Origin: Bacilli bacterium
Lineage (GTDB): Bacteria; Bacillota_I; Bacilli_A; RFN20; CAG-826
Assembly: GCA_022482735.1 (NCBI GenBank)
Contig: JAKVOO010000001.1
Span: 1,150,837 to 1,214,836, forward strand
Reading direction: 5' to 3'
Length of the DNA stretch: 64,000 nt
Position numbers and translations under genes: made by a program. The notes under the pieces are model-generated. The model was not told the DNA's origin, ran no database searches, and was given only the letters and a program-made list of their open reading frames with translations. Below, one piece after another: positions 1 to 64,000 of this stretch (position 1 is its first letter; each line of letters begins with the position of its first letter).

Positions 1-1
1 T

Positions 2-85
2 GGCTCGGGAGTTGGTGGAACAATTACCATCAATGAAGTTGCTTATATGGATTATAGCCCAATGAGCTATGCCGATCTTCTATAG
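2..85 (+). CDS. 3' end of an unidentified gene (partial)
   Basis: The reading frame is open from the window edge and ends at TAG 83-85, giving the last 27 residues of a protein rich in Gly, Ser, Tyr and beta-branched residues. It is followed within 20 bases by a strong terminator, which supports a real gene end. The tail resembles the last strands of an extracytoplasmic beta domain, but this is only an impression and the product cannot be named. Confidence 0.5.
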   Translation, partial: GSGVGGTITINEVAYMDYSPMSYADLL

Positions 86-103
86 TGAGTCAAAGAGTTG
101 ATT

Positions 104-146
104 AAAAAAAGTTAGGAGTATTTACTCTCCTAACTTTTCTTTTTGG
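104..146. terminator. Bidirectional intrinsic terminator
   Basis: An 8-bp perfect stem (GTTAGGAG at 111-118, CTCCTAAC at 127-134) with an 8-nt loop is flanked by A7 on the left and TTTTCTTTTT on the right. It can terminate both the gene that stops at 85 and the convergent nitroreductase that stops at 158. Confidence 0.85.
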
Positions 147-157
147 TTATGAAACAA

Positions 158-757
158 TTACCGTTTAATCAGTAAGCGTTCTTCAATGGGTAAAAAGCTC
201 TTGTCAGAATCAGCTTCGCCATGTTTTTCTCCAAAAGGCATCTGAGCAATCAGTGACCAAGAAGCAGGTATATTAAATACGCGCTTAACCTCCGCATCAA
301 TCAAAGGATTATAATGCTGTAGACTGGCTCCAAGGTTCAGATTACTTAGTCCCACCCAAATTGCATATTGAAGCATTCCATTTTGCTGCTCCGACCAGCG
401 GATAAAATTTTCTCGATACAATGGGAAGTCATCACCATACTTTTTGGTAACAGCGTCATCATTAAAAAAGAGCACTGTTCCATAAGCGGATTTAAAGGCA
501 TTAATTTTCGTTTCGGTTTTAGCAAAACTTTCCGCTGGAACAATCTTTCTTAGTGTTTCCATAACAATATCCCACATTTGATCGTGGTTTTTGTTTAGAA
601 GCAGAACTACTTTTTGGCTTTGCATATTAAAAGCCGAAGGGACATACTTAATACTTTGGGAAATAACTTTTTCAATCTCGCTTTCGCTGATAGAAACATC
701 TTTTCCAAGGGCGTAAATTGTTCTCCGGCCTTCAAGAAATTTCTTAAAATCATCCAT
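158..757 (-). CDS. Nitroreductase family protein (Frm2/Hbn1/MhqN-like)
   Basis: A 199-residue FMN-dependent oxidoreductase. It has the RRTIYALGKD opening typical of the nitroreductase fold (Arg pair for the FMN phosphate), a PSAFNMQSQ segment near residue 41 and an LGASLQHYNP segment near 142. Length and motifs fit the small subgroup that includes yeast Frm2/Hbn1 and Bacillus MhqN. Members reduce quinones, nitro compounds or oxidised lipids with NAD(P)H in the cytoplasm; the substrate here is unknown. The start has AAGGAG 9 bases upstream. It is transcribed away from the aldehyde dehydrogenase end, and its promoter contains an inverted repeat (see 790-820). Confidence 0.8.
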   Translation of the reverse strand: MDDFKKFLEGRRTIYALGKDVSISESEIEKVISQSIKYVPSAFNMQSQKVVLLLNKNHDQMWDIVMETLRKIVPAESFAKTETKINAFKSAYGTVLFFNDDAVTKKYGDDFPLYRENFIRWSEQQNGMLQYAIWVGLSNLNLGASLQHYNPLIDAEVKRVFNIPASWSLIAQMPFGEKHGEADSDKSFLPIEERLLIKR

Positions 758-789
758 ATTTTTTCATCTCCTTATTCTTTAGCAACATC

Positions 790-820
790 ATTATATCGAC
801 CTAAATTAGTGGTGACTAAT
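790..820 (-). promoter_or_regulatory. Promoter with overlapping operator-like inverted repeat
   Basis: On the minus strand a perfect -10 TATAAT lies at 795-790. ATTAGT (805-810) and ACTAAT (815-820) form a perfect 6-bp inverted repeat with a 4-bp spacer that covers the likely -35 region. Nitroreductases of this type are often controlled by MarR/DUF24 redox or quinone sensors, so a repressor site is a reasonable inference; no regulator gene is nearby. Confidence 0.55.
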
Positions 821-843
821 GAAACGCTCATTGGAGATAAAAA

Positions 844-2214
844 CTATTTTAAAATCTTTTTTAAGAAAGAAAGTTTCTTATCACTACCCGGCTGATAACG
901 AACGTTCAAATCAGGGTGATAAAACTTTTGGTGAATGCTCTTATAGTGGGAAAAGGTTTCAAATCCCCATCTTCCGTGATAACTTCCCATACCGGAATTA
1001 CCAACTCCTCCAAAAGGCATATACGGCGAGGCAAGATGCACGATGCAATCGTTGATGCAACCACCTCCAAAAGATACATGCTCAATTAAGTAATTAGCAA
1101 AAGATTTCCGTTTGGTAAAAATATAAAAGGCGAGGGGGGTAGGGTTTTTATTGATAATTTCCACAAGTTCATCATCATTATCGTAAGTAATTATAGGAAA
1201 AATAGGCCCAAATATTTCCTCTTTCATAACCGCATCTTCAAGGGTAACGTTGTCTAAGACTGTCGGACAGATTTGATTAGTACTCGAATTTGCCGTTCCT
1301 CCGAATATCACTTTCTTTTGATCAATCAAGTTAAATATTCGTTCAAAGTGTTTTTCATTAATTATTTTTCCGTAGGCGGGGTTTTTAAGCGGATCATCAC
1401 CATATTGCTTACGAATCTCTTCAATAATGGCGGCGACTAATCGATCCTTTATTGAGTGCTGAACGAGAAAATAATCTGGAGCTACACAGGTTTGCCCACA
1501 ATTTAATAGCTTTCCAAAAACGATTCTTCTAGCACTGATGGCAATATCTGCGGTTTCATCGACAATAGTTGGGGATTTTCCACCCAATTCTAATGTCACG
1601 GGTGTCAAGTGTACACTAGCCTTTTCTTGTACTAAATGGCCAACGGATGGAGAGCCTGTAAAGAATATATACTCAAATTTTTGATCCAATAAGGCTTGGT
1701 TTTCTTGGCGACCGCCGAGAATAACCGCGACATATTCTAAAGAAAAAATCTCCTGGAAAATTTTTTCTAGTATTAAACTTACATTTTTTGAATAACTTCC
1801 AGGTTTTAATACGACGGTGTTACCACTGGCAATTGCCGCAATTAAGGGATCGAGAGTGAGAAGAATTGGATAGTTCCACGGGCTCATTATCAAAACATTT
1901 CCAAAGGGCGAAGCTATTCGCCAACTGCGGCCACGGAAATTAGCTAAAGTGGTTTTTACTTTTTCCTTTTTCATCCATTTTCTAAGATGTTTCTTAACAT
2001 AATGAAGTTCATCATAGACCATACCAATTTCACTAAGATAACTCTCGAAAGGGCTCTTCCCAAGATCAAGTCGTAAAGCTTCAATGATATCTGATTCATG
2101 GTTATGTAGGCTTCGCTCAATTTTTTCTATAGCTTGCTTGCGAAAAGAATAGGATAAAGTTATACCTGTAGCAAAAAAATCTTTTTGTTTTTGGACTATG
2201 TCGGCAATTTCCAT
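844..2214 (-). CDS. Aldehyde dehydrogenase (class 3-like, YwdH type)
   Basis: A 456-residue NAD(P)-dependent aldehyde dehydrogenase that oxidises aldehydes to acids. Seen: SPWNYPILLTLDPLIAAIASGNTVV for the cofactor fold, LELGGKSP with the general-base Glu, and the catalytic Cys in LNCGQTC near residue 240. EEIFGPIFP and the C-terminal PFGGVGNSGMG are further class marks, and the tail is hydrophobic/basic as in class 3 enzymes. The frame is open 7 codons further upstream, but GGAGG at 2227-2223 lies 8 bases before ATG 2214, so that start was chosen. The substrate cannot be told. It sits 86 bp from the nitroreductase on the same strand, suggesting a shared detoxification theme. Confidence 0.9.
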   Translation of the reverse strand: MEIADIVQKQKDFFATGITLSYSFRKQAIEKIERSLHNHESDIIEALRLDLGKSPFESYLSEIGMVYDELHYVKKHLRKWMKKEKVKTTLANFRGRSWRIASPFGNVLIMSPWNYPILLTLDPLIAAIASGNTVVLKPGSYSKNVSLILEKIFQEIFSLEYVAVILGGRQENQALLDQKFEYIFFTGSPSVGHLVQEKASVHLTPVTLELGGKSPTIVDETADIAISARRIVFGKLLNCGQTCVAPDYFLVQHSIKDRLVAAIIEEIRKQYGDDPLKNPAYGKIINEKHFERIFNLIDQKKVIFGGTANSSTNQICPTVLDNVTLEDAVMKEEIFGPIFPIITYDNDDELVEIINKNPTPLAFYIFTKRKSFANYLIEHVSFGGGCINDCIVHLASPYMPFGGVGNSGMGSYHGRWGFETFSHYKSIHQKFYHPDLNVRYQPGSDKKLSFLKKILK

Positions 2215-2342
2215 AATACTGACCTCCAAATCCATTATAGCTTATTTTTATGTTCTTTAAATAATGGGCAACTTTTAGAATCCAAAAAAGGGTTAAACTT
2301 TTACGTTTTTCCTATGACTTAAAAAATAGCCCTAAGCGTTTT

Positions 2343-3689
2343 TTATAAACCTAAACCGAAGAAAAGCCATACTAAAACATAGGCGGAAAAAGTGGCAATA
2401 AGTGTAAACGGAACACCGATTTTCATAAATTGACCAGTGGAAACCGAATAATTTTTCTTTTTTAGCAGTCCAATTGCAGCAACATTAGCCGATGCACCAA
2501 TTGGAGTCAAATTTCCACCAAGAGTTGCTCCGCATAATAGACCGAAATATAAGGGGGTCGAAATTCGCAATATTTCTGTGGCCGTTGCCCCATCACCAGC
2601 GAAAGTAATACCTAGAATTTTAACAACTCCCAACATCATGGCAACATAAGGAATATTATCAATAAAGGCACTGATGATAACCGACACCCAAACGATAATT
2701 GTGTAAGCAATAAACAAATTAGAATTAGATACCTTAGCGATACCTTGGCCTATCCAGTCGACAATTCCTGATTGAGATAAGGCGGCTACGATGACGAAGA
2801 TTGAAAGCAAGATAGTAAGCGTTTGATAATCGACTTCCTTAATGGCTTTTTTAGCAACGGCCCCATTATGTGAGCGGGCAATTTCATATACGAGTCCAAT
2901 AATCATGATGGCTAAACAGATGACGCCATTAATCAATGGAAATTCGATAGGTAGGAAAGAGGCAACGATTAGTGCGAGCAGTAGTAAAAGCATAAGATAG
3001 GATGGCACAAAATCGGTAACTTTAGTCTTTTCCTCAATAACGATTGATTGCTTTTCTTTACGGAAGACAAACAGAAGCACAACCGCTCCTAACACAAGGC
3101 CAATTTGATTGTAGAAGAAGAGGGATGGTTCACCTAAAAACCAAAAGAAATCAGCAAAGTTCAATCCCATGTATCCACCTAGAAGTATGGATGTGGTATC
3201 ACCAACCAGGGTTGCTGCGCCTTCTAAATTGCTGGCAACCGCAATAGCGATAATAGCATTAACTGGATTGGCTTTAGCTTTTTTAGCGGCATCAAAAACA
3301 ATAGGAGCAATCATTAGAACGGTTGCAACATTGTCGATAAATGCCGAGACAACACCAGCAAACAGGGCCAATGAAATAATAGCAAATCGATAATTGGGCG
3401 AACGATCTAATATTTTGTCGGCGATTAGAGCCGGCATTCCCGTATCAATAAAAAGCGATACAAGTCCCATCGTTCCAAACAACATCATAAGAACATTCCA
3501 ATTTATTCCTTCAAGAAATAAGTACTGGAGCGACATATTAGGAATAAATCCAGTTAATCCCAATACTAGTAAAACAATGGCGCCCCCTAAAGCGAAAAAT
3601 ACTCGTTTTTGAGCAAATACCAACATTAGTGAATAGGTTAATACAAAGATAATAGTCACAACAATCATTGTCGTATCAAAAACGGGCAT
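2343..3689 (-). CDS. Ion transporter superfamily permease (ArsB/NhaD/SLC13-like)
   Basis: A 448-residue integral membrane protein with about 11-12 hydrophobic segments. The two halves each contain an equivalent motif, SAFIDNVATVLMIAP near residue 115 and SAFIDNIPYVAMMLG near residue 340, followed by a GGNLTPIGASANV segment. Duplicated motifs of this kind mark the ArsB/NhaD/CitM/DASS superfamily, which moves arsenite, Na+/H+, sulfate or dicarboxylates. The substrate is not determinable; the NPVNAIIA and GDTTSILLGG segments look closest to ArsB/YbiR-type members. Start supported by GGAGGAG 8 bases upstream. Confidence 0.8.
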   Translation of the reverse strand: MPVFDTTMIVVTIIFVLTYSLMLVFAQKRVFFALGGAIVLLVLGLTGFIPNMSLQYLFLEGINWNVLMMLFGTMGLVSLFIDTGMPALIADKILDRSPNYRFAIISLALFAGVVSAFIDNVATVLMIAPIVFDAAKKAKANPVNAIIAIAVASNLEGAATLVGDTTSILLGGYMGLNFADFFWFLGEPSLFFYNQIGLVLGAVVLLFVFRKEKQSIVIEEKTKVTDFVPSYLMLLLLLALIVASFLPIEFPLINGVICLAIMIIGLVYEIARSHNGAVAKKAIKEVDYQTLTILLSIFVIVAALSQSGIVDWIGQGIAKVSNSNLFIAYTIIVWVSVIISAFIDNIPYVAMMLGVVKILGITFAGDGATATEILRISTPLYFGLLCGATLGGNLTPIGASANVAAIGLLKKKNYSVSTGQFMKIGVPFTLIATFSAYVLVWLFFGLGL

Positions 3690-3721
3690 AAATAACTCCT
3701 CCGGTGAAAATGATTCTCCTT

Positions 3722-3750
3722 ATTATATCTTATGCATTAGCGCTTGTCGG
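3722..3750 (-). promoter_or_regulatory. Sigma-A-type promoter of the permease
   Basis: On the minus strand CCGACA (3750-3745), a 17-bp spacer and a perfect TATAAT (3727-3722) precede the permease RBS and ATG at 3689. The -35 matches 4 of 6 consensus bases. Confidence 0.6.
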
Positions 3751-3871
3751 CATAAAATTTTGACTACCTATAATTGATGGCCTTTTTCGAGGGAAACATT
3801 TTTATCTTGGTGAAAATCTGTTAAATAATAAAATCTTGTTTCACAATTATTTTAATTTTTTTGATGCTTGA

Positions 3872-3927
3872 TTGGCAGCGATTTGAGGTGTTAAATGTCA
3901 ATCAATTATAGAAATAATCGCCGCCAA
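3872..3927. repeat. Imperfect inverted repeat in the 353-bp gap before natA
   Basis: The gap 3690-4042 holds no gene. TTGGCAGCGATT (3872-3883) and AATCGCCGCCAA (3916-3927) form a 12-bp inverted repeat with one mismatch, separated by 32 bp. A second pair, TTGATTG (3868-3874) and CAATCAA (3899-3905), overlaps it. This could be an operator or a structured leader for natAB; no known riboswitch is recognised. The rest of the gap is AT-rich and otherwise featureless. Confidence 0.45.
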
Positions 3928-4042
3928 ACAATAGAATTATTATGCCTTTTTCGTAATATGCTAATAATTTTTAAAAGAAGGTGTATTTTTTGTATGCATA
4001 TGCAACTATATAGATGATAGAATAAAAAACTAGGAGGTCGTT

Positions 4043-4822
4043 ATGGATTTAATTCTCGAAGTTAAGAACTTAAAGAAGACGTTTATTCTTTCTAGCAAAC
4101 AGCAAAAAATTGAGAGGATAAAAAGTAAGACAAGGATAGCGGTTAATAATTTATCCTTCAACGCTTACAAAGGGGAAATCTATGGCCTTTTAGGTCCTAA
4201 CGGAGCGGGCAAAACCACGACCTTGCGAATTGTTTCCACTTTAATTAAGCAAGATGAAGGTGATGTTTTTGTGGATGGCTTTTCAGTGAAAAGTGCTCCC
4301 GATCAAGTTCGTTCACGAATTGGTTTTCTTACAAGTGAACTCAAACTGGATGATTTTTTTACTCCCAATTACTTGTTTGATTATTTTTCTGAATTACATG
4401 GAGTTGATAAGGCAGTTTGCGCAAAGCGCAAAGAGAAACTTTTTGCTCAATTTGGTATTGATCAGTTTAAAGAAGTCAAAGTGAGCGATTTATCGACGGG
4501 AATGAAACAAAAAGTTTCTTTGGTTATTTCAATTGTTCATGACCCTTCAATTATTATTTTTGACGAGCCCACGAACGGGCTGGATGTTATTACGGCTAAA
4601 ACGGTTATTGATTTTTTGTTAGATCTAAAGCAAGAGGGAAAGACGATTATTCTTTCGACACATATATTCTCGTTAGTAGAAAGAATCTGCGATCGAGTAG
4701 GAATAATTATTGATGGCGCGATGGCTTTGGAAGCACCAATGAGTCAATTTAGTGAACCAAACAGTTTAGAAAAAGAATTTTTTATTTTATACGATAAAAT
4801 CAAAGGAGAACCACATGCGTAA
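4043..4822 (+). CDS. natA: ABC transporter ATP-binding protein (NatA-like)
   Basis: A 259-residue ATPase. Walker A GPNGAGKTT is near residue 51, the signature LSTGMKQK near 154, Walker B IIIFDEPTNGLD near 173 and the switch STH near 211. Sequence order and the long basic N-terminal stretch before the fold match NatA, the ATPase of the NatAB Na+ extruder of Bacillus. AGGAGG lies 5 bases before the ATG. The permease gene overlaps its 3' end by 8 bp, so both are translated together. Sodium as substrate is inferred from similarity only. Confidence 0.8.
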   Translation: MDLILEVKNLKKTFILSSKQQKIERIKSKTRIAVNNLSFNAYKGEIYGLLGPNGAGKTTTLRIVSTLIKQDEGDVFVDGFSVKSAPDQVRSRIGFLTSELKLDDFFTPNYLFDYFSELHGVDKAVCAKRKEKLFAQFGIDQFKEVKVSDLSTGMKQKVSLVISIVHDPSIIIFDEPTNGLDVITAKTVIDFLLDLKQEGKTIILSTHIFSLVERICDRVGIIIDGAMALEAPMSQFSEPNSLEKEFFILYDKIKGEPHA

Positions 4823-5939
4823 TTTATGGACGATTATTAAAAAAGAACTAAAGCGTTTTTTTACCGATAAGCGGATGCTAGTTTCTCTAGTGCTACCCGG
4901 ATTAATGATTTTTCTACTCTATTCGATTATGGGAAGTGTTATAACGAGCAACTTAGGGCAAAGCGAAGATCAAGTTTACTCGCTTAAAGTTGATTATGAA
5001 CCAGCAGGATTTAGCGATGCTTTAGGGGAAATATACCATTTAGATTATCAAAATGATCTTACGGAAGATGAAGCCCTTACTATGGTTACTAACAAGGAAC
5101 TTGATCTTTATGTCGTATTTCCAAGCGATTTTATGGATGAGTACAATGCAGGTAATAAGCCAAACATCGTAATGAATTACAATGGTGCTTCTTCGACTAG
5201 CAGCACTATTGCCGAAATTTATAGTTCTTTTTTGAGCGCCTCACTTCAAGGCTATACAGTTGAAACGAACAATCAAGCTACAGATCTAGATATCAGCGTG
5301 CAAATTATTACTGGATTAATTCCTTTTCTGCTTATTACTTTCCTATATACCGGGGTTATGGCCGTTGCTCCTGAAAGCATTGCTGGAGAAAAAGAACGGG
5401 GAACCATTGCCAGTTTATTGATTACTCCGGTCAAGCGAAGCACGATTGCTCTAGGCAAAATAATAGCCTTAAGTATAACGGGTCTTGCCAGCGCCACCTC
5501 AAGTTTCATTGGACTAATGGTTAGTCTTCCAAAACTTGCCGGAACCGACAGTGGCTTTGATTTATCAATATATGGCGTAGGAACCTATCTTTTAGTTTTT
5601 CTAGTTATTATTTCAACCGTGCTGGTATTTACTGTTTTAATATCTTTAATTTCGACTTATGCAAAATCAATTAAGGAAGCTAGCAGTTTTGCAATGCCTT
5701 TAATGATAATTGTTATGTTAGTCGGGGTTTCCACGATGATGGGAACGGCCTCGAACAACACGGCACTTTATCTAATACCAGTATATAATTCGACAAATGC
5801 TTTATTATCGATTTTTAGTTTACAAGTAGATTATCTAAATTTAGCAATTACCATTATTTCTAATCTTTTAATTACAGGACTTGGAGTTTTCGTTTTAACC
5901 CGAATGTTTAATTCAGAAAAAATAATGTTTAGAAAGTAA
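4815..5939 (+). CDS. natB: ABC-2 type permease (NatB-like)
   Basis: A 374-residue membrane partner of the preceding ATPase. It has one N-terminal membrane helix (about 21-43), an external segment of about 120 residues, then five helices from residue 160 on. The motif ESIAGEKERGTIASLLITPVKRS is typical of NatB/ABC-2 exporters at the ATPase interface. RBS AAAGGAG lies inside the natA end. The pair probably exports Na+ or an amphiphilic compound. A strong terminator follows directly. Confidence 0.8.
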   Translation: MRNLWTIIKKELKRFFTDKRMLVSLVLPGLMIFLLYSIMGSVITSNLGQSEDQVYSLKVDYEPAGFSDALGEIYHLDYQNDLTEDEALTMVTNKELDLYVVFPSDFMDEYNAGNKPNIVMNYNGASSTSSTIAEIYSSFLSASLQGYTVETNNQATDLDISVQIITGLIPFLLITFLYTGVMAVAPESIAGEKERGTIASLLITPVKRSTIALGKIIALSITGLASATSSFIGLMVSLPKLAGTDSGFDLSIYGVGTYLLVFLVIISTVLVFTVLISLISTYAKSIKEASSFAMPLMIIVMLVGVSTMMGTASNNTALYLIPVYNSTNALLSIFSLQVDYLNLAITIISNLLITGLGVFVLTRMFNSEKIMFRK

Positions 5940-5941
5940 AC

Positions 5942-5998
5942 AAAAGGCCTCTATTTATCAATAATTTTGTCTTTTATCGAATAAATTGAGGCCTTTTT
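5942..5998. terminator. Bidirectional intrinsic terminator after natB
   Basis: AAAAGGCCTC at the left and GAGGCCTTTTT at the right form a 10-bp stem that extends with ATTTAT/ATAAAT. It lies between the converging natB and LURP-one-like genes. Confidence 0.85.
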
Positions 5999-6045
5999 AT
6001 TATTTCCGTACAAACGATTATAGAACCATTAAAAAATTGTGGTGA

Positions 6046-6531
6046 TTAATTGCTGTTTTTTCTTTGATCTTCAAGTACACAGTCGAGTCCTAAAACAATA
6101 CCGATAACAAGCACTTCATGATGTTCATCTTTAATGTCAATTTCGTAAGTGTCTGACCAGGCTAGCCATTTCTTATGGACGCTAGCAATTACTTTTCCAT
6201 TCATAATAATTTCATAATCATGAGCGAGAATTTTTCCTTCTACTTGTACATCTAGGCCGGTGAAGTAAAATCTCGGTCTAAAAGAAAAAAACCTTCTCGA
6301 TATGCTAACTACTTCCTCACCAGCAATATCTAAAAAATAAGTGTTAACAAAAGACAAAATTTTTCTTTTTAATTCCAAAACAACTTGCCCTTGTAAGTTA
6401 TACAAGGTGGTTTTATTTCTAATTGAAAAAAATTTATCCTTCGCCTCGTAGACGACGACTTGATTTTCGTCATAAACTTTGAACCGATCGTGAACCAACG
6501 AGAAAAAATTCTGCTTAATGTATAATTTCAT
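6046..6531 (-). CDS. LURP-one-related (YxjI/LOR) family protein
   Basis: A 161-residue protein made of alternating short beta strands. The opening KLYIKQNFFSLVHDRFKVYDE, then YEAKDKFFSI and later VASVHKKWLAWSDTYEIDI, match the tubby-like LURP-one-related fold. Bacterial members such as YxjI are cytoplasmic or membrane-associated and of unknown function; the plant founder is defence-related. The frame opens 12 codons upstream, but the family begins at MKLYIK and AGGAAGGG lies about 10 bases before that ATG. Confidence 0.7.
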   Translation of the reverse strand: MKLYIKQNFFSLVHDRFKVYDENQVVVYEAKDKFFSIRNKTTLYNLQGQVVLELKRKILSFVNTYFLDIAGEEVVSISRRFFSFRPRFYFTGLDVQVEGKILAHDYEIIMNGKVIASVHKKWLAWSDTYEIDIKDEHHEVLVIGIVLGLDCVLEDQRKNSN

Positions 6532-6680
6532 ATAACCATTTCCCTTCCTCTTATCAATACTATACAACGATTTAGCCAGGCAAATAGAAAAATATAGTTA
6601 AAAGTAGATAATCAAGCGTATGTGCAAAATTGACTTTATTGCAAAATAAAAAGTTGTTAGTAAGCGAAGTTAAATGATTA

Positions 6681-6736
6681 TAGAAGCATTATTAAAACAA
6701 GATATTTTGTGTTGGTGTAAGCCGAAAATGCTTCTA
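6681..6736. repeat. 10-bp perfect inverted repeat upstream of opp
   Basis: TAGAAGCATT (6681-6690) and AATGCTTCTA (6727-6736) are exact reverse complements around a 36-nt spacer that itself contains a small ACAA/TTGT hairpin. It lies in the 550-bp gene-free region 6532-7081 and could be a folded RNA or an operator. The function is unknown. Confidence 0.45.
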
Positions 6737-6792
6737 AAAATAATATTTATAAGCATATATTTACTAACTTATGTTAAGTTTTCATAAAAATA

Positions 6793-6806
6793 TGAAAGCG
6801 TTTCCA
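6793..6806 (+). promoter_or_regulatory. cre box (CcpA-type), exact match
   Basis: TGAAAGCGTTTCCA fits the catabolite-responsive element pattern TGNAANCGNTNNCA at every fixed position. A second half site AAAGCGCTTAC follows directly. It lies about 275 bp before the oppA start, so the operon is probably tied to carbon status through CcpA or another LacI-family protein. Confidence 0.6.
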
Positions 6807-6879
6807 AAAGCGCTTACTTTTTAATAGTTTATATTGAATTCAAAATTTTGCCGTTTTAAAGCCTTTTTTCATATATTTT

Positions 6880-6903
6880 TGCGTGTATACGCGCGCACGC
6901 GCG
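6880..6903. other. 24-bp perfect alternating purine-pyrimidine tract
   Basis: From T6880 to G6903 every step alternates pyrimidine and purine, mostly GC, GT, AC and TA steps, in a region that is otherwise strongly AT-rich. Such tracts can form left-handed Z-DNA under negative supercoiling. It also holds the near-palindrome GCGTGTATACGCGC. Confidence 0.6.
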
Positions 6904-6972
6904 ATTCCAGAATTCTATTAACGGGTTGAAAAAAAGAAGGTTAACAAAAAAGGCGGAAAAATGCCGTTTTTT

Positions 6973-6986
6973 TGAAAGCGCTTTTA
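6973..6986 (+). promoter_or_regulatory. Second cre-like box, one mismatch
   Basis: TGAAAGCGCTTTTA matches the cre pattern except at the penultimate base. It follows a weak A6-GGC/GCC-T7 hairpin (6946-6973) and lies just upstream of a poor -35/-10 candidate (TTGGAT at 7010, TATTAT at 7032). The spacing to that candidate would put the site near -65. Confidence 0.45.
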
Positions 6987-7081
6987 CAAAATTATTTTAT
7001 TGATTTTTTTTGGATTTACTTTTTTCCTATTTATTATTGTTGTATCAATATTTTTGCAATATTGAAAGGAGAAAGGAAAAT

Positions 7082-9439
7082 ATGAAAAACAAAAAATTAT
7101 TTGTTCTTTCACTCTTTGGAGTTCTAGCCCTAACATCATGCGGTGGCGGCGGCGGCTCTACAAGCAGTGGAGGATCAGGCAGCTCAGGCTCGCAAACTAG
7201 CGGATCAGAGCTTCGTTTAGCTGGTGGCGAAGAAGGCGAAATTATCAACTACTCGGCCAGTAGCTATGCAGAACGCGCTAAGATTTTGGAACAACTCGAA
7301 AAGTATACGCTTGATAACTTCCTCGGTGGTATTCCGATGTATGATAGCGCAAGCAACGTCATGTATTCGACGCGTTTACAAATTCCAAGCGACACTTACA
7401 TTCCTAACTATGGTTTCGGTGTTGGCCAAGGTACCATTACTACGGCATTAACCTCGGCTCAAGAGCCGGAAACGAAATACGCAATGTATTTCCATAGTTG
7501 GCAATCACAAGATCCAGGTAGTTTAAACTACTGGAATGCTAGTGACTCTGTCACCGCTGACTTAAATGCCCTTATCACTTCGGCCTATTACGGAACCGAA
7601 TTTACAGAAGATAAGAGCAGTTATCAATGGTATGATTCATTGGCGACCGAAAAGCCAATTGCTCTCAATCCAGATGCAAATGGTATGGCCACTAAATGGA
7701 GAGTTAAGGTTAAGACGGTTACCGATACTCCAACCCTCGTTTACAACACGCTCTCAACCGCTCCGGATAGAGCTGCTTACGACGGAAGAGGAGTGGTCCT
7801 TGCCGACTATTTAACTCCATTCAAGGCAATTCTTGACAATCAACTTTATCGTTCTACCGATTTAGGATCTTCATCCTCAGGTTTCGTTGGCGCTGCTCAA
7901 TATAGTGCTGATGTCGCTGCCGGAAAGAGCCCAAACTGGAACAGTGTTGGTATTCAACTTAACGAAACCGAACAATCAATTGATTTTGAGTTCGTTACGA
8001 AGAAGACTCAATTCTATGCAATGTATAACTTGTCCTCAAGTTTATTCTCACCGATTCCACAAAGCTTCTTAGATCTTATTGGCGGTGCGGCTAACTTCGG
8101 GTTACAATCCGGTGGTGTTAACAACGTCTTATCACTTGGTATGTATACCTTAGAGGAGTGGCAAGCTGACAAGCAATTAGCCTTTAAGAAGAATCCAGTA
8201 TTCTTTGAAAAAGATCGGGCTAACTTTGCTGGCTACAAGTACACCATTCTTGGTAGTGCTACCGTCGCCTTTGATGAATTCTTAGCTGGCAAACTTGACT
8301 CAGCTGGTATTCCTTCAACCGCGCTTGATCAATACAAATCAGACCCACGTACCCGTCGGACCCTTGGTGATACCGTTTGGAAACTTCAAACCAACACCAC
8401 GACTGAAGCGGGATGGGAATCATTATTTGGCGAAACAGGATCAGTATATCCTCACTCCGAGGATTCTTACTGGGATGTTAAACCAGTTATGTCTAACAAA
8501 GACTTCTTAAACGGCTTATACTTCTCAATCAACCGTTCTGAATTGGCGGCTGAAGAAGGCAAAAACCCAGCTGCGGCATTCTTATCCGATGCTTACATGA
8601 TTGACCCAGAAGAAGGTATTTCCTTCCGTTCGAGTGATGAAGGTAAAGCTGTTCTTGAAGACCGTTTACCTGAAAGCAATGGTTATGATACCGAAATTGC
8701 CAAGGGCTTATTCCAAAGAGCTATGACGACTCTTGAGGCTGAAGGAAAATATACTCCAGGAACCCCAACTTCGCCAACGCCAATTACGCTTGAATTGATT
8801 TATCAATCACAAAGCCAAGTTGATACTGAAGGTATTACGATTAAGAAATACTTCGAAGAAACATTTAATGCGGCTTGCCCGAATTATAAGTTAACCATTC
8901 ATACTTATGCTACTTCTAACTGGATGGATGCTTACTATGCGGCTATGCAAGGCGACTTCGACTTATCGTTTGGTTCAATCAGCGGTAACACCCTTGACCC
9001 AATCTCCTTCATGGATACCGTTTGCTCGGATAACCGTTCTGGATTTACCCTTTCTTGGGGACCTGATACCGGTGCCGTCAATATGGATAGCCCAATCGTC
9101 TATGATGAACAAATCTTCTCCTATGATGCCTTATTAGGCGCTGCCAATGGTGGTGCGGTTATTAAAAATGGTGAAGCTGCTAATATGTTTAAACTTACAA
9201 ACATTGAAGCTGGCGAAGCTGTTGATGGTAAATTCACTGCTACTGGTCATGGTACTTATTTCTACAATGCGGAGTATGCAAGCCGTATTCAAGTTGAAAT
9301 CGTTGCCGTCGAAATTTGGTACTATAGTGCACCATTACCAGAAGGTGTTAGTGAAGATGGATTCGTTGCCCCAGAACTTGGTGTGAACTTAACCATCAAT
9401 ATGAATACCGATGGCACATTTGAAGTTATCGTTACCTGA
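7082..9439 (+). CDS. oppA: Oligopeptide ABC transporter substrate-binding lipoprotein (frame interrupted at 3' end)
   Basis: As read, a 785-residue protein. The signal peptide MKNKKLFVLSLFGVLALTSC ends in a lipobox with Cys20, followed by a Gly/Ser linker (to about residue 42) and a long SBP_bac_5-type domain (for example YWNASDSVTADL near 150). Membrane anchoring outside the cell and capture of peptides for OppBCDF are expected. The frame is open 24 codons upstream, but AAAGGAG lies 8 bases before ATG 7082 and the signal peptide starts there. The frame stops at TGA 9437-9439, while the following bases continue the same protein in the +1 frame (see 9438-9557). Downstream hairpins probably give it higher expression than the permeases. 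Confidence 0.85.
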   Translation: MKNKKLFVLSLFGVLALTSCGGGGGSTSSGGSGSSGSQTSGSELRLAGGEEGEIINYSASSYAERAKILEQLEKYTLDNFLGGIPMYDSASNVMYSTRLQIPSDTYIPNYGFGVGQGTITTALTSAQEPETKYAMYFHSWQSQDPGSLNYWNASDSVTADLNALITSAYYGTEFTEDKSSYQWYDSLATEKPIALNPDANGMATKWRVKVKTVTDTPTLVYNTLSTAPDRAAYDGRGVVLADYLTPFKAILDNQLYRSTDLGSSSSGFVGAAQYSADVAAGKSPNWNSVGIQLNETEQSIDFEFVTKKTQFYAMYNLSSSLFSPIPQSFLDLIGGAANFGLQSGGVNNVLSLGMYTLEEWQADKQLAFKKNPVFFEKDRANFAGYKYTILGSATVAFDEFLAGKLDSAGIPSTALDQYKSDPRTRRTLGDTVWKLQTNTTTEAGWESLFGETGSVYPHSEDSYWDVKPVMSNKDFLNGLYFSINRSELAAEEGKNPAAAFLSDAYMIDPEEGISFRSSDEGKAVLEDRLPESNGYDTEIAKGLFQRAMTTLEAEGKYTPGTPTSPTPITLELIYQSQSQVDTEGITIKKYFEETFNAACPNYKLTIHTYATSNWMDAYYAAMQGDFDLSFGSISGNTLDPISFMDTVCSDNRSGFTLSWGPDTGAVNMDSPIVYDEQIFSYDALLGAANGGAVIKNGEAANMFKLTNIEAGEAVDGKFTATGHGTYFYNAEYASRIQVEIVAVEIWYYSAPLPEGVSEDGFVAPELGVNLTINMNTDGTFEVIVT

Positions 9440-9557
9440 TCTTCCACTTGATGCCGGAGGTGCTTACGATATGACCTTGTACTTCACGATTACAGTTGAT
9501 GGTGTCTCAACAAGCAGCTCAACTTACGTTACGTTTCAAGGACCAGCCGCTGCCTAA
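9438..9557 (+). other. Out-of-frame C-terminal 39 codons of oppA
   Basis: Reading GAT from 9438, directly after codon ACC 9434-9436 and skipping T9437, gives DLPLDAGGAYDMTLYFTITV and then a Ser/Thr-rich stretch ending QGPAAA before TAA 9555-9557. The composition continues the beta-strand pattern just before the stop, and codon use matches oppA. A one-base insertion (true mutation or sequence error) is the simplest explanation. Confidence 0.75.
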
Positions 9558-9578
9558 TTATTGTTGCTAAAAATTATT

Positions 9579-9609
9579 GGTTAGGGTAATCGCACAGGTT
9601 ACTCTAACC
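9579..9609 (+). terminator. Hairpin 1 between oppA and oppB
   Basis: GGTTAGGGTAA (9579-9589) pairs with TTACTCTAACC (9599-9609), 11 bp with one G-U. There is no T-run after it, so it is more likely an mRNA-stabilising or processing hairpin than a terminator. Confidence 0.6.
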
Positions 9610-9631
9610 ATCATGGTGAAAATTTCAGGGG

Positions 9632-9660
9632 CATTGCCGGCTTATAGCCGGCAATGTTTC
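9632..9660 (+). terminator. Hairpin 2, probable partial terminator between oppA and oppB
   Basis: CATTGCCGGCT (9632-9642) and AGCCGGCAATG (9646-9656) form an 11-bp perfect GC-rich stem with a 3-nt loop, followed by TTTCTCT. The weak U-tract suits leaky termination, allowing excess OppA over the membrane components. Confidence 0.7.
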
Positions 9661-9727
9661 TCTGTATTTATATATTCGTATGGATTAAAATAGAAATATA
9701 CTTTTTTAGAAAAAAGGAGAAATTGAT

Positions 9728-10756
9728 ATGTGGAAATATATTGTAAAACGTATCTTATTGATGCTCTTAACCACTTTCATTATCCTTTCGTTAACTTTTA
9801 TTCTCATGAAGATGTTGAAGATGCAGACCGCTCCAGGAACGGCAGAACAGCAAAAAGCATTTTATGATAATCAAGTTGCGTTAGGCTACATGTATATAGT
9901 TACGGATCATACTGTCACATCAGATGTGACATTGGCGCCAATTGGTGGCGTGGTTTGGCGGTACAACGTTTATCCGGTTATGTACCAATATTTTATTTGG
10001 ATTCGTAATATTATTACGAAATGGGATTGGGGAACCTCAACAAGAATTGCCTTTAATGATTCAGTTATGACTATTATAGCGCGACGACTTCCCTATTCGA
10101 TGAAACTAAATGTTTGGGCGATGATTTTTTCTATCCCGCTTGGATTTATTCTAGGTATTTGGGCGGCTTTAAAGAAAAATAAACCAGCCGACCACACTAT
10201 TTCCACATTAGTTATGGTTTTTATTTCTGTTCCTTCATTTGTAATTATTTCATTTTTAATGAAAATATTAGCTTACGATGCGGGTTGGTTGCCAACCCAG
10301 TGGCCATCAGATGGTGCGCCACTTGCTATTAGAATTCAGGGCTATATAATTCCTGTAATGTGTTTGTGCTTTGGAACAGTAGCGGGATTTACTCGTTATA
10401 CTCGAGCCGAACTTACGGAAGTTATGTCAAGTGAGTTCCTTCTTTTGGCACGGACTAAAGGCTTAACGAAGTCTCAAACAGTAATTCGCCACGCCTTACG
10501 GAACTCGCTAGTGCCAATTGTTCCGATGATTATTGGAGAATTCATTGGTATTCTTTCTGGATCAATGATTCTCGAACAATTGTACGGAATTCCCGGAATA
10601 GGCTCATTATTCGTCACAGCAATTACGGTTAAGGACTATAACGTCATCATGGTCGATATGGCCGTTTATACAATGATTGGTCTTGTTGCCATTTTATTGG
10701 TTGACCTCAGTTATGGTATTGTTGACCCAAGAATCAGAATGGGGGCCCGCAAATAA
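9728..10756 (+). CDS. oppB: Oligopeptide ABC transporter permease OppB
   Basis: A 342-residue inner-membrane subunit with six hydrophobic segments. The EAA loop reads LARTKGLTKSQTVIRHALRNSLVP near residue 240 and contacts the ATPases. The external loop after helix 1 is about 70 residues, longer than usual. AAAAGGAG lies upstream of the ATG; the stop overlaps the oppC start by one base. Confidence 0.92.
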   Translation: MWKYIVKRILLMLLTTFIILSLTFILMKMLKMQTAPGTAEQQKAFYDNQVALGYMYIVTDHTVTSDVTLAPIGGVVWRYNVYPVMYQYFIWIRNIITKWDWGTSTRIAFNDSVMTIIARRLPYSMKLNVWAMIFSIPLGFILGIWAALKKNKPADHTISTLVMVFISVPSFVIISFLMKILAYDAGWLPTQWPSDGAPLAIRIQGYIIPVMCLCFGTVAGFTRYTRAELTEVMSSEFLLLARTKGLTKSQTVIRHALRNSLVPIVPMIIGEFIGILSGSMILEQLYGIPGIGSLFVTAITVKDYNVIMVDMAVYTMIGLVAILLVDLSYGIVDPRIRMGARK

Positions 10757-12708
10757 TGGAAAACGAAAAAAAGAAAAATCCTAACATCGAAACAGCAAAT
10801 GATGGTATTGAAGCCAGCGATTTTCGTTTTGTTCAAAAGGATAAAACTATTCATGATGTTAAGTTTCAAACTAAACCTACAACATTCTTAAAGGATGCAA
10901 TAACTCGTTTTGTGAAGAATAAATCGTCAGTTGTGGCGGGCATTATTCTTTCAGTTATTGTTTTGATGGCGATTTTTGTTCCAATTTTAGATACCTCTGA
11001 TATTGAAAGTTCAAAAAAGCCTGAAGCTTTGCTGAGTCCAAGATGGTATGGTTTTGAAAATGCATCTATTTTAAACGGAACCAGAAAATATTCTGGCGTG
11101 GTTGTAGATACAATCACCGATCCAGAAAATCCAACTCCAGCTGGGTATAAGAGCGAAGCGGTTAGAAGTATGTCCACCTATGAAGACTATATCAGTAGTC
11201 CTTCGCAATACGGATGGGGAGGAATGGTTGCCTTACGTGCGGATACGCGGGATAAGAATGTGGCAATTGCTTCACCGGCTTTCTATGTGTATCCAGATGA
11301 AGACTACACTTTTACCTTTAACTTCAATGAAGAGGAAAATGCGGCTTTAGAAGTAAGTGCTAATTATATGATTTCGCTTTGGGTGAGCTATGACAATAAT
11401 GGTATTTATACACAACTATTGTTAAAACCTTATTCTTCTGATTTTGGCGCAATTTCGATTGACAATGTAAGCCAAGTTATCGAAGAAAATAGACCAACAT
11501 CCAATACGGAAGCCTTCTTTAATGTGCGTTTCTTGCTGACTTTAAAGACAGCGACATCGGGGACTTATCCGACACTGCTAATTGATTCGATTTCTGGAGT
11601 CAATGATAATGATGAAACCGATGGCTTCTTTGATAATATTGGCTTCGTTGACGGCAACAGTTATATGCTTCGCGAAGTAACTGGAAGTACGCAAGCGGCT
11701 TATAAATGGGGAATCGCTTCTGGATATAGCGGTTCTAAGAGTCTATATAAAGGCTTAATTTTAAAAGCTAACTTTGTTTATGATCAATATTTAGCTGTTT
11801 ATGGCGAGCAGAAAGATTTCCAAGTTGGAAAATCGGAAGTCGATGTTTATATTGCTAAGGGTTGGATGAGTTATGACTATGATATCGGGCCATCTTCTTT
11901 TGTTCGATTGAGCGAGCATTGCCCAATTATTGAGGTCACATCTCAAAAGACTAGTACAGCACAGGGAATTACTTCCATTTATGTTATTGGTAAAGTCTCA
12001 ATGTATCGTTATTATGGTTATTCTTCCATGCCTCACTTTATATTTGGAACAGATATCTCTGGACACGATTTCTTCAAGCGAGTTTTTTCCGGCCTAAGAA
12101 CTTCGTTAATGTTGGGTGTTTTGGCAACAGTCATTAATGTCACCATCGGTATTATTTGGGGAGCTATTTCCGCTTATTATGGCGGCTGGACAGATTTAAT
12201 CATGGAGCGTCTTACCGACATCTTGGGTGGAGTTCCGTGGATTGTCGTCATGACTCTGGCTATTCTACATTTTGGCAACAATATGTGGACCTTCCTTATG
12301 GCTATATGTTTGACGGGTTGGATTGGGACAGCCAGTGTTACGCGTTCTCAGTTTTACCGTTATAAACGCAGAGAATATGTCTTGGCCTCAAGAACATTAG
12401 GCGCCAGTGACAGACGATTAATTTTCCGGCATATTCTTCCCAATGCAGTCGGTGTTATCGTCACCTCATCGGTCTTGATGATTCCTTCAATCATCTTCTC
12501 GGAAGCCACTATTGCTTACTTGCAACTTGGTTTACAAGGCGTGCCGAGTTTAGGCGTGGCCCTTAGTGAGGCGCAAAATTATTTGAAGGATTCGTCTTAT
12601 ATGACGATTTCCGCTTCCATCGTGGTTTCAATATTAATGATTTGTTTTAACCTATTTGGCAACGGTCTCCGTGATGCCTTTAACCCATCACTGAAGGGAG
12701 TTGATTAA
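10756..12708 (+). CDS. oppC: Oligopeptide ABC transporter permease OppC with large external domain
   Basis: A 650-residue protein against about 300 for ordinary OppC. Residues 1-50 are cytoplasmic and 52-75 form the first membrane helix. About 76-425 is a hydrophilic, Tyr/Ser/Asp-rich region with beta-strand character that should face outside. From about 430 the normal transporter core resumes (FGTDISGHDFFKRVFSGLRTSL, then five helices). The EAA loop ASRTLGASDRRLIFRHILPN is intact near residue 545. The external part could help dock OppA or bind substrate; this is inference. Translationally coupled to oppB and oppD. Confidence 0.9.
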   Translation: MENEKKKNPNIETANDGIEASDFRFVQKDKTIHDVKFQTKPTTFLKDAITRFVKNKSSVVAGIILSVIVLMAIFVPILDTSDIESSKKPEALLSPRWYGFENASILNGTRKYSGVVVDTITDPENPTPAGYKSEAVRSMSTYEDYISSPSQYGWGGMVALRADTRDKNVAIASPAFYVYPDEDYTFTFNFNEEENAALEVSANYMISLWVSYDNNGIYTQLLLKPYSSDFGAISIDNVSQVIEENRPTSNTEAFFNVRFLLTLKTATSGTYPTLLIDSISGVNDNDETDGFFDNIGFVDGNSYMLREVTGSTQAAYKWGIASGYSGSKSLYKGLILKANFVYDQYLAVYGEQKDFQVGKSEVDVYIAKGWMSYDYDIGPSSFVRLSEHCPIIEVTSQKTSTAQGITSIYVIGKVSMYRYYGYSSMPHFIFGTDISGHDFFKRVFSGLRTSLMLGVLATVINVTIGIIWGAISAYYGGWTDLIMERLTDILGGVPWIVVMTLAILHFGNNMWTFLMAICLTGWIGTASVTRSQFYRYKRREYVLASRTLGASDRRLIFRHILPNAVGVIVTSSVLMIPSIIFSEATIAYLQLGLQGVPSLGVALSEAQNYLKDSSYMTISASIVVSILMICFNLFGNGLRDAFNPSLKGVD

Positions 12709-12709
12709 T

Positions 12710-14719
12710 ATGGCGACAATAAAAAAAGTTCCTGAAAAGGAAGTTGTTATCAGTGTACAGGACTTGAGAATTTCTTTCTTTACAGACAATGGACGCGTCC
12801 ATGCTGTTCGGGGTGTGAGTTTTGATTTATACAAAGGGGAGATTCTTTGTATCGTTGGCGAGTCGGGATCGGGTAAATCGGTTTCAGCCAAGACGATTAT
12901 GGGAATTTTACCGGGTAATGCCCGAATTGATTCGGGAAGCATTATGTTTGAAGGCGAAGATTTGACGCAAGTGTCGGAAGAAGAATTTCACCGAATCCGG
13001 GGAAATAAGATTGGAATGATTTTCCAGGACCCACTCTCTTCCTTAAATCCGATTATGAAGGTGGGCAAGCAAATCACCGAAGCGGTCATTATTAATAGTG
13101 ACAAAATGAAGCAGAAGTTCGATGACATCATTGCGCCGACTAATATCAAGTATAAAAACGATCAAGCTAAGATTTTTCATAAGGTAGATGGTATCCAAAC
13201 GGCGATTGCTCTTAGAAAGAAAGAGACCAAGGATGCTATTGCCAACATAAAAGCTACTTCGAAACGTAATCAAGTCAAGAAGTTGAAGGCGGAATTACGG
13301 GAAGAAGAGATCAAGATTAATCGTGAAGCAACTACATTACTAAAGAAATTAGACTCGGTCATTCAGGAAGAAAAAAAGAAAATTAGCTTTGCACAAGCGG
13401 AGATTGAAACGAAGATAGTTCTTAAGAACAATGAGCTTAAGGAAGCAATCAGCGCTGTTAAAGCGGATAAATTGCTTAATGAAGAAGAAAAGAGTGTTAA
13501 AGTTAAAGCACTTACGGATGCTTTTAAAAACGAGAAAAGCCAATTAGAGGGTAATATCGCTAATTTGGAGACTGGATTAATTCCGTTAATTCAAGATCGG
13601 GACGAAAAAGTAGAAGCAGCCAAAAAAGTTTCCCTAGAAAAAATTGCGGTTAAGCGCGACGAAAAAAACAAGCAAATTGCCGCTGTTTTGGCAGATGATT
13701 CTATTTCAGATGCCGTATTGAAAGAAAAAATTCGCGAGTTGAAATTAACCTTAAGAGACGACAAAGCGAAGGCAAAACGTGAAATTGCCGACTATAAAAT
13801 CGAGATGAAGCCGATTTTGCGCGAAGATAAGGCAAAATTGAAAGTGGCTAAAAAAGAGGCCAAGGCGGAAGTTAAAGCCTACAAAGCCGATTTAGTAAAA
13901 AAGCGGGATGAGAAGCTTGCATCTTTAAGTGAACATTTGAAATCCGCTAAGGCTAATGGCACTAAAGAAGAAATCAAAAAGACGGAAGAAGAAATTGCTA
14001 AAGTGAAAGCCGAATACGTTGATTCAATTAAAATCACCCGTTCAGAAGCTAAGAAAATGGCAATTAAAGTTATGACCGAAGTGGGAATTCCCAATGCGGA
14101 AAGACGCTATAAGCAATATCCATTTGAATTTTCAGGTGGTATGCGGCAAAGAATCGTCATTGCTATTGCTTTGACACAAAATCCAGATATTCTTATTCTT
14201 GATGAACCAACCACTGCGCTTGATGTTACTATTCAAGCTCAGATTTTGGAATTGGTTAACAACTTGAAGCGGAATCGTAACTTGTCAGCAATCTTTATTA
14301 CCCACGACTTAGGCGTTGTGGCCAATATGGCGGATCGAGTTGCGGTTATGTATGCAGGTAAAATTGTTGAATACGGATTGGTTAATGAAATATTTTATGA
14401 TCCGCGGCATCCATATACATGGGCGCTACTATCATCAATTCCTGATATCGATAGTAAAGAACGGCTTGAAGCTATTCCGGGTACGCCACCCAATATGATT
14501 TTTCCACCTGTTGGTGATGCTTTTGCCTTGAGAAGTCATTATGCCATGTCAGTTGATTTCAAAAAAGAGCCGCCACTATTCCAGGTGTCGGATACTCATT
14601 TTGCTGCCACTTGGCTTCTTGACCCTCGGGCACCCAAAGCGCAAATGCCAAAAATTGTTAGCGAACGAATTCGCATTTCGCTCGCACGGGCTAAAAAAGA
14701 GGAGGCGAAAGTCAAATGA
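12710..14719 (+). CDS. oppD: Oligopeptide ABC transporter ATPase OppD with long helical insertion
   Basis: A 669-residue ATPase, roughly twice the usual 330-350. Walker A GESGSGKS is near residue 50 and the Q-loop IFQDPLSSLNP near 105. Residues from about 128 to 440 are a Lys/Glu/Ala-rich, heptad-like helical insertion with no Walker features. The fold then resumes with a normal helix, the signature FSGGMRQR (about 474), Walker B ILILDEPTTALD and HDLGVVA. The C-terminal oligopeptide-type extension (GTPPNM region) is present, but the usual cluster of Cys in that tail is missing. ATG 12710 follows GGGAG; oppF overlaps the end by 4 bp. Confidence 0.92.
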   Translation: MATIKKVPEKEVVISVQDLRISFFTDNGRVHAVRGVSFDLYKGEILCIVGESGSGKSVSAKTIMGILPGNARIDSGSIMFEGEDLTQVSEEEFHRIRGNKIGMIFQDPLSSLNPIMKVGKQITEAVIINSDKMKQKFDDIIAPTNIKYKNDQAKIFHKVDGIQTAIALRKKETKDAIANIKATSKRNQVKKLKAELREEEIKINREATTLLKKLDSVIQEEKKKISFAQAEIETKIVLKNNELKEAISAVKADKLLNEEEKSVKVKALTDAFKNEKSQLEGNIANLETGLIPLIQDRDEKVEAAKKVSLEKIAVKRDEKNKQIAAVLADDSISDAVLKEKIRELKLTLRDDKAKAKREIADYKIEMKPILREDKAKLKVAKKEAKAEVKAYKADLVKKRDEKLASLSEHLKSAKANGTKEEIKKTEEEIAKVKAEYVDSIKITRSEAKKMAIKVMTEVGIPNAERRYKQYPFEFSGGMRQRIVIAIALTQNPDILILDEPTTALDVTIQAQILELVNNLKRNRNLSAIFITHDLGVVANMADRVAVMYAGKIVEYGLVNEIFYDPRHPYTWALLSSIPDIDSKERLEAIPGTPPNMIFPPVGDAFALRSHYAMSVDFKKEPPLFQVSDTHFAATWLLDPRAPKAQMPKIVSERIRISLARAKKEEAKVK

Positions 14720-15954
14720 GAACAGTAAGTTTTAAACAAGAATTAGTCGATAAAGACATTGTCCTCTCCGTTCGTCACCTCAAACAGTTCTTTACTGTTG
14801 GTAGTGGTGCGAGTAAGTTTCGGACAAAAGCCGTTCACGATGTATCATTCGATATAAAAAAAGGCGAAGTATTTGGACTCGTTGGTGAATCCGGCTGTGG
14901 TAAAACTACTACGGGACGTTCAATTATTCGCTTATATGACATTACCAGTGGATCGGTTTATTTTAAGGGTTACCGAATTACGGGTGGGACGCGTTGGAAC
15001 GAAAAAGAAATTAAATGGACCAAAATTCGTGGTAAAAAGCAAATTGCGGAATTAAATCAGCAAATGCGTGACGAAATTAATGATTCAAAAACCGAAAACG
15101 AAGAGTATAACGAATCGTTGATTGCGAGTATTAAGGCGCGTTATAATGAAAAAATTACTGCTATTAAAACTCATATTAATGAAGTTAGAACACAAGAAAA
15201 AGAAAATATTGCGCAAATAAAATATGATAATCGACATGTTGATCCCCAATTAATGAGCAAGATTCAGATGATCTTCCAAGATCCTACTGATTCGCTCGAT
15301 CCACGGATGACAGTTGAAGACATTATTCAAGAAGGGTTGCATATTCAAGGCATGCACGATCGAGCCGCTAATAGCAACCGGGTCGTAGAAGTTCTTGAAA
15401 AGGTTGGATTGATTGCTGATTATGCCTCCCGTTATCCCCATGAATTCTCTGGTGGTCAACGGCAGAGAATTGGTATTGCTCGGGCCATTATAATGAATCC
15501 TGAATTCCTTATCTGCGATGAGCCAATTAGCGCGTTGGATGTTTCGATTCGTGCGCAAGTTATTAACCTGCTTAACGACTTAAAAGATGAGATGGGTTTA
15601 ACAATGATGTTTATCGCCCACGATTTGTCGGTGGTTAAGTACTTCTGTGACCGCATCGCGGTTATGTACTTTGGAGAGCTTGTGGAGATGACTACGAGTG
15701 AAGAATTATTTAGACATCCACTGCATCCATATACGAAAGCCTTGCTATCGGCGATTCCTAAGCCCGACCCATTAAGTGAAAAGAAACGGAAGCGGATTAT
15801 TTATAACCCACTTACTGACCATGACTACAGTAAAGAGAAGCCAGAACTTCAGGAAATAATTCCTGGTCACTTCGTTTTAGCTAATAATGCTGAAATAGAA
15901 AAGTACAAAAAAGAGATGGCGGCAGCTGATGCTGAAAGCGTTGTTGAGGAATAA
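14716..15954 (+). CDS. oppF: Oligopeptide ABC transporter ATPase OppF with helical insertion
   Basis: A 412-residue ATPase. Walker A GESGCGKTT is near residue 58. A charged helical insertion of roughly 85 residues (about 95-178) follows the YFKGYRITG segment and ends just before the Q-loop MIFQDPTDSLDPRMTV. The signature is FSGGQRQRIGIARA, then LICDEPISALD and HDLSVVKYF. So OppF is expanded before its Q-loop while OppD is expanded after it. It powers import with OppD. The start overlaps oppD (ATGA) and a terminator follows the stop. Confidence 0.92.
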   Translation: MRTVSFKQELVDKDIVLSVRHLKQFFTVGSGASKFRTKAVHDVSFDIKKGEVFGLVGESGCGKTTTGRSIIRLYDITSGSVYFKGYRITGGTRWNEKEIKWTKIRGKKQIAELNQQMRDEINDSKTENEEYNESLIASIKARYNEKITAIKTHINEVRTQEKENIAQIKYDNRHVDPQLMSKIQMIFQDPTDSLDPRMTVEDIIQEGLHIQGMHDRAANSNRVVEVLEKVGLIADYASRYPHEFSGGQRQRIGIARAIIMNPEFLICDEPISALDVSIRAQVINLLNDLKDEMGLTMMFIAHDLSVVKYFCDRIAVMYFGELVEMTTSEELFRHPLHPYTKALLSAIPKPDPLSEKKRKRIIYNPLTDHDYSKEKPELQEIIPGHFVLANNAEIEKYKKEMAAADAESVVEE

Positions 15955-15960
15955 AAAAAC

Positions 15961-15990
15961 AGGCATCTAGTTAATACTGGATGCCTTTAA
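15961..15990 (+). terminator. Intrinsic terminator of the opp operon
   Basis: AGGCATCTAGT (15961-15971) and ACTGGATGCCT (15976-15986) form an 11-bp stem with one G-U and a TAAT loop. The T-run is short (TTTAATT), so some read-through to the DUF3899 gene is possible. Confidence 0.7.
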
Positions 15991-16009
15991 TTACTATCGA
16001 GGAAAACAT

Positions 16010-16417
16010 ATGTCGAAAAAAGATATCACAGATTCAAAGAAACTAATTTTATGGATTATTGCCACTGGCATAATGGGAATATTTTTTGCTCTCATATACT
16101 TTTTAAGAGCGGATTTTAGTTATCGCGGATTAAGTGACGCTTTCTTCATCCCCGGAGTTACAATGCTCGGCGGAGTAATACTTCTTTTGGTGGGACGTGC
16201 TGGTTTCTTTGATAATGTAGCTTACTTCTTTGTCCGCTTGCGCGATTTTAGCCATCGTAAGGGAACAAAATCGTTTGAGGACGCTTATGAGTATCGTGAG
16301 TATAAGCATTCGCGACGGGATAGTGATCGTCCATACCTTTTGCCGTTTTTAATTTATGGTGGTGGCTTCGTTATCGCGGGGATTATATATTTAGTATTAA
16401 TGCTTGCTCAAAGATAA
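16010..16417 (+). CDS. DUF3899-like small membrane protein
   Basis: A 135-residue protein with three membrane segments (about 13-33, 45-65 and 112-132) and a charged cytoplasmic-type stretch between the second and third. The segment FIPGVTMLGGVILLLVGRAGFFDNVAYFF matches the DUF3899 pattern of a Gly-rich helix followed by GFFD. Function unknown. Such genes are often near peptide transporters, which fits its place after oppF. RBS GAGG lies 7 bases before the ATG. Confidence 0.65.
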   Translation: MSKKDITDSKKLILWIIATGIMGIFFALIYFLRADFSYRGLSDAFFIPGVTMLGGVILLLVGRAGFFDNVAYFFVRLRDFSHRKGTKSFEDAYEYREYKHSRRDSDRPYLLPFLIYGGGFVIAGIIYLVLMLAQR

Positions 16418-16423
16418 AATAAT

Positions 16424-16460
16424 GTCCTGATTTATTGTTTTGATAAATCGGGACTTTTTT
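16424..16460 (+). terminator. Intrinsic terminator after the DUF3899 gene
   Basis: GTCCTGATTTAT (16424-16435) pairs with ATAAATCGGGAC (16443-16454) and is followed by T6. Confidence 0.85.
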
Positions 16461-16503
16461 CATTTTGTGACTTCTAATATAATTAGCATTGATAGGAAAT
16501 AAT

Positions 16504-17211
16504 ATGAATAACAAGCAACCTTTAAAGCGTTTCGCCCGCATTATCGGCGACGATAAAATAGATTTTTTGACCAATAGAACCGTGGCAGTCTTTGGCCTTG
16601 GAGGAGTTGGCGGGAGCGCCTGCCAAGCGCTTGCACGAGCGGGTATTGGTACGATTTATGCCTATGATCACGATGTGGTCGATATAAGCAATATCAATCG
16701 TCAAGCAGTGGCTTTCTTTTCAACAATCAAGGAAAGCAAGGTTGAGGTGATGAAACGGCAGGTCAACGATATTAATCCGGAAATCAGTTTTCGGGGGTAT
16801 GAGGTTTTTGTTAACAAAGATAACATTGACGAGATCCCCTTTTCATCATTTGATTATGTGATTGATGCCATCGATAGTGTTGGGGCTAAAGTGGCCTTAA
16901 TTGAAAAAGCTAAGCAAATTAATATTCCCATTATATCTTCTTTAGGAGCGGGTAATAGAATGGACCCGACAAAATTGACAGTTATGGATATATATCAAAC
17001 TAAAATCGATCCTTTGGCTAAAGTAATGCGGCATGAATTAAGGAAAAAAGGTATTATTTCTTTAGATGTGGGAGTCAGTTTAGAAAATCCAATCGAGATT
17101 GTGGATATCGAAAATAAGAGAACTCCAGGAAGTTCGCCATTTGTTCCTAATGCAATGGGACTAGTCCTTGCTGCTTACGCAGTCCAAGCAATGCTTTCTC
17201 AATATGAATGA
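16504..17211 (+). CDS. tcdA: tRNA threonylcarbamoyladenosine dehydratase
   Basis: A 235-residue ThiF/E1-like enzyme. The nucleotide-binding loop FGLGGVGGSACQALARAG is near residue 31, followed by DHDVVDISNINRQ, the Asn/Arg/Gln adenylate site. TcdA (CsdL) dehydrates t6A at position 37 of ANN-decoding tRNAs to cyclic t6A in an ATP-dependent step, downstream of the TsaBDE pathway encoded at 31.9-34.4 kb here. ThiF and MoeB were considered, but the RFARIIGDD opening and the GAGNRMDPTKL segment are TcdA-like. The frame opens 5 codons earlier with TTG; ATG 16504 follows AGGAAA. Confidence 0.88.
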   Translation: MNNKQPLKRFARIIGDDKIDFLTNRTVAVFGLGGVGGSACQALARAGIGTIYAYDHDVVDISNINRQAVAFFSTIKESKVEVMKRQVNDINPEISFRGYEVFVNKDNIDEIPFSSFDYVIDAIDSVGAKVALIEKAKQINIPIISSLGAGNRMDPTKLTVMDIYQTKIDPLAKVMRHELRKKGIISLDVGVSLENPIEIVDIENKRTPGSSPFVPNAMGLVLAAYAVQAMLSQYE

Positions 17212-17737
17212 TGTAAAAGAACCAATAATTGAAACGGAGCATTTACTTCTTCGCCCATTTCGAAGTGAAGATGCCCTTTTCTTTTACATTAATATTGCAA
17301 GTGATCATCGAGTGACTAAGTATTTACTATGGCCGCCTATTCAAAATATGGAAGAAATGGAATTAATGGTTGAGCAGTGGATTAAAGATGACCAAAAACC
17401 TTTTTCCTATCGTTTCGCTATTCTAGAAAAGAATAGTTTTGAAGTAATTGGGATGATAAATATTGTTGAAATAGATTATCAGTCCGAGACCATGGAAATT
17501 GGCTATATGCTGGCCCATCGCAAATGGAATAAAGGTTATATGCGAGAAGGATTAAAATCCGTGATGGCTTTTTTAATACAAAAAGTAAAGGTGAAAGGAA
17601 TTACGGCTCGAGTTTTTATTAACAACGTTTCTTCATTGCGGTTATTAAAGCACCTCGGGTTTCAAATTGTTGACCAGGATACTTATGATATTCAGGGCCA
17701 TGATGAAGAAATATGTCATTTATATTTGAAGGTTTAA
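17204..17737 (+). CDS. GNAT family acetyltransferase (RimJ/RimL-like)
   Basis: A 177-residue N-acetyltransferase. ETEHLLLRPFRSEDA opens the fold; MEIGYMLAHRKWNKGYMREGLKSVMAF carries the acetyl-CoA pyrophosphate loop; the C-terminal NVSSLRLLKHLGFQIV is the usual closing motif. It probably acetylates a protein N-terminus or small amine; the substrate is unknown. The chosen ATG overlaps the end of tcdA by 8 bp, implying coupling. Confidence 0.8.
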   Translation: MNDVKEPIIETEHLLLRPFRSEDALFFYINIASDHRVTKYLLWPPIQNMEEMELMVEQWIKDDQKPFSYRFAILEKNSFEVIGMINIVEIDYQSETMEIGYMLAHRKWNKGYMREGLKSVMAFLIQKVKVKGITARVFINNVSSLRLLKHLGFQIVDQDTYDIQGHDEEICHLYLKV

Positions 17738-17784
17738 TAAACTGCGGTTTAAAACGAAGACTATTTGACAAGCATTGAATGTAA

Positions 17785-18116
17785 TGTAAAAACAAAAATA
17801 TAGGGTGGTCTCACCCGAGTCAATTGGTAGACGATACAACACACAAATACTTTGTTAATGGAACAAAGATATTAATAGAAGAATTAAATACTAATAGTGT
17901 TAAGAAGTATTTAAAGTACAAGTACTTTGGTGATAAATTGTATGGCTTCAATTGTAATGAGGTTGATTACTATTACCTAAGAAATACCCAAGGTGATATC
18001 ACTTCAATTATTGATCGAAATGGTATTGAAGTAGCAAGATATACATATGATGCCTGGGGTAATCATGTAGTAAATAATTTAACCGAAGACAATATTGATG
18101 ATATCAGTCCGTTTAG
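17785..18116 (+). pseudogene. RHS/YD-repeat core fragment
   Basis: The frame from 17785 reads HKYFVNGTKILIEE, then YYYLRNTQGDITSIIDRNG and YTYDAWGNHVVNNLTED. This is the well-known RHS core of wall-associated and polymorphic-toxin proteins. It lacks any start signal, secretion region or upstream YD repeats, and it breaks off at DISPFR, where normal RHS proteins continue to the PxxxxRYYDPE-type core end. It is a piece of a much larger gene, brought here by recombination or left by deletion. Confidence 0.8.
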
Positions 18117-18405
18117 AATTGCAGAATTGTTAAAGAAAGAGAAAATACTCACGCCAAGAGCAGAACAATATAAAACCACTGGCAAACCTCTATCAAAAAT
18201 AATTGATAAATATTCATATGACTGATTTAATAGAACGATCACTGAAATGTTAAGCAAAGAAGTTTATGTTGAAACAATAGTATGCAATAAATGGCAAACC
18301 AAGAATTATAAATCAAAAGTACTAGCAAAGAACAATAAGGAAAAATTGTAAAGTTGTAAATGATGTGAGATCAATTTCTTCAAAAAAAGAAGAGTGATTC
18401 TTTGG
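18117..18405 (+). pseudogene. Serine recombinase fragment, multiply disrupted
   Basis: Directly in frame after the RHS piece come IAELLKKEKILTPRAEQY, then FNRTITEMLSKEVY, then NKWQTKNYKSK. These fit the linker region of large serine recombinases (IAxxLNxxxIxTP... W...TVxxxLxNExYxG...SYKSKK). The frame has TGA at 18223-18225, where family members have Trp, and TAA near 18349. VVNDVRSISSKKEE then continues in a different frame to TGA near 18395. The catalytic Ser domain and zinc ribbon are absent, so it is a dead remnant of an integrative element. Confidence 0.65.
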
Positions 18406-18719
18406 TACCATCAAACTTCTTATTCCATGGCATTAGAAAAGTTTTAAAGATGTGATACTTCCACGTGACGTGATTGATGCAATAGCTACCTGATTAATAA
18501 AGTAGAACTGCATGATAACGAGTCTTAATCTCGTGAGGGAAATGCGATAAATTTTGTATGGATGATTTATGAACCTTTCTGTAAAGTTTAGAGGCCTTAC
18601 AGAGATATTATAGGTCACTCCCTTTTTATTTCTAAGAAAAGTCTCCCATCAAATTGTAATATAACAGTGTAAAGTAACAGGCTCAATAAACCACAATTTA
18701 TTTATCTTGATGTTTATAT
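18406..18719. other. Degenerate region without recognisable gene
   Basis: About 310 bp with stops in all frames. A short stretch near 18447-18495 (KDVILPRDVIDAIAT) has a coding look but ends at TGA and could not be assigned. It probably belongs to the same decayed mobile segment as the two fragments before it. Confidence 0.4.
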
Positions 18720-18725
18720 TATAAT
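18720..18725 (+). promoter_or_regulatory. -10 box of the glycan arm, possibly leaderless
   Basis: A perfect TATAAT lies only 12 bases before the ATG at 18738 and no Shine-Dalgarno sequence is visible between them. No good -35 was found. Confidence 0.4.
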
Positions 18726-18737
18726 AAAACCAATACT

Positions 18738-19685
18738 ATGAGCAATTTTAGAAGCAAATGGCGATATATAGGCGCCTTTCTTAGAAGTATGCCAGCGGTT
18801 ATTCTTTACCGCTTATTTCGAATTAAACCGCATTATGATCGCATAGGAAATATTCGTCATATTACCTTTAGTGAAAGTGATGAAGTCATTAAAAACGCAA
18901 TTCAAGGCAATCAACCCTTTGCCGCTATTCGTTTTGGGGGCACGGAACTGAGCGCCATCAACAATTATGAAAAAATTCGTTTAGGCTTTAAGCGCGGATA
19001 TAAACGCAAAGTCAAAAAAAGCATGAAAATTAATGGTGGTTTTTTTCCAACGACAAAAGAGCAACTCAATTATTATGGCAAATACTTGCAGGAGCACTTA
19101 TCCGAAGCCGATATTCTTGGCATCAGTGGTCTTCATATGGAAGATTATTATCATCGCAATTTCACTCCAACTGCCACGCCAATTCAAAATTGGGCGCTTG
19201 ATCCGCTATTAGGAAGTTGGAGCCCCCTTCTTAAAGGCAAAAAAGTTTTGGTTATTTCTCCCTTTGCCGATCAAATCGAGAGCCAATATAGAAAACGGCT
19301 TAAACTTTTTCCTGAAAACAGCAATATATTGCCCGAAATGAAGTTAATAACAATTAAAATGGTATTGAGCAATGGCAGTTCACACCCGAAGGATTACGGA
19401 AGTTGGTTTGAAGTTCTTGATAAAATGAAACTGGAAATACTAAAGAAGGATTTCGATATTGCGCTGGTAGGAGCTGGCACCTATGGGACCCCTTTATGTC
19501 TTTTCATTAAAGAGTTAGGCAAAAAGGCCATTCAATCGGGTGGAGCGACGCAACTACTATTTGGCATTATCGGAAAAAGATGGGAAAATCGATTACCGAT
19601 TAAAGAATATCGTAATCAATATTGGGTGCGACCCAATCTAAAACCAGAGGGATATGAAAAAATTGAGAAAGGATGCTATTGGTAA
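18738..19685 (+). CDS. GT-D fold glycosyltransferase family protein
   Basis: A 315-residue cytoplasmic protein without membrane segments. FAAIRFGGTELSAI near residue 62 resembles the RFGDGE-type nucleotide-sugar site of GT-D/DUF1792 enzymes. The C-terminal DIALVGAGTYGTPLCLFIKELGKK with GGATQLLFGIIGKRW is the most conserved block of the uncharacterised capsule-locus proteins of this type. It is likely to transfer a sugar to a lipid-linked glycan. It heads the plus-strand arm; no RBS is seen. Confidence 0.65.
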   Translation: MSNFRSKWRYIGAFLRSMPAVILYRLFRIKPHYDRIGNIRHITFSESDEVIKNAIQGNQPFAAIRFGGTELSAINNYEKIRLGFKRGYKRKVKKSMKINGGFFPTTKEQLNYYGKYLQEHLSEADILGISGLHMEDYYHRNFTPTATPIQNWALDPLLGSWSPLLKGKKVLVISPFADQIESQYRKRLKLFPENSNILPEMKLITIKMVLSNGSSHPKDYGSWFEVLDKMKLEILKKDFDIALVGAGTYGTPLCLFIKELGKKAIQSGGATQLLFGIIGKRWENRLPIKEYRNQYWVRPNLKPEGYEKIEKGCYW

Positions 19686-19691
19686 ATCGTT

Positions 19692-21026
19692 ATGGATGAA
19701 ACGAGAGTAGCAAAAAAAGAAGCAAATTCTAGTTCTTTATTTGGTTTCTTTATAATTGAGATTGTTTTCTTTTTAGGACTTAACCTTGATTACAACGGAA
19801 CATTTATTCGTTTGCTGGGGATATTTATTCTTGCTTATGGACTTTATTTAGCTGTCAACAATCATCTTATTTCATGGAAGCAAGAAAAGAAAATAAACTT
19901 AATTGCTAGTGAATTAGTTTTGCTTATATTTGGAATCGGCGTAGCCTTATCGTTAATGTTTTCCTCTTCGGGATTCATAAACATAATTAGTTTAGCGCTC
20001 GCTTTTATTAGCTTTTTTCTTTTGGGCCGGCTTTTTCATGCATTTAAAGACTTTACTTTTACGCATCTTATTTTAGCTTTTGCCATTGGAATGGCAATTT
20101 TGCTATTAATCTCATTAGCGACGACGTTTATTCGCTACGGCTTCTTATATCGGCTGATTTATAGTGGGAAAGTGGTCTATTTTGATGGCGCTCCCATTCA
20201 TCTTGATCGGGAGGCCACTTGGCTATATGGTTTTAACCTTTATGAGACGTCAATGGATGGAGTGGGAATGTTTATTGTTCCCTTTGCTTCATTGTCAATT
20301 CCCGGCTTTTTCTACGCCCTTGAGACGGCTAAGACAAAAAAGAAATGGTTTCTTTTTGCGATACCATTTGTGTTCTTACTGCCACTGCTGGTTTTTCCCT
20401 ATATTCAAGGTCTAGTATATTTGCTTCCACTAATCATTATACTTATTATGCTTGAGTTGACTCGGCTCAATCCTCGCGTTATGAAAATTGTATGGATAGC
20501 ACTAGCAACCATTGCCTTTTGTGGTCTTGCCGTATCGATTCTTTGGGCTAACGATATTGTTTGGGCTGTCAAACTAATCGATAGCACCCCCTTAACCCAT
20601 TCACTTTTTTCACATCCTTACATTCTTCGCTATAAGGAAGCAATTGCTGAGGTTTTCAAATATCCGTTTGGCACACTTAATTTCTTTAGTGATGGGCATA
20701 CCTATTCAACGCAAAATATCTTACTTGATACGCTTCGCCAAGCAGGATTAATTCCCTTCTTTGCCCTGATTACTTTGTTGGCAATGATGATAAATGAGAG
20801 TGTTCGTACTTATTTCCGTGTGCATGATCCAATTATGAAGTTTACGTATATATCCTTGCTGCTTTCGTTTGTCACTTATGCCCTAATTAACTATCCATTT
20901 GTTCCGTTAATGGACGCGAGTAACCAAATATCCTTTCCCTTAGCCAACAATGGCATCTGGTTATTTCTTATAGTAGTATTTGGTTACTGTATGAACCATA
21001 GTCAAAAAAGTAAGGAGGTCATTTGA
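19692..21026 (+). CDS. Wzy/O-antigen-ligase-like polysaccharide polymerase
   Basis: A 444-residue integral membrane protein with about 11-12 hydrophobic segments. Between the last membrane segments lies STQNILLDTLRQAGLIPFFAL, matching the (H/Q)N-x-L-x3-R-x-x-G motif of Wzy polymerases and O-antigen ligases. It would join repeat units outside the membrane after the flippase at 22828-24354 delivers them. It starts 6 bases after the GT-D stop. Polymerase against ligase cannot be decided. Confidence 0.6.
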   Translation: MDETRVAKKEANSSSLFGFFIIEIVFFLGLNLDYNGTFIRLLGIFILAYGLYLAVNNHLISWKQEKKINLIASELVLLIFGIGVALSLMFSSSGFINIISLALAFISFFLLGRLFHAFKDFTFTHLILAFAIGMAILLLISLATTFIRYGFLYRLIYSGKVVYFDGAPIHLDREATWLYGFNLYETSMDGVGMFIVPFASLSIPGFFYALETAKTKKKWFLFAIPFVFLLPLLVFPYIQGLVYLLPLIIILIMLELTRLNPRVMKIVWIALATIAFCGLAVSILWANDIVWAVKLIDSTPLTHSLFSHPYILRYKEAIAEVFKYPFGTLNFFSDGHTYSTQNILLDTLRQAGLIPFFALITLLAMMINESVRTYFRVHDPIMKFTYISLLLSFVTYALINYPFVPLMDASNQISFPLANNGIWLFLIVVFGYCMNHSQKSKEVI

Positions 21027-21027
21027 A

Positions 21028-21945
21028 ATGAAAACAAAATTTAATAAATGGAAGGGAATCCTTATTTTACTTCCCATACTAGTTTTATCCTCCTGCGGAA
21101 CAATGACCCGAGAAATTTATAGCGATGGCCAATTTGAGGATCCGATTTTTAGTGCGAACTACTATACATATCTTCCTTCATCCCTTCAGACAGCAACCGA
21201 TTTTAGTACTTATCAACTAAATGAAAGTAATTCAAAATACGGGGAAATCATCAACAACACTTTTACTCAGTCTTTAGCGGCGCAGGATGTTATTAGAAAT
21301 CTTCCTAACGCGGCAACTATTTTTAACAAGTTATATGGTGATAGTTCCACTTTAAATGATTATGAGAAAACCGATGCTTACTATGAGCAGAATGCCCTGG
21401 GAAAAATTAATGATAGTTTTCGGTATGGATATTTTTCTAAGTTGACAGATGGTCTTGCCCATTGTGATGGAAGCGGTGCTCGAGTTCGAATTCAAGCTAC
21501 TGAAAATGGATTTGGCACGATATTTAATCGGCAACTAACCCAGTACTACTCATTTGTTTTGGCTCTTCGGGGAGGAACCGATATCCCCTGGGGAAGCAGC
21601 GAATATCCGGTTATGAGTGATGAAGACTCCCAGGCAACGATAGCGTTGACAATAAGTTTTTATATTATGAATAGCGATTTTGCTACCTATAAACGGATAT
21701 CATTTACTAAAACTATCGAAACTAGAACCGATGATCACGGCTCTAATACCAATATTCTCCAATTTTATTTTAACGATGTAATGGGAAGCAATGTGGGGCA
21801 AATAAAAAATGCCGCTGGTTTTTCTTTAAACTATGAAATATTAGAGCATAATGTTCTAAAACCTGGCGGTGTCAGCCAGGATTTACCTTATAAATTTGGA
21901 CTTATGATCTATGAGATGGAACTCCCATCATCGCGGTGGAATTAA
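21028..21945 (+). CDS. Lipoprotein in the glycan module, unknown function
   Basis: A 305-residue protein with a signal peptide and lipobox (ILVLSSC, Cys near residue 23), so it is anchored outside the membrane. The mature part is rich in Asn, Tyr and Thr and has no motif that I recognise. A strong AAGGAGG sits in the end of the polymerase gene. Because it shares an operon with the polymerase, a role in glycan assembly or attachment is possible but unproven. Its stop overlaps the convergent TupA-like gene by 4 bp. Confidence 0.7.
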   Translation: MKTKFNKWKGILILLPILVLSSCGTMTREIYSDGQFEDPIFSANYYTYLPSSLQTATDFSTYQLNESNSKYGEIINNTFTQSLAAQDVIRNLPNAATIFNKLYGDSSTLNDYEKTDAYYEQNALGKINDSFRYGYFSKLTDGLAHCDGSGARVRIQATENGFGTIFNRQLTQYYSFVLALRGGTDIPWGSSEYPVMSDEDSQATIALTISFYIMNSDFATYKRISFTKTIETRTDDHGSNTNILQFYFNDVMGSNVGQIKNAAGFSLNYEILEHNVLKPGGVSQDLPYKFGLMIYEMELPSSRWN

Positions 21946-22838
21946 TTTATTTTTAACCATTGACCAATTATCTTATCAGCTTGAGGGTTATCAAATCTTA
22001 ATGTCCCTTTGGCGGGAGTAAAAGTGCATTCGCCAAAGTATATTTTTCCTTTTATTGAGTATAAATCGACACGGACAAATGGAAAGTCCTGGGCAATTAG
22101 TTCAGCGATAGAAATCATTTTTTGATATTCGCGCGGCCACGCGATTTGGTTTTCGTCTCGACTTTGCCAACCATTAAACTGAGCCTCGGGGAAGGGAGTT
22201 TTATCAATATAATAATTGTTGTACCTTATGTCTTCTCCCCGCCCGGTGACAATATAAAGATATCGAGCCACGCCATTAAAAACATGTATCTTAAATTCAT
22301 CGGGTAGACGATTGCTTTCACCGATATATTTTTCGATTAAAATCTGGGGTTTTATTCTCGAATAATGAGGCTCCACGGTTTCTTTTCCATAGTTTTTCTT
22401 TAGCCATATCGAAAATTTTTTCTGACTCTGAGCATAATTCATCTTGTCTTTGTTAATTACAATTTCGTTAAAGCCAGAAGCATGGGAACACTTTAAAACA
22501 AAAGCCGGAGGTAAAGAAGAAAAATCAATATCTTGGAAAGTATGGAAATGGCCATAATCAGGGATAAGAATTCCCTCAAGTCCGAGAGCTTTTATTTCAT
22601 CACGAACCTGAACCCGGTCGCTAAAGGCAACTACTTTAGGATCTTTGGCATCGACAAAGAGTCGCAAATACTGAAGTTTCTCGGTATATAAAGACGGATG
22701 TGAAAGATTTAATTTGTGACCAGTGATGTAACGATATTGGAGTTTTACATAAAGGGAAGAAGATAAAAAACGAATAATCGGCTGCATAAACTTGGCAAGG
22801 CCCCGTTTAATGGGATTTTCTTTCAGTCTAGGATTCAT
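21942..22838 (-). CDS. TupA-like ATP-grasp protein
   Basis: A 298-residue protein. FVLKCSHASGFNEIVINKDK (about 113-132), LIEKYIGE and FVRVDLYSIKGKIYFGECTFTP are the blocks of the TupA-type ATP-grasp family of capsule and teichuronopeptide loci. Family members ligate an amino acid or similar group to a glycan using ATP; the founding TupA forms teichuronopeptide in Bacillus halodurans. It overlaps the upstream flippase gene by 11 bp. The exact acceptor is unknown. Confidence 0.75.
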   Translation of the reverse strand: MNPRLKENPIKRGLAKFMQPIIRFLSSSLYVKLQYRYITGHKLNLSHPSLYTEKLQYLRLFVDAKDPKVVAFSDRVQVRDEIKALGLEGILIPDYGHFHTFQDIDFSSLPPAFVLKCSHASGFNEIVINKDKMNYAQSQKKFSIWLKKNYGKETVEPHYSRIKPQILIEKYIGESNRLPDEFKIHVFNGVARYLYIVTGRGEDIRYNNYYIDKTPFPEAQFNGWQSRDENQIAWPREYQKMISIAELIAQDFPFVRVDLYSIKGKIYFGECTFTPAKGTLRFDNPQADKIIGQWLKIN

Positions 22839-24354
22839 GCTCAGCCTCCTTCTTTTTGGTTAAAAAGCTAGTTACCAATCTTTCCTTGCTGACAGCAAGT
22901 AGGGATGTATATACAACACCGTCAATCAAAATAATTATCAGTATTTTAACAAAAGGTGTGCCATTAATAATGGTTTGAAGATAATAGGTTAGAGCCCCAA
23001 TCATTATTCCCGCGATAGCAATCTTCAAACTATTTAAGTTAAATAAAGCGGATTTAATGTATTTCCAGGCTCCGATAATTAGGACGATTAAAACAATTAC
23101 ATCGCTTAATGCAGTAGCGATGGCCACACCAATAACGGGACGGCTTTCAAAAATAGTTTTACCTAGTAAAATACAGCCAAAGACGTTTAGCACGAGTCCA
23201 ATAACAATCGTCCAAAGATAAATTTTTTCTTTTCCCATTGGCAAAAGAATACTTGAAAAAATTATATCAGCCAGTGAATAGGTAATTACTAAAGATGAAA
23301 TAATGATAACGCTTAAGGTAGCATTGGCAATACTGCTATCTGTCCAAGTGCCACTTAAATTGCTATTAACAAGAAAGGCGATGATATCTGGAGCTAAAAT
23401 CACTAATGCAACATATGCGGGTATAGCAATAAAAAGGGCAATATTGGTAGCGTAGCGGGCTAAATTTTTAAAAAAGTATTTATTTTCATTCTGGTAAAGT
23501 CGCGTGGCACGAGGAATAAAAACAGCACTCAAAGAGGTGATAATTGTGATGACAATTTCACTGCCTTTAACTCCGATTGCATAGGAACCAACACTTGCGG
23601 TGCTGGGGTCCAATATTCCTAAAATAATCGTATCGGTTTGGTTATAGAAAGTTAAAACAATCGTAAGAATGCCCATAGCCAAAATAGGTTTAAAGTATTG
23701 CCGAAAATTATAGTTGCCCAAAGGTTTTAAACTTATGCCCGTTTTCTTGAGAAAAGCAAAATTAAAAACGACGGTAAAAATTGTGTTTAAAAAAGCTAAA
23801 GCAGCATATAAAATAAGCTGCCGTGAATTATGGACAAAAGATATAATTAAAATACTTCCAATAGTTAAGGCGAAAATGGAGCGGACAGCAATATAAAGAT
23901 GTTTTTCTAAACTAATATATACCCATTCAAATGATAATGCTCCGAGTAAAAAATTAATTGATAAGATGAAAATCAGGCGCCGAATCAACTCCGGTTCAGC
24001 CGTCCAATTAGACGGTAATGAGAAGGCGATGGCCACAAGAAAAACAAAGGATATAAGAGTGGTAATCAGTTGAAGAATAAAGAAAGTTTGAACTTTTCGC
24101 GAAAAGGCGACAGGATCATCACGAACTTTTGCACATTCACGAATAGCAAGATTGGGAATCCCTAACTTAGCAATAATTAAAAAATAGTAGACAAAAGTGT
24201 TGGCTAACGTGTATTGTCCCATACCGATGTCGCCTAAAGCGCGAGCCGCAAAAGGGAAACTTACAAACGATAGCACGGTGATAGTTACCGTTCGAATTAG
24301 GTTGATGACAACCGAACTGCGAATATTAGGGCTGGTATTAAGATTTGATTTCAT
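22828..24354 (-). CDS. Polysaccharide flippase (Wzx/MATE-type)
   Basis: A 508-residue membrane protein with about 13-14 hydrophobic segments. It opens with SSVVINLIRTVTITVLSFVSFPFAARALG, the usual start of polysaccharide-transporter (Wzx) proteins, and has SVGSYAIGVKGSEIV in the middle. It flips undecaprenyl-linked repeat units. ATG 24354 was chosen over a TTG six codons upstream. It overlaps the frameshifted glycosyltransferase by 17 bp. Confidence 0.82.
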   Translation of the reverse strand: MKSNLNTSPNIRSSVVINLIRTVTITVLSFVSFPFAARALGDIGMGQYTLANTFVYYFLIIAKLGIPNLAIRECAKVRDDPVAFSRKVQTFFILQLITTLISFVFLVAIAFSLPSNWTAEPELIRRLIFILSINFLLGALSFEWVYISLEKHLYIAVRSIFALTIGSILIISFVHNSRQLILYAALAFLNTIFTVVFNFAFLKKTGISLKPLGNYNFRQYFKPILAMGILTIVLTFYNQTDTIILGILDPSTASVGSYAIGVKGSEIVITIITSLSAVFIPRATRLYQNENKYFFKNLARYATNIALFIAIPAYVALVILAPDIIAFLVNSNLSGTWTDSSIANATLSVIIISSLVITYSLADIIFSSILLPMGKEKIYLWTIVIGLVLNVFGCILLGKTIFESRPVIGVAIATALSDVIVLIVLIIGAWKYIKSALFNLNSLKIAIAGIMIGALTYYLQTIINGTPFVKILIIILIDGVVYTSLLAVSKERLVTSFLTKKKEAEHES

Positions 24355-25517
24355 GAATAAGGTCTTCTTCAATTTTATTAATTTTTAGCAATAAACTCTC
24401 TATTTTTTTGCCCGTTACTTCTAATCCAAAAACAGCCACCGTTTGTTGTTGGGCTAAAAGGATAATCTTTTTTCTTTGTCCCCAAGATAAGCTCAATGCT
24501 TGGTTAATACCAAAAGCAATTTCTTCTCTTGAACCGCGCCCTAAAGAAATGTAAGCACCGGGTAAACTCGAGGTTAAAATTTCATGATCGGTTGATATCA
24601 GCAAGCCACCATTTTCAATAATGCCGATTATTTTACTAGGAAAGGAACGGATGTTTCTTTCATATTGGCGAGGGTTTATCACTCCGATTGAGTGATTGAT
24701 GTAGCGGTTATTGGTTTGGGGATCAATCGGGCCTAAAAACTCAATATGCGAATTATTTTTGGCGGTCATTTTAATGGTTTCAGTCAATGGACCATAACCG
24801 GCCTATAAGTAATTTATCATTTTGTCCAAAAGTAATAAAATCGAAAGATTTTAAGAGATTAACAATCCCGTATTGTTTATATAGTGCGCCGGAAAAATAT
24901 AGGTTAGAATCCGATTTCTTAGTTGGTTCAAGTATTTTTTCTTCATCAATAATGGTCGGAATAACGATTGTTTTCTTTGGATGACCGATTAATTTGTTTA
25001 GGCCTTCACTAATGGTGATGTAGCCATGATGATGTTGGTAATTAAACCAGATAAGGGGACGCAAAAGCGGCTCTATACTTTGAACCTTGAAGGGGTCATC
25101 AGTTATTACGGCCACTCGTTTCAAGTGGTATTTTTGCGAAACCTCTTTTGCAAGACGGCAGATAAGTAAGTTTATGGCATCAAAAATAATAATCGGCATT
25201 TCTTCCTCACCTTCTAAAAGATGGGGAAAAAGTTTTAAAAACGCTTTTTTAAGAGCTATTTTTCGATTTACACCCTGGTTTTCAATCGGCAGATAAATAT
25301 AGTTTTCCTTTCGGTGTTCGGGAATAATATCCACCCCTAAAGTTTTAGGAGTGATTGGGCGAAAAGAAACAACACTGACTTTTGCCACTTTCATCAGCGA
25401 TTTAATCACTTTGCGGTGAAAAAGTTGATTAGATGGATTGGGTTTAACTTTGGACAAATTAAAAAGTTCATTAAAGTCGTCATCTAACATGGAAGTTGTT
25501 AAATAAATAATTTTCAT
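24338..25517 (-). pseudogene. GT4 glycosyltransferase split by a frameshift
   Basis: The first part (25517 down to TGA at 24780) reads MKIIYLTTSMLDD to YFSGALYKQYGIVNLLKSF and FGQNDKLLI. The second part, in the next frame, continues AGYGPLTETIKM, FLGPI and INPRQYERNIRSFPSKIIGIIENG, a standard GT-B C-terminal donor site. Dropping one G of the GGCC at 24803-24800 restores one protein of about 390 residues. It is either a real inactivating mutation or a sequence error. The start has GAGGA 9 bases upstream; its ATG overlaps the upstream gene stop. Confidence 0.75.
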
Positions 25518-26605
25518 AAGCACAAATCCTCAATTATTGCTTTGTGAGCAGAGATCATTTTTTCAATAGTGTTATTTTTAGCAGTTTCTAGCGCTGAATA
25601 ACTCATATCAGCCTGGATTTTATCGATCCGGTCAATAATATCTTTTTCACTACTCGCATCCACTAGAAAACCATTATTTCCTTCTTTAATTAATGAACGA
25701 GCGGATATAATTTTGTTGCTAGCAATTACTGGTAGACCCTGAGATAAAGCTTCATTGATCATATGCCCGTAGATATCTTCTTGGGAAAGGAAGATAGCGC
25801 CATCGGCATAGCGGATAAATTTTAGCAAATCACTGTGATTCATAAACGGAAAAATATACACATTGGACAAATGTTCTTTTTTTAATAGTGATTGATATTT
25901 TTTTCGTTCGGGTCCATATCCGATGAGAATTAAAGCGTAATCAGGATTTACTTTACTCCATAGCCTCAGTAAGCGAACATTGTTTTTACGAGCAATGAAT
26001 TGGCCAAAAGAAATGAAAACCTGCGAATGGGAAATGTTCTTTGCTTTCCAAAACATATTTTTTTCTTTATTTGACAATAAAGCAGTAGGAATTTCTTCCG
26101 TCTTTATCGTGGAATAGGGATAATGAATTATTCTTTCTTTTTCGATGCCGTAATGCAATAGATACTCATCGGCGATAGGAGAAGGAGACAGATATCGATA
26201 AGCTCCTTGAAGCATTTTCTTTTTAAACCACGACTTTAATTTCGATTCTTTTTTTACGATCCCGCCGTTAATAGCAAAAAGATAAGGTATATGTCTTGAT
26301 TTTAAAAAGTGTAAACCAATCATTTCCGCAAGTGTTGAGTATCCATTAATAATTACTAGATCGTATGTGTTCCTTTTTAACTCTTTTTTAATTCCCCAAG
26401 ACAGAAAGTTCTCTTTACCAAGCGACATCCCATTTATTTTATGCAACTTAAAAGCATACTGCTTTTCATAGTAAAAAAGAGCCGGACGGTTTTTCGCTTT
26501 TAAACGTTCAAAAATAACATGGATATCAAAGAAAGAGGATAATCCATTATAGAGGGCAACTTTATAAGGAGCCGGATGGTTAAAAACAAATAAAATCTTT
26601 TTCAT
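25514..26605 (-). CDS. Glycosyltransferase family 4
   Basis: A 363-residue GT-B enzyme. The N-terminal MKKILFVFNHPAPYKVALYN is the GT4 acceptor-domain opening. The C-terminal half has FISFGQFIARKNNVRLL, LILIGYGPE, YIFPFMNHSDLLKFIRYADG and SQEDIYGHMINEALSQGLPVIAS, the nucleotide-sugar E-x7-E-like block. It likely adds one sugar during repeat-unit assembly. First gene of the minus-strand arm; no RBS is seen before the ATG and a -10 box lies 10 bases upstream. Confidence 0.85.
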   Translation of the reverse strand: MKKILFVFNHPAPYKVALYNGLSSFFDIHVIFERLKAKNRPALFYYEKQYAFKLHKINGMSLGKENFLSWGIKKELKRNTYDLVIINGYSTLAEMIGLHFLKSRHIPYLFAINGGIVKKESKLKSWFKKKMLQGAYRYLSPSPIADEYLLHYGIEKERIIHYPYSTIKTEEIPTALLSNKEKNMFWKAKNISHSQVFISFGQFIARKNNVRLLRLWSKVNPDYALILIGYGPERKKYQSLLKKEHLSNVYIFPFMNHSDLLKFIRYADGAIFLSQEDIYGHMINEALSQGLPVIASNKIISARSLIKEGNNGFLVDASSEKDIIDRIDKIQADMSYSALETAKNNTIEKMISAHKAIIEDLCL

Positions 26606-26615
26606 AGTTAATATA

Positions 26616-26621
26616 ATTATA
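26616..26621 (-). promoter_or_regulatory. -10 box of the minus-strand glycan arm
   Basis: TATAAT read on the minus strand at 26621-26616 ends 10 bases before the ATG at 26605. The implied leader is only a few bases, and no Shine-Dalgarno sequence or convincing -35 is present. Confidence 0.4.
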
Positions 26622-26655
26622 CATAATTATTTCCGAAAAAAGATGATAAATATGC

Positions 26656-26661
26656 TACAAT
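26656..26661 (+). promoter_or_regulatory. Extended -10 promoter of ung
   Basis: TGC precedes TACAAT, an extended -10 element, 16 bases before the ung ATG. A short leader with AGGT follows. Confidence 0.45.
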
Positions 26662-26677
26662 TTACTAGGTAAATACT

Positions 26678-27331
26678 ATGGAATGGAAAGATTTTTTTAA
26701 TATCGTGAAAGAAAAGCCTTATAGCAAAACACTGCATGCTTTTCTCGATGATGAATATCGGCATCATACATGCTATCCTCCTCGGACTTTAGTGTTCAAT
26801 GCTTTTAATCTAACACCACTAGAAGAAGTCAAAGTTGTGATTATTGGACAAGACCCCTACCATGAGCCCCAGCAAGCGATGGGTTTGGCTTTTAGTGTCC
26901 CTAATGGAATCCCACTTCCCCCTTCACTTCAAAATATTTATAAGGAAATTGATAATGATTTAGGACTAAAGATGAAAGGAGAAGGAGATTTGACTTATTT
27001 AGCGAAACAAGGTGTTTTGCTACTTAATGCCCGGCTTAGCGTTCGTAGAGGGATTCCTCTTTCGCATGATGTAAAGGAATATCAATTATTTTTGACCGAT
27101 GTAATGGAACTGTTGGATAGACAAAATCAACCGATAGTTTTTATGCTTTGGGGCAATTTTGCTCGCTCATTAAAAAAACTTTTGCAGAACAAAAACCATC
27201 TTATTTTAGAAAGCACGCATCCATCTCCTCTTAGTGCCAACCGAGGCGGATTTTTTAATACTCATCAGTTTTCACGGGCGAATCAATATTTAAGAGATCA
27301 TGGTTTACCGCCGATTGATTGGCAAAATTAA
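26678..27331 (+). CDS. ung: Uracil-DNA glycosylase, family 1
   Basis: A 217-residue repair enzyme that removes uracil from DNA. The water-activating GQDPYHEPQQAMGLAFSV (catalytic Asp near residue 66) and the C-terminal HPSPLSANRGGFF (catalytic His) are both intact. Length is normal for family 1. Its last codons overlap the -35 of the TPP-riboswitch promoter. Confidence 0.96.
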   Translation: MEWKDFFNIVKEKPYSKTLHAFLDDEYRHHTCYPPRTLVFNAFNLTPLEEVKVVIIGQDPYHEPQQAMGLAFSVPNGIPLPPSLQNIYKEIDNDLGLKMKGEGDLTYLAKQGVLLLNARLSVRRGIPLSHDVKEYQLFLTDVMELLDRQNQPIVFMLWGNFARSLKKLLQNKNHLILESTHPSPLSANRGGFFNTHQFSRANQYLRDHGLPPIDWQN

Positions 27332-27343
27332 TTGTAGTATAAT
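27315..27343 (+). promoter_or_regulatory. Promoter of the thiamine transporter transcript
   Basis: TTGATT (27315-27320), a 17-bp spacer and a perfect TATAAT (27338-27343). The expected start falls near 27350, right at the beginning of the TPP aptamer. Confidence 0.75.
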
Positions 27344-27350
27344 TACATTT

Positions 27351-27437
27351 GTCGGGAGCTGGGCATAACCTGGCTGAGAGGACTTGTTTTCCAAGTCGAC
27401 CGCACCTGATCCGGGTAATGCCGGCGGAGGTAATGAG
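27351..27437 (+). promoter_or_regulatory. TPP (thiamine pyrophosphate) riboswitch aptamer
   Basis: Conserved THI-box blocks occur in order: GGGAGC, then CTGAGAGG (pyrimidine-sensor arm), a short variable arm pairing GACTTG with CAAGTC, then CACCTGATCCGGGTAATGCC and GGCGGAGGTAATGA. The aptamer is followed by a terminator stem at 27457-27482, so TPP binding should cause early termination before the ThiT gene. Confidence 0.93.
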
Positions 27438-27456
27438 GTTATATATTTACACTCAC

Positions 27457-27482
27457 TCCTTTCCGCTGGAAAGGATTTTTTC
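27457..27482 (+). terminator. Riboswitch-controlled terminator
   Basis: TCCTTTCC (27457-27464) and GGAAAGGA (27468-27475) form a perfect 8-bp stem with a 3-nt loop followed by T6. It lies between the TPP aptamer and the transporter RBS, the expected expression platform. Confidence 0.88.
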
Positions 27483-27504
27483 TTAAAAGGAAAGAGGTAA
27501 GTAT

Positions 27505-28485
27505 ATGGAGAAAAAATCATTCTGGCAGTTGTTGAATAGCGATAAAACAAGAAAATGGTTTCTTGCAATTATTGCTGGTCTTGTCGTCGTTGCATTTTTT
27601 ATTCCTCCCGTTTTTAGTGCAGGAAAGGCGATTACCAGTTGGAATTTATTGGGCGGAGGAAGTGGTGGTAGCAGCGTTTGGCTAGGATTGGCTGTCTACT
27701 TACTACCAATAGTTGGGGCGGTTTTATTTATTTTTAGGCGGAAATCAATATTGTTAAGTTTGGCATTCTTTAGTGAATTGTTAGCGCTCGTTTTAACGTT
27801 GAGTTTAGTTTTTATTGCCAACGAATTTAACAGTGATAGTGGTATTGTTTACACATTTGGTATTGGTTTAGGGGTTATTAGTGGTCTATTGCTAGTTGGC
27901 ACGATTTATGTTTTAGTTCCTATCTTGGATAAATCGCATTTTACGGTTCGAGAAATATCGGAAATATCGGTTTTAGTGGCTTTAGCCCTCGTTTTGGATC
28001 GCTTTGCGCGGATTCCAGTCAGTTTTGGTGGTGCCGGCTCAATTAACCTGGGGATGATTCCACTATTTTTGATAGCCTATCGTCTAAATTTTTCTAAATC
28101 ATTTTTAGCAATCGGAGTTATATTCGGATTGATATCTTGTCTACTAGATAATTGGGGCCTTTATACTTTTCCGTTTGATTATTTTCTAGCCTATGGGGCA
28201 ATTTCGTTTGCGGGATTATTTGCCAACCTTGCTTTTCCTAAAGACGCCGGCAAAGTTAGTTGGCAAAATTTAGTTTTCTTTGTGCTATCTGTTTTTGTGG
28301 GAATTTTTGGCCGTTATATCGGAAGCACTATTTCTAGTGTTGTCATTTATGGAACAACATTAATTGGCGGTTTGGAGTATAACTGGTATATATGGGCTAG
28401 CGGTTTAGTGACTTTGGTCATATTGGGAGTGTTATATCGCCCATTTATAACTATTCAAAAGCTGTTTCCAGTTAAAAACCACTAA
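27505..28485 (+). CDS. thiT: Thiamine transporter ThiT-like with extra N-terminal membrane domain
   Basis: A 326-residue membrane protein. Residues about 155-326 match ThiT, the thiamine-binding S component of ECF transporters: FTVREISEISVLVALALVLDRF, then INLGMIPLFLIAYR, GLISCLLDNWGLYTFPFDYFLAYG and a C-terminal WYIWASG. Residues 1-150 add four more membrane helices that ordinary ThiT (about 180-200 residues) lacks. The TPP riboswitch upstream supports thiamine or a precursor as ligand. The EcfAT energising module is not in this window. RBS AGAGGT lies 7 bases before the ATG. Confidence 0.85.
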   Translation: MEKKSFWQLLNSDKTRKWFLAIIAGLVVVAFFIPPVFSAGKAITSWNLLGGGSGGSSVWLGLAVYLLPIVGAVLFIFRRKSILLSLAFFSELLALVLTLSLVFIANEFNSDSGIVYTFGIGLGVISGLLLVGTIYVLVPILDKSHFTVREISEISVLVALALVLDRFARIPVSFGGAGSINLGMIPLFLIAYRLNFSKSFLAIGVIFGLISCLLDNWGLYTFPFDYFLAYGAISFAGLFANLAFPKDAGKVSWQNLVFFVLSVFVGIFGRYIGSTISSVVIYGTTLIGGLEYNWYIWASGLVTLVILGVLYRPFITIQKLFPVKNH

Positions 28486-28507
28486 CTTGTTTTAATATCG
28501 TCTATGT

Positions 28508-28513
28508 TATAAT
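28508..28513 (+). promoter_or_regulatory. -10 box before the Sel1-repeat gene
   Basis: A perfect TATAAT, 35 bases before the start and downstream of the thiT stop. The -35 is poor. Confidence 0.45.
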
Positions 28514-28548
28514 AAATTATAAAAGATGGTCAAAGGAGGTTGTGTCCG

Positions 28549-29184
28549 ATGGCTAAATACATAGCGATGGATAATCGAGAATTAGAAAAGCGAATTGAAC
28601 GGAAGGAAGTTGGGGCCAAACATGAACTTGCTCGACGATTAGTCCAGGGCGAAAACATCGCCGAAGACGATGCGCGAGGATACGCTTTGGCTTTGGAAGC
28701 GGCGGAAGAAGGTTATGCACCAGCTAAAACCGTGCTTGGCTATTGCTATTTTTATGGCAAAGGCGTCAAGCAAGATGAAAAACAAGGAGTTGATTTTTTC
28801 CTCCAAGCCGCTGAAGGAGGCCACGATGCAGCCCAGTACAATATGGGAATTGCTTATGAGCGAGGCTCGGTAATCACAATTGATTATGAGAAAGCTTATT
28901 CGTGGTATGAAAAGGCTGCGGCTCAAAACTTCGCCAAAGCTTTCTATAAACTTGGCTTTTTCCAAGAGATGGGATATGGTCGCCCAATTGATTTGAACAA
29001 GGCTTTTGAATTTTATTTGAAAAGTGCCGAACGCGGCTATCGCAAGGCGCAATATATCGTTGGACTATGGTATTCTGCAGGTCGTGGCATAATTAAAGAT
29101 CTTGATTTGGCCCGCAACTGGCTTACGAAAGCCGCAGTTCAGGGCTTCGGTCCAGCGAGAACAAAACTAAAAGAATTAGGTTAA
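28549..29184 (+). CDS. Sel1-like repeat (SLR/TPR) protein
   Basis: A 211-residue cytoplasmic helical-repeat protein without signal peptide. At least four 36-residue Sel1 units are visible from about residue 60 on, each with the A-x-(Y/F)-x-L-G-x-x-Y-x-x-G and A-x-x-W/F-x-x-x-A pattern (for example AKTVLGYCYFYGKGV and AQYIVGLWYSAGRGI). Such scaffolds mediate protein interactions; the partner is unknown. ATG 28549 is preferred over the in-frame TTG at 28540, because AAAGGAGG needs room. A terminator follows. Confidence 0.85.
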   Translation: MAKYIAMDNRELEKRIERKEVGAKHELARRLVQGENIAEDDARGYALALEAAEEGYAPAKTVLGYCYFYGKGVKQDEKQGVDFFLQAAEGGHDAAQYNMGIAYERGSVITIDYEKAYSWYEKAAAQNFAKAFYKLGFFQEMGYGRPIDLNKAFEFYLKSAERGYRKAQYIVGLWYSAGRGIIKDLDLARNWLTKAAVQGFGPARTKLKELG

Positions 29185-29189
29185 TAATT

Positions 29190-29216
29190 GACCATCTGTT
29201 AAACAGGTGGTCTTTT
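29190..29216 (+). terminator. Intrinsic terminator after the Sel1-repeat gene
   Basis: GACCATCTGT (29190-29199) and ACAGGTGGTC (29203-29212) form a 10-bp stem with one G-U and a TAA loop, followed by TTTT. Confidence 0.85.
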
Positions 29217-29295
29217 CTATATTTAATTGAATGCTTTATATAGTAAAAAAAACGATTTTTTGCTAATATTAACATGCATATGAGGAGATAAGAAT

Positions 29296-30186
29296 ATGGA
29301 AAATTGGTTGGTTGACTTAGAGACAAAAAGACATGAATTTTTAAAGTTTTATAAAAAGTTTCGAACAATTAATACGGTTTTAATGTTTGTCGTGTTAATT
29401 GCGATTTTACCGGTCATGATGTTTATCATGCCAATTGAGGGCTGGGGAACGTGGGCAGCTATCATTATTGTTATGGTTTTGTTGGCGGGAGTTTTTGTCT
29501 ACGGGAACTATATGAAGAAGAAGACAAATGCGGGAGCGGAAAAGTACATTGATGAATATTATCAAACCGTTGACCAGTACGTGTTTGAGAGTGCGGATAT
29601 TAAGGATTATGAACAATCCACCAGTGCAAAGTTTACAACCGAACAATTCGTCAATGCGCATATCCTTAAATATATTGGGCAATCAGCATCGCGCAATGTC
29701 GTGACCTATAAGGTAGACGACAAGAATGTTGCCATTAGTGATTATGTAGCCTATACCTATGGTGCGGGTCGGCATAAGCGGCTTAATGCGCTCTTTGTTG
29801 GAAAATTTATTGAGGCGGATAATAGCGTCGAAGATCTTCAGACATTGATTTTCTTAAAGCCAAAGATTAGTGCTGAAGGAGCTACGGGGCCTAACGACCA
29901 TGATGATCTCAATACGATTATCGATGATCAAGATATTGCTATCTATTCGAATAAGTCAAAATCACAAGCCGTTGATAAAGAAGTTTTAAGTTTATTAGAG
30001 AAAATTCCCGTTGGTCAGCATATTGTCGATTTGTCGCTTTCTATTTTGGCGGGTAAGACTTACATTGCCCTTTCCTTAAGTGATCGGTTAATGAATGTTC
30101 CACTCGAACAAAGTGTCGGCATCGAAGCCATCAATGAGTACAAGAAAACAATAGAACTAATAAACAAGATTATCAGCAAATTATAA
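29296..30186 (+). CDS. Membrane-anchored protein, possibly DUF3137-like
   Basis: A 296-residue protein with two adjacent membrane helices near residues 24-45 and 52-71. A soluble domain of about 220 residues follows and probably faces the cytoplasm. The layout (short N-terminal amphipathic helix, two helices, then a mixed alpha/beta domain containing KYIDEYYQTVD and LNALFVGKFIEADNS) resembles DUF3137 proteins. No catalytic motif is visible and the function is unknown. RBS GAGGAG. It has its own terminator, so it is a single-gene transcript. Confidence 0.6.
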   Translation: MENWLVDLETKRHEFLKFYKKFRTINTVLMFVVLIAILPVMMFIMPIEGWGTWAAIIIVMVLLAGVFVYGNYMKKKTNAGAEKYIDEYYQTVDQYVFESADIKDYEQSTSAKFTTEQFVNAHILKYIGQSASRNVVTYKVDDKNVAISDYVAYTYGAGRHKRLNALFVGKFIEADNSVEDLQTLIFLKPKISAEGATGPNDHDDLNTIIDDQDIAIYSNKSKSQAVDKEVLSLLEKIPVGQHIVDLSLSILAGKTYIALSLSDRLMNVPLEQSVGIEAINEYKKTIELINKIISKL

Positions 30187-30209
30187 TAGCCCTTCGGGGC
30201 TATTTTTTA
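30185..30209 (+). terminator. Intrinsic terminator
   Basis: AATAGCCC (30185-30192), TTCG tetraloop, GGGCTATT (30197-30204), then TTTTAT. A textbook terminator. Confidence 0.92.
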
Positions 30210-30211
30210 TT

Positions 30212-30240
30212 TTCGATACCAGCGGTGACTATGATATAAT
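30212..30240 (+). promoter_or_regulatory. Promoter of the DUF402 gene
   Basis: TTCGAT (30212-30217), a 17-bp spacer and TATAAT (30235-30240). The spacer ends in TATGA, close to an extended -10. Confidence 0.65.
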
Positions 30241-30275
30241 CAACTTGAGATTTAATCTATGCCTGCGGGCTCGTA

Positions 30276-30827
30276 ATGCGAAAGAAGAATTTTACTATGG
30301 AAGAAAAGCGCCGATGGTTGGCCATTCAGGGCTATAAGCACGATGGTCAACTTCATCGATATTGGGAACACAATTATCTTTTGGAAGAGAATGATGATTT
30401 TTTTATTGTGGCTTCAACGCGGACAAAAGTAGTCGAAGCGGATGGGCGATACTGGTATACACGCGAACCAGCGATAACCTTTTTCAGCAAAAAAGAATGG
30501 TGGAACACGATTGCTATGATTAAAGACGACGGGATTAGTTTTTACACTAATATTGCCTCGCCCTCCATTATGGATAAAGGCTACATCAAATATATAGATT
30601 ATGATTTGGACGTGAAACTTTTTGCCGATGGGACAATGCGATTGCTTGATGAAAAGGAATATCGAAGACATCGTAATCAGTATGCATATGGCAAAGATTT
30701 AGACTTTGTACTTCGCAACCAAACTAATTTAATCATCAAAAAAATGAAAGAAAAGCAATTTCCTTTTATCGACGAAGTGGTTGAAAATTACTATTGCGAA
30801 TTTAAGCAACTACAAAAATTAAAGTGA
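30276..30827 (+). CDS. DUF402 nucleoside di/triphosphatase (Ntdp, YgaC-like)
   Basis: A 183-residue protein closely resembling Bacillus YgaC in order of blocks: GYKHDGQLHRYWE, TKVVEADGRYWYTREPAITFF, WWNTIAMIKDDGISFYTNIASP, YIDYDLDVKLFADG and LLDEKEYRRHRNQY. The acidic YIDYDLDVK segment holds the metal ligands of this fold. Family members hydrolyse nucleoside tri- and diphosphates. No clear RBS lies before ATG 30276; ATG 30297 (residue 8) is an alternative. The 3' end overlaps the convergent reductase by 9 bp. Confidence 0.82.
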   Translation: MRKKNFTMEEKRRWLAIQGYKHDGQLHRYWEHNYLLEENDDFFIVASTRTKVVEADGRYWYTREPAITFFSKKEWWNTIAMIKDDGISFYTNIASPSIMDKGYIKYIDYDLDVKLFADGTMRLLDEKEYRRHRNQYAYGKDLDFVLRNQTNLIIKKMKEKQFPFIDEVVENYYCEFKQLQKLK

Positions 30828-31742
30828 AGACTTTATTTCTTTGATAATCGTTTCGATTTCTTTTAACGCCGGCGCTAATCGCCGGATTTTTCCCTCATAG
30901 CCTGCAATATCACCAGCGGCATATAGATGATTGGCAATTTTAAAGCCGTTACTACATTCAATACCAATTCCTAGTTTAGGAAGTCCAAAGTTATCGCTCA
31001 AAGGAATATTGCCATAATTCACCATAATATAGTCAACGGGTAATTGTTCAATTTCTTTTGTTTCAACATTTTGAATTTCTAGAGCAGTAAGCTTTCCACC
31101 TTCGCCAATTAATCGGTATGGAACGTAGGGAGTAAGTATTTTAACAATGTGATTGTTTTTAAGAGTTAAAATATTTCCTCGAAATTCATTTCTTCGATGA
31201 ATAAGGGCGACTTTATTGGTTACTTTTGAGCACATGTCAGCCCAATCGATTGCCGAGTCTCCTCCTCCGAGCACAATGACGCGTTTGTCCGTTAAAAATT
31301 GATAATCCTTAAGTGAATAACGAATAGCTTGGTATTTATCTTCATCTAAGATACCCATTGGGCGTGGACGATATACCCCAAGTCCAGTGGCAATAACTAC
31401 ATCATCGGCTAAAATATTTGTTTCATCATCGAGTTTAATCTCGATGGGACTGTTTTTATAGTTAATGGCCGTAACTTTATGACCAAAAAGAAAAGATATC
31501 GCATCTTTTTTAGATGCTATTTGTTTTAGTAGAAGAGCAATGTAGTCTTTTGCCTTTATTAATTCAATTCCTGGAATATCGGTGATGTCTTTTTCAGGAT
31601 ATAACTCGGTTAACTGACCACCAGCATATTCCCTGCCTTCAACAATTAGCGTGGGAATGTTTTCACTGCTGGCCTTTAGCGCAGTCAATAGCCCAACTGG
31701 ACCAGCTCCGATAATAAGCAATGGAACTCGCGTTTTATTCAT
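30819..31742 (-). CDS. Ferredoxin-NADP reductase, YumC/thioredoxin-reductase-like
   Basis: A 307-residue flavoprotein. LLIIGAGPVGLLTALKA binds FAD, VIVLGGGDSAIDWADMCS binds NADPH and LYAAGDIAGYEGK closes the FAD site. The CxxC redox pair of true thioredoxin reductase is absent, which is the mark of the YumC-type ferredoxin/flavodoxin reductase. It likely reduces ferredoxin or flavodoxin with NADPH. ATG 31742 follows GAGGT at 5 bases; the frame extends 12 codons further upstream without an RBS. Confidence 0.88.
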   Translation of the reverse strand: MNKTRVPLLIIGAGPVGLLTALKASSENIPTLIVEGREYAGGQLTELYPEKDITDIPGIELIKAKDYIALLLKQIASKKDAISFLFGHKVTAINYKNSPIEIKLDDETNILADDVVIATGLGVYRPRPMGILDEDKYQAIRYSLKDYQFLTDKRVIVLGGGDSAIDWADMCSKVTNKVALIHRRNEFRGNILTLKNNHIVKILTPYVPYRLIGEGGKLTALEIQNVETKEIEQLPVDYIMVNYGNIPLSDNFGLPKLGIGIECSNGFKIANHLYAAGDIAGYEGKIRRLAPALKEIETIIKEIKSSL

Positions 31743-31776
31743 AGTGCACCTCATATTCTTCTTATTTAATGATACC

Positions 31777-31782
31777 ATTATA
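31777..31782 (-). promoter_or_regulatory. -10 box of the reductase gene
   Basis: TATAAT on the minus strand, about 35 bases before ATG 31742; the -35 is weak. Confidence 0.45.
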
Positions 31783-31834
31783 TTGCCTCACTTAGATAAA
31801 TATGATTTTCGATGTATTTAAAAATGCTAAATGC

Positions 31835-31840
31835 TATAAT
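31835..31840 (+). promoter_or_regulatory. Extended -10 promoter of the tsaE operon
   Basis: ATGC directly before TATAAT gives an extended -10 element. It lies 24 bases before ATG 31864, with AGAGGAG between. Confidence 0.6.
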
Positions 31841-31863
31841 TAGCCCGCAAAGAGGAGTTTGCT

Positions 31864-32328
31864 ATGAAGTACACTTTTTTTACAAAATCAGCCGCGGAAA
31901 CAACCGCTTTTGGTTCACATATTGTCAATTTTCTTCAGGCTGGAGATGTGATAACAATGACGGGAGATCTAGGCGCAGGCAAGACGACACTAGCGCGAGG
32001 CATTGCGTCCGCGCTCAAAATTGAGGAAAAAGTCATCTCTCCAACTTTTAACATTATGAAGTGTTATTTTTTTGGAACGATACCGCTCTATCATATTGAT
32101 GCTTATCGGCTCGAAGATGGGAATAAAGATATCGGTCTAGAGGAGTATATTGAAGGCGATGGCATCTGTCTTATTGAGTGGCCTCAGTATATTGAAGAGT
32201 TACTTCCAAAAGAAAGATTAGAGATTCGTATTATTAATGTTGGAAATGACGATCGGGAAATAACTTTGGATAGCGCTGATAGTGAACACTATGCCAAGAT
32301 TATTCAACAATTAAAAGAGGGATTATAA
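31864..32328 (+). CDS. tsaE: tRNA t6A biosynthesis ATPase TsaE
   Basis: A 154-residue P-loop ATPase. Walker A is GDLGAGKTTLARG (about residue 37), followed by SPTFNIMKCYF and the LYHIDAYRLEDG strand, then LIEWPQ. With TsaB and TsaD it forms the complex that moves threonylcarbamoyl to A37 of ANN-decoding tRNAs. First gene of a tight operon tsaE-tsaB-rimI-tsaD. Confidence 0.95.
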   Translation: MKYTFFTKSAAETTAFGSHIVNFLQAGDVITMTGDLGAGKTTLARGIASALKIEEKVISPTFNIMKCYFFGTIPLYHIDAYRLEDGNKDIGLEEYIEGDGICLIEWPQYIEELLPKERLEIRIINVGNDDREITLDSADSEHYAKIIQQLKEGL

Positions 32329-32329
32329 A

Positions 32330-32914
32330 ATGGTTACGTTATTATTGGATAGCGCTGGTACAAATATGTCGGTTGGGTTGATGGAAAATGACCAGCTTTT
32401 AGATGAAATTAATGAGGAAGCTTGGCAAAGACAGAGCGAGAAAATGGTTCCGGCAATTGATGATCTTTTAAAAAAGCACCAACTTAATCGCCAGGATTTA
32501 GAAAAAATAATCGTAGGTATTGGCCCGGGTTCTTATACGGGGGTACGGATTGCCGTGACGATTGCCAAAGTGATTGCTGTAGCTTTAAAAATAGATATTT
32601 ATCCAGTTTCTTCCCTTAGGATTTTAGCTCATTATGAAAAGCCGACGGTTTGTTTATTAAATGCACGGAGCAATCGTTCATATATCGGCGTCTATGAGCA
32701 AGAAAAGACTATTTTAGCCGATACAATTATGAGCAATGAGGAAGTTAAAAATTACCTTTCATTGCACCCCGATTATTTGGTTTCAGGAAAAATATCTTAT
32801 CTTGGACTGAAAGAAACACCGCAGGACCCCTTAGTGACAATGGTAAAACTGGCTCCAAGTTTAAAGGCGGCTCCAGAAGCATTAGCGGTCAATCCAGTTT
32901 ATTTAAAGGACTGA
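32330..32914 (+). CDS. tsaB: tRNA t6A biosynthesis protein TsaB
   Basis: A 194-residue ASKHA-fold scaffold. It opens LLLDSAGTNMSVGLM and has the family hallmark VGIGPGSYTGVRIAVTIAKVIA near residue 63. It dimerises with TsaD and recruits TsaE. It is shorter than the usual 220-230 residues at the C-terminus. Starts one base after the tsaE stop. Confidence 0.94.
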   Translation: MVTLLLDSAGTNMSVGLMENDQLLDEINEEAWQRQSEKMVPAIDDLLKKHQLNRQDLEKIIVGIGPGSYTGVRIAVTIAKVIAVALKIDIYPVSSLRILAHYEKPTVCLLNARSNRSYIGVYEQEKTILADTIMSNEEVKNYLSLHPDYLVSGKISYLGLKETPQDPLVTMVKLAPSLKAAPEALAVNPVYLKD

Positions 32915-32917
32915 TAT

Positions 32918-33376
32918 ATGGAAGAAAAAAAATTATTAGTAAGACCGATGAGCGAAAAAGATCTTTCCGATGTTTTAGAAATTGAGAAACAGGGGTTTAT
33001 TTCTCCTTGGACGGAAAGTCAATTTTTATATGAGTTAAATGAAAATCCAGTAGCAACACTTATGGTGCTTACATATGGTGAAAAAGTAATAGGCTTTGTC
33101 GATTTTTGGATTACCTTCGATAGTGCCTGCATTAATCAAATTGCAGTTATCAAAGAATTGCGCGGTCATAAGTTGGGTAAGTTACTAATGACAGACACAA
33201 TTGCCCGCATTGAAGGGGTGGAAGAAGTAAAGGCCATCACCTTGGAAGTAAGAGTTCATAATGACGTGGCGATCAACTTTTATTTAAGTTTCGATTTTGA
33301 TATTGTTCTTACTAAAAAGCAATACTATGATAACGGCGATGATGCATATTATATGATGAAAGTGGTGAAAGAATAA
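32918..33376 (+). CDS. rimI: Ribosomal-protein-alanine N-acetyltransferase RimI
   Basis: A 152-residue GNAT enzyme. LVRPMSEKDLSDVLEIEKQGF and SPWTESQFLYEL open it; INQIAVIKELRGHKLGKLLM is the acetyl-CoA loop and LEVRVHNDVAINFYLSFDF closes it. RimI acetylates the N-terminus of ribosomal protein S18 and is commonly embedded between tsaB and tsaD, as here. Confidence 0.92.
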   Translation: MEEKKLLVRPMSEKDLSDVLEIEKQGFISPWTESQFLYELNENPVATLMVLTYGEKVIGFVDFWITFDSACINQIAVIKELRGHKLGKLLMTDTIARIEGVEEVKAITLEVRVHNDVAINFYLSFDFDIVLTKKQYYDNGDDAYYMMKVVKE

Positions 33377-34389
33377 TGAGTACGATATTAGCAATTGAAT
33401 CCAGTTGTGATGAGACAGGAGTGGCGATTGTTCGCGATGGTAATTTGCTGTGCAATATAGTTTCCACACAAATAGAAGTACACCAAAAATATGGTGGTGT
33501 AATGCCGGAAATTGCCAGCCGACTTCACGCAGAAAACATTGGAGTGTGCCTCAAAGAGGCTCTTCAAAAGAGCGGAGTTAAACTTGAGGAAGTTGATGCC
33601 TTTGCTGTTACTCGAGGGCCGGGATTAATCGGTGCTCTTCACGTCGGGCTTCAAGCGGCGAAAACGCTAGCTATGCTTTATCAAAAACCATTAATTCCCG
33701 TTCATCATCTTGCGGCTCATATTTATGCAAATGAGTATGTCGCACCAATGGTCTTCCCCCTTCTGGCTGTGGTTGTCAGCGGAGGAAATTCGGAATTAGT
33801 TATTATGCGCGACCACCTTAATTTTGAAATTATCGGTGAAACAAAAGATGATGCGGTTGGGGAGTGCTATGACAAGGTGGCCCGAGTATTGGGATTACCC
33901 TATCCAGGCGGAATTCCAATTGACCGTTTGGCGGCTACCGCAAAACCTATTTATTCTTTACCTAACCCGCTTCATAACGGAAATACTTATGACTTATCAT
34001 ATTCAGGTTTAAAGACGCATATTATCAACTTAGTTAATATGGCAAAAATGAAGGGTGAGAGCATTGACGTGCCGGGGATGTGTGCCTCTTTTCAAAAAGT
34101 TGCTATTGGACAGATTATAGATAAATCAGTGCGAGCGGCGCGCGCATATCAAGTTAAGCAAGTTGTATTAGCCGGTGGCGTTTCAGCTAACTCTTATCTT
34201 CGCAGTCAATTGCCAGAGGAGTTAAAGGCGGATAATATTCCCGTTATCCGACCGCCAATGTGGTGTTGCACGGATCAAGCAGCCATGATTGCTAAATTAG
34301 CTGAAAGATTATATGCAGAGAACATTTTTGCGCCTTTAACGCTCGGTGTGGATCCCAATTGGCCGATTGATCATTTTCGTGATTTTTGA
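33376..34389 (+). CDS. tsaD: tRNA N6-adenosine threonylcarbamoyltransferase TsaD
   Basis: A 337-residue catalytic subunit of t6A synthesis. ILAIESSCDETGVAIV opens it. The metal-binding HHLAAHIYAN holds the two His ligands near residues 115-119, followed by VSGGNSELV and DDAVGECYDKVARVLGLPYPGG. VLAGGVSANSYLR is the nucleotide site. Length normal. The start codon overlaps the rimI stop by one base. Confidence 0.96.
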   Translation: MSTILAIESSCDETGVAIVRDGNLLCNIVSTQIEVHQKYGGVMPEIASRLHAENIGVCLKEALQKSGVKLEEVDAFAVTRGPGLIGALHVGLQAAKTLAMLYQKPLIPVHHLAAHIYANEYVAPMVFPLLAVVVSGGNSELVIMRDHLNFEIIGETKDDAVGECYDKVARVLGLPYPGGIPIDRLAATAKPIYSLPNPLHNGNTYDLSYSGLKTHIINLVNMAKMKGESIDVPGMCASFQKVAIGQIIDKSVRAARAYQVKQVVLAGGVSANSYLRSQLPEELKADNIPVIRPPMWCCTDQAAMIAKLAERLYAENIFAPLTLGVDPNWPIDHFRDF

Positions 34390-34411
34390 TGATTTAATGG
34401 TATTAATGCAA

Positions 34412-34417
34412 TATAAT
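34412..34417 (+). promoter_or_regulatory. -10 box before asnS
   Basis: A perfect TATAAT in the 62-bp gap between tsaD and asnS; the -35 is unclear. AAAGGAGC serves as RBS at 34438-34445. Confidence 0.45.
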
Positions 34418-34451
34418 TATTAAATAGTAAAACTTCGAAAGGAGCTGTTTT

Positions 34452-35846
34452 ATGGCACAACCAGAGGTAATTCGCTATATCTATGAGATATTAGTTAATG
34501 GCGAAGAGCAAGACAAGCAAGAATTAGTGACGGAAATTGAACTGAATGGTTGGGTTAGAACCAATCGTAATAATGGCTCAATTGGCTTTATGGAAGTCAA
34601 TGATGGTACGTATTTTAAGAATGCGCAAATTGTTTACGATAAGGGAAAAGGCTTTGATTTTGATACGTTCAGTAAAATAAATACGGGAGCGGCAGTTCAA
34701 GTGGTTGGTGACCTTGTGCTTACGCCAAGCAATAAGCAACCATTTGAGATTCATTTGAAATCATTTACTGTTTTAGGTGAAGTAACGGAGGATTATCCGC
34801 TTCAAAAGAAGCGTCATAGCTTTGAGTTTTTGCGAGATATAGCCCATCTTCGTCCGCGCTCAAATACTTTCGGAGCAATTTTTCGGTTACGGAGTGTGCT
34901 TTCGATGGCTATTCATACTTTCTTTCAATCACAGGGATTTGTCTATGTGCATACTCCAATTATCACAGGCAATGATGCTGAAGGAGCAGGAGAAACATTT
35001 AAAGTAGCTAGCGGCAAGAACAACTCGTTTACAGAATTTTTCGGTAAACCGGTAAGTTTGACCGTTTCGGGACAACTGCATGTTGAAGCTTTTGCGATGG
35101 CTTATCGCGATGTATATACGTTTGGTCCAACCTTTAGGGCGGAAATTAGCAATACCGTTCGACATGCTTCTGAATTTTGGATGATTGAACCCGAGATTGC
35201 TTTTGCGGATTTAGATGATGATATGAATCTAATCGAGGAATGCATTAAGTATTGTATTTCTTATGTGCTTGATGAATGTGCTGCCGAGATGGAATTCTTT
35301 AACCAATTCATCGATAAAAATCTTCTTGAACGCCTACATCATGTTTTAAGTAGCGATTTTAAACGGATGCCGTATACGGAGGCAATTTTGCTTCTTCAAG
35401 AGGCCGTTAAGAATGGTCATAAATTTGATAACCCCAATATTTATTGGGGAATGGATTTACAGAGTGAACACGAACGTTATATTACGGATGTCGTAGTTCA
35501 AGGCCCAGTTTTCCTTATTGATTATCCATCGGAAATAAAGGCTTTTTATATGCGCCAAAATGATGACGGAAAAACGGTTGCAGCTTGCGATTTGCTTGTT
35601 CCGGGGGTTGGCGAATTAGTTGGCGGTTCGCAACGGGAAGAACGCTATGATGTTTTGAAGGCAAAAATGGAAGAACTTGGTAATCTAAAAGATCTTGAAT
35701 GGTATTTAGATTTGCGCAAATATGGCGGTTGTAAACATGCTGGGTTTGGTATTGGATTTGATCGTTTAATAATGTACTTAACGGGCATGCAGAACATTCG
35801 TGACGTTCAGCCATTCCCGAGAACACCAGGTTCAATTCGGTACTAG
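34452..35846 (+). CDS. asnS: Asparaginyl-tRNA synthetase
   Basis: A 464-residue class II enzyme. The N-terminal OB fold (about 25-115) binds the anticodon. [15 protein letters not shown] and motif 2 [21 protein letters not shown] follow near 210-245, and motif 3 [15 protein letters not shown] near 435. The ending [15 protein letters not shown] is AsnRS rather than AspRS. The same genome also has gatCAB, so GatCAB may serve mainly Glu-tRNA(Gln). Confidence 0.95.
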
Positions 35847-35854
35847 GAGTTTTT

Positions 35855-35989
35855 ATGGGTAAGCAAAAGCGAAATTTTGACAAAGAAAAAGCCCAACGCC
35901 GTTGGAGTGGGCTTTTGATTGCTATTGATATCGTTCTTTTTGCGGCTGTCGTTTATGAAGCCTACTTGTTTATTCAAAAATTCTTTTAA
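35855..35989 (+). CDS. Small single-span membrane protein (44 residues)
   Basis: Reads MGKQKRNFDKEKAQRRW, then one hydrophobic helix (about residues 19-40) and ends QKFF. It has TAGGAG 5-9 bases upstream, a basic N-terminal tail and a clean TAA, so it looks translated. It follows asnS by 8 bp and ends exactly before the convergent membrane gene. A terminator-like hairpin lies inside its coding sequence, which leaves some doubt. No family recognised. Confidence 0.55.
   Translation: MGKQKRNFDKEKAQRRWSGLLIAIDIVLFAAVVYEAYLFIQKFF
35887..35916 (+). terminator. Terminator-like hairpin inside the small ORF
   Basis: AAAAGCCCA (35887-35895) and TGGGCTTTT (35908-35916) can pair over 9 bp, and an alternative inner stem CCAAC/GTTGG competes. 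The T-run is only four long. It could end asnS transcription or set the level of the small ORF. Confidence 0.55.
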
Positions 35990-36682
35990 TTAAGCCTCAG
36001 GTTTAGGAGTATTTATCGTTTCATTTTTTGAGAGATTCTTTGCGTCGGATAAATCGTTTAGCTTTTGCTTCGATAAATCGACAGTAAAAATCTCTTTTTT
36101 CAACTTTAAAATCCGATAGATGCGAGCAATATAAGCTTGAATAACCACTAGCATGTAGCCACCACCAATCACATACATTGGGACAACAAAGTAACTCATG
36201 ATGGCTTCAACTTCAAAGTGTGGCGAGTTTTTGACTGGTGGCCAGTCGCTAGGAATGACAAGCCCAAAGAAAGAAGATCGTGGCTGATTAGCCCAATCAA
36301 AGGTATAAAGAATAGTTGTGAATCCTTCGTGGTCAGCATCCCATAAATTAACTTGGTGTCCAATTACAGAATTATAAATGAGATTGGTTGCTAAAGCGAC
36401 TAGGATTATTAAGAAGGGAAGAGTAAATTGCTTAAAAAGAATCTGACGATTTTTCCGATAGGCTTCATGAGCGAAATCTTTAGGGCCCGTAATCATACCG
36501 CTGGCAACAAGCGTATGCATGGCGGTGTCAATACGATGACCTTGATTGCGCATAATTTTCTTAACTAGTTCCGTTACATATCCAATAATGACGAATAAGA
36601 GAATAAAAATAATAAAAAGGACGAGTATCAAGCGTTTGTCACTTTCGGTTAACTTTATAAATGTTGATAATTTGTTGCTCAT
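35990..36682 (-). CDS. Uncharacterised integral membrane protein
   Basis: A 230-residue protein with hydrophobic segments near residues 16-36, 85-107 and 170-195, and a charged C-terminal tail with Lys/Asn/Ser. The DFAHEAYRKNRQ stretch between helices 1 and 2 is probably cytoplasmic. No family is recognised. ATG 36682 was chosen because GGGAATG lies just before it; the frame is open 16 codons further. Last gene of a three-gene minus-strand set (37233, 36693, 35990). Confidence 0.65.
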   Translation of the reverse strand: MSNKLSTFIKLTESDKRLILVLFIIFILLFVIIGYVTELVKKIMRNQGHRIDTAMHTLVASGMITGPKDFAHEAYRKNRQILFKQFTLPFLIILVALATNLIYNSVIGHQVNLWDADHEGFTTILYTFDWANQPRSSFFGLVIPSDWPPVKNSPHFEVEAIMSYFVVPMYVIGGGYMLVVIQAYIARIYRILKLKKEIFTVDLSKQKLNDLSDAKNLSKNETINTPKPEA

Positions 36683-36692
36683 AATCATTCCC

Positions 36693-37214
36693 TTATTTTC
36701 TGTTCTTATCTTCATCTGCTTGATTTTCAATGACGTTCATCGGTCGATTGTTAGCATTATTTTGGGAAATGCCGGGATACATGCCAGTTTGATCTATATA
36801 TCCAGGTTGACCATTATTTTGGGGATAGCCGTTATTTATTTGACCGCTATATCCAGGAGGGTAAGCCCCATTATAATTTTGAGGAATATTCACACCATTA
36901 AATTGTGTATTAGGAGGTAGTTGAGCGCCATAAAAAGTGGCATTGTTTACATACAAGGGTTGTTGAGCATTTTGATTTGGGCCCCCAGCCTGATCATTTC
37001 TTCCCTGCCGTGCCAATTCTTCCGCTGCCTTTCGGTCTCGTTCGGTTGGCTCAAAAATTCTTCCGCCCCGGAAAAATATAAAAATAGCCTTTAACAGCAT
37101 TAATAAATAGGTCAACAAGGCCCAAACAAAACCAACCGCCAAGACAATGACAATCAGCGGTAAAGCGAGAATCGTAAGCACTCCCTGGCCCATCTTCTTG
37201 AAAAAATCGAGCAT
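36693..37214 (-). CDS. Membrane protein with Pro/Asn/Gln/Gly-rich tail
   Basis: A 173-residue protein. One long or two short membrane helices lie at about 12-48, then an acidic/basic segment (FEPTERDRKAAEELARQG) and from about 72 a low-complexity tail of Gln, Asn, Pro, Tyr and Gly. The tail has irregular NG-Y-P-Q units, as in GYP-rich adaptor tails. Function unknown; the tail may mediate weak multivalent contacts. RBS AGAGG upstream. Confidence 0.65.
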   Translation of the reverse strand: MLDFFKKMGQGVLTILALPLIVIVLAVGFVWALLTYLLMLLKAIFIFFRGGRIFEPTERDRKAAEELARQGRNDQAGGPNQNAQQPLYVNNATFYGAQLPPNTQFNGVNIPQNYNGAYPPGYSGQINNGYPQNNGQPGYIDQTGMYPGISQNNANNRPMNVIENQADEDKNRK

Positions 37215-37232
37215 ATTTTTTTCCTCTTTAAA

Positions 37233-38126
37233 CTACATTTTAGAAAAAGTATGTCTATTTAGCAAATAAAAACCAAAAAGATACGTCATATTACTGAAAA
37301 AGACGAATGAGAAGGCAATTACAATTTTGGCCGTCGCCGGTAAAATGTCACCACTAAGAGCAATAAGAACAAGCGTAATAGGAATACTTACTCCAACACT
37401 GACCAGTGTTGGATAATAGTGAATAGTAATACTTATTATGATAGTTAAAATGCCAAAGAAAGTACTTACCAATAGAAGTGGTAGAGTAATTGGTTGGTAG
37501 ATAAACGATGAAATCAGTGATAATAAATAAAAACCAATAGCAAAAAGAAAATTATATTTATTAACACAGTTGTTAGTTTTAATTCCAATCTTGGGCAAAT
37601 CTTCGCTTAAAATCATGAAAGTAAAGGTGGTTTGAACTAAAGATATAATAAGAATAAAAAGGGGCACGATATCATTGACGCGCGGAAAAGTCGCAAGATG
37701 AAAAAAAGCAAGAAAAGTAGAAACCATATCAATTTCATATATTAATTTGATAATGGGGAGGGAGGCGGCTGTTAGCAAAGTTTGTAAAATGGTCACAAAA
37801 ATAATGATCCATTGACTGGCAATTTTCCTCTTTATTAGATAACCAAAAAGAAGTCCGACGAGAAGCGACGGAAATATATAAAAGATAGTTATTTCCGGCT
37901 CTTGCATGGTTAAAAAGAATGACAGAAAAAGCGTAGCGACGCTATAGATTGGGTAATACTTAATCTTTCCATATAGGGTCACAACTGTTGACACCAACGG
38001 CAGGAATAAAAGTAAAAACAATCCCGAAATCGGCAAAAAAGCCGTTATTACGGCCGCAATAACATTGATGGCACTGAATAGAGCCATCATTGACATATTT
38101 TCTAGTAAGGTTTCTTTTACTTTCAC
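37233..38126 (-). CDS. Polytopic membrane protein, unknown function
   Basis: A 297-residue protein with about eight membrane helices, few charges and the opening ETLLENMSMMALFSAINVIAAVI. This resembles ECF S-component/YybS-like openings, but no signature decides the family. The start at 38126 is GTG without an RBS; a TAAAAT box lies just upstream and MSMMALF (residue 11) is an alternative start. It heads the minus-strand membrane gene set. Confidence 0.55.
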   Translation of the reverse strand: MKVKETLLENMSMMALFSAINVIAAVITAFLPISGLFLLLFLPLVSTVVTLYGKIKYYPIYSVATLFLSFFLTMQEPEITIFYIFPSLLVGLLFGYLIKRKIASQWIIIFVTILQTLLTAASLPIIKLIYEIDMVSTFLAFFHLATFPRVNDIVPLFILIISLVQTTFTFMILSEDLPKIGIKTNNCVNKYNFLFAIGFYLLSLISSFIYQPITLPLLLVSTFFGILTIIISITIHYYPTLVSVGVSIPITLVLIALSGDILPATAKIVIAFSFVFFSNMTYLFGFYLLNRHTFSKM

Positions 38127-38192
38127 AAAAACATTTTATCACTTCATTGTTATTTTAAACTAATAGAAAGTTTGGCAACTATCTTTATATTG

Positions 38193-38600
38193 ATGAAGCA
38201 CATTATTCGCTTTTTTACATTAAGCACCCTATTAATTTCGTGCCACCAACAAACGATATCTCTAGCGGATTATCCTAAGGAGTTGATTATTAGATGGGAG
38301 GAACTTTTACTTCAGCAGGAACAAAATTATTTCGGCTATGTCTTTTCTTACCATTGTCCCTACTGTGAAAAAATAAAAATGATTATTTTTGAATATATTT
38401 TATATGGAGAATGCCTTCTATACTTAATTGAGTTTGATTCAAGTATTCCCCGTGAAAGTGAAAAAAATAACTTTTACTCAACAAACAATATTTTTGATTT
38501 AACAATTGTTGGAACACCTACTCTTTTTGTGGTTGAAAATAAGGCGGCCAAAAATCGCATTACGGGGGCGACCGATATTAAAAATTTCATTGCAGAATAA
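38193..38600 (+). CDS. Thioredoxin-fold lipoprotein with CPYC motif
   Basis: A 135-residue protein. MKHIIRFFTLSTLLISCHQQ is a short lipoprotein signal with the lipid Cys near residue 17. The mature part has FSYHCPYCEKIKM, a glutaredoxin-like CPYC active site, and later IVGTPTLFVVENK with the cis-Pro of the fold. It is expected to act as an extracytoplasmic thiol oxidoreductase. No RBS is visible before ATG 38193; a TTG start 7 codons upstream is less likely because the signal peptide begins at the ATG. Confidence 0.7.
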   Translation: MKHIIRFFTLSTLLISCHQQTISLADYPKELIIRWEELLLQQEQNYFGYVFSYHCPYCEKIKMIIFEYILYGECLLYLIEFDSSIPRESEKNNFYSTNNIFDLTIVGTPTLFVVENKAAKNRITGATDIKNFIAE

Positions 38601-38684
38601 GCTTACTTTTATTTGGCCTTTGGCTATCAATCCCCCTCTGAAATATGGTAAAATAATGAAGTTATTTAAAGAGTGGTATTAAAG

Positions 38685-42880
<4,196 letters not shown>

Positions 42881-42890
42881 AGGATTTTGC

Positions 42891-43187
42891 ATGAAAGAAA
42901 TTACAATTGATGTTTTAAAAGATGCCGCTCAAAGATTGATGTTTGATATGAGCGATGAACAATATGCTAAGCTCTTTGAAGAGTTTAAAATCATTACCCG
43001 GCAGATGGATTTAATTGGACATATTGATGGGGTAGACGATGCCCAGCCGATGACCTTTCCTTTTGCAAGTGAAACCGACTTTATGCGGGAGGATGAACCT
43101 ACGGACCCGCTTCCCGTAAAAGAGGTGCTTCGTAACGCAGCCGAAGTACTTGATAATCAAATCAAACTTCCAAAGGTGGTAGGCTGA
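42891..43187 (+). CDS. gatC: Asp/Glu-tRNA amidotransferase subunit GatC
   Basis: A 98-residue helical subunit that wraps around GatA. The segments AQRLMFDMSDEQYAKLFEEF and DAQPMTFPF...FMREDEPTDPLP are the family pattern (usually ExxxxRxDxP). It begins the gatCAB operon 10 bases after ligA. Confidence 0.92.
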   Translation: MKEITIDVLKDAAQRLMFDMSDEQYAKLFEEFKIITRQMDLIGHIDGVDDAQPMTFPFASETDFMREDEPTDPLPVKEVLRNAAEVLDNQIKLPKVVG

Positions 43188-43189
43188 TT

Positions 43190-44647
43190 ATGGAAAAATA
43201 TTCACTTTATTCTGTAGCCGAACTTCACGATTTACTGGTTAAAAAGGAAGTAACTCCCTTAGAACTTGCTCAAGAAGCAATCCGGCTTTTAAAGGAAGAT
43301 AAAAACAATGTTTTAGAAGCCTCTATGGAAGACGAAGCACTGGAGGTGGCATCAAGCCTAGGTGAACCTCAAGTGGATGCTCCTTTTTGGGGAATTCCGG
43401 TTTTAGTAAAAGATAACTACTCAACAAAGAATGTTGAAAGTACGGCTAGTTCAGATATATTAAATGGCTATCGTCCCGTTTTTGATGCGGAAGTGATCGC
43501 TCGTCTTAAGAAACAAGGAGCGGTTTTGATTGGCAAAACCACGCTTGATGAACTAGCGATGGGCGGTAGCGGAACAACGGGTCATAAAGGCATCACCTAT
43601 AACCCATGGGATCAGAAGCATGAGCGAATAATGGGTGGCTCTTCTTGTGGTTCGGCAGCGGCAGTTGCTGCAGGAATAGTTCCTTTTGCTTTGGGATCAG
43701 ACACCGGTGATTCAGTTCGTAAACCAGCTTCTTTTGGTGGCTTGGTCGGTTTTAAACCAACATGGGGACGGATTTCCCGTTTTGGTCTTTTTCCGTTTGC
43801 TCCCTCCCTTGATCATGTCGGATATTTTACCCGCTCCGTACTTGACGCTGCTTTGGCGCTGGAAGTTTTAGCGGGTCGTGATGAGAAGGATGCTACTTCC
43901 TCTTCAAGAAAAGTGGAAAAATATAGTTCTTCTTTTTCGGGAGTTAAGGGGAAAAAATTAGCTGTTATCGACAATATAGTTAGTTCAATTAAAGATAAAC
44001 AAAACCTTAATGATTTTAATTCCTTGCTGGATAAATTGGTGGCTGAAGGAGCGCATATTAATCATGTCAAAATGGATGCTAAACTTCTCAATGCCATCTA
44101 TCCGACATATATTGTTATTTCCTGTGCGGAGGCCACGAGTAATAATGCCAATCTTGACGGGGTTAAATTTGGCCCCCGTTTCGGCGGAAACACCTATGAA
44201 GAAGTTATGACCAATGCTCGAACAAAAGGCTTCTCCGAGCTTATCAAGCGACGCTTTGTCATCGGCAGTTTCGCACTGATGAAGGAAAATCAAGAAGTAC
44301 TGTTCTTAAGGGCACAAAAGGCTCGAAAATTAATTGTGGATGCAGTTAATTCGATTCTTGTCGATAATGATTCAATTATTCTTCCAGCCGCGCCATCCAT
44401 TGCCCCACTATTTCATGAGGATGCTGATAAATTATCGGATACTTATCTTGTTGCTGACAATCATTTAGCATTGGGAAATTTTGCTGGACTACCATCAATT
44501 ACTATCCCCTTATCAATAGAAAAAGGGATGCCTCTAGGCATTAACATTATGGGACGTCCTTTTGAAGAAGGAACTGTTTTGTCAATTGCTTTAGAGGCTG
44601 AAAGATTAACTGGCCTTAAAGGACTGTACAGCGGGAGGGATAAGTGA
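43190..44647 (+). CDS. gatA: Asp/Glu-tRNA amidotransferase subunit GatA
   Basis: A 485-residue amidase that frees ammonia from glutamine for tRNA amidation. The catalytic Lys is in PVLVKDNY and the cis-Ser in GGSSCGSAAAVAAG. The nucleophile is Ser175 in GSDTGDSVRKPASFGG, where most bacteria have GSDTGGSIRQPA. The Gly to Asp change next to the nucleophile is shared, from memory, with mycoplasma GatA. The rest is of normal length. It starts 2 bases after gatC. Confidence 0.95.
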   Translation: MEKYSLYSVAELHDLLVKKEVTPLELAQEAIRLLKEDKNNVLEASMEDEALEVASSLGEPQVDAPFWGIPVLVKDNYSTKNVESTASSDILNGYRPVFDAEVIARLKKQGAVLIGKTTLDELAMGGSGTTGHKGITYNPWDQKHERIMGGSSCGSAAAVAAGIVPFALGSDTGDSVRKPASFGGLVGFKPTWGRISRFGLFPFAPSLDHVGYFTRSVLDAALALEVLAGRDEKDATSSSRKVEKYSSSFSGVKGKKLAVIDNIVSSIKDKQNLNDFNSLLDKLVAEGAHINHVKMDAKLLNAIYPTYIVISCAEATSNNANLDGVKFGPRFGGNTYEEVMTNARTKGFSELIKRRFVIGSFALMKENQEVLFLRAQKARKLIVDAVNSILVDNDSIILPAAPSIAPLFHEDADKLSDTYLVADNHLALGNFAGLPSITIPLSIEKGMPLGINIMGRPFEEGTVLSIALEAERLTGLKGLYSGRDK

Positions 44648-44649
44648 TT

Positions 44650-46080
44650 ATGAATTTTGAAGCAGTGATTGGTCTAGAAATTCACGTTGAAATGAAAACT
44701 AAATCGAAGATGTTTTCATCAGCGCCAATTGATTTTAACGCCGCGCCAAACTCGCTAGTAAATGCAGTTGATATGGCTTTCCCGGGAATTATGCCCGTGG
44801 TTAATAAGCAAGCTGTAATTAATGCGATAAGAGTTAGTAATGCTTTACATATGGCGATAGATCATACGATTGTTTTTGATCGCAAAAATTATTTTTATAG
44901 TGATTTGCCAAAAGGCTATCAGATTACCCAGGATAAGCATCCCATTGGTCGGGATGGCTATTTGGAAGTAAAGGTGAATGATGCGGTTAAACGAATCGGT
45001 ATTGAACGTTTACATATGGAAGAAGACACATGTATGCAGCACCATTTAACCGATTGCACGCTTCTTGATTATAACCGGGCGGGCATACCGCTAATTGAAA
45101 TTGTTTCTCGTCCCGAAATTCGTAGTGGTCTCGAGGCGATGAAGTACGTCGAGAAGATCAGAGAAATTGTCACTTATTCCGGAGTGAGCAACGGAAAAAT
45201 GGAAGAGGGATCATTACGTTGCGACGTCAATGTTTCCTTACGTCCAGTTGGTAGCGAAACATTTGGAACTAAAGTTGAAATAAAAAATCTCAACAGTATT
45301 GCCAATATTGAACGGGCTCTTGATTATGAAGTCAAACGGCAGGAAGAAATTCTTTCCGCCGGCAAAAAAGTGATTCAGGAAACGCGGCGCTATGATGAGA
45401 CAGAAAAAGCTACTATTAGAATGCGCCTTAAAACTGATGCGGTTGACTACAAGTATTTTACGGAACCGAACATCACCCCCATTGTCTTATCAGAACAGTT
45501 TGTTAAAACGGCGATTGATACTTGTCCTGAATTATACGATGAGAAAGTTCAGCGTTTTACTACAAATTATGGCTTGAGCGAGTATGACATTTCAGTTTTG
45601 CTTTTGGATCAAGGAATTGCCGATTATTATGATAAAGCCGCTAAATACACTAAAAACTATAAAGTTTTGGCCAATTGGATTATTGGCGATGTGAGTGGCT
45701 ATCTCAATCGTGAGATAATAAAAATTGAGGAATTCTTAATATCACCTGAGCGCTTAGCCAATTTGGTAAATATCATTAATGACGGCAAGGTTTCCAACAA
45801 ACAAGGGCGTGAGATATTTGAAAAGATGCTTCTTTCTTTGGATAGTCCGGAAAAAATTGCTAATGATAACCATATGATTCAAATTAGCGATGATAGTTTC
45901 CTGCTACCAATCGTAAATGAAGTTTTGGAGGCCAATGCTCAATCTATTGATGATTATCGTAATGGAAAAGATCGGGCACTGGGATTTTTAGTTGGTCAAG
46001 TTATGAAGAAGAGTCAAGGAAAGGCCAATCCGAAATTGGCCAGTCAGTTGGTTTTAGAGGAGTTAAAAAAGCGCATTTAG
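44650..46080 (+). CDS. gatB: Asp/Glu-tRNA amidotransferase subunit GatB
   Basis: A 476-residue tRNA kinase/amidase subunit. FEAVIGLEIHVEMKTKSKMFSSAP opens it; YYDLPKGYQI-type YFYSDLPKGYQITQ, MEEGSLRCDVNVSL and TKVEIKNLNS mark the kinase cradle, and the YqeY-like C-terminal tail is present. A GTG two codons upstream overlaps the gatA stop (GTGA) and is an equally possible start; GGGAGG fits either. Confidence 0.95.
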   Translation: MNFEAVIGLEIHVEMKTKSKMFSSAPIDFNAAPNSLVNAVDMAFPGIMPVVNKQAVINAIRVSNALHMAIDHTIVFDRKNYFYSDLPKGYQITQDKHPIGRDGYLEVKVNDAVKRIGIERLHMEEDTCMQHHLTDCTLLDYNRAGIPLIEIVSRPEIRSGLEAMKYVEKIREIVTYSGVSNGKMEEGSLRCDVNVSLRPVGSETFGTKVEIKNLNSIANIERALDYEVKRQEEILSAGKKVIQETRRYDETEKATIRMRLKTDAVDYKYFTEPNITPIVLSEQFVKTAIDTCPELYDEKVQRFTTNYGLSEYDISVLLLDQGIADYYDKAAKYTKNYKVLANWIIGDVSGYLNREIIKIEEFLISPERLANLVNIINDGKVSNKQGREIFEKMLLSLDSPEKIANDNHMIQISDDSFLLPIVNEVLEANAQSIDDYRNGKDRALGFLVGQVMKKSQGKANPKLASQLVLEELKKRI

Positions 46081-46093
46081 CAGCATTATATTG

Positions 46094-46121
46094 TTGACAT
46101 TCGCTTGATAGTTGCTAGTCT
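46094..46121 (+). promoter_or_regulatory. Promoter of the queuosine operon
   Basis: A consensus TTGACA (46094-46099), a 16-bp spacer and an extended -10 TGC-TAGTCT (46116-46121). Transcription should start near 46128, giving a leader of about 55 nt that is almost filled by the pseudoknot at 46132-46173. Confidence 0.7.
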
Positions 46122-46131
46122 TATTTCAGAC

Positions 46132-46173
46132 GAAGGTGTTGTCCTTGCTTAACCACCTTCAAGAAAACAAGGA
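46132..46173 (+). promoter_or_regulatory. preQ1-type riboswitch (H-type pseudoknot over the RBS)
   Basis: P1 is GAAGGTG (46132-46138) with CACCTTC (46154-46160). The loop carries TCCTTG (46142-46147), complementary to CAAGGA (46168-46173). An A-rich linker AAGAAAA precedes the second strand. Closing the pseudoknot hides AAGGAG, the Shine-Dalgarno of queT. The compact P1/A-rich tail/P2 design and TTAACC before the P1 3' strand match preQ1-I translational switches. The exact class was not verified. Confidence 0.72.
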
Positions 46174-46182
46174 GATTTTTTT

Positions 46183-46674
46183 ATGAGCAAAATGACAATC
46201 CGTGATTTCACGGACAACGCGATGATTGCCGCAGCCTATGCGGTCGTAACCATCGTTACTTCTGGTTTCTCTTATTTAGGAATTCAATTCCGAATAGCCG
46301 AGATTCTAGTTCTACTATGTTTCTTCAATCCGAAATATGTGATAGGCGTAAGCCTTGGATGTCTTATTAGTAATTATTTTTCACCCATGCAGATTCCGGA
46401 CATGATTTTTGGGACGGGAGCCACAATTGTCAGTTCACTTCTGGTCGTCTATTCAAAGCGATTGTGGATTGCTAGCATTTTTCCAGTGTTAATCAATGCT
46501 CCGGTCGTTGGATTAGAACTATATTACGTACTGGGATTGCCCTTTTGGCTTAGTGCCGGTCAGGTGGCAATTGGGGAAGCGACAGTAATGGTCATCGGGT
46601 TACTAATTTTTTATCCTCTTAGTCAAAATCAATACTTTCACCGTTTACTACGTTCTCGGCGAATAAATAAATGA
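46183..46674 (+). CDS. queT: QueT family queuosine-precursor transporter (ECF S component)
   Basis: A 163-residue membrane protein with about five helices. IAAAYAVVTIVTSGFSYLGIQFRIAEILVLLCFFNPKYVIGVSLGCLISN is the QueT (DUF988) signature. It imports preQ1 or a related 7-deazaguanine through the ECF system. No preQ1 synthesis genes (queC, D, E, F) are seen in this window, which fits a scavenging route. It is directly behind the preQ1-type switch and ahead of tgt and queA. Confidence 0.9.
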   Translation: MSKMTIRDFTDNAMIAAAYAVVTIVTSGFSYLGIQFRIAEILVLLCFFNPKYVIGVSLGCLISNYFSPMQIPDMIFGTGATIVSSLLVVYSKRLWIASIFPVLINAPVVGLELYYVLGLPFWLSAGQVAIGEATVMVIGLLIFYPLSQNQYFHRLLRSRRINK

Positions 46675-46681
46675 GGTTTAA

Positions 46682-47806
<1,125 letters not shown>

Positions 47807-47808
47807 AT

Positions 47809-48849
47809 ATGGATATTGATTTGTTTGACTATTATCTTCCTGAATCGCAAATTGCGCAATTTCCTGAGCAGAAACGCGATGAATCTCGATTATTGGTAGC
47901 TAATTTTTTTGATAAAACATATGAAGATAAGCATTTCTATGACATCATCGATTATTTAAAACCGGGAGATGTATTAGTCCGAAATAATACAAAAGTCATA
48001 CCTGCGCGCTTAATTGGAACAAAAGTACCGACAGGTGCTCGAGTTGAGGTTTTATTGCTACGGCAGCTTGATCATTCGACTTGGGAGTGCTTGTTGGGAA
48101 ACGCCAAAGCGGTAAAAGTGGGAACAGAATTAGCGTTTGGCGATGGATTGTTACTTACCGCCAAATGCATCGGCTCATTTGATGAAGGAATCCGGCATTT
48201 AAATTTTAAATTCGATGGGGTGTTTATGGAAATTCTCGAGCACTTGGGAACGATTCCTTTACCTCCATACATTCAAGACAGTGCGGAAAAGTACGCCTCC
48301 TATCAAACCGTCTATGCTAAGGTTGAGGGATCAGCGGCCGCGCCAACGGCAGGTTTTCATTTTACAAACGAGTTATTCGCGCGCATTAAGGCGAAAGGGA
48401 TCGAAGTTTACGATATTACACTTAACATTGGCTTGGGGACTTTTCGCCCCGTAAAAGTTAAGGATACTAAAGACCATATCATGCATTCGGAATACTATTC
48501 GATGGAAGAGGATGTGGCGGAAAAATTAAACAAGGCCAAAAGCGAAGGACGAAGAATTATTGCCATTGGAACGACCTCAACTAGAACTTTAGAAGCGGTG
48601 ATGCAAAAATATGGACGTTTCGTTGGCTGCAGTGGATCGACCAATCTTTTTATAACACCGGGGTATAAATTTCTTGGCATTGATGCTCTTATTACAAATT
48701 TTCATCTCCCTAAGTCAACATTAGTTATGCTCGTTAGTTCACTAGCGGGTCGGGAATTTATTTTGGAGTGCTATAATCATGCTGTAAGGAGTGGATATCG
48801 TTTCTTTTCTTTTGGAGACGCGATGTTTATATATGGCGGGAAAGATTAA
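47809..48849 (+). CDS. queA: S-adenosylmethionine:tRNA ribosyltransferase-isomerase QueA
   Basis: A 346-residue enzyme that adds the epoxycyclopentanediol group from SAM to preQ1-tRNA. FDYYLPESQIAQFP opens it; VRNNTKVIPARL, VEGSAAAPTAGFHFT, NIGLGTFRPVK and TNFHLPKSTLVMLVS are the family blocks. Length normal. Starts 2 bases after tgt; queH begins inside its last codons. Confidence 0.97.
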   Translation: MDIDLFDYYLPESQIAQFPEQKRDESRLLVANFFDKTYEDKHFYDIIDYLKPGDVLVRNNTKVIPARLIGTKVPTGARVEVLLLRQLDHSTWECLLGNAKAVKVGTELAFGDGLLLTAKCIGSFDEGIRHLNFKFDGVFMEILEHLGTIPLPPYIQDSAEKYASYQTVYAKVEGSAAAPTAGFHFTNELFARIKAKGIEVYDITLNIGLGTFRPVKVKDTKDHIMHSEYYSMEEDVAEKLNKAKSEGRRIIAIGTTSTRTLEAVMQKYGRFVGCSGSTNLFITPGYKFLGIDALITNFHLPKSTLVMLVSSLAGREFILECYNHAVRSGYRFFSFGDAMFIYGGKD

Positions 48850-49555
48850 TTACTATCAAAAATCACTAACTATCATTGAAAAAATCAAAAACGATCATAA
48901 ACGGCCGCGTATTTTAATGCATGTTTGCTGTGGACCTTGCTCCACCAGCCCGTTAGTTTTTTTGACGCAGTATTTCGATGTAACGGTATATTTCAATAAT
49001 TCAAATATTTATCCCCAGTTTGAATTTCAAAGACGACTAGAGGAATTAGAGCATTTTTTGCTCGATTTTGAACGCAATTTTCATTATAAAGTTAACATTG
49101 TCGTTCCCAAATATGACAATGTTAATTACACCGAAAAGTTTCTTGCCCCGCTTGCAAAAGAAAAAGAGGGAGGAAGGCGTTGCTTTGTTTGTTATCGGGC
49201 GCGAATGGAAGAGACTTATAACTTTGCCGAGAAGGAAGGCTATGATTTCTTTACAACGGTTATGACTATATCCCGCCAAAAAGATTCGCAAATATTAAAC
49301 GCCATTGGGGCTGAACTTGAGAAAGAACATAGCATTACCAAATATTTTTTTAGTGATTTTAAAAAGGCAGGCGGGCAAGAATTACGCGACAAGATGGTTA
49401 CTGAATACAACCTTTATCATCAATTGTATTGCGGATGTATTTATACGTATGGTGAGGGCGAAAAACGCCGCAAAACACTGCTAGCCAACCAAAAAGAGGA
49501 AGCAATTAATTCATCATCAAATGCTGTTTTTGAACTAGAATCAGACAATAAATAA
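48833..49555 (+). CDS. queH: Epoxyqueuosine reductase QueH
   Basis: A 240-residue iron-sulfur enzyme (former DUF208) that reduces epoxyqueuosine to queuosine, replacing QueG. The Cys-rich sites are present: ILMHVCCGPCSTSPL (about 30-44), GGRRCFVCYRARM and YCGCIYTYGE. ATG 48833 overlaps queA by 17 bp; the frame extends 14 codons upstream with no RBS. The C-terminal about 25 residues are a poorly conserved acidic tail. Confidence 0.93.
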   Translation: MAGKINYYQKSLTIIEKIKNDHKRPRILMHVCCGPCSTSPLVFLTQYFDVTVYFNNSNIYPQFEFQRRLEELEHFLLDFERNFHYKVNIVVPKYDNVNYTEKFLAPLAKEKEGGRRCFVCYRARMEETYNFAEKEGYDFFTTVMTISRQKDSQILNAIGAELEKEHSITKYFFSDFKKAGGQELRDKMVTEYNLYHQLYCGCIYTYGEGEKRRKTLLANQKEEAINSSSNAVFELESDNK

Positions 49556-49584
49556 CGCTTTATGGGCAATTATTTTTATTTGTT

Positions 49585-49609
49585 AACTCGGCTTCGGCGG
49601 AGTTTTTTT
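49585..49609 (+). terminator. Terminator of the queuosine operon
   Basis: AACTCGGC, TTCG tetraloop, GCGGAGTT with one internal mismatch, then a seven-base T-run. Confidence 0.88.
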
Positions 49610-49664
49610 AATATAGCAGCAACCATAAAAATTTTGATTTTATTATATAAATAGGCATTTTTGC

Positions 49665-49693
49665 TTGACGCATAGGTGTCTTGAGCGTATGAT
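49665..49693 (+). promoter_or_regulatory. Main promoter of the S10-spc-alpha operon
   Basis: TTGACG (49665-49670), exactly 17 bp, TATGAT (49688-49693). It is the best-formed promoter upstream of the ribosomal protein run; the leader is about 120 nt. Confidence 0.78.
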
Positions 49694-49716
49694 TTGACTG
49701 TTGCTTCACGTGTTGA

Positions 49717-49778
49717 TTTGCGAGGTTGCCGACACACCCACGAGCGTTGTCATGAATGGATGTCGGGGAATTCGCAAA
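49717..49778 (+). promoter_or_regulatory. Structured S10-operon leader
   Basis: Two nested perfect stems: TTTGCGA (49717-49723) with TCGCAAA (49772-49778), and CCGACA (49729-49734) with TGTCGG (49761-49766). The inner part begins CACCCACGAGCG. S10 leaders in bacteria are commonly bound by L4 for autoregulation; this structure sits where such a leader is expected, but the L4 site was not confirmed. Confidence 0.55.
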
Positions 49779-49822
49779 GAGCGTAAGAGGCAAAGCCAGT
49801 TAAGTGTAGGAGGAACAAATTC

Positions 49823-50134
49823 ATGGCTAAAACGAAAAAAATCCGTGTTCGCTTGCAAGCCTATGATCATCAGCTCCTTGATGCGAGCGTTGAAAAGATC
49901 ATTGACTCAGCGAAAAAATCAGGTGCGACCATCGTCGGACCGATTCCGCTTCCAACGGAGAAGCAAGTCTATACTATTTTACGAGCAGTTCACAAATACA
50001 AGGACGCTCGGGAACAATTCGAAATCAGAACCCATAAGCGGTTAATTGACATCGTCAATCCAACCAAAGAGACCGTCGACATTCTTCGTCGGCTCGACTT
50101 ACCCAGCGGTGTTGATATCGATATTAAACTGTAA
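49823..50134 (+). CDS. rpsJ: 30S ribosomal protein S10
   Basis: A 103-residue protein. [57 protein letters not shown] and [12 protein letters not shown] are standard S10. It also has the NusE role in antitermination. First gene of the ribosomal operon; RBS TAGGAGG. Confidence 0.98.
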
Positions 50135-50148
50135 GGAGGCAGGACATC

Positions 50149-50829
50149 ATGAAATCAATTCTCGGACGTAAAATGGGAATGACCCAGGTGTTCGCCGAAG
50201 ACGGAACGATGTATCCAGTAACGGTCGTCGAAGTCTTACCGAACGTTGTCACCCAAATCAAGACTATTGAAAAGGACGGCTATGAAGCTGTTCAAGTCGG
50301 TTATGAAGAAAAGAAAGAATCACGTGCTAATAAGGCGGAAAAGGGTATCTTTGCAAAAGCGAACACTACTCCAAAGTATGAACTTGCCGAACTTAAAGGC
50401 GATGAGTTAGCTAAATTTCAGGTTGGCGAACAAATTAATTGTGATTTATTTGCCAAAGGCGAAATCGTTGATGTTACAGGCGTGAGCAAAGGCCGCGGAT
50501 TTACCGGCCGCATTAAGCGCTGGCACTTCACAATTGGACCTAAGGGTCATGGATCAGGCTTCCATCGCACCAGCGGTTCCACCGGAACCAACGGCCGTAC
50601 TGATGCTAAGATTCACCCTGGAAAGAAAGCTGCCGGACATTCTGGCAACCAACAAACTACTGTTCTTAATCTGTTAATCGTCGATGTACTCCCAGAGAAG
50701 AACGCCATTCTTATCAAAGGCGCGCTCCCAGGACCAAAGAAGTCACTCGTTACAATTCGCAGTGCGGTTAAAGAACAAAAGGGCAATCCAAAAGTTGCGA
50801 AACCGATTATCAATCGGTCCGCAGAGTAA
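50149..50829 (+). CDS. rplC: 50S ribosomal protein L3
   Basis: A 226-residue core 50S protein. [18 protein letters not shown] opens it; [26 protein letters not shown] is the loop reaching the peptidyl transferase region. The C-terminus is about 15 residues longer than usual ([19 protein letters not shown]). Confidence 0.98.
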
Positions 50830-50847
50830 TTGAAGGAGGACACCAAG

Positions 50848-51489
50848 ATGGCAGAAGAAAAAATTAAAACCATTTCTTACCCGGTTGTTAGTCAAACGGG
50901 CGAGAAAACAACAACTGTCCGTCTGGCCGGCGAAGTATTTGGTATCGAGCCAAATAATCAAGTTATGTTTGATGCCGTTCAGACCTATCAGTCAAATAAA
51001 CGCCAAGCAACAGCCAAAACCAAGTACCGGAGTGAAGTTTCCGGTGGTGGCAAAAAGCCTTGGCGGCAAAAGGGTACGGGTCGTGCCCGTGCTGGCAGTA
51101 GTCGTTCAACCATTTGGGTCGGTGGTGGAAAAGTCCACACTCCAGATGGCAATCAAAACTATGCTTTAAGCCAAAATAAATCTGCGCATGCTTTAGCACT
51201 CCGCAGCGCCTTATCGCTTAAAACGGCGGCTAAAGACTTAATCATTGTTGACAGTGTCAAATTTGAAGATAGCAAAACCAAATCGGCGGTTTCCTTTCTA
51301 AAGGCTATCGCTGCCGAAGGCAAAATTCTTTTAGTGGCGGAAAACGACAATCTTGCCTTAGCCGTTCGCAATCTTCCCTTCGTCAAATTAGTCGACAAGA
51401 CCAATGTGGCGGTTTATGACCTTCTCAATGCTGACAAAGTTGTCTTCTTGAAAGAAGAACTTAAAGATCTCGAAGGAGGGCTTAAATAA
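50848..51489 (+). CDS. rplD: 50S ribosomal protein L4
   Basis: A 213-residue protein. Its extended tunnel loop is KYRSEVSGGGKKPWRQKGTG. ATG 50848 follows GGAGG; an in-frame TTG six codons earlier has no spacing for an RBS. L4 is the expected autoregulator of this operon. Confidence 0.97.
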   Translation: MAEEKIKTISYPVVSQTGEKTTTVRLAGEVFGIEPNNQVMFDAVQTYQSNKRQATAKTKYRSEVSGGGKKPWRQKGTGRARAGSSRSTIWVGGGKVHTPDGNQNYALSQNKSAHALALRSALSLKTAAKDLIIVDSVKFEDSKTKSAVSFLKAIAAEGKILLVAENDNLALAVRNLPFVKLVDKTNVAVYDLLNADKVVFLKEELKDLEGGLK

Positions 51490-51830
51490 TGGCAAAAAAG
51501 AAAGTAGAAGTTGCTGAAGTTGTTAAAACTTCCAAGGCGACTATTAAGCAATTCGATACGATTGTTCGTCCGGTTATTACCGAGAAGACTATGGCTTTAA
51601 TGCAAGCTCAAAACAAGGTTACCATTGAAGTTCCCGCTTCCAGTAATAGAACGGAAATTAAGTTAGCTTTTGAGGCGGTATTCGGCGTCAAAGTTGAAGG
51701 CGTCAACATTGCTAATGTCCGGGCGAATAAAACTCGCCGGGGTGGCCGTTATGAAGGCCGCATTCCAGGTTATAAGAAAGCGATCGTGCAAGTCGCCGAA
51801 GGCGAAGCCATCGATCTCTTCAAAGAATAA
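51489..51830 (+). CDS. rplW: 50S ribosomal protein L23 with N-terminal extension
   Basis: A 113-residue protein. The core starts at FDTIVRPVITEKTM (about residue 22), after a Lys/Val/Glu-rich extension of about 20 residues. NRTEIKLAFEAVFGVKVEGVN and KTRRGGRYEGRIPGYKKAIV are standard. It lies at the tunnel exit. Start overlaps rplD stop by one base. Confidence 0.97.
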   Translation: MAKKKVEVAEVVKTSKATIKQFDTIVRPVITEKTMALMQAQNKVTIEVPASSNRTEIKLAFEAVFGVKVEGVNIANVRANKTRRGGRYEGRIPGYKKAIVQVAEGEAIDLFKE

Positions 51831-51860
51831 GCCATAAGGCAAATATAGGAGAAAAAAGAA

Positions 51861-52694
51861 ATGTCAATTCGTAATTATCGGCCGTACACTCCGTCGCGGC
51901 GCAATATGACCAATTCGACGTTTGAAGAAGTTACCAAACGCGCTCCTGAAAAAAATCTTACCGTTTCTCTTTCGAAAAGCGGTGGCCGGAACAATACCGG
52001 AAAGATTACCACTCGTCACATCGGCGGTGGCCATAAGCGCAAATATCGGTTAATTGACTTCAAGCGCAATAAAGATGGAATCGTCGCTAAGATTGTTGCA
52101 ATCGAATACGATCCAAATCGTAATGCCAACATCGCTCTTGCTGTTTATGCAGACGGTGAAAAGCGCTATGTTCTCGCTGCTAAAGATATGGCGGTTGGAA
52201 CGGAAATTATCAGTGGCGAGGCGACTGACGTTAAAGTTGGAAACGCCATGCTTCTAGTAAATATCCCTGAAGGTACTTTAATTCATAACATTGAACTTGC
52301 TCCTGGCAAAGGCGGACAAATGTGCCGTGCGGCTGGAACAAGCGCTCAAATTCTTGGTAAAGAAGGAAAATATGTTATTCTCCGTCTTCAATCAGGCGAA
52401 GTTCGTAAAGTATTGGGAGCTTGCCGGGCAACTATTGGCTCGGTAGGCAATGAAGAATTCAACCTTATTAATTTAGGTAAGGCTGGTAAAAATCGTTGGA
52501 AAGGTATGCGCCCAACTGTTCGTGGTTCAGTTATGAACCCGAATGATCACCCTCACGGTGGTGGTGAAGGTAAATCACCAGTCGGTCGTGATGCTCCTCG
52601 GACTCCTTGGGGCAAGCGTGCCTTAGGTGTTAAGACTCGGAAACAAAAGAAGTCCTCAACCCGGCTAATTGTGCGCCGGCGTAATGGCAAATAA
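51861..52694 (+). CDS. rplB: 50S ribosomal protein L2
   Basis: A 277-residue protein needed for subunit joining and peptidyl transfer. [23 protein letters not shown] and the C-terminal [28 protein letters not shown] (conserved His) are intact. Confidence 0.98.
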
Positions 52695-52714
52695 TCGTAA
52701 AGGAGGAAAATGAA

Positions 52715-53017
52715 ATGGCTCGTAGTTTGAAAAAAGGCCCGTTCGCTGATGCCTACTTATTAAAGAAAGTTGATGAACTCAACAAAGCGAACAAAAAAGA
52801 AATTATTAAGACTTGGTCCCGTCGTTCAACCATCTTCCCGTCATTCGTGGAACATACCTTTGCGGTTTATAATGGTCACGAACATATCACCGTGTACGTC
52901 ACGGAAGATATGGTCGGTCATAAACTTGGCGAATTTGCTCCGACGAGAACCTTTAAAGGACATACTGGACATACAGCTGAAGATAAGGCCGCCGCGGCAG
53001 CGACGTCTAAGAAGTAA
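52715..53017 (+). CDS. rpsS: 30S ribosomal protein S19
   Basis: A 100-residue protein. [71 protein letters not shown] is standard; a short Ala/Lys tail follows. Sits in the 30S head. Confidence 0.98.
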
Positions 53018-53030
53018 AGGAGAATGACAC

Positions 53031-53432
53031 ATGGCAAAGAAAGAAAAGAAAACTGAAGCCAAAAAAGTGGAATCCGCTCCGGAAAAAACTCCGGTTACGG
53101 AAGCTACAGCAACAGCTAAAACTGTGCGGATTACCCCCCGCAAGGTCCGTCTTGTTATCGATTTAGTTCGTGGCAAAGCGGTCAACGAAGCCCTTGGCAT
53201 TCTCGCTAATGTCAATCGTTCTGCTTCCTCGCAAGTGGCAAAGGTCATCAAGAGCGCAGCAGCTAACGCAACCAACAATTTCGAGATGGAAGCCGACAAG
53301 CTCTACATTGCAGCGATTTATGCCAATGAGGGAGCACGGCTTAAAAGATTTATGCCTCGGGCCAAAGGATCGGCTTCGGGTTTAGTGAAGAGAACATGCC
53401 ACATTACCGCTGTGGTCAAGGAAAGAGAGTAG
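53031..53432 (+). CDS. rplV: 50S ribosomal protein L22 with N-terminal extension
   Basis: A 133-residue protein. The L22 fold starts at AKTVRITPRKVRLVIDLVRGK (about 26), after a Lys/Glu/Ala/Pro-rich extension of about 25 residues. The tunnel hairpin region GARLKRFMPRAKGSAS is intact. Confidence 0.97.
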   Translation: MAKKEKKTEAKKVESAPEKTPVTEATATAKTVRITPRKVRLVIDLVRGKAVNEALGILANVNRSASSQVAKVIKSAAANATNNFEMEADKLYIAAIYANEGARLKRFMPRAKGSASGLVKRTCHITAVVKERE

Positions 53433-53444
53433 GAGGAATAATCA

Positions 53445-54122
53445 ATGGGACAAAAAGTTAATCCAGTTGGAATGCGGATTGGTATCAATCGGCAGTGGAG
53501 TTCACGTTGGTTTGCTAACAAGCAACATTTCGCTTCCTTCCTTGCGGAGGATATCGTCATTCGCCGTTATCTTACCAAAAACCTTAAAGACGCTCTTCTC
53601 TCACATGTTGAAATCGAAAGAGTCAACACTGCTGAAAGTGGATATTCAGTTAATGTTAGTGTTTTCGTTGCTCGTCCTGGTGTGGTAATCGGACAAGATG
53701 GAGCTAACATTAATCGCATCAAGAAAGAACTTGCTAAACTAGTCAAAACTGGAACTCTCCGGATCGACGTGGTTGAAGTCAAGAATCCAGATTTTGATGC
53801 CAATTTAGTTGCCCAGTCGATCGCCAAGCAATTAGAGGAGCGTGCTAGCTTCCGTATTGCGCAAAAGAAAGCGATTCAACGGGTTCGTAAAGCTGGAGCT
53901 AAAGGTATTCGTACCTTAGTTAGCGGTCGGTTAGGCGGAGCGGAAATTGCTCGTAGTGAAGGATATAAAGAAGGAGTTATTCCTCTTCATACTCTTCGGA
54001 GCGATATCGATTATGCTTTAGCCGAAGCCCACACAACTTATGGACGTCTCGGCGTCAAAGTGTGGATTTGCCGCGGTGAAATTCTACCCAGCAAAAAAGA
54101 GAATAAAGCGAAAGGAGAGTAA
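53445..54122 (+). CDS. rpsC: 30S ribosomal protein S3
   Basis: A 225-residue protein with the KH domain loop [16 protein letters not shown] and the C-terminal [14 protein letters not shown]. It contributes to mRNA entry and helicase activity of the 30S. Confidence 0.98.
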
Positions 54123-54127
54123 TCGAA

Positions 54128-54544
54128 ATGTTACAACCAAAACGCGTTAAGTATCGTCGCCCGCATACTTTGTCTTATGAAGGCAAGGCAAAAGCTGGCA
54201 CCGAAGTCAACTTTGGTGAGTTCGGTCTCCAAGCTTTAAATGGTAATTACATTACCAACCGCCAAATTGAGAGTGCTCGTATCGTTCTCAGTTCATATAC
54301 CAAAAGAAGTGGCCAGATTTGGATTAGAATCTTCCCACAACTTGCCAAAACGAAAAAACCTGCCGAAGTCCGTATGGGTTCCGGTAAAGGTTCACCAGAT
54401 AGCTGGGTTGCCGTCGTCAAACGGGGAACAGTAATGTTCGAAATTGGCGGCGTTCCGGAAGAACAAGCTCGCGAAGCACTCCGCTTAGCTGCTTATAAAC
54501 TTCCCGTCCAAACCCGCGTTGTCGCCCGGAAGGAGGGTAAATAA
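54128..54544 (+). CDS. rplP: 50S ribosomal protein L16
   Basis: A 138-residue protein. [20 protein letters not shown] and [24 protein letters not shown] are standard L16 blocks near the A site. Starts 6 bases after rpsC. Confidence 0.98.
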
Positions 54545-54546
54545 TT

Positions 54547-54744
54547 ATGAAAATCAGCGAAATTCGTGAATTAACTGATCAAGATTTAGCCGCGAAGCTT
54601 TATTCCTTAAAAGAAGAATTATTCAACCTCCGGCGGAAGCAAGCAGTTGGCCAACTTGAAAATGGCAAAGAAATCACTCGGGTTCGGAAAGATATTGCCC
54701 GGACCAATACCGTTATTAGAGAACGGGAATTGGGTATTAAATAG
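54547..54744 (+). CDS. rpmC: 50S ribosomal protein L29
   Basis: A 65-residue two-helix protein: [37 protein letters not shown]. Lies at the tunnel exit. Starts 3 bases after the rplP stop. Confidence 0.97.
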
Positions 54745-54755
54745 GAGGACCGGTT

Positions 54756-55085
54756 ATGGAAGAAACACGTAAAAGTCCCCGTCAGATGATTGGGGAAGTC
54801 GTTAGCGACAAAATGAATAAGACCATCGTGGTCTCCGTTGAAACCCACAAGCGCCATCCTAAGTACGGTAAGCGGGTGAAATACGGAAAGAAATATTATG
54901 CTCATGATGAGAATGGCGTAGCCAAAGAAGGCGATTTAGTCTTAATTGCCGCTACCCGCCCTCTCAGCGCTCTAAAGCGCTGGCGGTTGGTCAAGGTTCT
55001 TACCAAAGCTGATATTTCAGTTAAAGAAGCCTTAGCGGAAGAGCAAGCCGTGGATGAAGAAATTGCTCATGAAGTAAACGAGTAA
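54756..55085 (+). CDS. rpsQ: 30S ribosomal protein S17 with acidic C-terminal tail
   Basis: A 109-residue protein. [44 protein letters not shown] is the S17 OB fold. After the usual end (RWRLVKVL) about 25 extra, mostly acidic residues follow (for example [15 protein letters not shown]). Confidence 0.97.
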
Positions 55086-55097
55086 GGAGGACAGGTC

Positions 55098-55472
55098 ATG
55101 ATTCAGAAAGAAACAAACTTGGTGGTTGCGGATAATTCTGGTGCCCGGTCCGTCCGTGTCTTCAATTTATACGGAGGCAGCACTCGGAAATCATCAACCA
55201 TCGGTGATATCGTTCTTTGCGCAGTCAAAGTCGCTTCACCAAATGGAAAAGTTAAAAAGTCGGATATCGTTAAAGGTATCATCGTTCGAACAGTTAAGCC
55301 AATTCAACGGGCTGACGGTTCAACCATCGGCTTCGATGACAATGCTGTTGTCTTAATTAATGACGATGGCACCCCAGTGGGAACCCGGGTCTTTGGTCCG
55401 GTTGCCCGCGAACTTCGAGAAAAAGGCGAAGGAGCAATGAAGATTATCTCTTTGGCTCCGGAAGTTCTATAA
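55098..55472 (+). CDS. rplN: 50S ribosomal protein L14
   Basis: A 124-residue protein. [24 protein letters not shown] and the C-terminal [26 protein letters not shown] are standard. First gene of the spc segment. Confidence 0.98.
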
Positions 55473-55484
55473 GGAGAAACGCAC

Positions 55485-55796
55485 ATGATGAAAATCAAAA
55501 AAGGTGACAAAGTCATCGTTATCGCGGGAAGCGATAAAGGCAAAGAAGGAATCGTTCAACGCGTTTATCCAAAATTGGAGAAAGTTGTTGTTGAAGGTGT
55601 TAATGTTCATAAGAAACATAAGAAACCAACTCAAAAAAATCCAGAGGGTTCTATTCTTGAAATCTACGTTCCGCTTCATGTTAGTAATGTTGCGGTAGTT
55701 GATCCCAAGACCAAAAAAGCCACCCGGGTTAAAATCAGTGTTGATAAAGACGGAAATAAAGTTCGGGTCGCAAAAAGCGGCGCGAAATTGGATTAA
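55485..55796 (+). CDS. rplX: 50S ribosomal protein L24
   Basis: A 103-residue KOW protein: [27 protein letters not shown]. Two Met codons stand at the start (55485 and 55488); the first has the better distance from AAGGAG. Confidence 0.97.
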
Positions 55797-55810
55797 GGAG
55801 GACCGTTAAT

Positions 55811-56542
55811 ATGGCAGAAGAAAAAGAAGTAAAGACTACCGCCAAAAAAGCGGCCACCAAGACCACCGCTAAGAAACCGGCTGCTAAAAAGGCGGCGGCT
55901 CCCAAAGCGGCCAAAGAAGTTGAAGTAAAAGAAGCGGTTAAAGAAGTGAAAAAAGCAGCTCCTAAGAAAGCGGCTAAAAAAGCAGCTCCTAAAGCGCAAA
56001 TCGTTAATCGCCTTGCAAAGCGTTATAAGGAAGAAGTTGTGGCTGAATTAGTGAAGAAATTCAACTATAGTTCGGTTATGAATGTTCCTGCGCTAGAGAA
56101 GGTTGTTATCAATATCGGTGTCGGCGACGCTACGGTTAATGCCAAAGCGCTTGAAGATGCCGTCCGTGAATTAGCGGATATTACCGGTCAAGCCCCAGTA
56201 GTGACAAAGGCAAAGAAATCAATTGCCTCCTTCAAACTACGTGAGGGACAATCAATCGGATGTAAGGTTACTCTTCGCGGTGTTCGGATGTATGACTTTA
56301 TCGACAAGTTATTCTCCATTGCACTTCCTCGAGTCCGTGACTTCCGAGGCGTAAGCAAAAACGCTTTTGATGGCCGTGGTAATTATACTCTTGGTGTTAA
56401 GGAACAATTGATCTTCCCAGAAATTAACTACGATAAAGTAAGTAAAATTCGGGGTATGGATATCGTCATCGTCACTACGGCGAAGACCGATGCAGAAGCG
56501 TATGCCTTGCTTGAACAACTAGGCATGCCTTTCCATAAGTAA
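55811..56542 (+). CDS. rplE: 50S ribosomal protein L5 with Lys/Ala-rich N-terminal extension
   Basis: A 243-residue protein against about 180 in most bacteria. The L5 domain starts at [42 protein letters not shown] (from about 63). The first about 60 residues are a low-complexity KKAA/AAKK/KTTAKK stretch like histone H1 tails. The extension has its own RBS (GGAGG before ATG 55811) and no internal RBS is seen, so it should be translated. It could add rRNA contacts near 5S rRNA. Catalogue elements [28 protein letters not shown] are intact. Confidence 0.96.
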
Positions 56543-56556
56543 GGAGGAACCACAGA

Positions 56557-56742
56557 ATGGCGAAAACATCAATTAAGGTTCGGCAAAGCCGGCCACAGAA
56601 GTTTAAAGTTCGGGAATACACTCGCTGCCAACGCTGCGGGCGTCCTCACAGTGTCTATAAGAAATTTGGCCTCTGCCGGATTTGCCTACGCGAACTTGCG
56701 TACAAAGGCGAAATTCCAGGCATGAAGAAGTCCAGTTGGTAA
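56557..56742 (+). CDS. rpsZ: 30S ribosomal protein S14, zinc-binding type
   Basis: A 61-residue protein with two CxxC pairs ([28 protein letters not shown]), the zinc-ribbon form typical of Bacillota and other non-proteobacterial lineages. The ending [11 protein letters not shown] is standard. Confidence 0.98.
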
Positions 56743-56756
56743 GGAGGAAACTGAGA

Positions 56757-57152
56757 ATGAGTATGACAGACCCAATCGCGGATATGCTTACCCGGATCCG
56801 GAACGCGAACGCGCTCCATTATGAATCGGTTTCCATGCCGAACAGCCGGATGAAAGCACAAATTGCGAAAATATTAAAAGAAGAAGGCTTCATCGTTGAT
56901 TACAAAGTCGAAGGTGAAGTGAAGAAGAATTTAACCGTCGGTCTAAAATATGGCGACGGCGGTATCCGGGTTATCTCCGGATTAAAGAAAATTTCTAAGC
57001 CAGGACTTCGTGTCAATGTTTCGAAAGAAAAATTACCGCGCGTCTTAAAGGGATTAGGAATTGCCATTATATCTACATCACAAGGTTTGATGACCGACAA
57101 GAAAGCCCGTTCCTTAGGAATTGGCGGCGAAGTCATTGCCTATGTGTGGTAA
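56757..57152 (+). CDS. rpsH: 30S ribosomal protein S8
   Basis: A 131-residue protein: [31 protein letters not shown] and the C-terminal [20 protein letters not shown]. The frame is open 25 codons further upstream across the rpsZ end, but GGAGG lies 9 bases before ATG 56757. Confidence 0.98.
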
Positions 57153-57167
57153 AGAGGAGAAACTCAC

Positions 57168-57713
57168 ATGTCACGTATTGGAAACAAAGTCATCGATGTG
57201 CCGGCGGGTGTAACCGTTAGCGTATCGGACAATGTCGCCTCCGTCAAAGGCGCCAAAGGCGAATTGGTTGTGCGGATCCCGGAAAATATTTCGGTGGTTG
57301 AAGAAGGCACACAAATTTATGTCAAACGGGCCAATGACGATCAGCAAAATCGCGAGAATCACGGCACAACCCGGGCTCTCTTACACAACGCGATTGTTGG
57401 TGTCAGTCAAGGATTTAAAAAAGTCCTTGAAATTGAAGGTATCGGTTTTAAAGCGACTCAAGATGGAAAGAATGTTCGACTTGATATTGGCTTCAGCCAT
57501 CCAGTCTTCATCGCTCCCAAAGAAGCTACAACAAGCATTATCGTCAAATCTGCAACCGAAGTTTGGGTTGAAGGTATTGACCGTCAATCAGTTGGTCAAA
57601 CAGCAGCGACAATTCGTGGTGTTCGGCCACCAGAACCTTACCTAGGTAAGGGAATCCGTTATCAAGGCGAGTATATCTTACGGCGTGAAGGAAAACGCGC
57701 CGGTAAAAAGTAA
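57168..57713 (+). CDS. rplF: 50S ribosomal protein L6
   Basis: A 181-residue protein: MSRIGNKVIDVPAGVTV, GVSQGFKKVLEIEGIGFKA and PEPYLGKGIRYQGEYILRREGKRAGKK. Standard length. Confidence 0.98.
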   Translation: MSRIGNKVIDVPAGVTVSVSDNVASVKGAKGELVVRIPENISVVEEGTQIYVKRANDDQQNRENHGTTRALLHNAIVGVSQGFKKVLEIEGIGFKATQDGKNVRLDIGFSHPVFIAPKEATTSIIVKSATEVWVEGIDRQSVGQTAATIRGVRPPEPYLGKGIRYQGEYILRREGKRAGKK

Positions 57714-57737
57714 TAGGCGAGAGGAGAAAAATTAGGT

Positions 57738-58094
57738 ATGATTAATAAAGAATCTAAAAATGTCATCCGGATGCGTCGGCACGTTCGTGTGCGGGCGAAA
57801 ATTTCGGGAACGGCTTCGGCTCCACGCCTATGTGTTTTCCGTAGCAACAAGCACATTGAGGCTCAGTTAATTGACGATGTTAAAGGTGTTACCTTAGCAG
57901 CGGCCAGTTCACTCAGTTTAAAACTTGAAAATGGCGGCAACGCGGAAGCGGCTGAACTCGTCGGTGAGGCAATTGGAAAAGCTGCCTTAGCCAAAAATAT
58001 TAAGAAAGTGGTTTTTGATCGGGGCGGCTATGTCTATCATGGTCGCGTGAAGGCGCTCGCAGAAGGCGCCCGAAAAGCCGGTCTTGAATTCTAA
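57738..58094 (+). CDS. rplR: 50S ribosomal protein L18
   Basis: A 118-residue 5S-rRNA-binding protein: [35 protein letters not shown] and [28 protein letters not shown]. Confidence 0.98.
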
Positions 58095-58109
58095 GAGGAG
58101 GAACAACAC

Positions 58110-58748
58110 ATGGTAGAAGACAAAAAAGAATTGGTTGAAGAAACCGAAGTTGCCGGTAGTGAAGAAGTTGTTTCTGAAACTAGTGGCGAAGAGGCTCCTA
58201 AAGCCAACCGTGCTCAACATGGTGCTCCTCGTGGTGATCGTCGCTCACGCGGTGACCGCCGTGGTCAACGTCGTCCTCGTCGGGAAGTAAAAGAATACGA
58301 AGAGCGGGTTGTTTCCATTAATCGTATTTCGAAAACCGTTAAAGGCGGACGTCGGCTTCGTTTCGCAGCCGTTGTCGTCATTGGTGATGGCAAGGGCAAA
58401 TTCGGCTTTGCCAATGCGAAGGCGGCGGAAGTGCCGGATGCGATTAAGAAGAGTTTGGAGTTAGCAAAGAAAGACATGCACAAAGTCGAAATGGTCAAGG
58501 GCGATACTATCGCTCATGAGATTGTCGGCAAATTTGGCTCTTGCCAAGTATTCTTAAAACCAGCTCCTGAAGGAACTGGAATTATCGCTGGCGGACCTGT
58601 GCGGGCTATCTTGGAACTTGCAGGTATTCGTAACGTCTATTCAAAGGTTTACGGTTCACGGCAACCGCTCAACATTCTTCGGGCGACAACCAATGGACTT
58701 GATAACCTTAAATCCTACGCGCAAGTGAAGGCGCTCCGGGGGAAATAG
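58110..58748 (+). CDS. rpsE: 30S ribosomal protein S5 with N-terminal extension
   Basis: A 212-residue protein. The S5 fold starts at [34 protein letters not shown] (about 63). Before it lies an acidic stretch (about 1-30), then an Arg/Gly-rich stretch ([18 protein letters not shown]). Most S5 proteins have a much shorter N-terminus. It contributes to decoding accuracy. Confidence 0.97.
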
Positions 58749-58760
58749 TCCTTAAGGACT
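58747..58760 (+). repeat. 14-bp perfect palindrome at the rpsE-rplO junction
   Basis: AGTCCTTAAGGACT overlaps the rpsE stop codon (TAG 58746-58748) and is followed by TTCTC. It fills the place where rpmD (L30) normally lies; it could be a weak terminator, an RNase site or a protein site. Confidence 0.6.
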
Positions 58761-58789
58761 TTCTCTCATTTACCTAGGAGGTGCAAATC

Positions 58790-59230
58790 ATGAAACTAAA
58801 TGAACTCGTTTATAACGATGGTGCGCGTAGTAAGCGTACTCGCCGTGGCCGGGGTCCGGGATCGGGCTTAGGCAAAAACGGCGGAACTGGTAACAAAGGT
58901 CAAAATTCACGTGGTAGTAAGTCATATACTCGTCTCGGTTTTGAAGGCGGTCAAAATCCTTTATTCCGGCGGTTACCAAAGCGTGGATTCCACAATGCGG
59001 GAACGACCTATGCGATAGTTAATCTTGTTGACTTAAACCGTTTTGCGGATGGAGCAACAATTACTCCAACCGAACTTGTAGAAGCGGGATTAGTTAAAAA
59101 AGAATTTGACGGTGTCAAAATTCTTGGCAATGGAAAAATTGAAAAGAAATTAACCGTCAAGGCCAACAAATTCTCGGCCTCGGCCGAAGCGGCCATCAAA
59201 GCAGCCGGTGGTTCGACTGAGGTAATCTGA
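58790..59230 (+). CDS. rplO: 50S ribosomal protein L15
   Basis: A 146-residue protein: [38 protein letters not shown] and [22 protein letters not shown] 58790 follows AGGAGG; three upstream codons in frame are ignored. rpmD, the usual neighbour between rpsE and rplO, is absent. Confidence 0.97.
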
Positions 59231-59231
59231 T

Positions 59232-60587
59232 ATGAAAAAACTGGCAGCCATTTTTAAGAATAAAGAAATTGTGGATCGAATTTTTTTCACAATAATGATT
59301 TTACTTGTTTTCCGGATTGGAGCGGCGATTACCGTTCCTGGGGTGAACATCGATAATTTCTCTTTTGCGAACAGTGACGCTTTAAGTTTGATGAATATGC
59401 TCGGTGGTGGAACTTTGCAGAATTTCTCGATTTTCGCCCTTGGCGTTTCGCCTTACATTACGGCTCAAATTATTGTTCAACTCTTAACCATGGACGTGCT
59501 TCCCGCGCTTACTGAATTGAGTAAGCAAGGGCAATACGGCCGGAAAAAATTGGAAATGGCTACCCGTTATCTGACTTTGATGCTCGGTGCGGTTCAAGCA
59601 TATGGCATTATTAAAACGATGGAAAACAGCAGTTATATTACGCTGGCTGATACATCGTTCTGGGGCTATGCCTATATTGTGACGGTCATGTTAGCAGGAA
59701 CAATGCTAGCAATGTGGCTTGGCGATCAGATTACGACAAAAGGTATTGGCAATGGTATCTCAATGATTATCTTTGCCGGTATTGTTGTCTCCTTGCCAAA
59801 TCAAATTCGGAGTGCCTATTCACAATGGCTGGCGGCTAAATTTGGTCAGACGACGGAAAGAATTCTAACCGGAGCTCTTCAGTTTGGAATCTATCTATTG
59901 GCCTTTCTTATTATTATTGCTTTTATTACATTTATTGAAAGTTCGCAACGTCGTATACCAGTTCAGAATGCTGGAAAAGGCGGACAGATGGCTAAATATG
60001 CCAAAGCTAGTTTCTTACCAATTAAGGTAAATGCAAGTGGGGTTATTCCAGTCATCTTTGCTTCTTCAATTATGACGGCTCCCCAGGTTATTGTTAGCTT
60101 CATTACTGGAGCGGACACCAGCGCTGAATGGCTGAAGGTCTTCTCGACCTCTTCGCTAGTTAAAATGCCTTGGTTTAACGATACTACTTGGCAGATGCCA
60201 TGGGGATTTATTATTTATATATTCTTAGTTGTACTATTTACCTTCTTCTACGCGAAGATTCAAATCAACCCCGAGAAATTGGCGGAGAATTTTCAGAAGA
60301 ATGGTTCATATATTCCGGGAATTCGTCCTGGAAATGAAACCGAACGCTATGTTGGTAAAGTGGTCAACCGGATTACGGTTATTGGTGCGATTTCACTTGC
60401 GCTAGTCGCAGCGTTACCAATTGCTCTTGTTTTACTGAAAATTGTTCCCGACCAAAGCATGGCTTTAGGTGGAACGGGGTTAATCATCGTTGTTGGTGTT
60501 GCAATTGAACTTAACACCCAAATTGATGGACTAATTGCCGGAAAGAGCTTCGATGAAGTTATCCGTCCGGGAGGAGGAATATTCTAA
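59232..60587 (+). CDS. secY: Protein translocase subunit SecY
   Basis: A 451-residue channel protein with ten membrane helices. IFFTIMILLVFRIGAAITVPGV begins helix 1; FALGVSPYITAQIIVQLL is the plug/helix 2 region; IPVQNAGKGGQMAKYAKASFLPIKVNASGVIPVIFA is the cytoplasmic loop for ribosome/SecA. ENFQKNGSYIPGIRPGNETERY is a further SecY block. Starts one base after rplO. Confidence 0.97.
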   Translation: MKKLAAIFKNKEIVDRIFFTIMILLVFRIGAAITVPGVNIDNFSFANSDALSLMNMLGGGTLQNFSIFALGVSPYITAQIIVQLLTMDVLPALTELSKQGQYGRKKLEMATRYLTLMLGAVQAYGIIKTMENSSYITLADTSFWGYAYIVTVMLAGTMLAMWLGDQITTKGIGNGISMIIFAGIVVSLPNQIRSAYSQWLAAKFGQTTERILTGALQFGIYLLAFLIIIAFITFIESSQRRIPVQNAGKGGQMAKYAKASFLPIKVNASGVIPVIFASSIMTAPQVIVSFITGADTSAEWLKVFSTSSLVKMPWFNDTTWQMPWGFIIYIFLVVLFTFFYAKIQINPEKLAENFQKNGSYIPGIRPGNETERYVGKVVNRITVIGAISLALVAALPIALVLLKIVPDQSMALGGTGLIIVVGVAIELNTQIDGLIAGKSFDEVIRPGGGIF

Positions 60588-60588
60588 T

Positions 60589-61248
60589 ATGCTAAACATT
60601 ATCTTGATGGGGCCCCCAGGAGCCGGTAAAGGCACCCAGGCCAAAAAGTTGATTGCAGCTTACGGAATCCCTCATATTTCAACCGGAGATATGTTCCGGG
60701 AAGCCATCAAAGCCGGTACTCCGCTTGGAAAAGAAGCGGCCGGCTATATCAACGAAGGACGACTTGTTCCCGATGAAGTGACGATTGGCTTAGTTAAGGA
60801 ACGTTTATCGAAAGCGGATTGCCAACATGGATATTTACTTGATGGCTTTCCCCGGACTCTTCCGCAAGCTGAGGCTCTTAAGGAACTAACTTCCGAGTTA
60901 CATTCCCCAATTAGTGGCGTCATTAACTTTTCCTGCGATAAGGATGAACTTATTCGTCGGATTAGCGGCCGGCGGGTATGCCGCAACTGCGGAGCCCCCT
61001 ATCACGTTGAAACTCTAAAGCCAAAGGTTGAAGGAGTTTGCGATATCTGTGGCGGAGAACTATATCAACGCAAGGACGATACCGTCGAAGCGTTAAAGAC
61101 CCGTCTCAGTGTTTATTACAAAGATACCAAACCGCTCGAAGAATTCTATCGCCAGGAAGGGCTTCTTCATGAAGTTGACGGCCTACTTGGTGTCGACGAG
61201 CTGTTTAAGAAAATCAACGTCATTTTCCGCGAGGTGGATCAGCGATGA
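60589..61248 (+). CDS. adk: Adenylate kinase, zinc-LID type
   Basis: A 219-residue kinase interconverting 2 ADP with ATP and AMP. P-loop GPPGAGKGTQAKKL, DGFPRTLPQAEAL and a LID with CRNCGAPYH...CDICGGEL, four Cys for zinc as in Gram-positive enzymes. ATG 60589 follows GGAGGAGG inside the secY end; a longer frame upstream overlaps secY and is rejected. Confidence 0.97.
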   Translation: MLNIILMGPPGAGKGTQAKKLIAAYGIPHISTGDMFREAIKAGTPLGKEAAGYINEGRLVPDEVTIGLVKERLSKADCQHGYLLDGFPRTLPQAEALKELTSELHSPISGVINFSCDKDELIRRISGRRVCRNCGAPYHVETLKPKVEGVCDICGGELYQRKDDTVEALKTRLSVYYKDTKPLEEFYRQEGLLHEVDGLLGVDELFKKINVIFREVDQR

Positions 61249-62012
61249 TCATACGCAAATCGATGCGTGAAATTGAGTTGATGCGGGAAGCCGGACACAT
61301 TGTCGCTTTGGTGTTCAAAGAACTCCAACCGCACTGTGTGCCTGGCGTAACAACCGCCGAGTTAGACAAGCTGGCTGCTGAAGTCATTAAGAGTAACGGA
61401 GCCATCCCAACTTTTAAAGGCTATGGTGGCTTTCCGGGAAATATTTGCATATCGGTAAACGATACGCTCATTCACGGAATTCCAAGTAAAAAGATTGTTC
61501 TAAAAGAAGGGGATATTGTTTCCTTGGATGTTGGAGCGACCTATAAGGGCTATTGCGGAGATGCCTGTCGTACCTTCCCTGTTGGGAAAGTGACGGAAGA
61601 AACAAAACGCTTAATACTTACGACAAAGGAAAGCTTCTGGACCGCAGTCCGAGAAAATGCGAAACCGGGAAACCGGCTATCAGATATCTCTCATGCGATT
61701 CAAAATTATTGTGAAGAGCGGGGGTACACCCTCCCGCGCGACTACACCGGTCATGGTATTGGCCGGGAGCTCCATGAAGATCCGTACATTCCTAACTATG
61801 GGGAAGCCGGACATGGACCCATCCTTCGTGAAGGCATGTGCTTGGCGATTGAACCGATGGTTAATCAAGGTTCAGTGGGCACGCGTACTATGGCGGACGG
61901 ATGGACGGTGAAGACGGTAGATGGCAAATTATGCGCCCACTACGAGAACACCATAGTAATAACTGCGGACGGCTTTGAGCCGTTGACCGTATTACCTGAT
62001 GAGGAGTGGTAA
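61245..62012 (+). CDS. map: Methionine aminopeptidase, type I
   Basis: A 255-residue dinuclear metalloenzyme removing N-terminal Met. Metal ligands are visible in [22 protein letters not shown] (Asp pair), [18 protein letters not shown] (His) and LAIEPMV and HYENTIVIT (Glu residues). Overlaps adk by 4 bp (ATGA). Confidence 0.97.
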
Positions 62013-62013
62013 C

Positions 62014-62232
62014 ATGGCAAAAAATGATGTAATTACCGTCGAGGCAGTCGTTGTCGAGTGTTTGCCGAACGTAATGTTCAATGTGCAACTCGAAAACGGC
62101 GTCGTAATTCTGGCCCACGTTTCTGGTAAAATCCGGATGCACAATATTCGCATTCTACCAGGTGATAGAGTTACGGTTGAAATTTCGCCTTATGATTTAA
62201 CACGGGGCCGCATTACTTACCGGTTCAAGTAG
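62014..62232 (+). CDS. infA: Translation initiation factor IF-1
   Basis: A 72-residue OB-fold factor: [28 protein letters not shown]...[41 protein letters not shown] 62014 starts one base after the map stop, with GAGGAG upstream. Confidence 0.97.
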
Positions 62233-62258
62233 CAACCGGAACGAGGAGGAAAAATTTT

Positions 62259-62372
62259 ATGAAAGTAAGACCCTCAGTCAAACCTATTTGCGATAAGTGC
62301 AAGGTTATTCGTCGTCATGGCAAAGTCATGGTGATATGCTCTAACCCAAAGCATAAGCAAAGACAAGGTTAA
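62259..62372 (+). CDS. rpmJ: 50S ribosomal protein L36
   Basis: A 37-residue zinc-ribbon protein: [20 protein letters not shown], then [11 protein letters not shown], with the C-x2-C...C-x4-H zinc ligands. RBS GAGGAGG. Lies between infA and rpsM as usual. Confidence 0.97.
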
Positions 62373-62390
62373 TTTAGGAGGAAAAAGAAT

Positions 62391-62768
62391 ATGGCACGTA
62401 TTGCAGGTGTAGATATTCCAAATGAAAAACGGGTTGTGGTTTCTTTGACCTATATTTATGGTATTGGTTCATCCCGCGCCCAAAAGATTCTAAAAAAAGT
62501 AAATATCAGTGAAGATATTCGGGTAAAAGATTTAAGCGATGAGCAATTAACGGCGATTCGTAATGAAATTAATCACGTCAAGGTTGAAGGTGATCTTCGC
62601 CGTGAAGTGGCTATGAATATCAAACGTCTCGAAGAAATTGGTTGTTACCGGGGCATTCGCCATCGGAAGGGATTGCCGGTTCGCGGACAATCCACCAAAA
62701 CCAATGCTCGGACGCGTAAAGGCCCACGGAAAACCATCGCCAATAAGAAGATGGCTACCCAAGGTTAA
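62391..62768 (+). CDS. rpsM: 30S ribosomal protein S13
   Basis: A 125-residue protein: [25 protein letters not shown] and [37 protein letters not shown]. Standard; forms bridges to the 50S. Confidence 0.98.
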
Positions 62769-62789
62769 TGAAAGAGAGGACAATCTAAT

Positions 62790-63188
62790 ATGGCACAAAC
62801 AACTAAAAAGAATAGTGTCCGGAAAAAGAAAGTCAAACGTAGTTTTACCAAAGGTATTGCCCACGTTCACTCGACTTTCAATAACACTATCGTCACTATT
62901 ACTGACGAGGCCGGAAATGCGATTGCCTGGAGTTCAGCTGGAGCCTTAGGCTTCAAGGGCTCCAAGAAGTCCACTCCTTGGGCGGCTCAACTCGCAGGTG
63001 AAGCTGCAGCAAAGTCAGCTGTCGACCAAGGAATTAAATTCGTCGATGTCAATGTTAAAGGCCCAGGTCAGGGTCGGGAAGCTGCCGTCCGTGCGCTACA
63101 AGCAGCCGGATTGCAAGTTACTTCGATTACTGACACCACTCCAATTCCCCATAACGGTTGCCGTCCACCAAAGCGGCCCCGGGGCTAA
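62790..63188 (+). CDS. rpsK: 30S ribosomal protein S11
   Basis: A 132-residue protein: [50 protein letters not shown] and [18 protein letters not shown]. Standard. Confidence 0.98.
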
Positions 63189-63225
63189 TAGTTTGGCTAC
63201 TTTAAAAAATAGGGAGGAAAACTAA

Positions 63226-64000
63226 ATGTCAAAAATTGCACACCCTTTCGAAAAACCGGAATTTAAAGTTGCTACTTTCGATGATACAACGAACTATGGA
63301 AAATTCGTCATTGAACCACTAGAACGGGGATTTGGCTTAACCATTGGAAATAGTTTGCGGCGGGTATTACTGAGCTCTTTACCGGGCGCCAGTGTATACG
63401 CGGTTGAAATCGAAGGAGCGCGCCACGAATTTGCGGCTCTTGAAGGCATTGTTGAGGATGTTACGACCATCATTTTAAATTTAAAAGATTTAGTCTTGAA
63501 AATTGATGATGAGGAAAATGTTAATAAGCGACTTGAAATTGATGTCATGGGGCCAACCACCGTCCGTGCGGGCGATATTAAAGTTCCAGGTGGCGTCACG
63601 ATTGTCAATCCCGATCTCGAGATTGCCCACATTGCTGAAGGCGGTCATCTCAAGATGATTATGCACGCCCATAATGGTCGTGGCTATGTTACTTCTGAAG
63701 GAAACAAAGCGCTTCATCCTACCTTACCGGTTGGCGCGATTGCGACAGATAGCAATTACTCACCGATTACCAAAGTATCGTATACGGTCGATGGAACTCG
63801 TGTAGGTCACGATACCAACTTTGATCGTTTAACACTTGAGGTTACCACTAACGGCGCTATGCGTCCGCAAGATGCGGTGGCCCTTAGTGCTCGTATCCTT
63901 ATGGCCTATTTCGATGAATTCGCTTCTTTGGACGAAAAAACTAAGGATATTAATATTCTTAAAGATCCAGTGGAAGAAGAAGGTAATAAATTCGAAAATA
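63226..64000 (+). CDS. rpoA: RNA polymerase subunit alpha (partial, 5' part)
   Basis: About 258 residues are present before the window edge. FGKFVIEPLERG-type YGKFVIEPLERGFGLTIGNSLRRVLLSSLPG is the dimerisation core of the N-terminal domain; SARILMAYFDEF ends it. The C-terminal DNA-binding domain lies beyond the window. RBS GGGAGG upstream of ATG 63226. Confidence 0.97.
   Translation, partial: MSKIAHPFEKPEFKVATFDDTTNYGKFVIEPLERGFGLTIGNSLRRVLLSSLPGASVYAVEIEGARHEFAALEGIVEDVTTIILNLKDLVLKIDDEENVNKRLEIDVMGPTTVRAGDIKVPGGVTIVNPDLEIAHIAEGGHLKMIMHAHNGRGYVTSEGNKALHPTLPVGAIATDSNYSPITKVSYTVDGTRVGHDTNFDRLTLEVTTNGAMRPQDAVALSARILMAYFDEFASLDEKTKDINILKDPVEEEGNKFEN

Follow-up and report, generated by a model that had tools for sequence, protein, structure and literature searches.

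What is the region of some 350 residues that separates the first membrane helix of an OppC permease from its transporter core, and what might it contribute to an oligopeptide importer? The gene raising this question lies in the 64,000-nucleotide stretch of DNA analysed here (the window), placed between oppB and oppD/oppF and accompanied by the substrate-binding protein (SBP) gene oppA, and it encodes the OppC of an oligopeptide ABC importer (Table 1). The oppA-B-C-D-F cluster is contiguous and tight, with gene overlaps at B/C, C/D and D/F. Two Pfam models match the protein above their gathering scores, OppC_N at residues 43–78 (E = 6.8e-10) and BPD_transp_1 at residues 465–647 (E = 3.2e-29), and the NCBIfam model Opp3C (NF045475) covers the core (residues 416–647) with 282 bits, well below the equivalog cut-off of 450. 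Directly before TM1 is a conserved FKDAxxRFxKNKSSVV motif.

Table 1 Features of the opp cluster in the window, with positions numbered from the first nucleotide of the window.
Feature	Position	Strand	Basis
oppA, lipoprotein-type SBP, 785 aa, lipobox LTSC, SBP_bac_5	7082..9439	+	
oppB, 342 aa, stop overlapped by oppC start	9728..10756	+	
oppC, 650 aa permease subunit, large ectodomain, Opp3C-like core	10756..12708	+	uninterrupted ORF, Pfam, NCBIfam
TM1 of OppC (residues 56–78)	10921..10989	+	AlphaFold2 helix, OppC_N Pfam, hydropathy peak
Base module N part (residues 86–135), LxPKLFxAGTGFWDGT	11011..11160	+	conservation; hhalign to sandwich-less groups
Jelly-roll-type β-sandwich (residues ~136–312)	11161..11691	+	AlphaFold2 strands, conservation, Foldseek
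Base module C part (residues 313–425), leads chain back to TM2	11692..12030	+	conservation, hhalign
Canonical OppC transporter core (residues 426–650)	12031..12705	+	Pfam, NCBIfam, structure matches
oppD, 672 aa, K/E-rich insert of ~280 residues, Q-loop to signature motif	12701..14719	+	
oppF, 412 aa, charged insert, Walker A to Q-loop	14716..15954	+	

Connecting TM1 to TM2 is a loop of ~346 residues, with residues ~79–425 lying outside all known family matches. In E. coli OppC (8z21_B) the N-terminal match ends at residue 68 and the core begins at residue 82, leaving a gap of 13 residues (69–81), in keeping with the original prediction that normal OppC has only a short loop at this point. Within residues 90–415 no hydrophobic segment was found (highest 19-residue mean Kyte–Doolittle value, 0.69), which together with the topology of the family places the loop, as a soluble region, on the exocytoplasmic side facing the SBP. 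Chance or an assembly artefact is excluded by homologous inserts in 24 other genomes of the class (323–488 aa, and 143 aa in one) and on 80 named contigs.

Modelling with AlphaFold2 gave a mean pLDDT of 86 for the whole protein (75 sequences) and of 88 for residues 86–424 alone (39 rows), with values over the insert mostly between 80 and 98. In the model, TM1 spans residues 56–78, TM2 starts at residue ~439, and the insert is nearly all β with a few short helices; the loop is thus predicted to be an ordered, β-rich and well-folded ectodomain. The extracytoplasmic domain of about 350 residues that had been proposed from the sequence, hydrophilic and of β type, is borne out on these points; its aromatic richness is real but mild, with F/W/Y making up 14–17% of the sandwich and the C-terminal part of the insert versus 11.6% of the core.

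The central part of the insert is modelled as a jelly-roll-type β-sandwich, to which no family can be assigned and which is weakly MAM/lectin-like. A Foldseek search with the insert alone returned InhA2 (4yu5, E = 1e-4), the Eph ligand-binding domain, meprin, the FedF lectin and CBM28, all with TM-scores below 0.4; MalF was absent from the best 50 structural matches of this search, and an SBP-like two-lobe fold was found among none of the structural matches of the insert. With the whole model only OppC cores and weak β-sandwich matches were found, OpuA cores among them, and one whole-model match, 9bcr_H, is not localised to either insert or core. No Pfam model matched residues ~79–425 even at E = 10, and no PDB sequence matched them. 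Pfam MAM (PF00629) was weakly matched in 2 of 39 relatives (best E = 0.0026) and had no match in the window protein; profile and single-sequence searches (Pfam to E = 10, PDB sequences) gave no convincing carbohydrate-binding module, and self-BLAST showed no tandem repeat within the window insert. A carbohydrate-binding or SBP-like fold had been thought informative, but neither function could be assigned from these matches, which are generic to jelly-rolls. A matching domain with a described family was found in none of Pfam, NCBIfam, PDB sequences or the literature searched, nor did that literature hold a description of this insert.

OppC cores were matched in 99 of 198 genomes of the class, in open frames from ~300 to >900 residues that form a size series. 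The TM1–TM2 loop has ~25 residues in proteins of 308–311 aa and carries LPPRIPGLEKLGIFNGT, a motif shared with the base N part, in those of 336–338 aa; proteins of 425–564 aa have a longer loop without the sandwich, most of those of 629–736 aa have one sandwich, and those of 881–933 aa have two or three. In a tree built from the core only, the 65 sampled enlarged proteins (425–933 aa) form one clade (support 100/100), apart from the canonical proteins of 308–338 aa. This clade is undescribed in the libraries and papers searched, and represents a variant form in an already known family of transporters. The distinct importer architecture proposed for the window thus stands as a separate clade, but is not particular to the window system: numerous families of the class have enlarged OppC, and so do gut Clostridia.

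Within the core tree, group 1 (g1; support 100/98) has the sandwich, group 2 (g2; 98/97) is without it, and group 3 (g3; 99/96), which includes the window OppC, has it. Sandwich presence takes three changes on this tree. Homology between the inserts of groups 1 and 3 extends along their length (hhalign E = 6.7e-15), and the sandwiches alone align over 113 colinear columns at 1.2e-4, whereas none of eleven controls, scrambled or reversed, did better than 0.14. The sandwich is modular: it is absent from one subclade, lost in locus L023 of group 3 (where OppA, OppD and OppF, at 864, 575 and 471 residues, are still large) and repeated in tandem in loci L157–L159, in which a profile search found two to three copies (three in L158, at residues 148–588). 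One weak copy in L159 lies inside the base C part, which may be a second site of insertion.

With the window insert as query, 25 of 296 genomes of the class were matched, the window's own included, and the profile search that had been proposed for the taxonomic range of the domain found it in 30 of 392 genomes of the phylum. A first insert alignment of 25 rows was nowhere conserved well enough to scan the collection with; the 80 named contigs were found with AG[TSG]GFWDG, taken from a narrower alignment, and are biased towards copies with that motif. Among them are contigs of MAGs from gut and rumen that are classified as Bacilli, Erysipelotrichia, Mollicutes (Anaeroplasmataceae, Acholeplasmatales) and Clostridia (Lachnospiraceae, Oscillospiraceae). 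Misbinning is unlikely for several of the Clostridia matches because their contigs are long (702 kb for L034, 264 kb for L046). The Clostridia copies placed in the core tree (L034, L038 and L048) nest among Bacilli copies, which suggests that the enlarged oppABCDF was transferred horizontally between gut Bacilli and Clostridia. Enlarged oppABCDF clusters were also seen in the Clostridia MAG loci L034, L035, L038, L043, L046 and others.

In nearly every complete operon, an enlarged OppC is encoded beside an enlarged OppA. Canonical OppC (308–338 aa) is found, where readable, with OppA of 539–567 aa, OppD of 333–363 aa and OppF of 304–321 aa; members of the clade are found with OppA mostly of 760–1332 aa, lower values reflecting split or cut ORFs. 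Genome G047 has two operons, one with OppC of 336 aa and OppA of 539 aa, the other with OppC of 479 aa, outside the clade, and OppA of 647 aa. The correlation between OppC and OppA lengths is weak (Spearman rho 0.26–0.37) because the lengths jump from one clade to another and do not rise in a gradient, and since co-enlargement is mostly confined to one clade, phylogeny confounds the association. That the sandwich drives the size of OppA was considered and rejected, as OppC of 443 aa in L023/L181 is paired with OppA of 864 aa. Group 2, lacking the sandwich, has OppA of 760–1199 aa where complete; OppA can thus be large without the sandwich, as it is where the sandwich is lost or absent.

Enlargement on both sides of the membrane, as proposed originally, is seen in the window, where OppC, OppD and OppF all carry inserts, but it is not one unit. 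Systems with OppC of 427–506 aa (OppA 647–1199 aa) have mostly ordinary OppD of 344–383 aa, and those with larger OppC have enlarged OppD of 443–748 aa; the two membrane faces were thus enlarged independently, given that OppD is normal in many large-OppC systems. The charged insert of the window OppD lies between the Q-loop (108) and the signature (477), that of OppF between Walker A (60) and the Q-loop (187). The C-terminal regions of both are without a cysteine cluster, unlike those of E. coli DppD/DppF, which bind [4Fe-4S] (PMC12136057). In loci L097, L100, L105, L107 and L108, OppD and OppF are fused in one frame of 1126–1365 aa, the two halves being matched by their respective queries. 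The window OppA (7082–9439) is a very divergent, enlarged SBP with only a partial SBP_bac_5 match, and it matched nothing among PDB sequences at E ≤ 1e-5. Elsewhere in the window, a short ORF at 17824–18225 (+) resembles an RHS/YD-repeat fragment (NTQGDITSIIDRNGIEVARYTYDAWGNHVV) and is likely to be a remnant.

The reading that we prefer, with a probability of roughly 0.5, is that the loop serves as an exocytoplasmic platform in a MalF-P2-like position, of which the base would engage the enlarged OppA and the sandwich would be a dispensable extension. On this reading the oligopeptide ABC importer (OppABCDF), of type I, is ordinary in other respects, and OppC is its permease, with a TM1–TM2 loop that has grown into a platform placed like the DppB scoop motif and MalF P2. 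The base may dock the enlarged OppA and orient it over the translocation pore, and may limit the escape of released peptide, with the sandwich as a putative peripheral extension enlarging or shielding the docking surface; in wall-less members the surface of the platform would be exposed directly to the surroundings, here the gut. MalF P2 sits in what we take, from a reading of the topology, to be the loop equivalent to the TM1–TM2 loop of OppC.

The position of the loop makes contact with OppA plausible, in line with the original expectation that it would stand next to the OppA docking face. Docking of OppA by the base is most likely on account of its position and the constant company of an enlarged OppA, and is further favoured by conservation. 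Columns conserved at 80% or more make up 34% of the base N part and 14% of the base C part versus 4% of the sandwich (7 of 177 columns), and 59% of the core. Within the insert, conservation peaks in the base N part, whose LxPKLFxAGTGFWDGT motif is the element still recognised by hhalign in enlarged relatives without the sandwich; the base C part has the motifs YW, FxYDxY, CPI and YxxxGY and the conserved residues W318, D343, Y345, C389, P390, Y417 and G421. Precedent also favours docking: the TM1–TM2 periplasmic region of DppB in DppABCDF forms a scoop motif reaching into the cleft of DppA, and transport is impaired when it is deleted (PMC12136057), and MalF-P2 (residues 91–271) contacts MalE (PMC3150292). 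Counting against the platform reading are the persistence of a large OppA without the sandwich, the phylogenetic confounding of co-enlargement, and the window copy itself, which departs from the near-invariant AGTGFWDG: its LxPKLFxAGTGFWDGT stretch reads LLSPRWYGFENASILNGT, and at 11038–11082 (residues 95–109), where most of 75 relatives have PKLFxAGTGFWDGT, it reads PRWYGFENASILNGT and keeps only P95, G108 and T109.

It is possible, though a good deal less probable than this platform, that the sandwich acts mostly passively, as a spacer or shield, its sequence drifting or diversified by predation or immunity, and that only the base is functional. The insert is 20–29% identical to that of the window protein in relatives whose cores are 53–70% identical, and the loss in L023, absence from group 2 and repetition in L157–L159 come without a visible change in operon content. 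The fold is nevertheless kept across two divergent groups, suggesting purifying selection on structure. An unlikely alternative is that the sandwich is a ligand-binding module for glycan, mucin or a host surface, localising the importer or the cell near its substrate. Lectins, CBMs and MAM adhesion domains have folds of its class, the structural matches from InhA2 to CBM28 and the weak MAM hits are of this kind, and gut MAGs are the source of many members; however, the TM-scores are low and the matches generic to jelly-rolls, a whole subclade is without the sandwich, and a conserved patch for a ligand is not clearly seen: 75% conservation is reached in no more than 12 columns of the sandwich, two Tyr but no Trp among them. 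ABC importers with permease-fused substrate-binding domains exist, for example OpuA, and the size and position of the ectodomain would fit an extra substrate-capture or selectivity domain beside OppA, but this is very improbable given that no SBP-like fold was found and that OppA is kept beside OppC in nearly all complete operons.

As to the cell envelope, the window genome (G000, 94% complete) gave no match to the PF00905 transpeptidase or to PF00953 (MraY-type), with controls detected, and the organism is therefore probably without peptidoglycan; wall loss has been described in these orders (PMC10868615). Among the genomes of the class that were checked, PF00905 is missing in 35 of 42 with enlarged OppC and present in all 6 with canonical OppC (Fisher p 1e-4, phylogeny ignored); one of these 6 encodes, in addition, the 479-aa OppC that falls outside the clade. 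The ectodomain is not tied to wall loss, being found also in walled Bacilli and Clostridia. A broader scenario, which we regard as rather doubtful, would make these systems a separate importer lineage of mollicute-related Bacilli and gut Clostridia, in which a modular permease ectodomain and a giant lipoprotein OppA form a surface peptide-capture, possibly adhesive, machine that arose before the wall was lost and that wall-less gut bacteria retained or extended.

Gut Bacilli with reduced genomes are likely to depend on Opp systems as a main source of amino acids, and OppC_N, BPD_transp_1 and the NCBIfam equivalogs leave about half the length of enlarged OppC unmodelled. Detailed knowledge of how a permease ectodomain docks an SBP comes so far mostly from MalF-P2 and the DppB scoop; the loops described here (~25, 50, 150, 250, 350 and 600 residues) offer a natural series for testing what such an ectodomain contributes to docking.

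Among known systems, the MAM/InhA2 jelly-rolls share with the sandwich a weak fold resemblance (TM-score ≤ 0.3 on the query, with no significant sequence family match). Opp3C/OppC (NF045475; E. coli 8z21_B) shares the 225-residue core, the TM1 segment and the oppABCDF order, but the window protein has a folded loop of ~346 residues instead of ~13, scores 282 against 450 and belongs to a separate clade. The Mycoplasma Opp system (NCBIfam MMSYN1_0165 to 0169), from wall-less relatives, likewise has enlarged OppA, OppD and OppF (model lengths 896, 561 and 649), whereas its OppC model, MMSYN1_0166, has only 307 positions and therefore no ectodomain. The DppB scoop (PMC12136057) is also a TM1–TM2 periplasmic region of a peptide ABC family permease, but is made up of a loop with two short helices and belongs to the B subunit, in contrast to a folded β domain in the C subunit. 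MalF P2 (PMC3150292), although of ~180 residues, from a maltose system and outside the best 50 structural matches of the insert, is likewise a large, folded, β-containing exocytoplasmic region of a type I importer permease, as modelled for the window OppC (pLDDT 86–88), and is one whose contact with the SBP is known.
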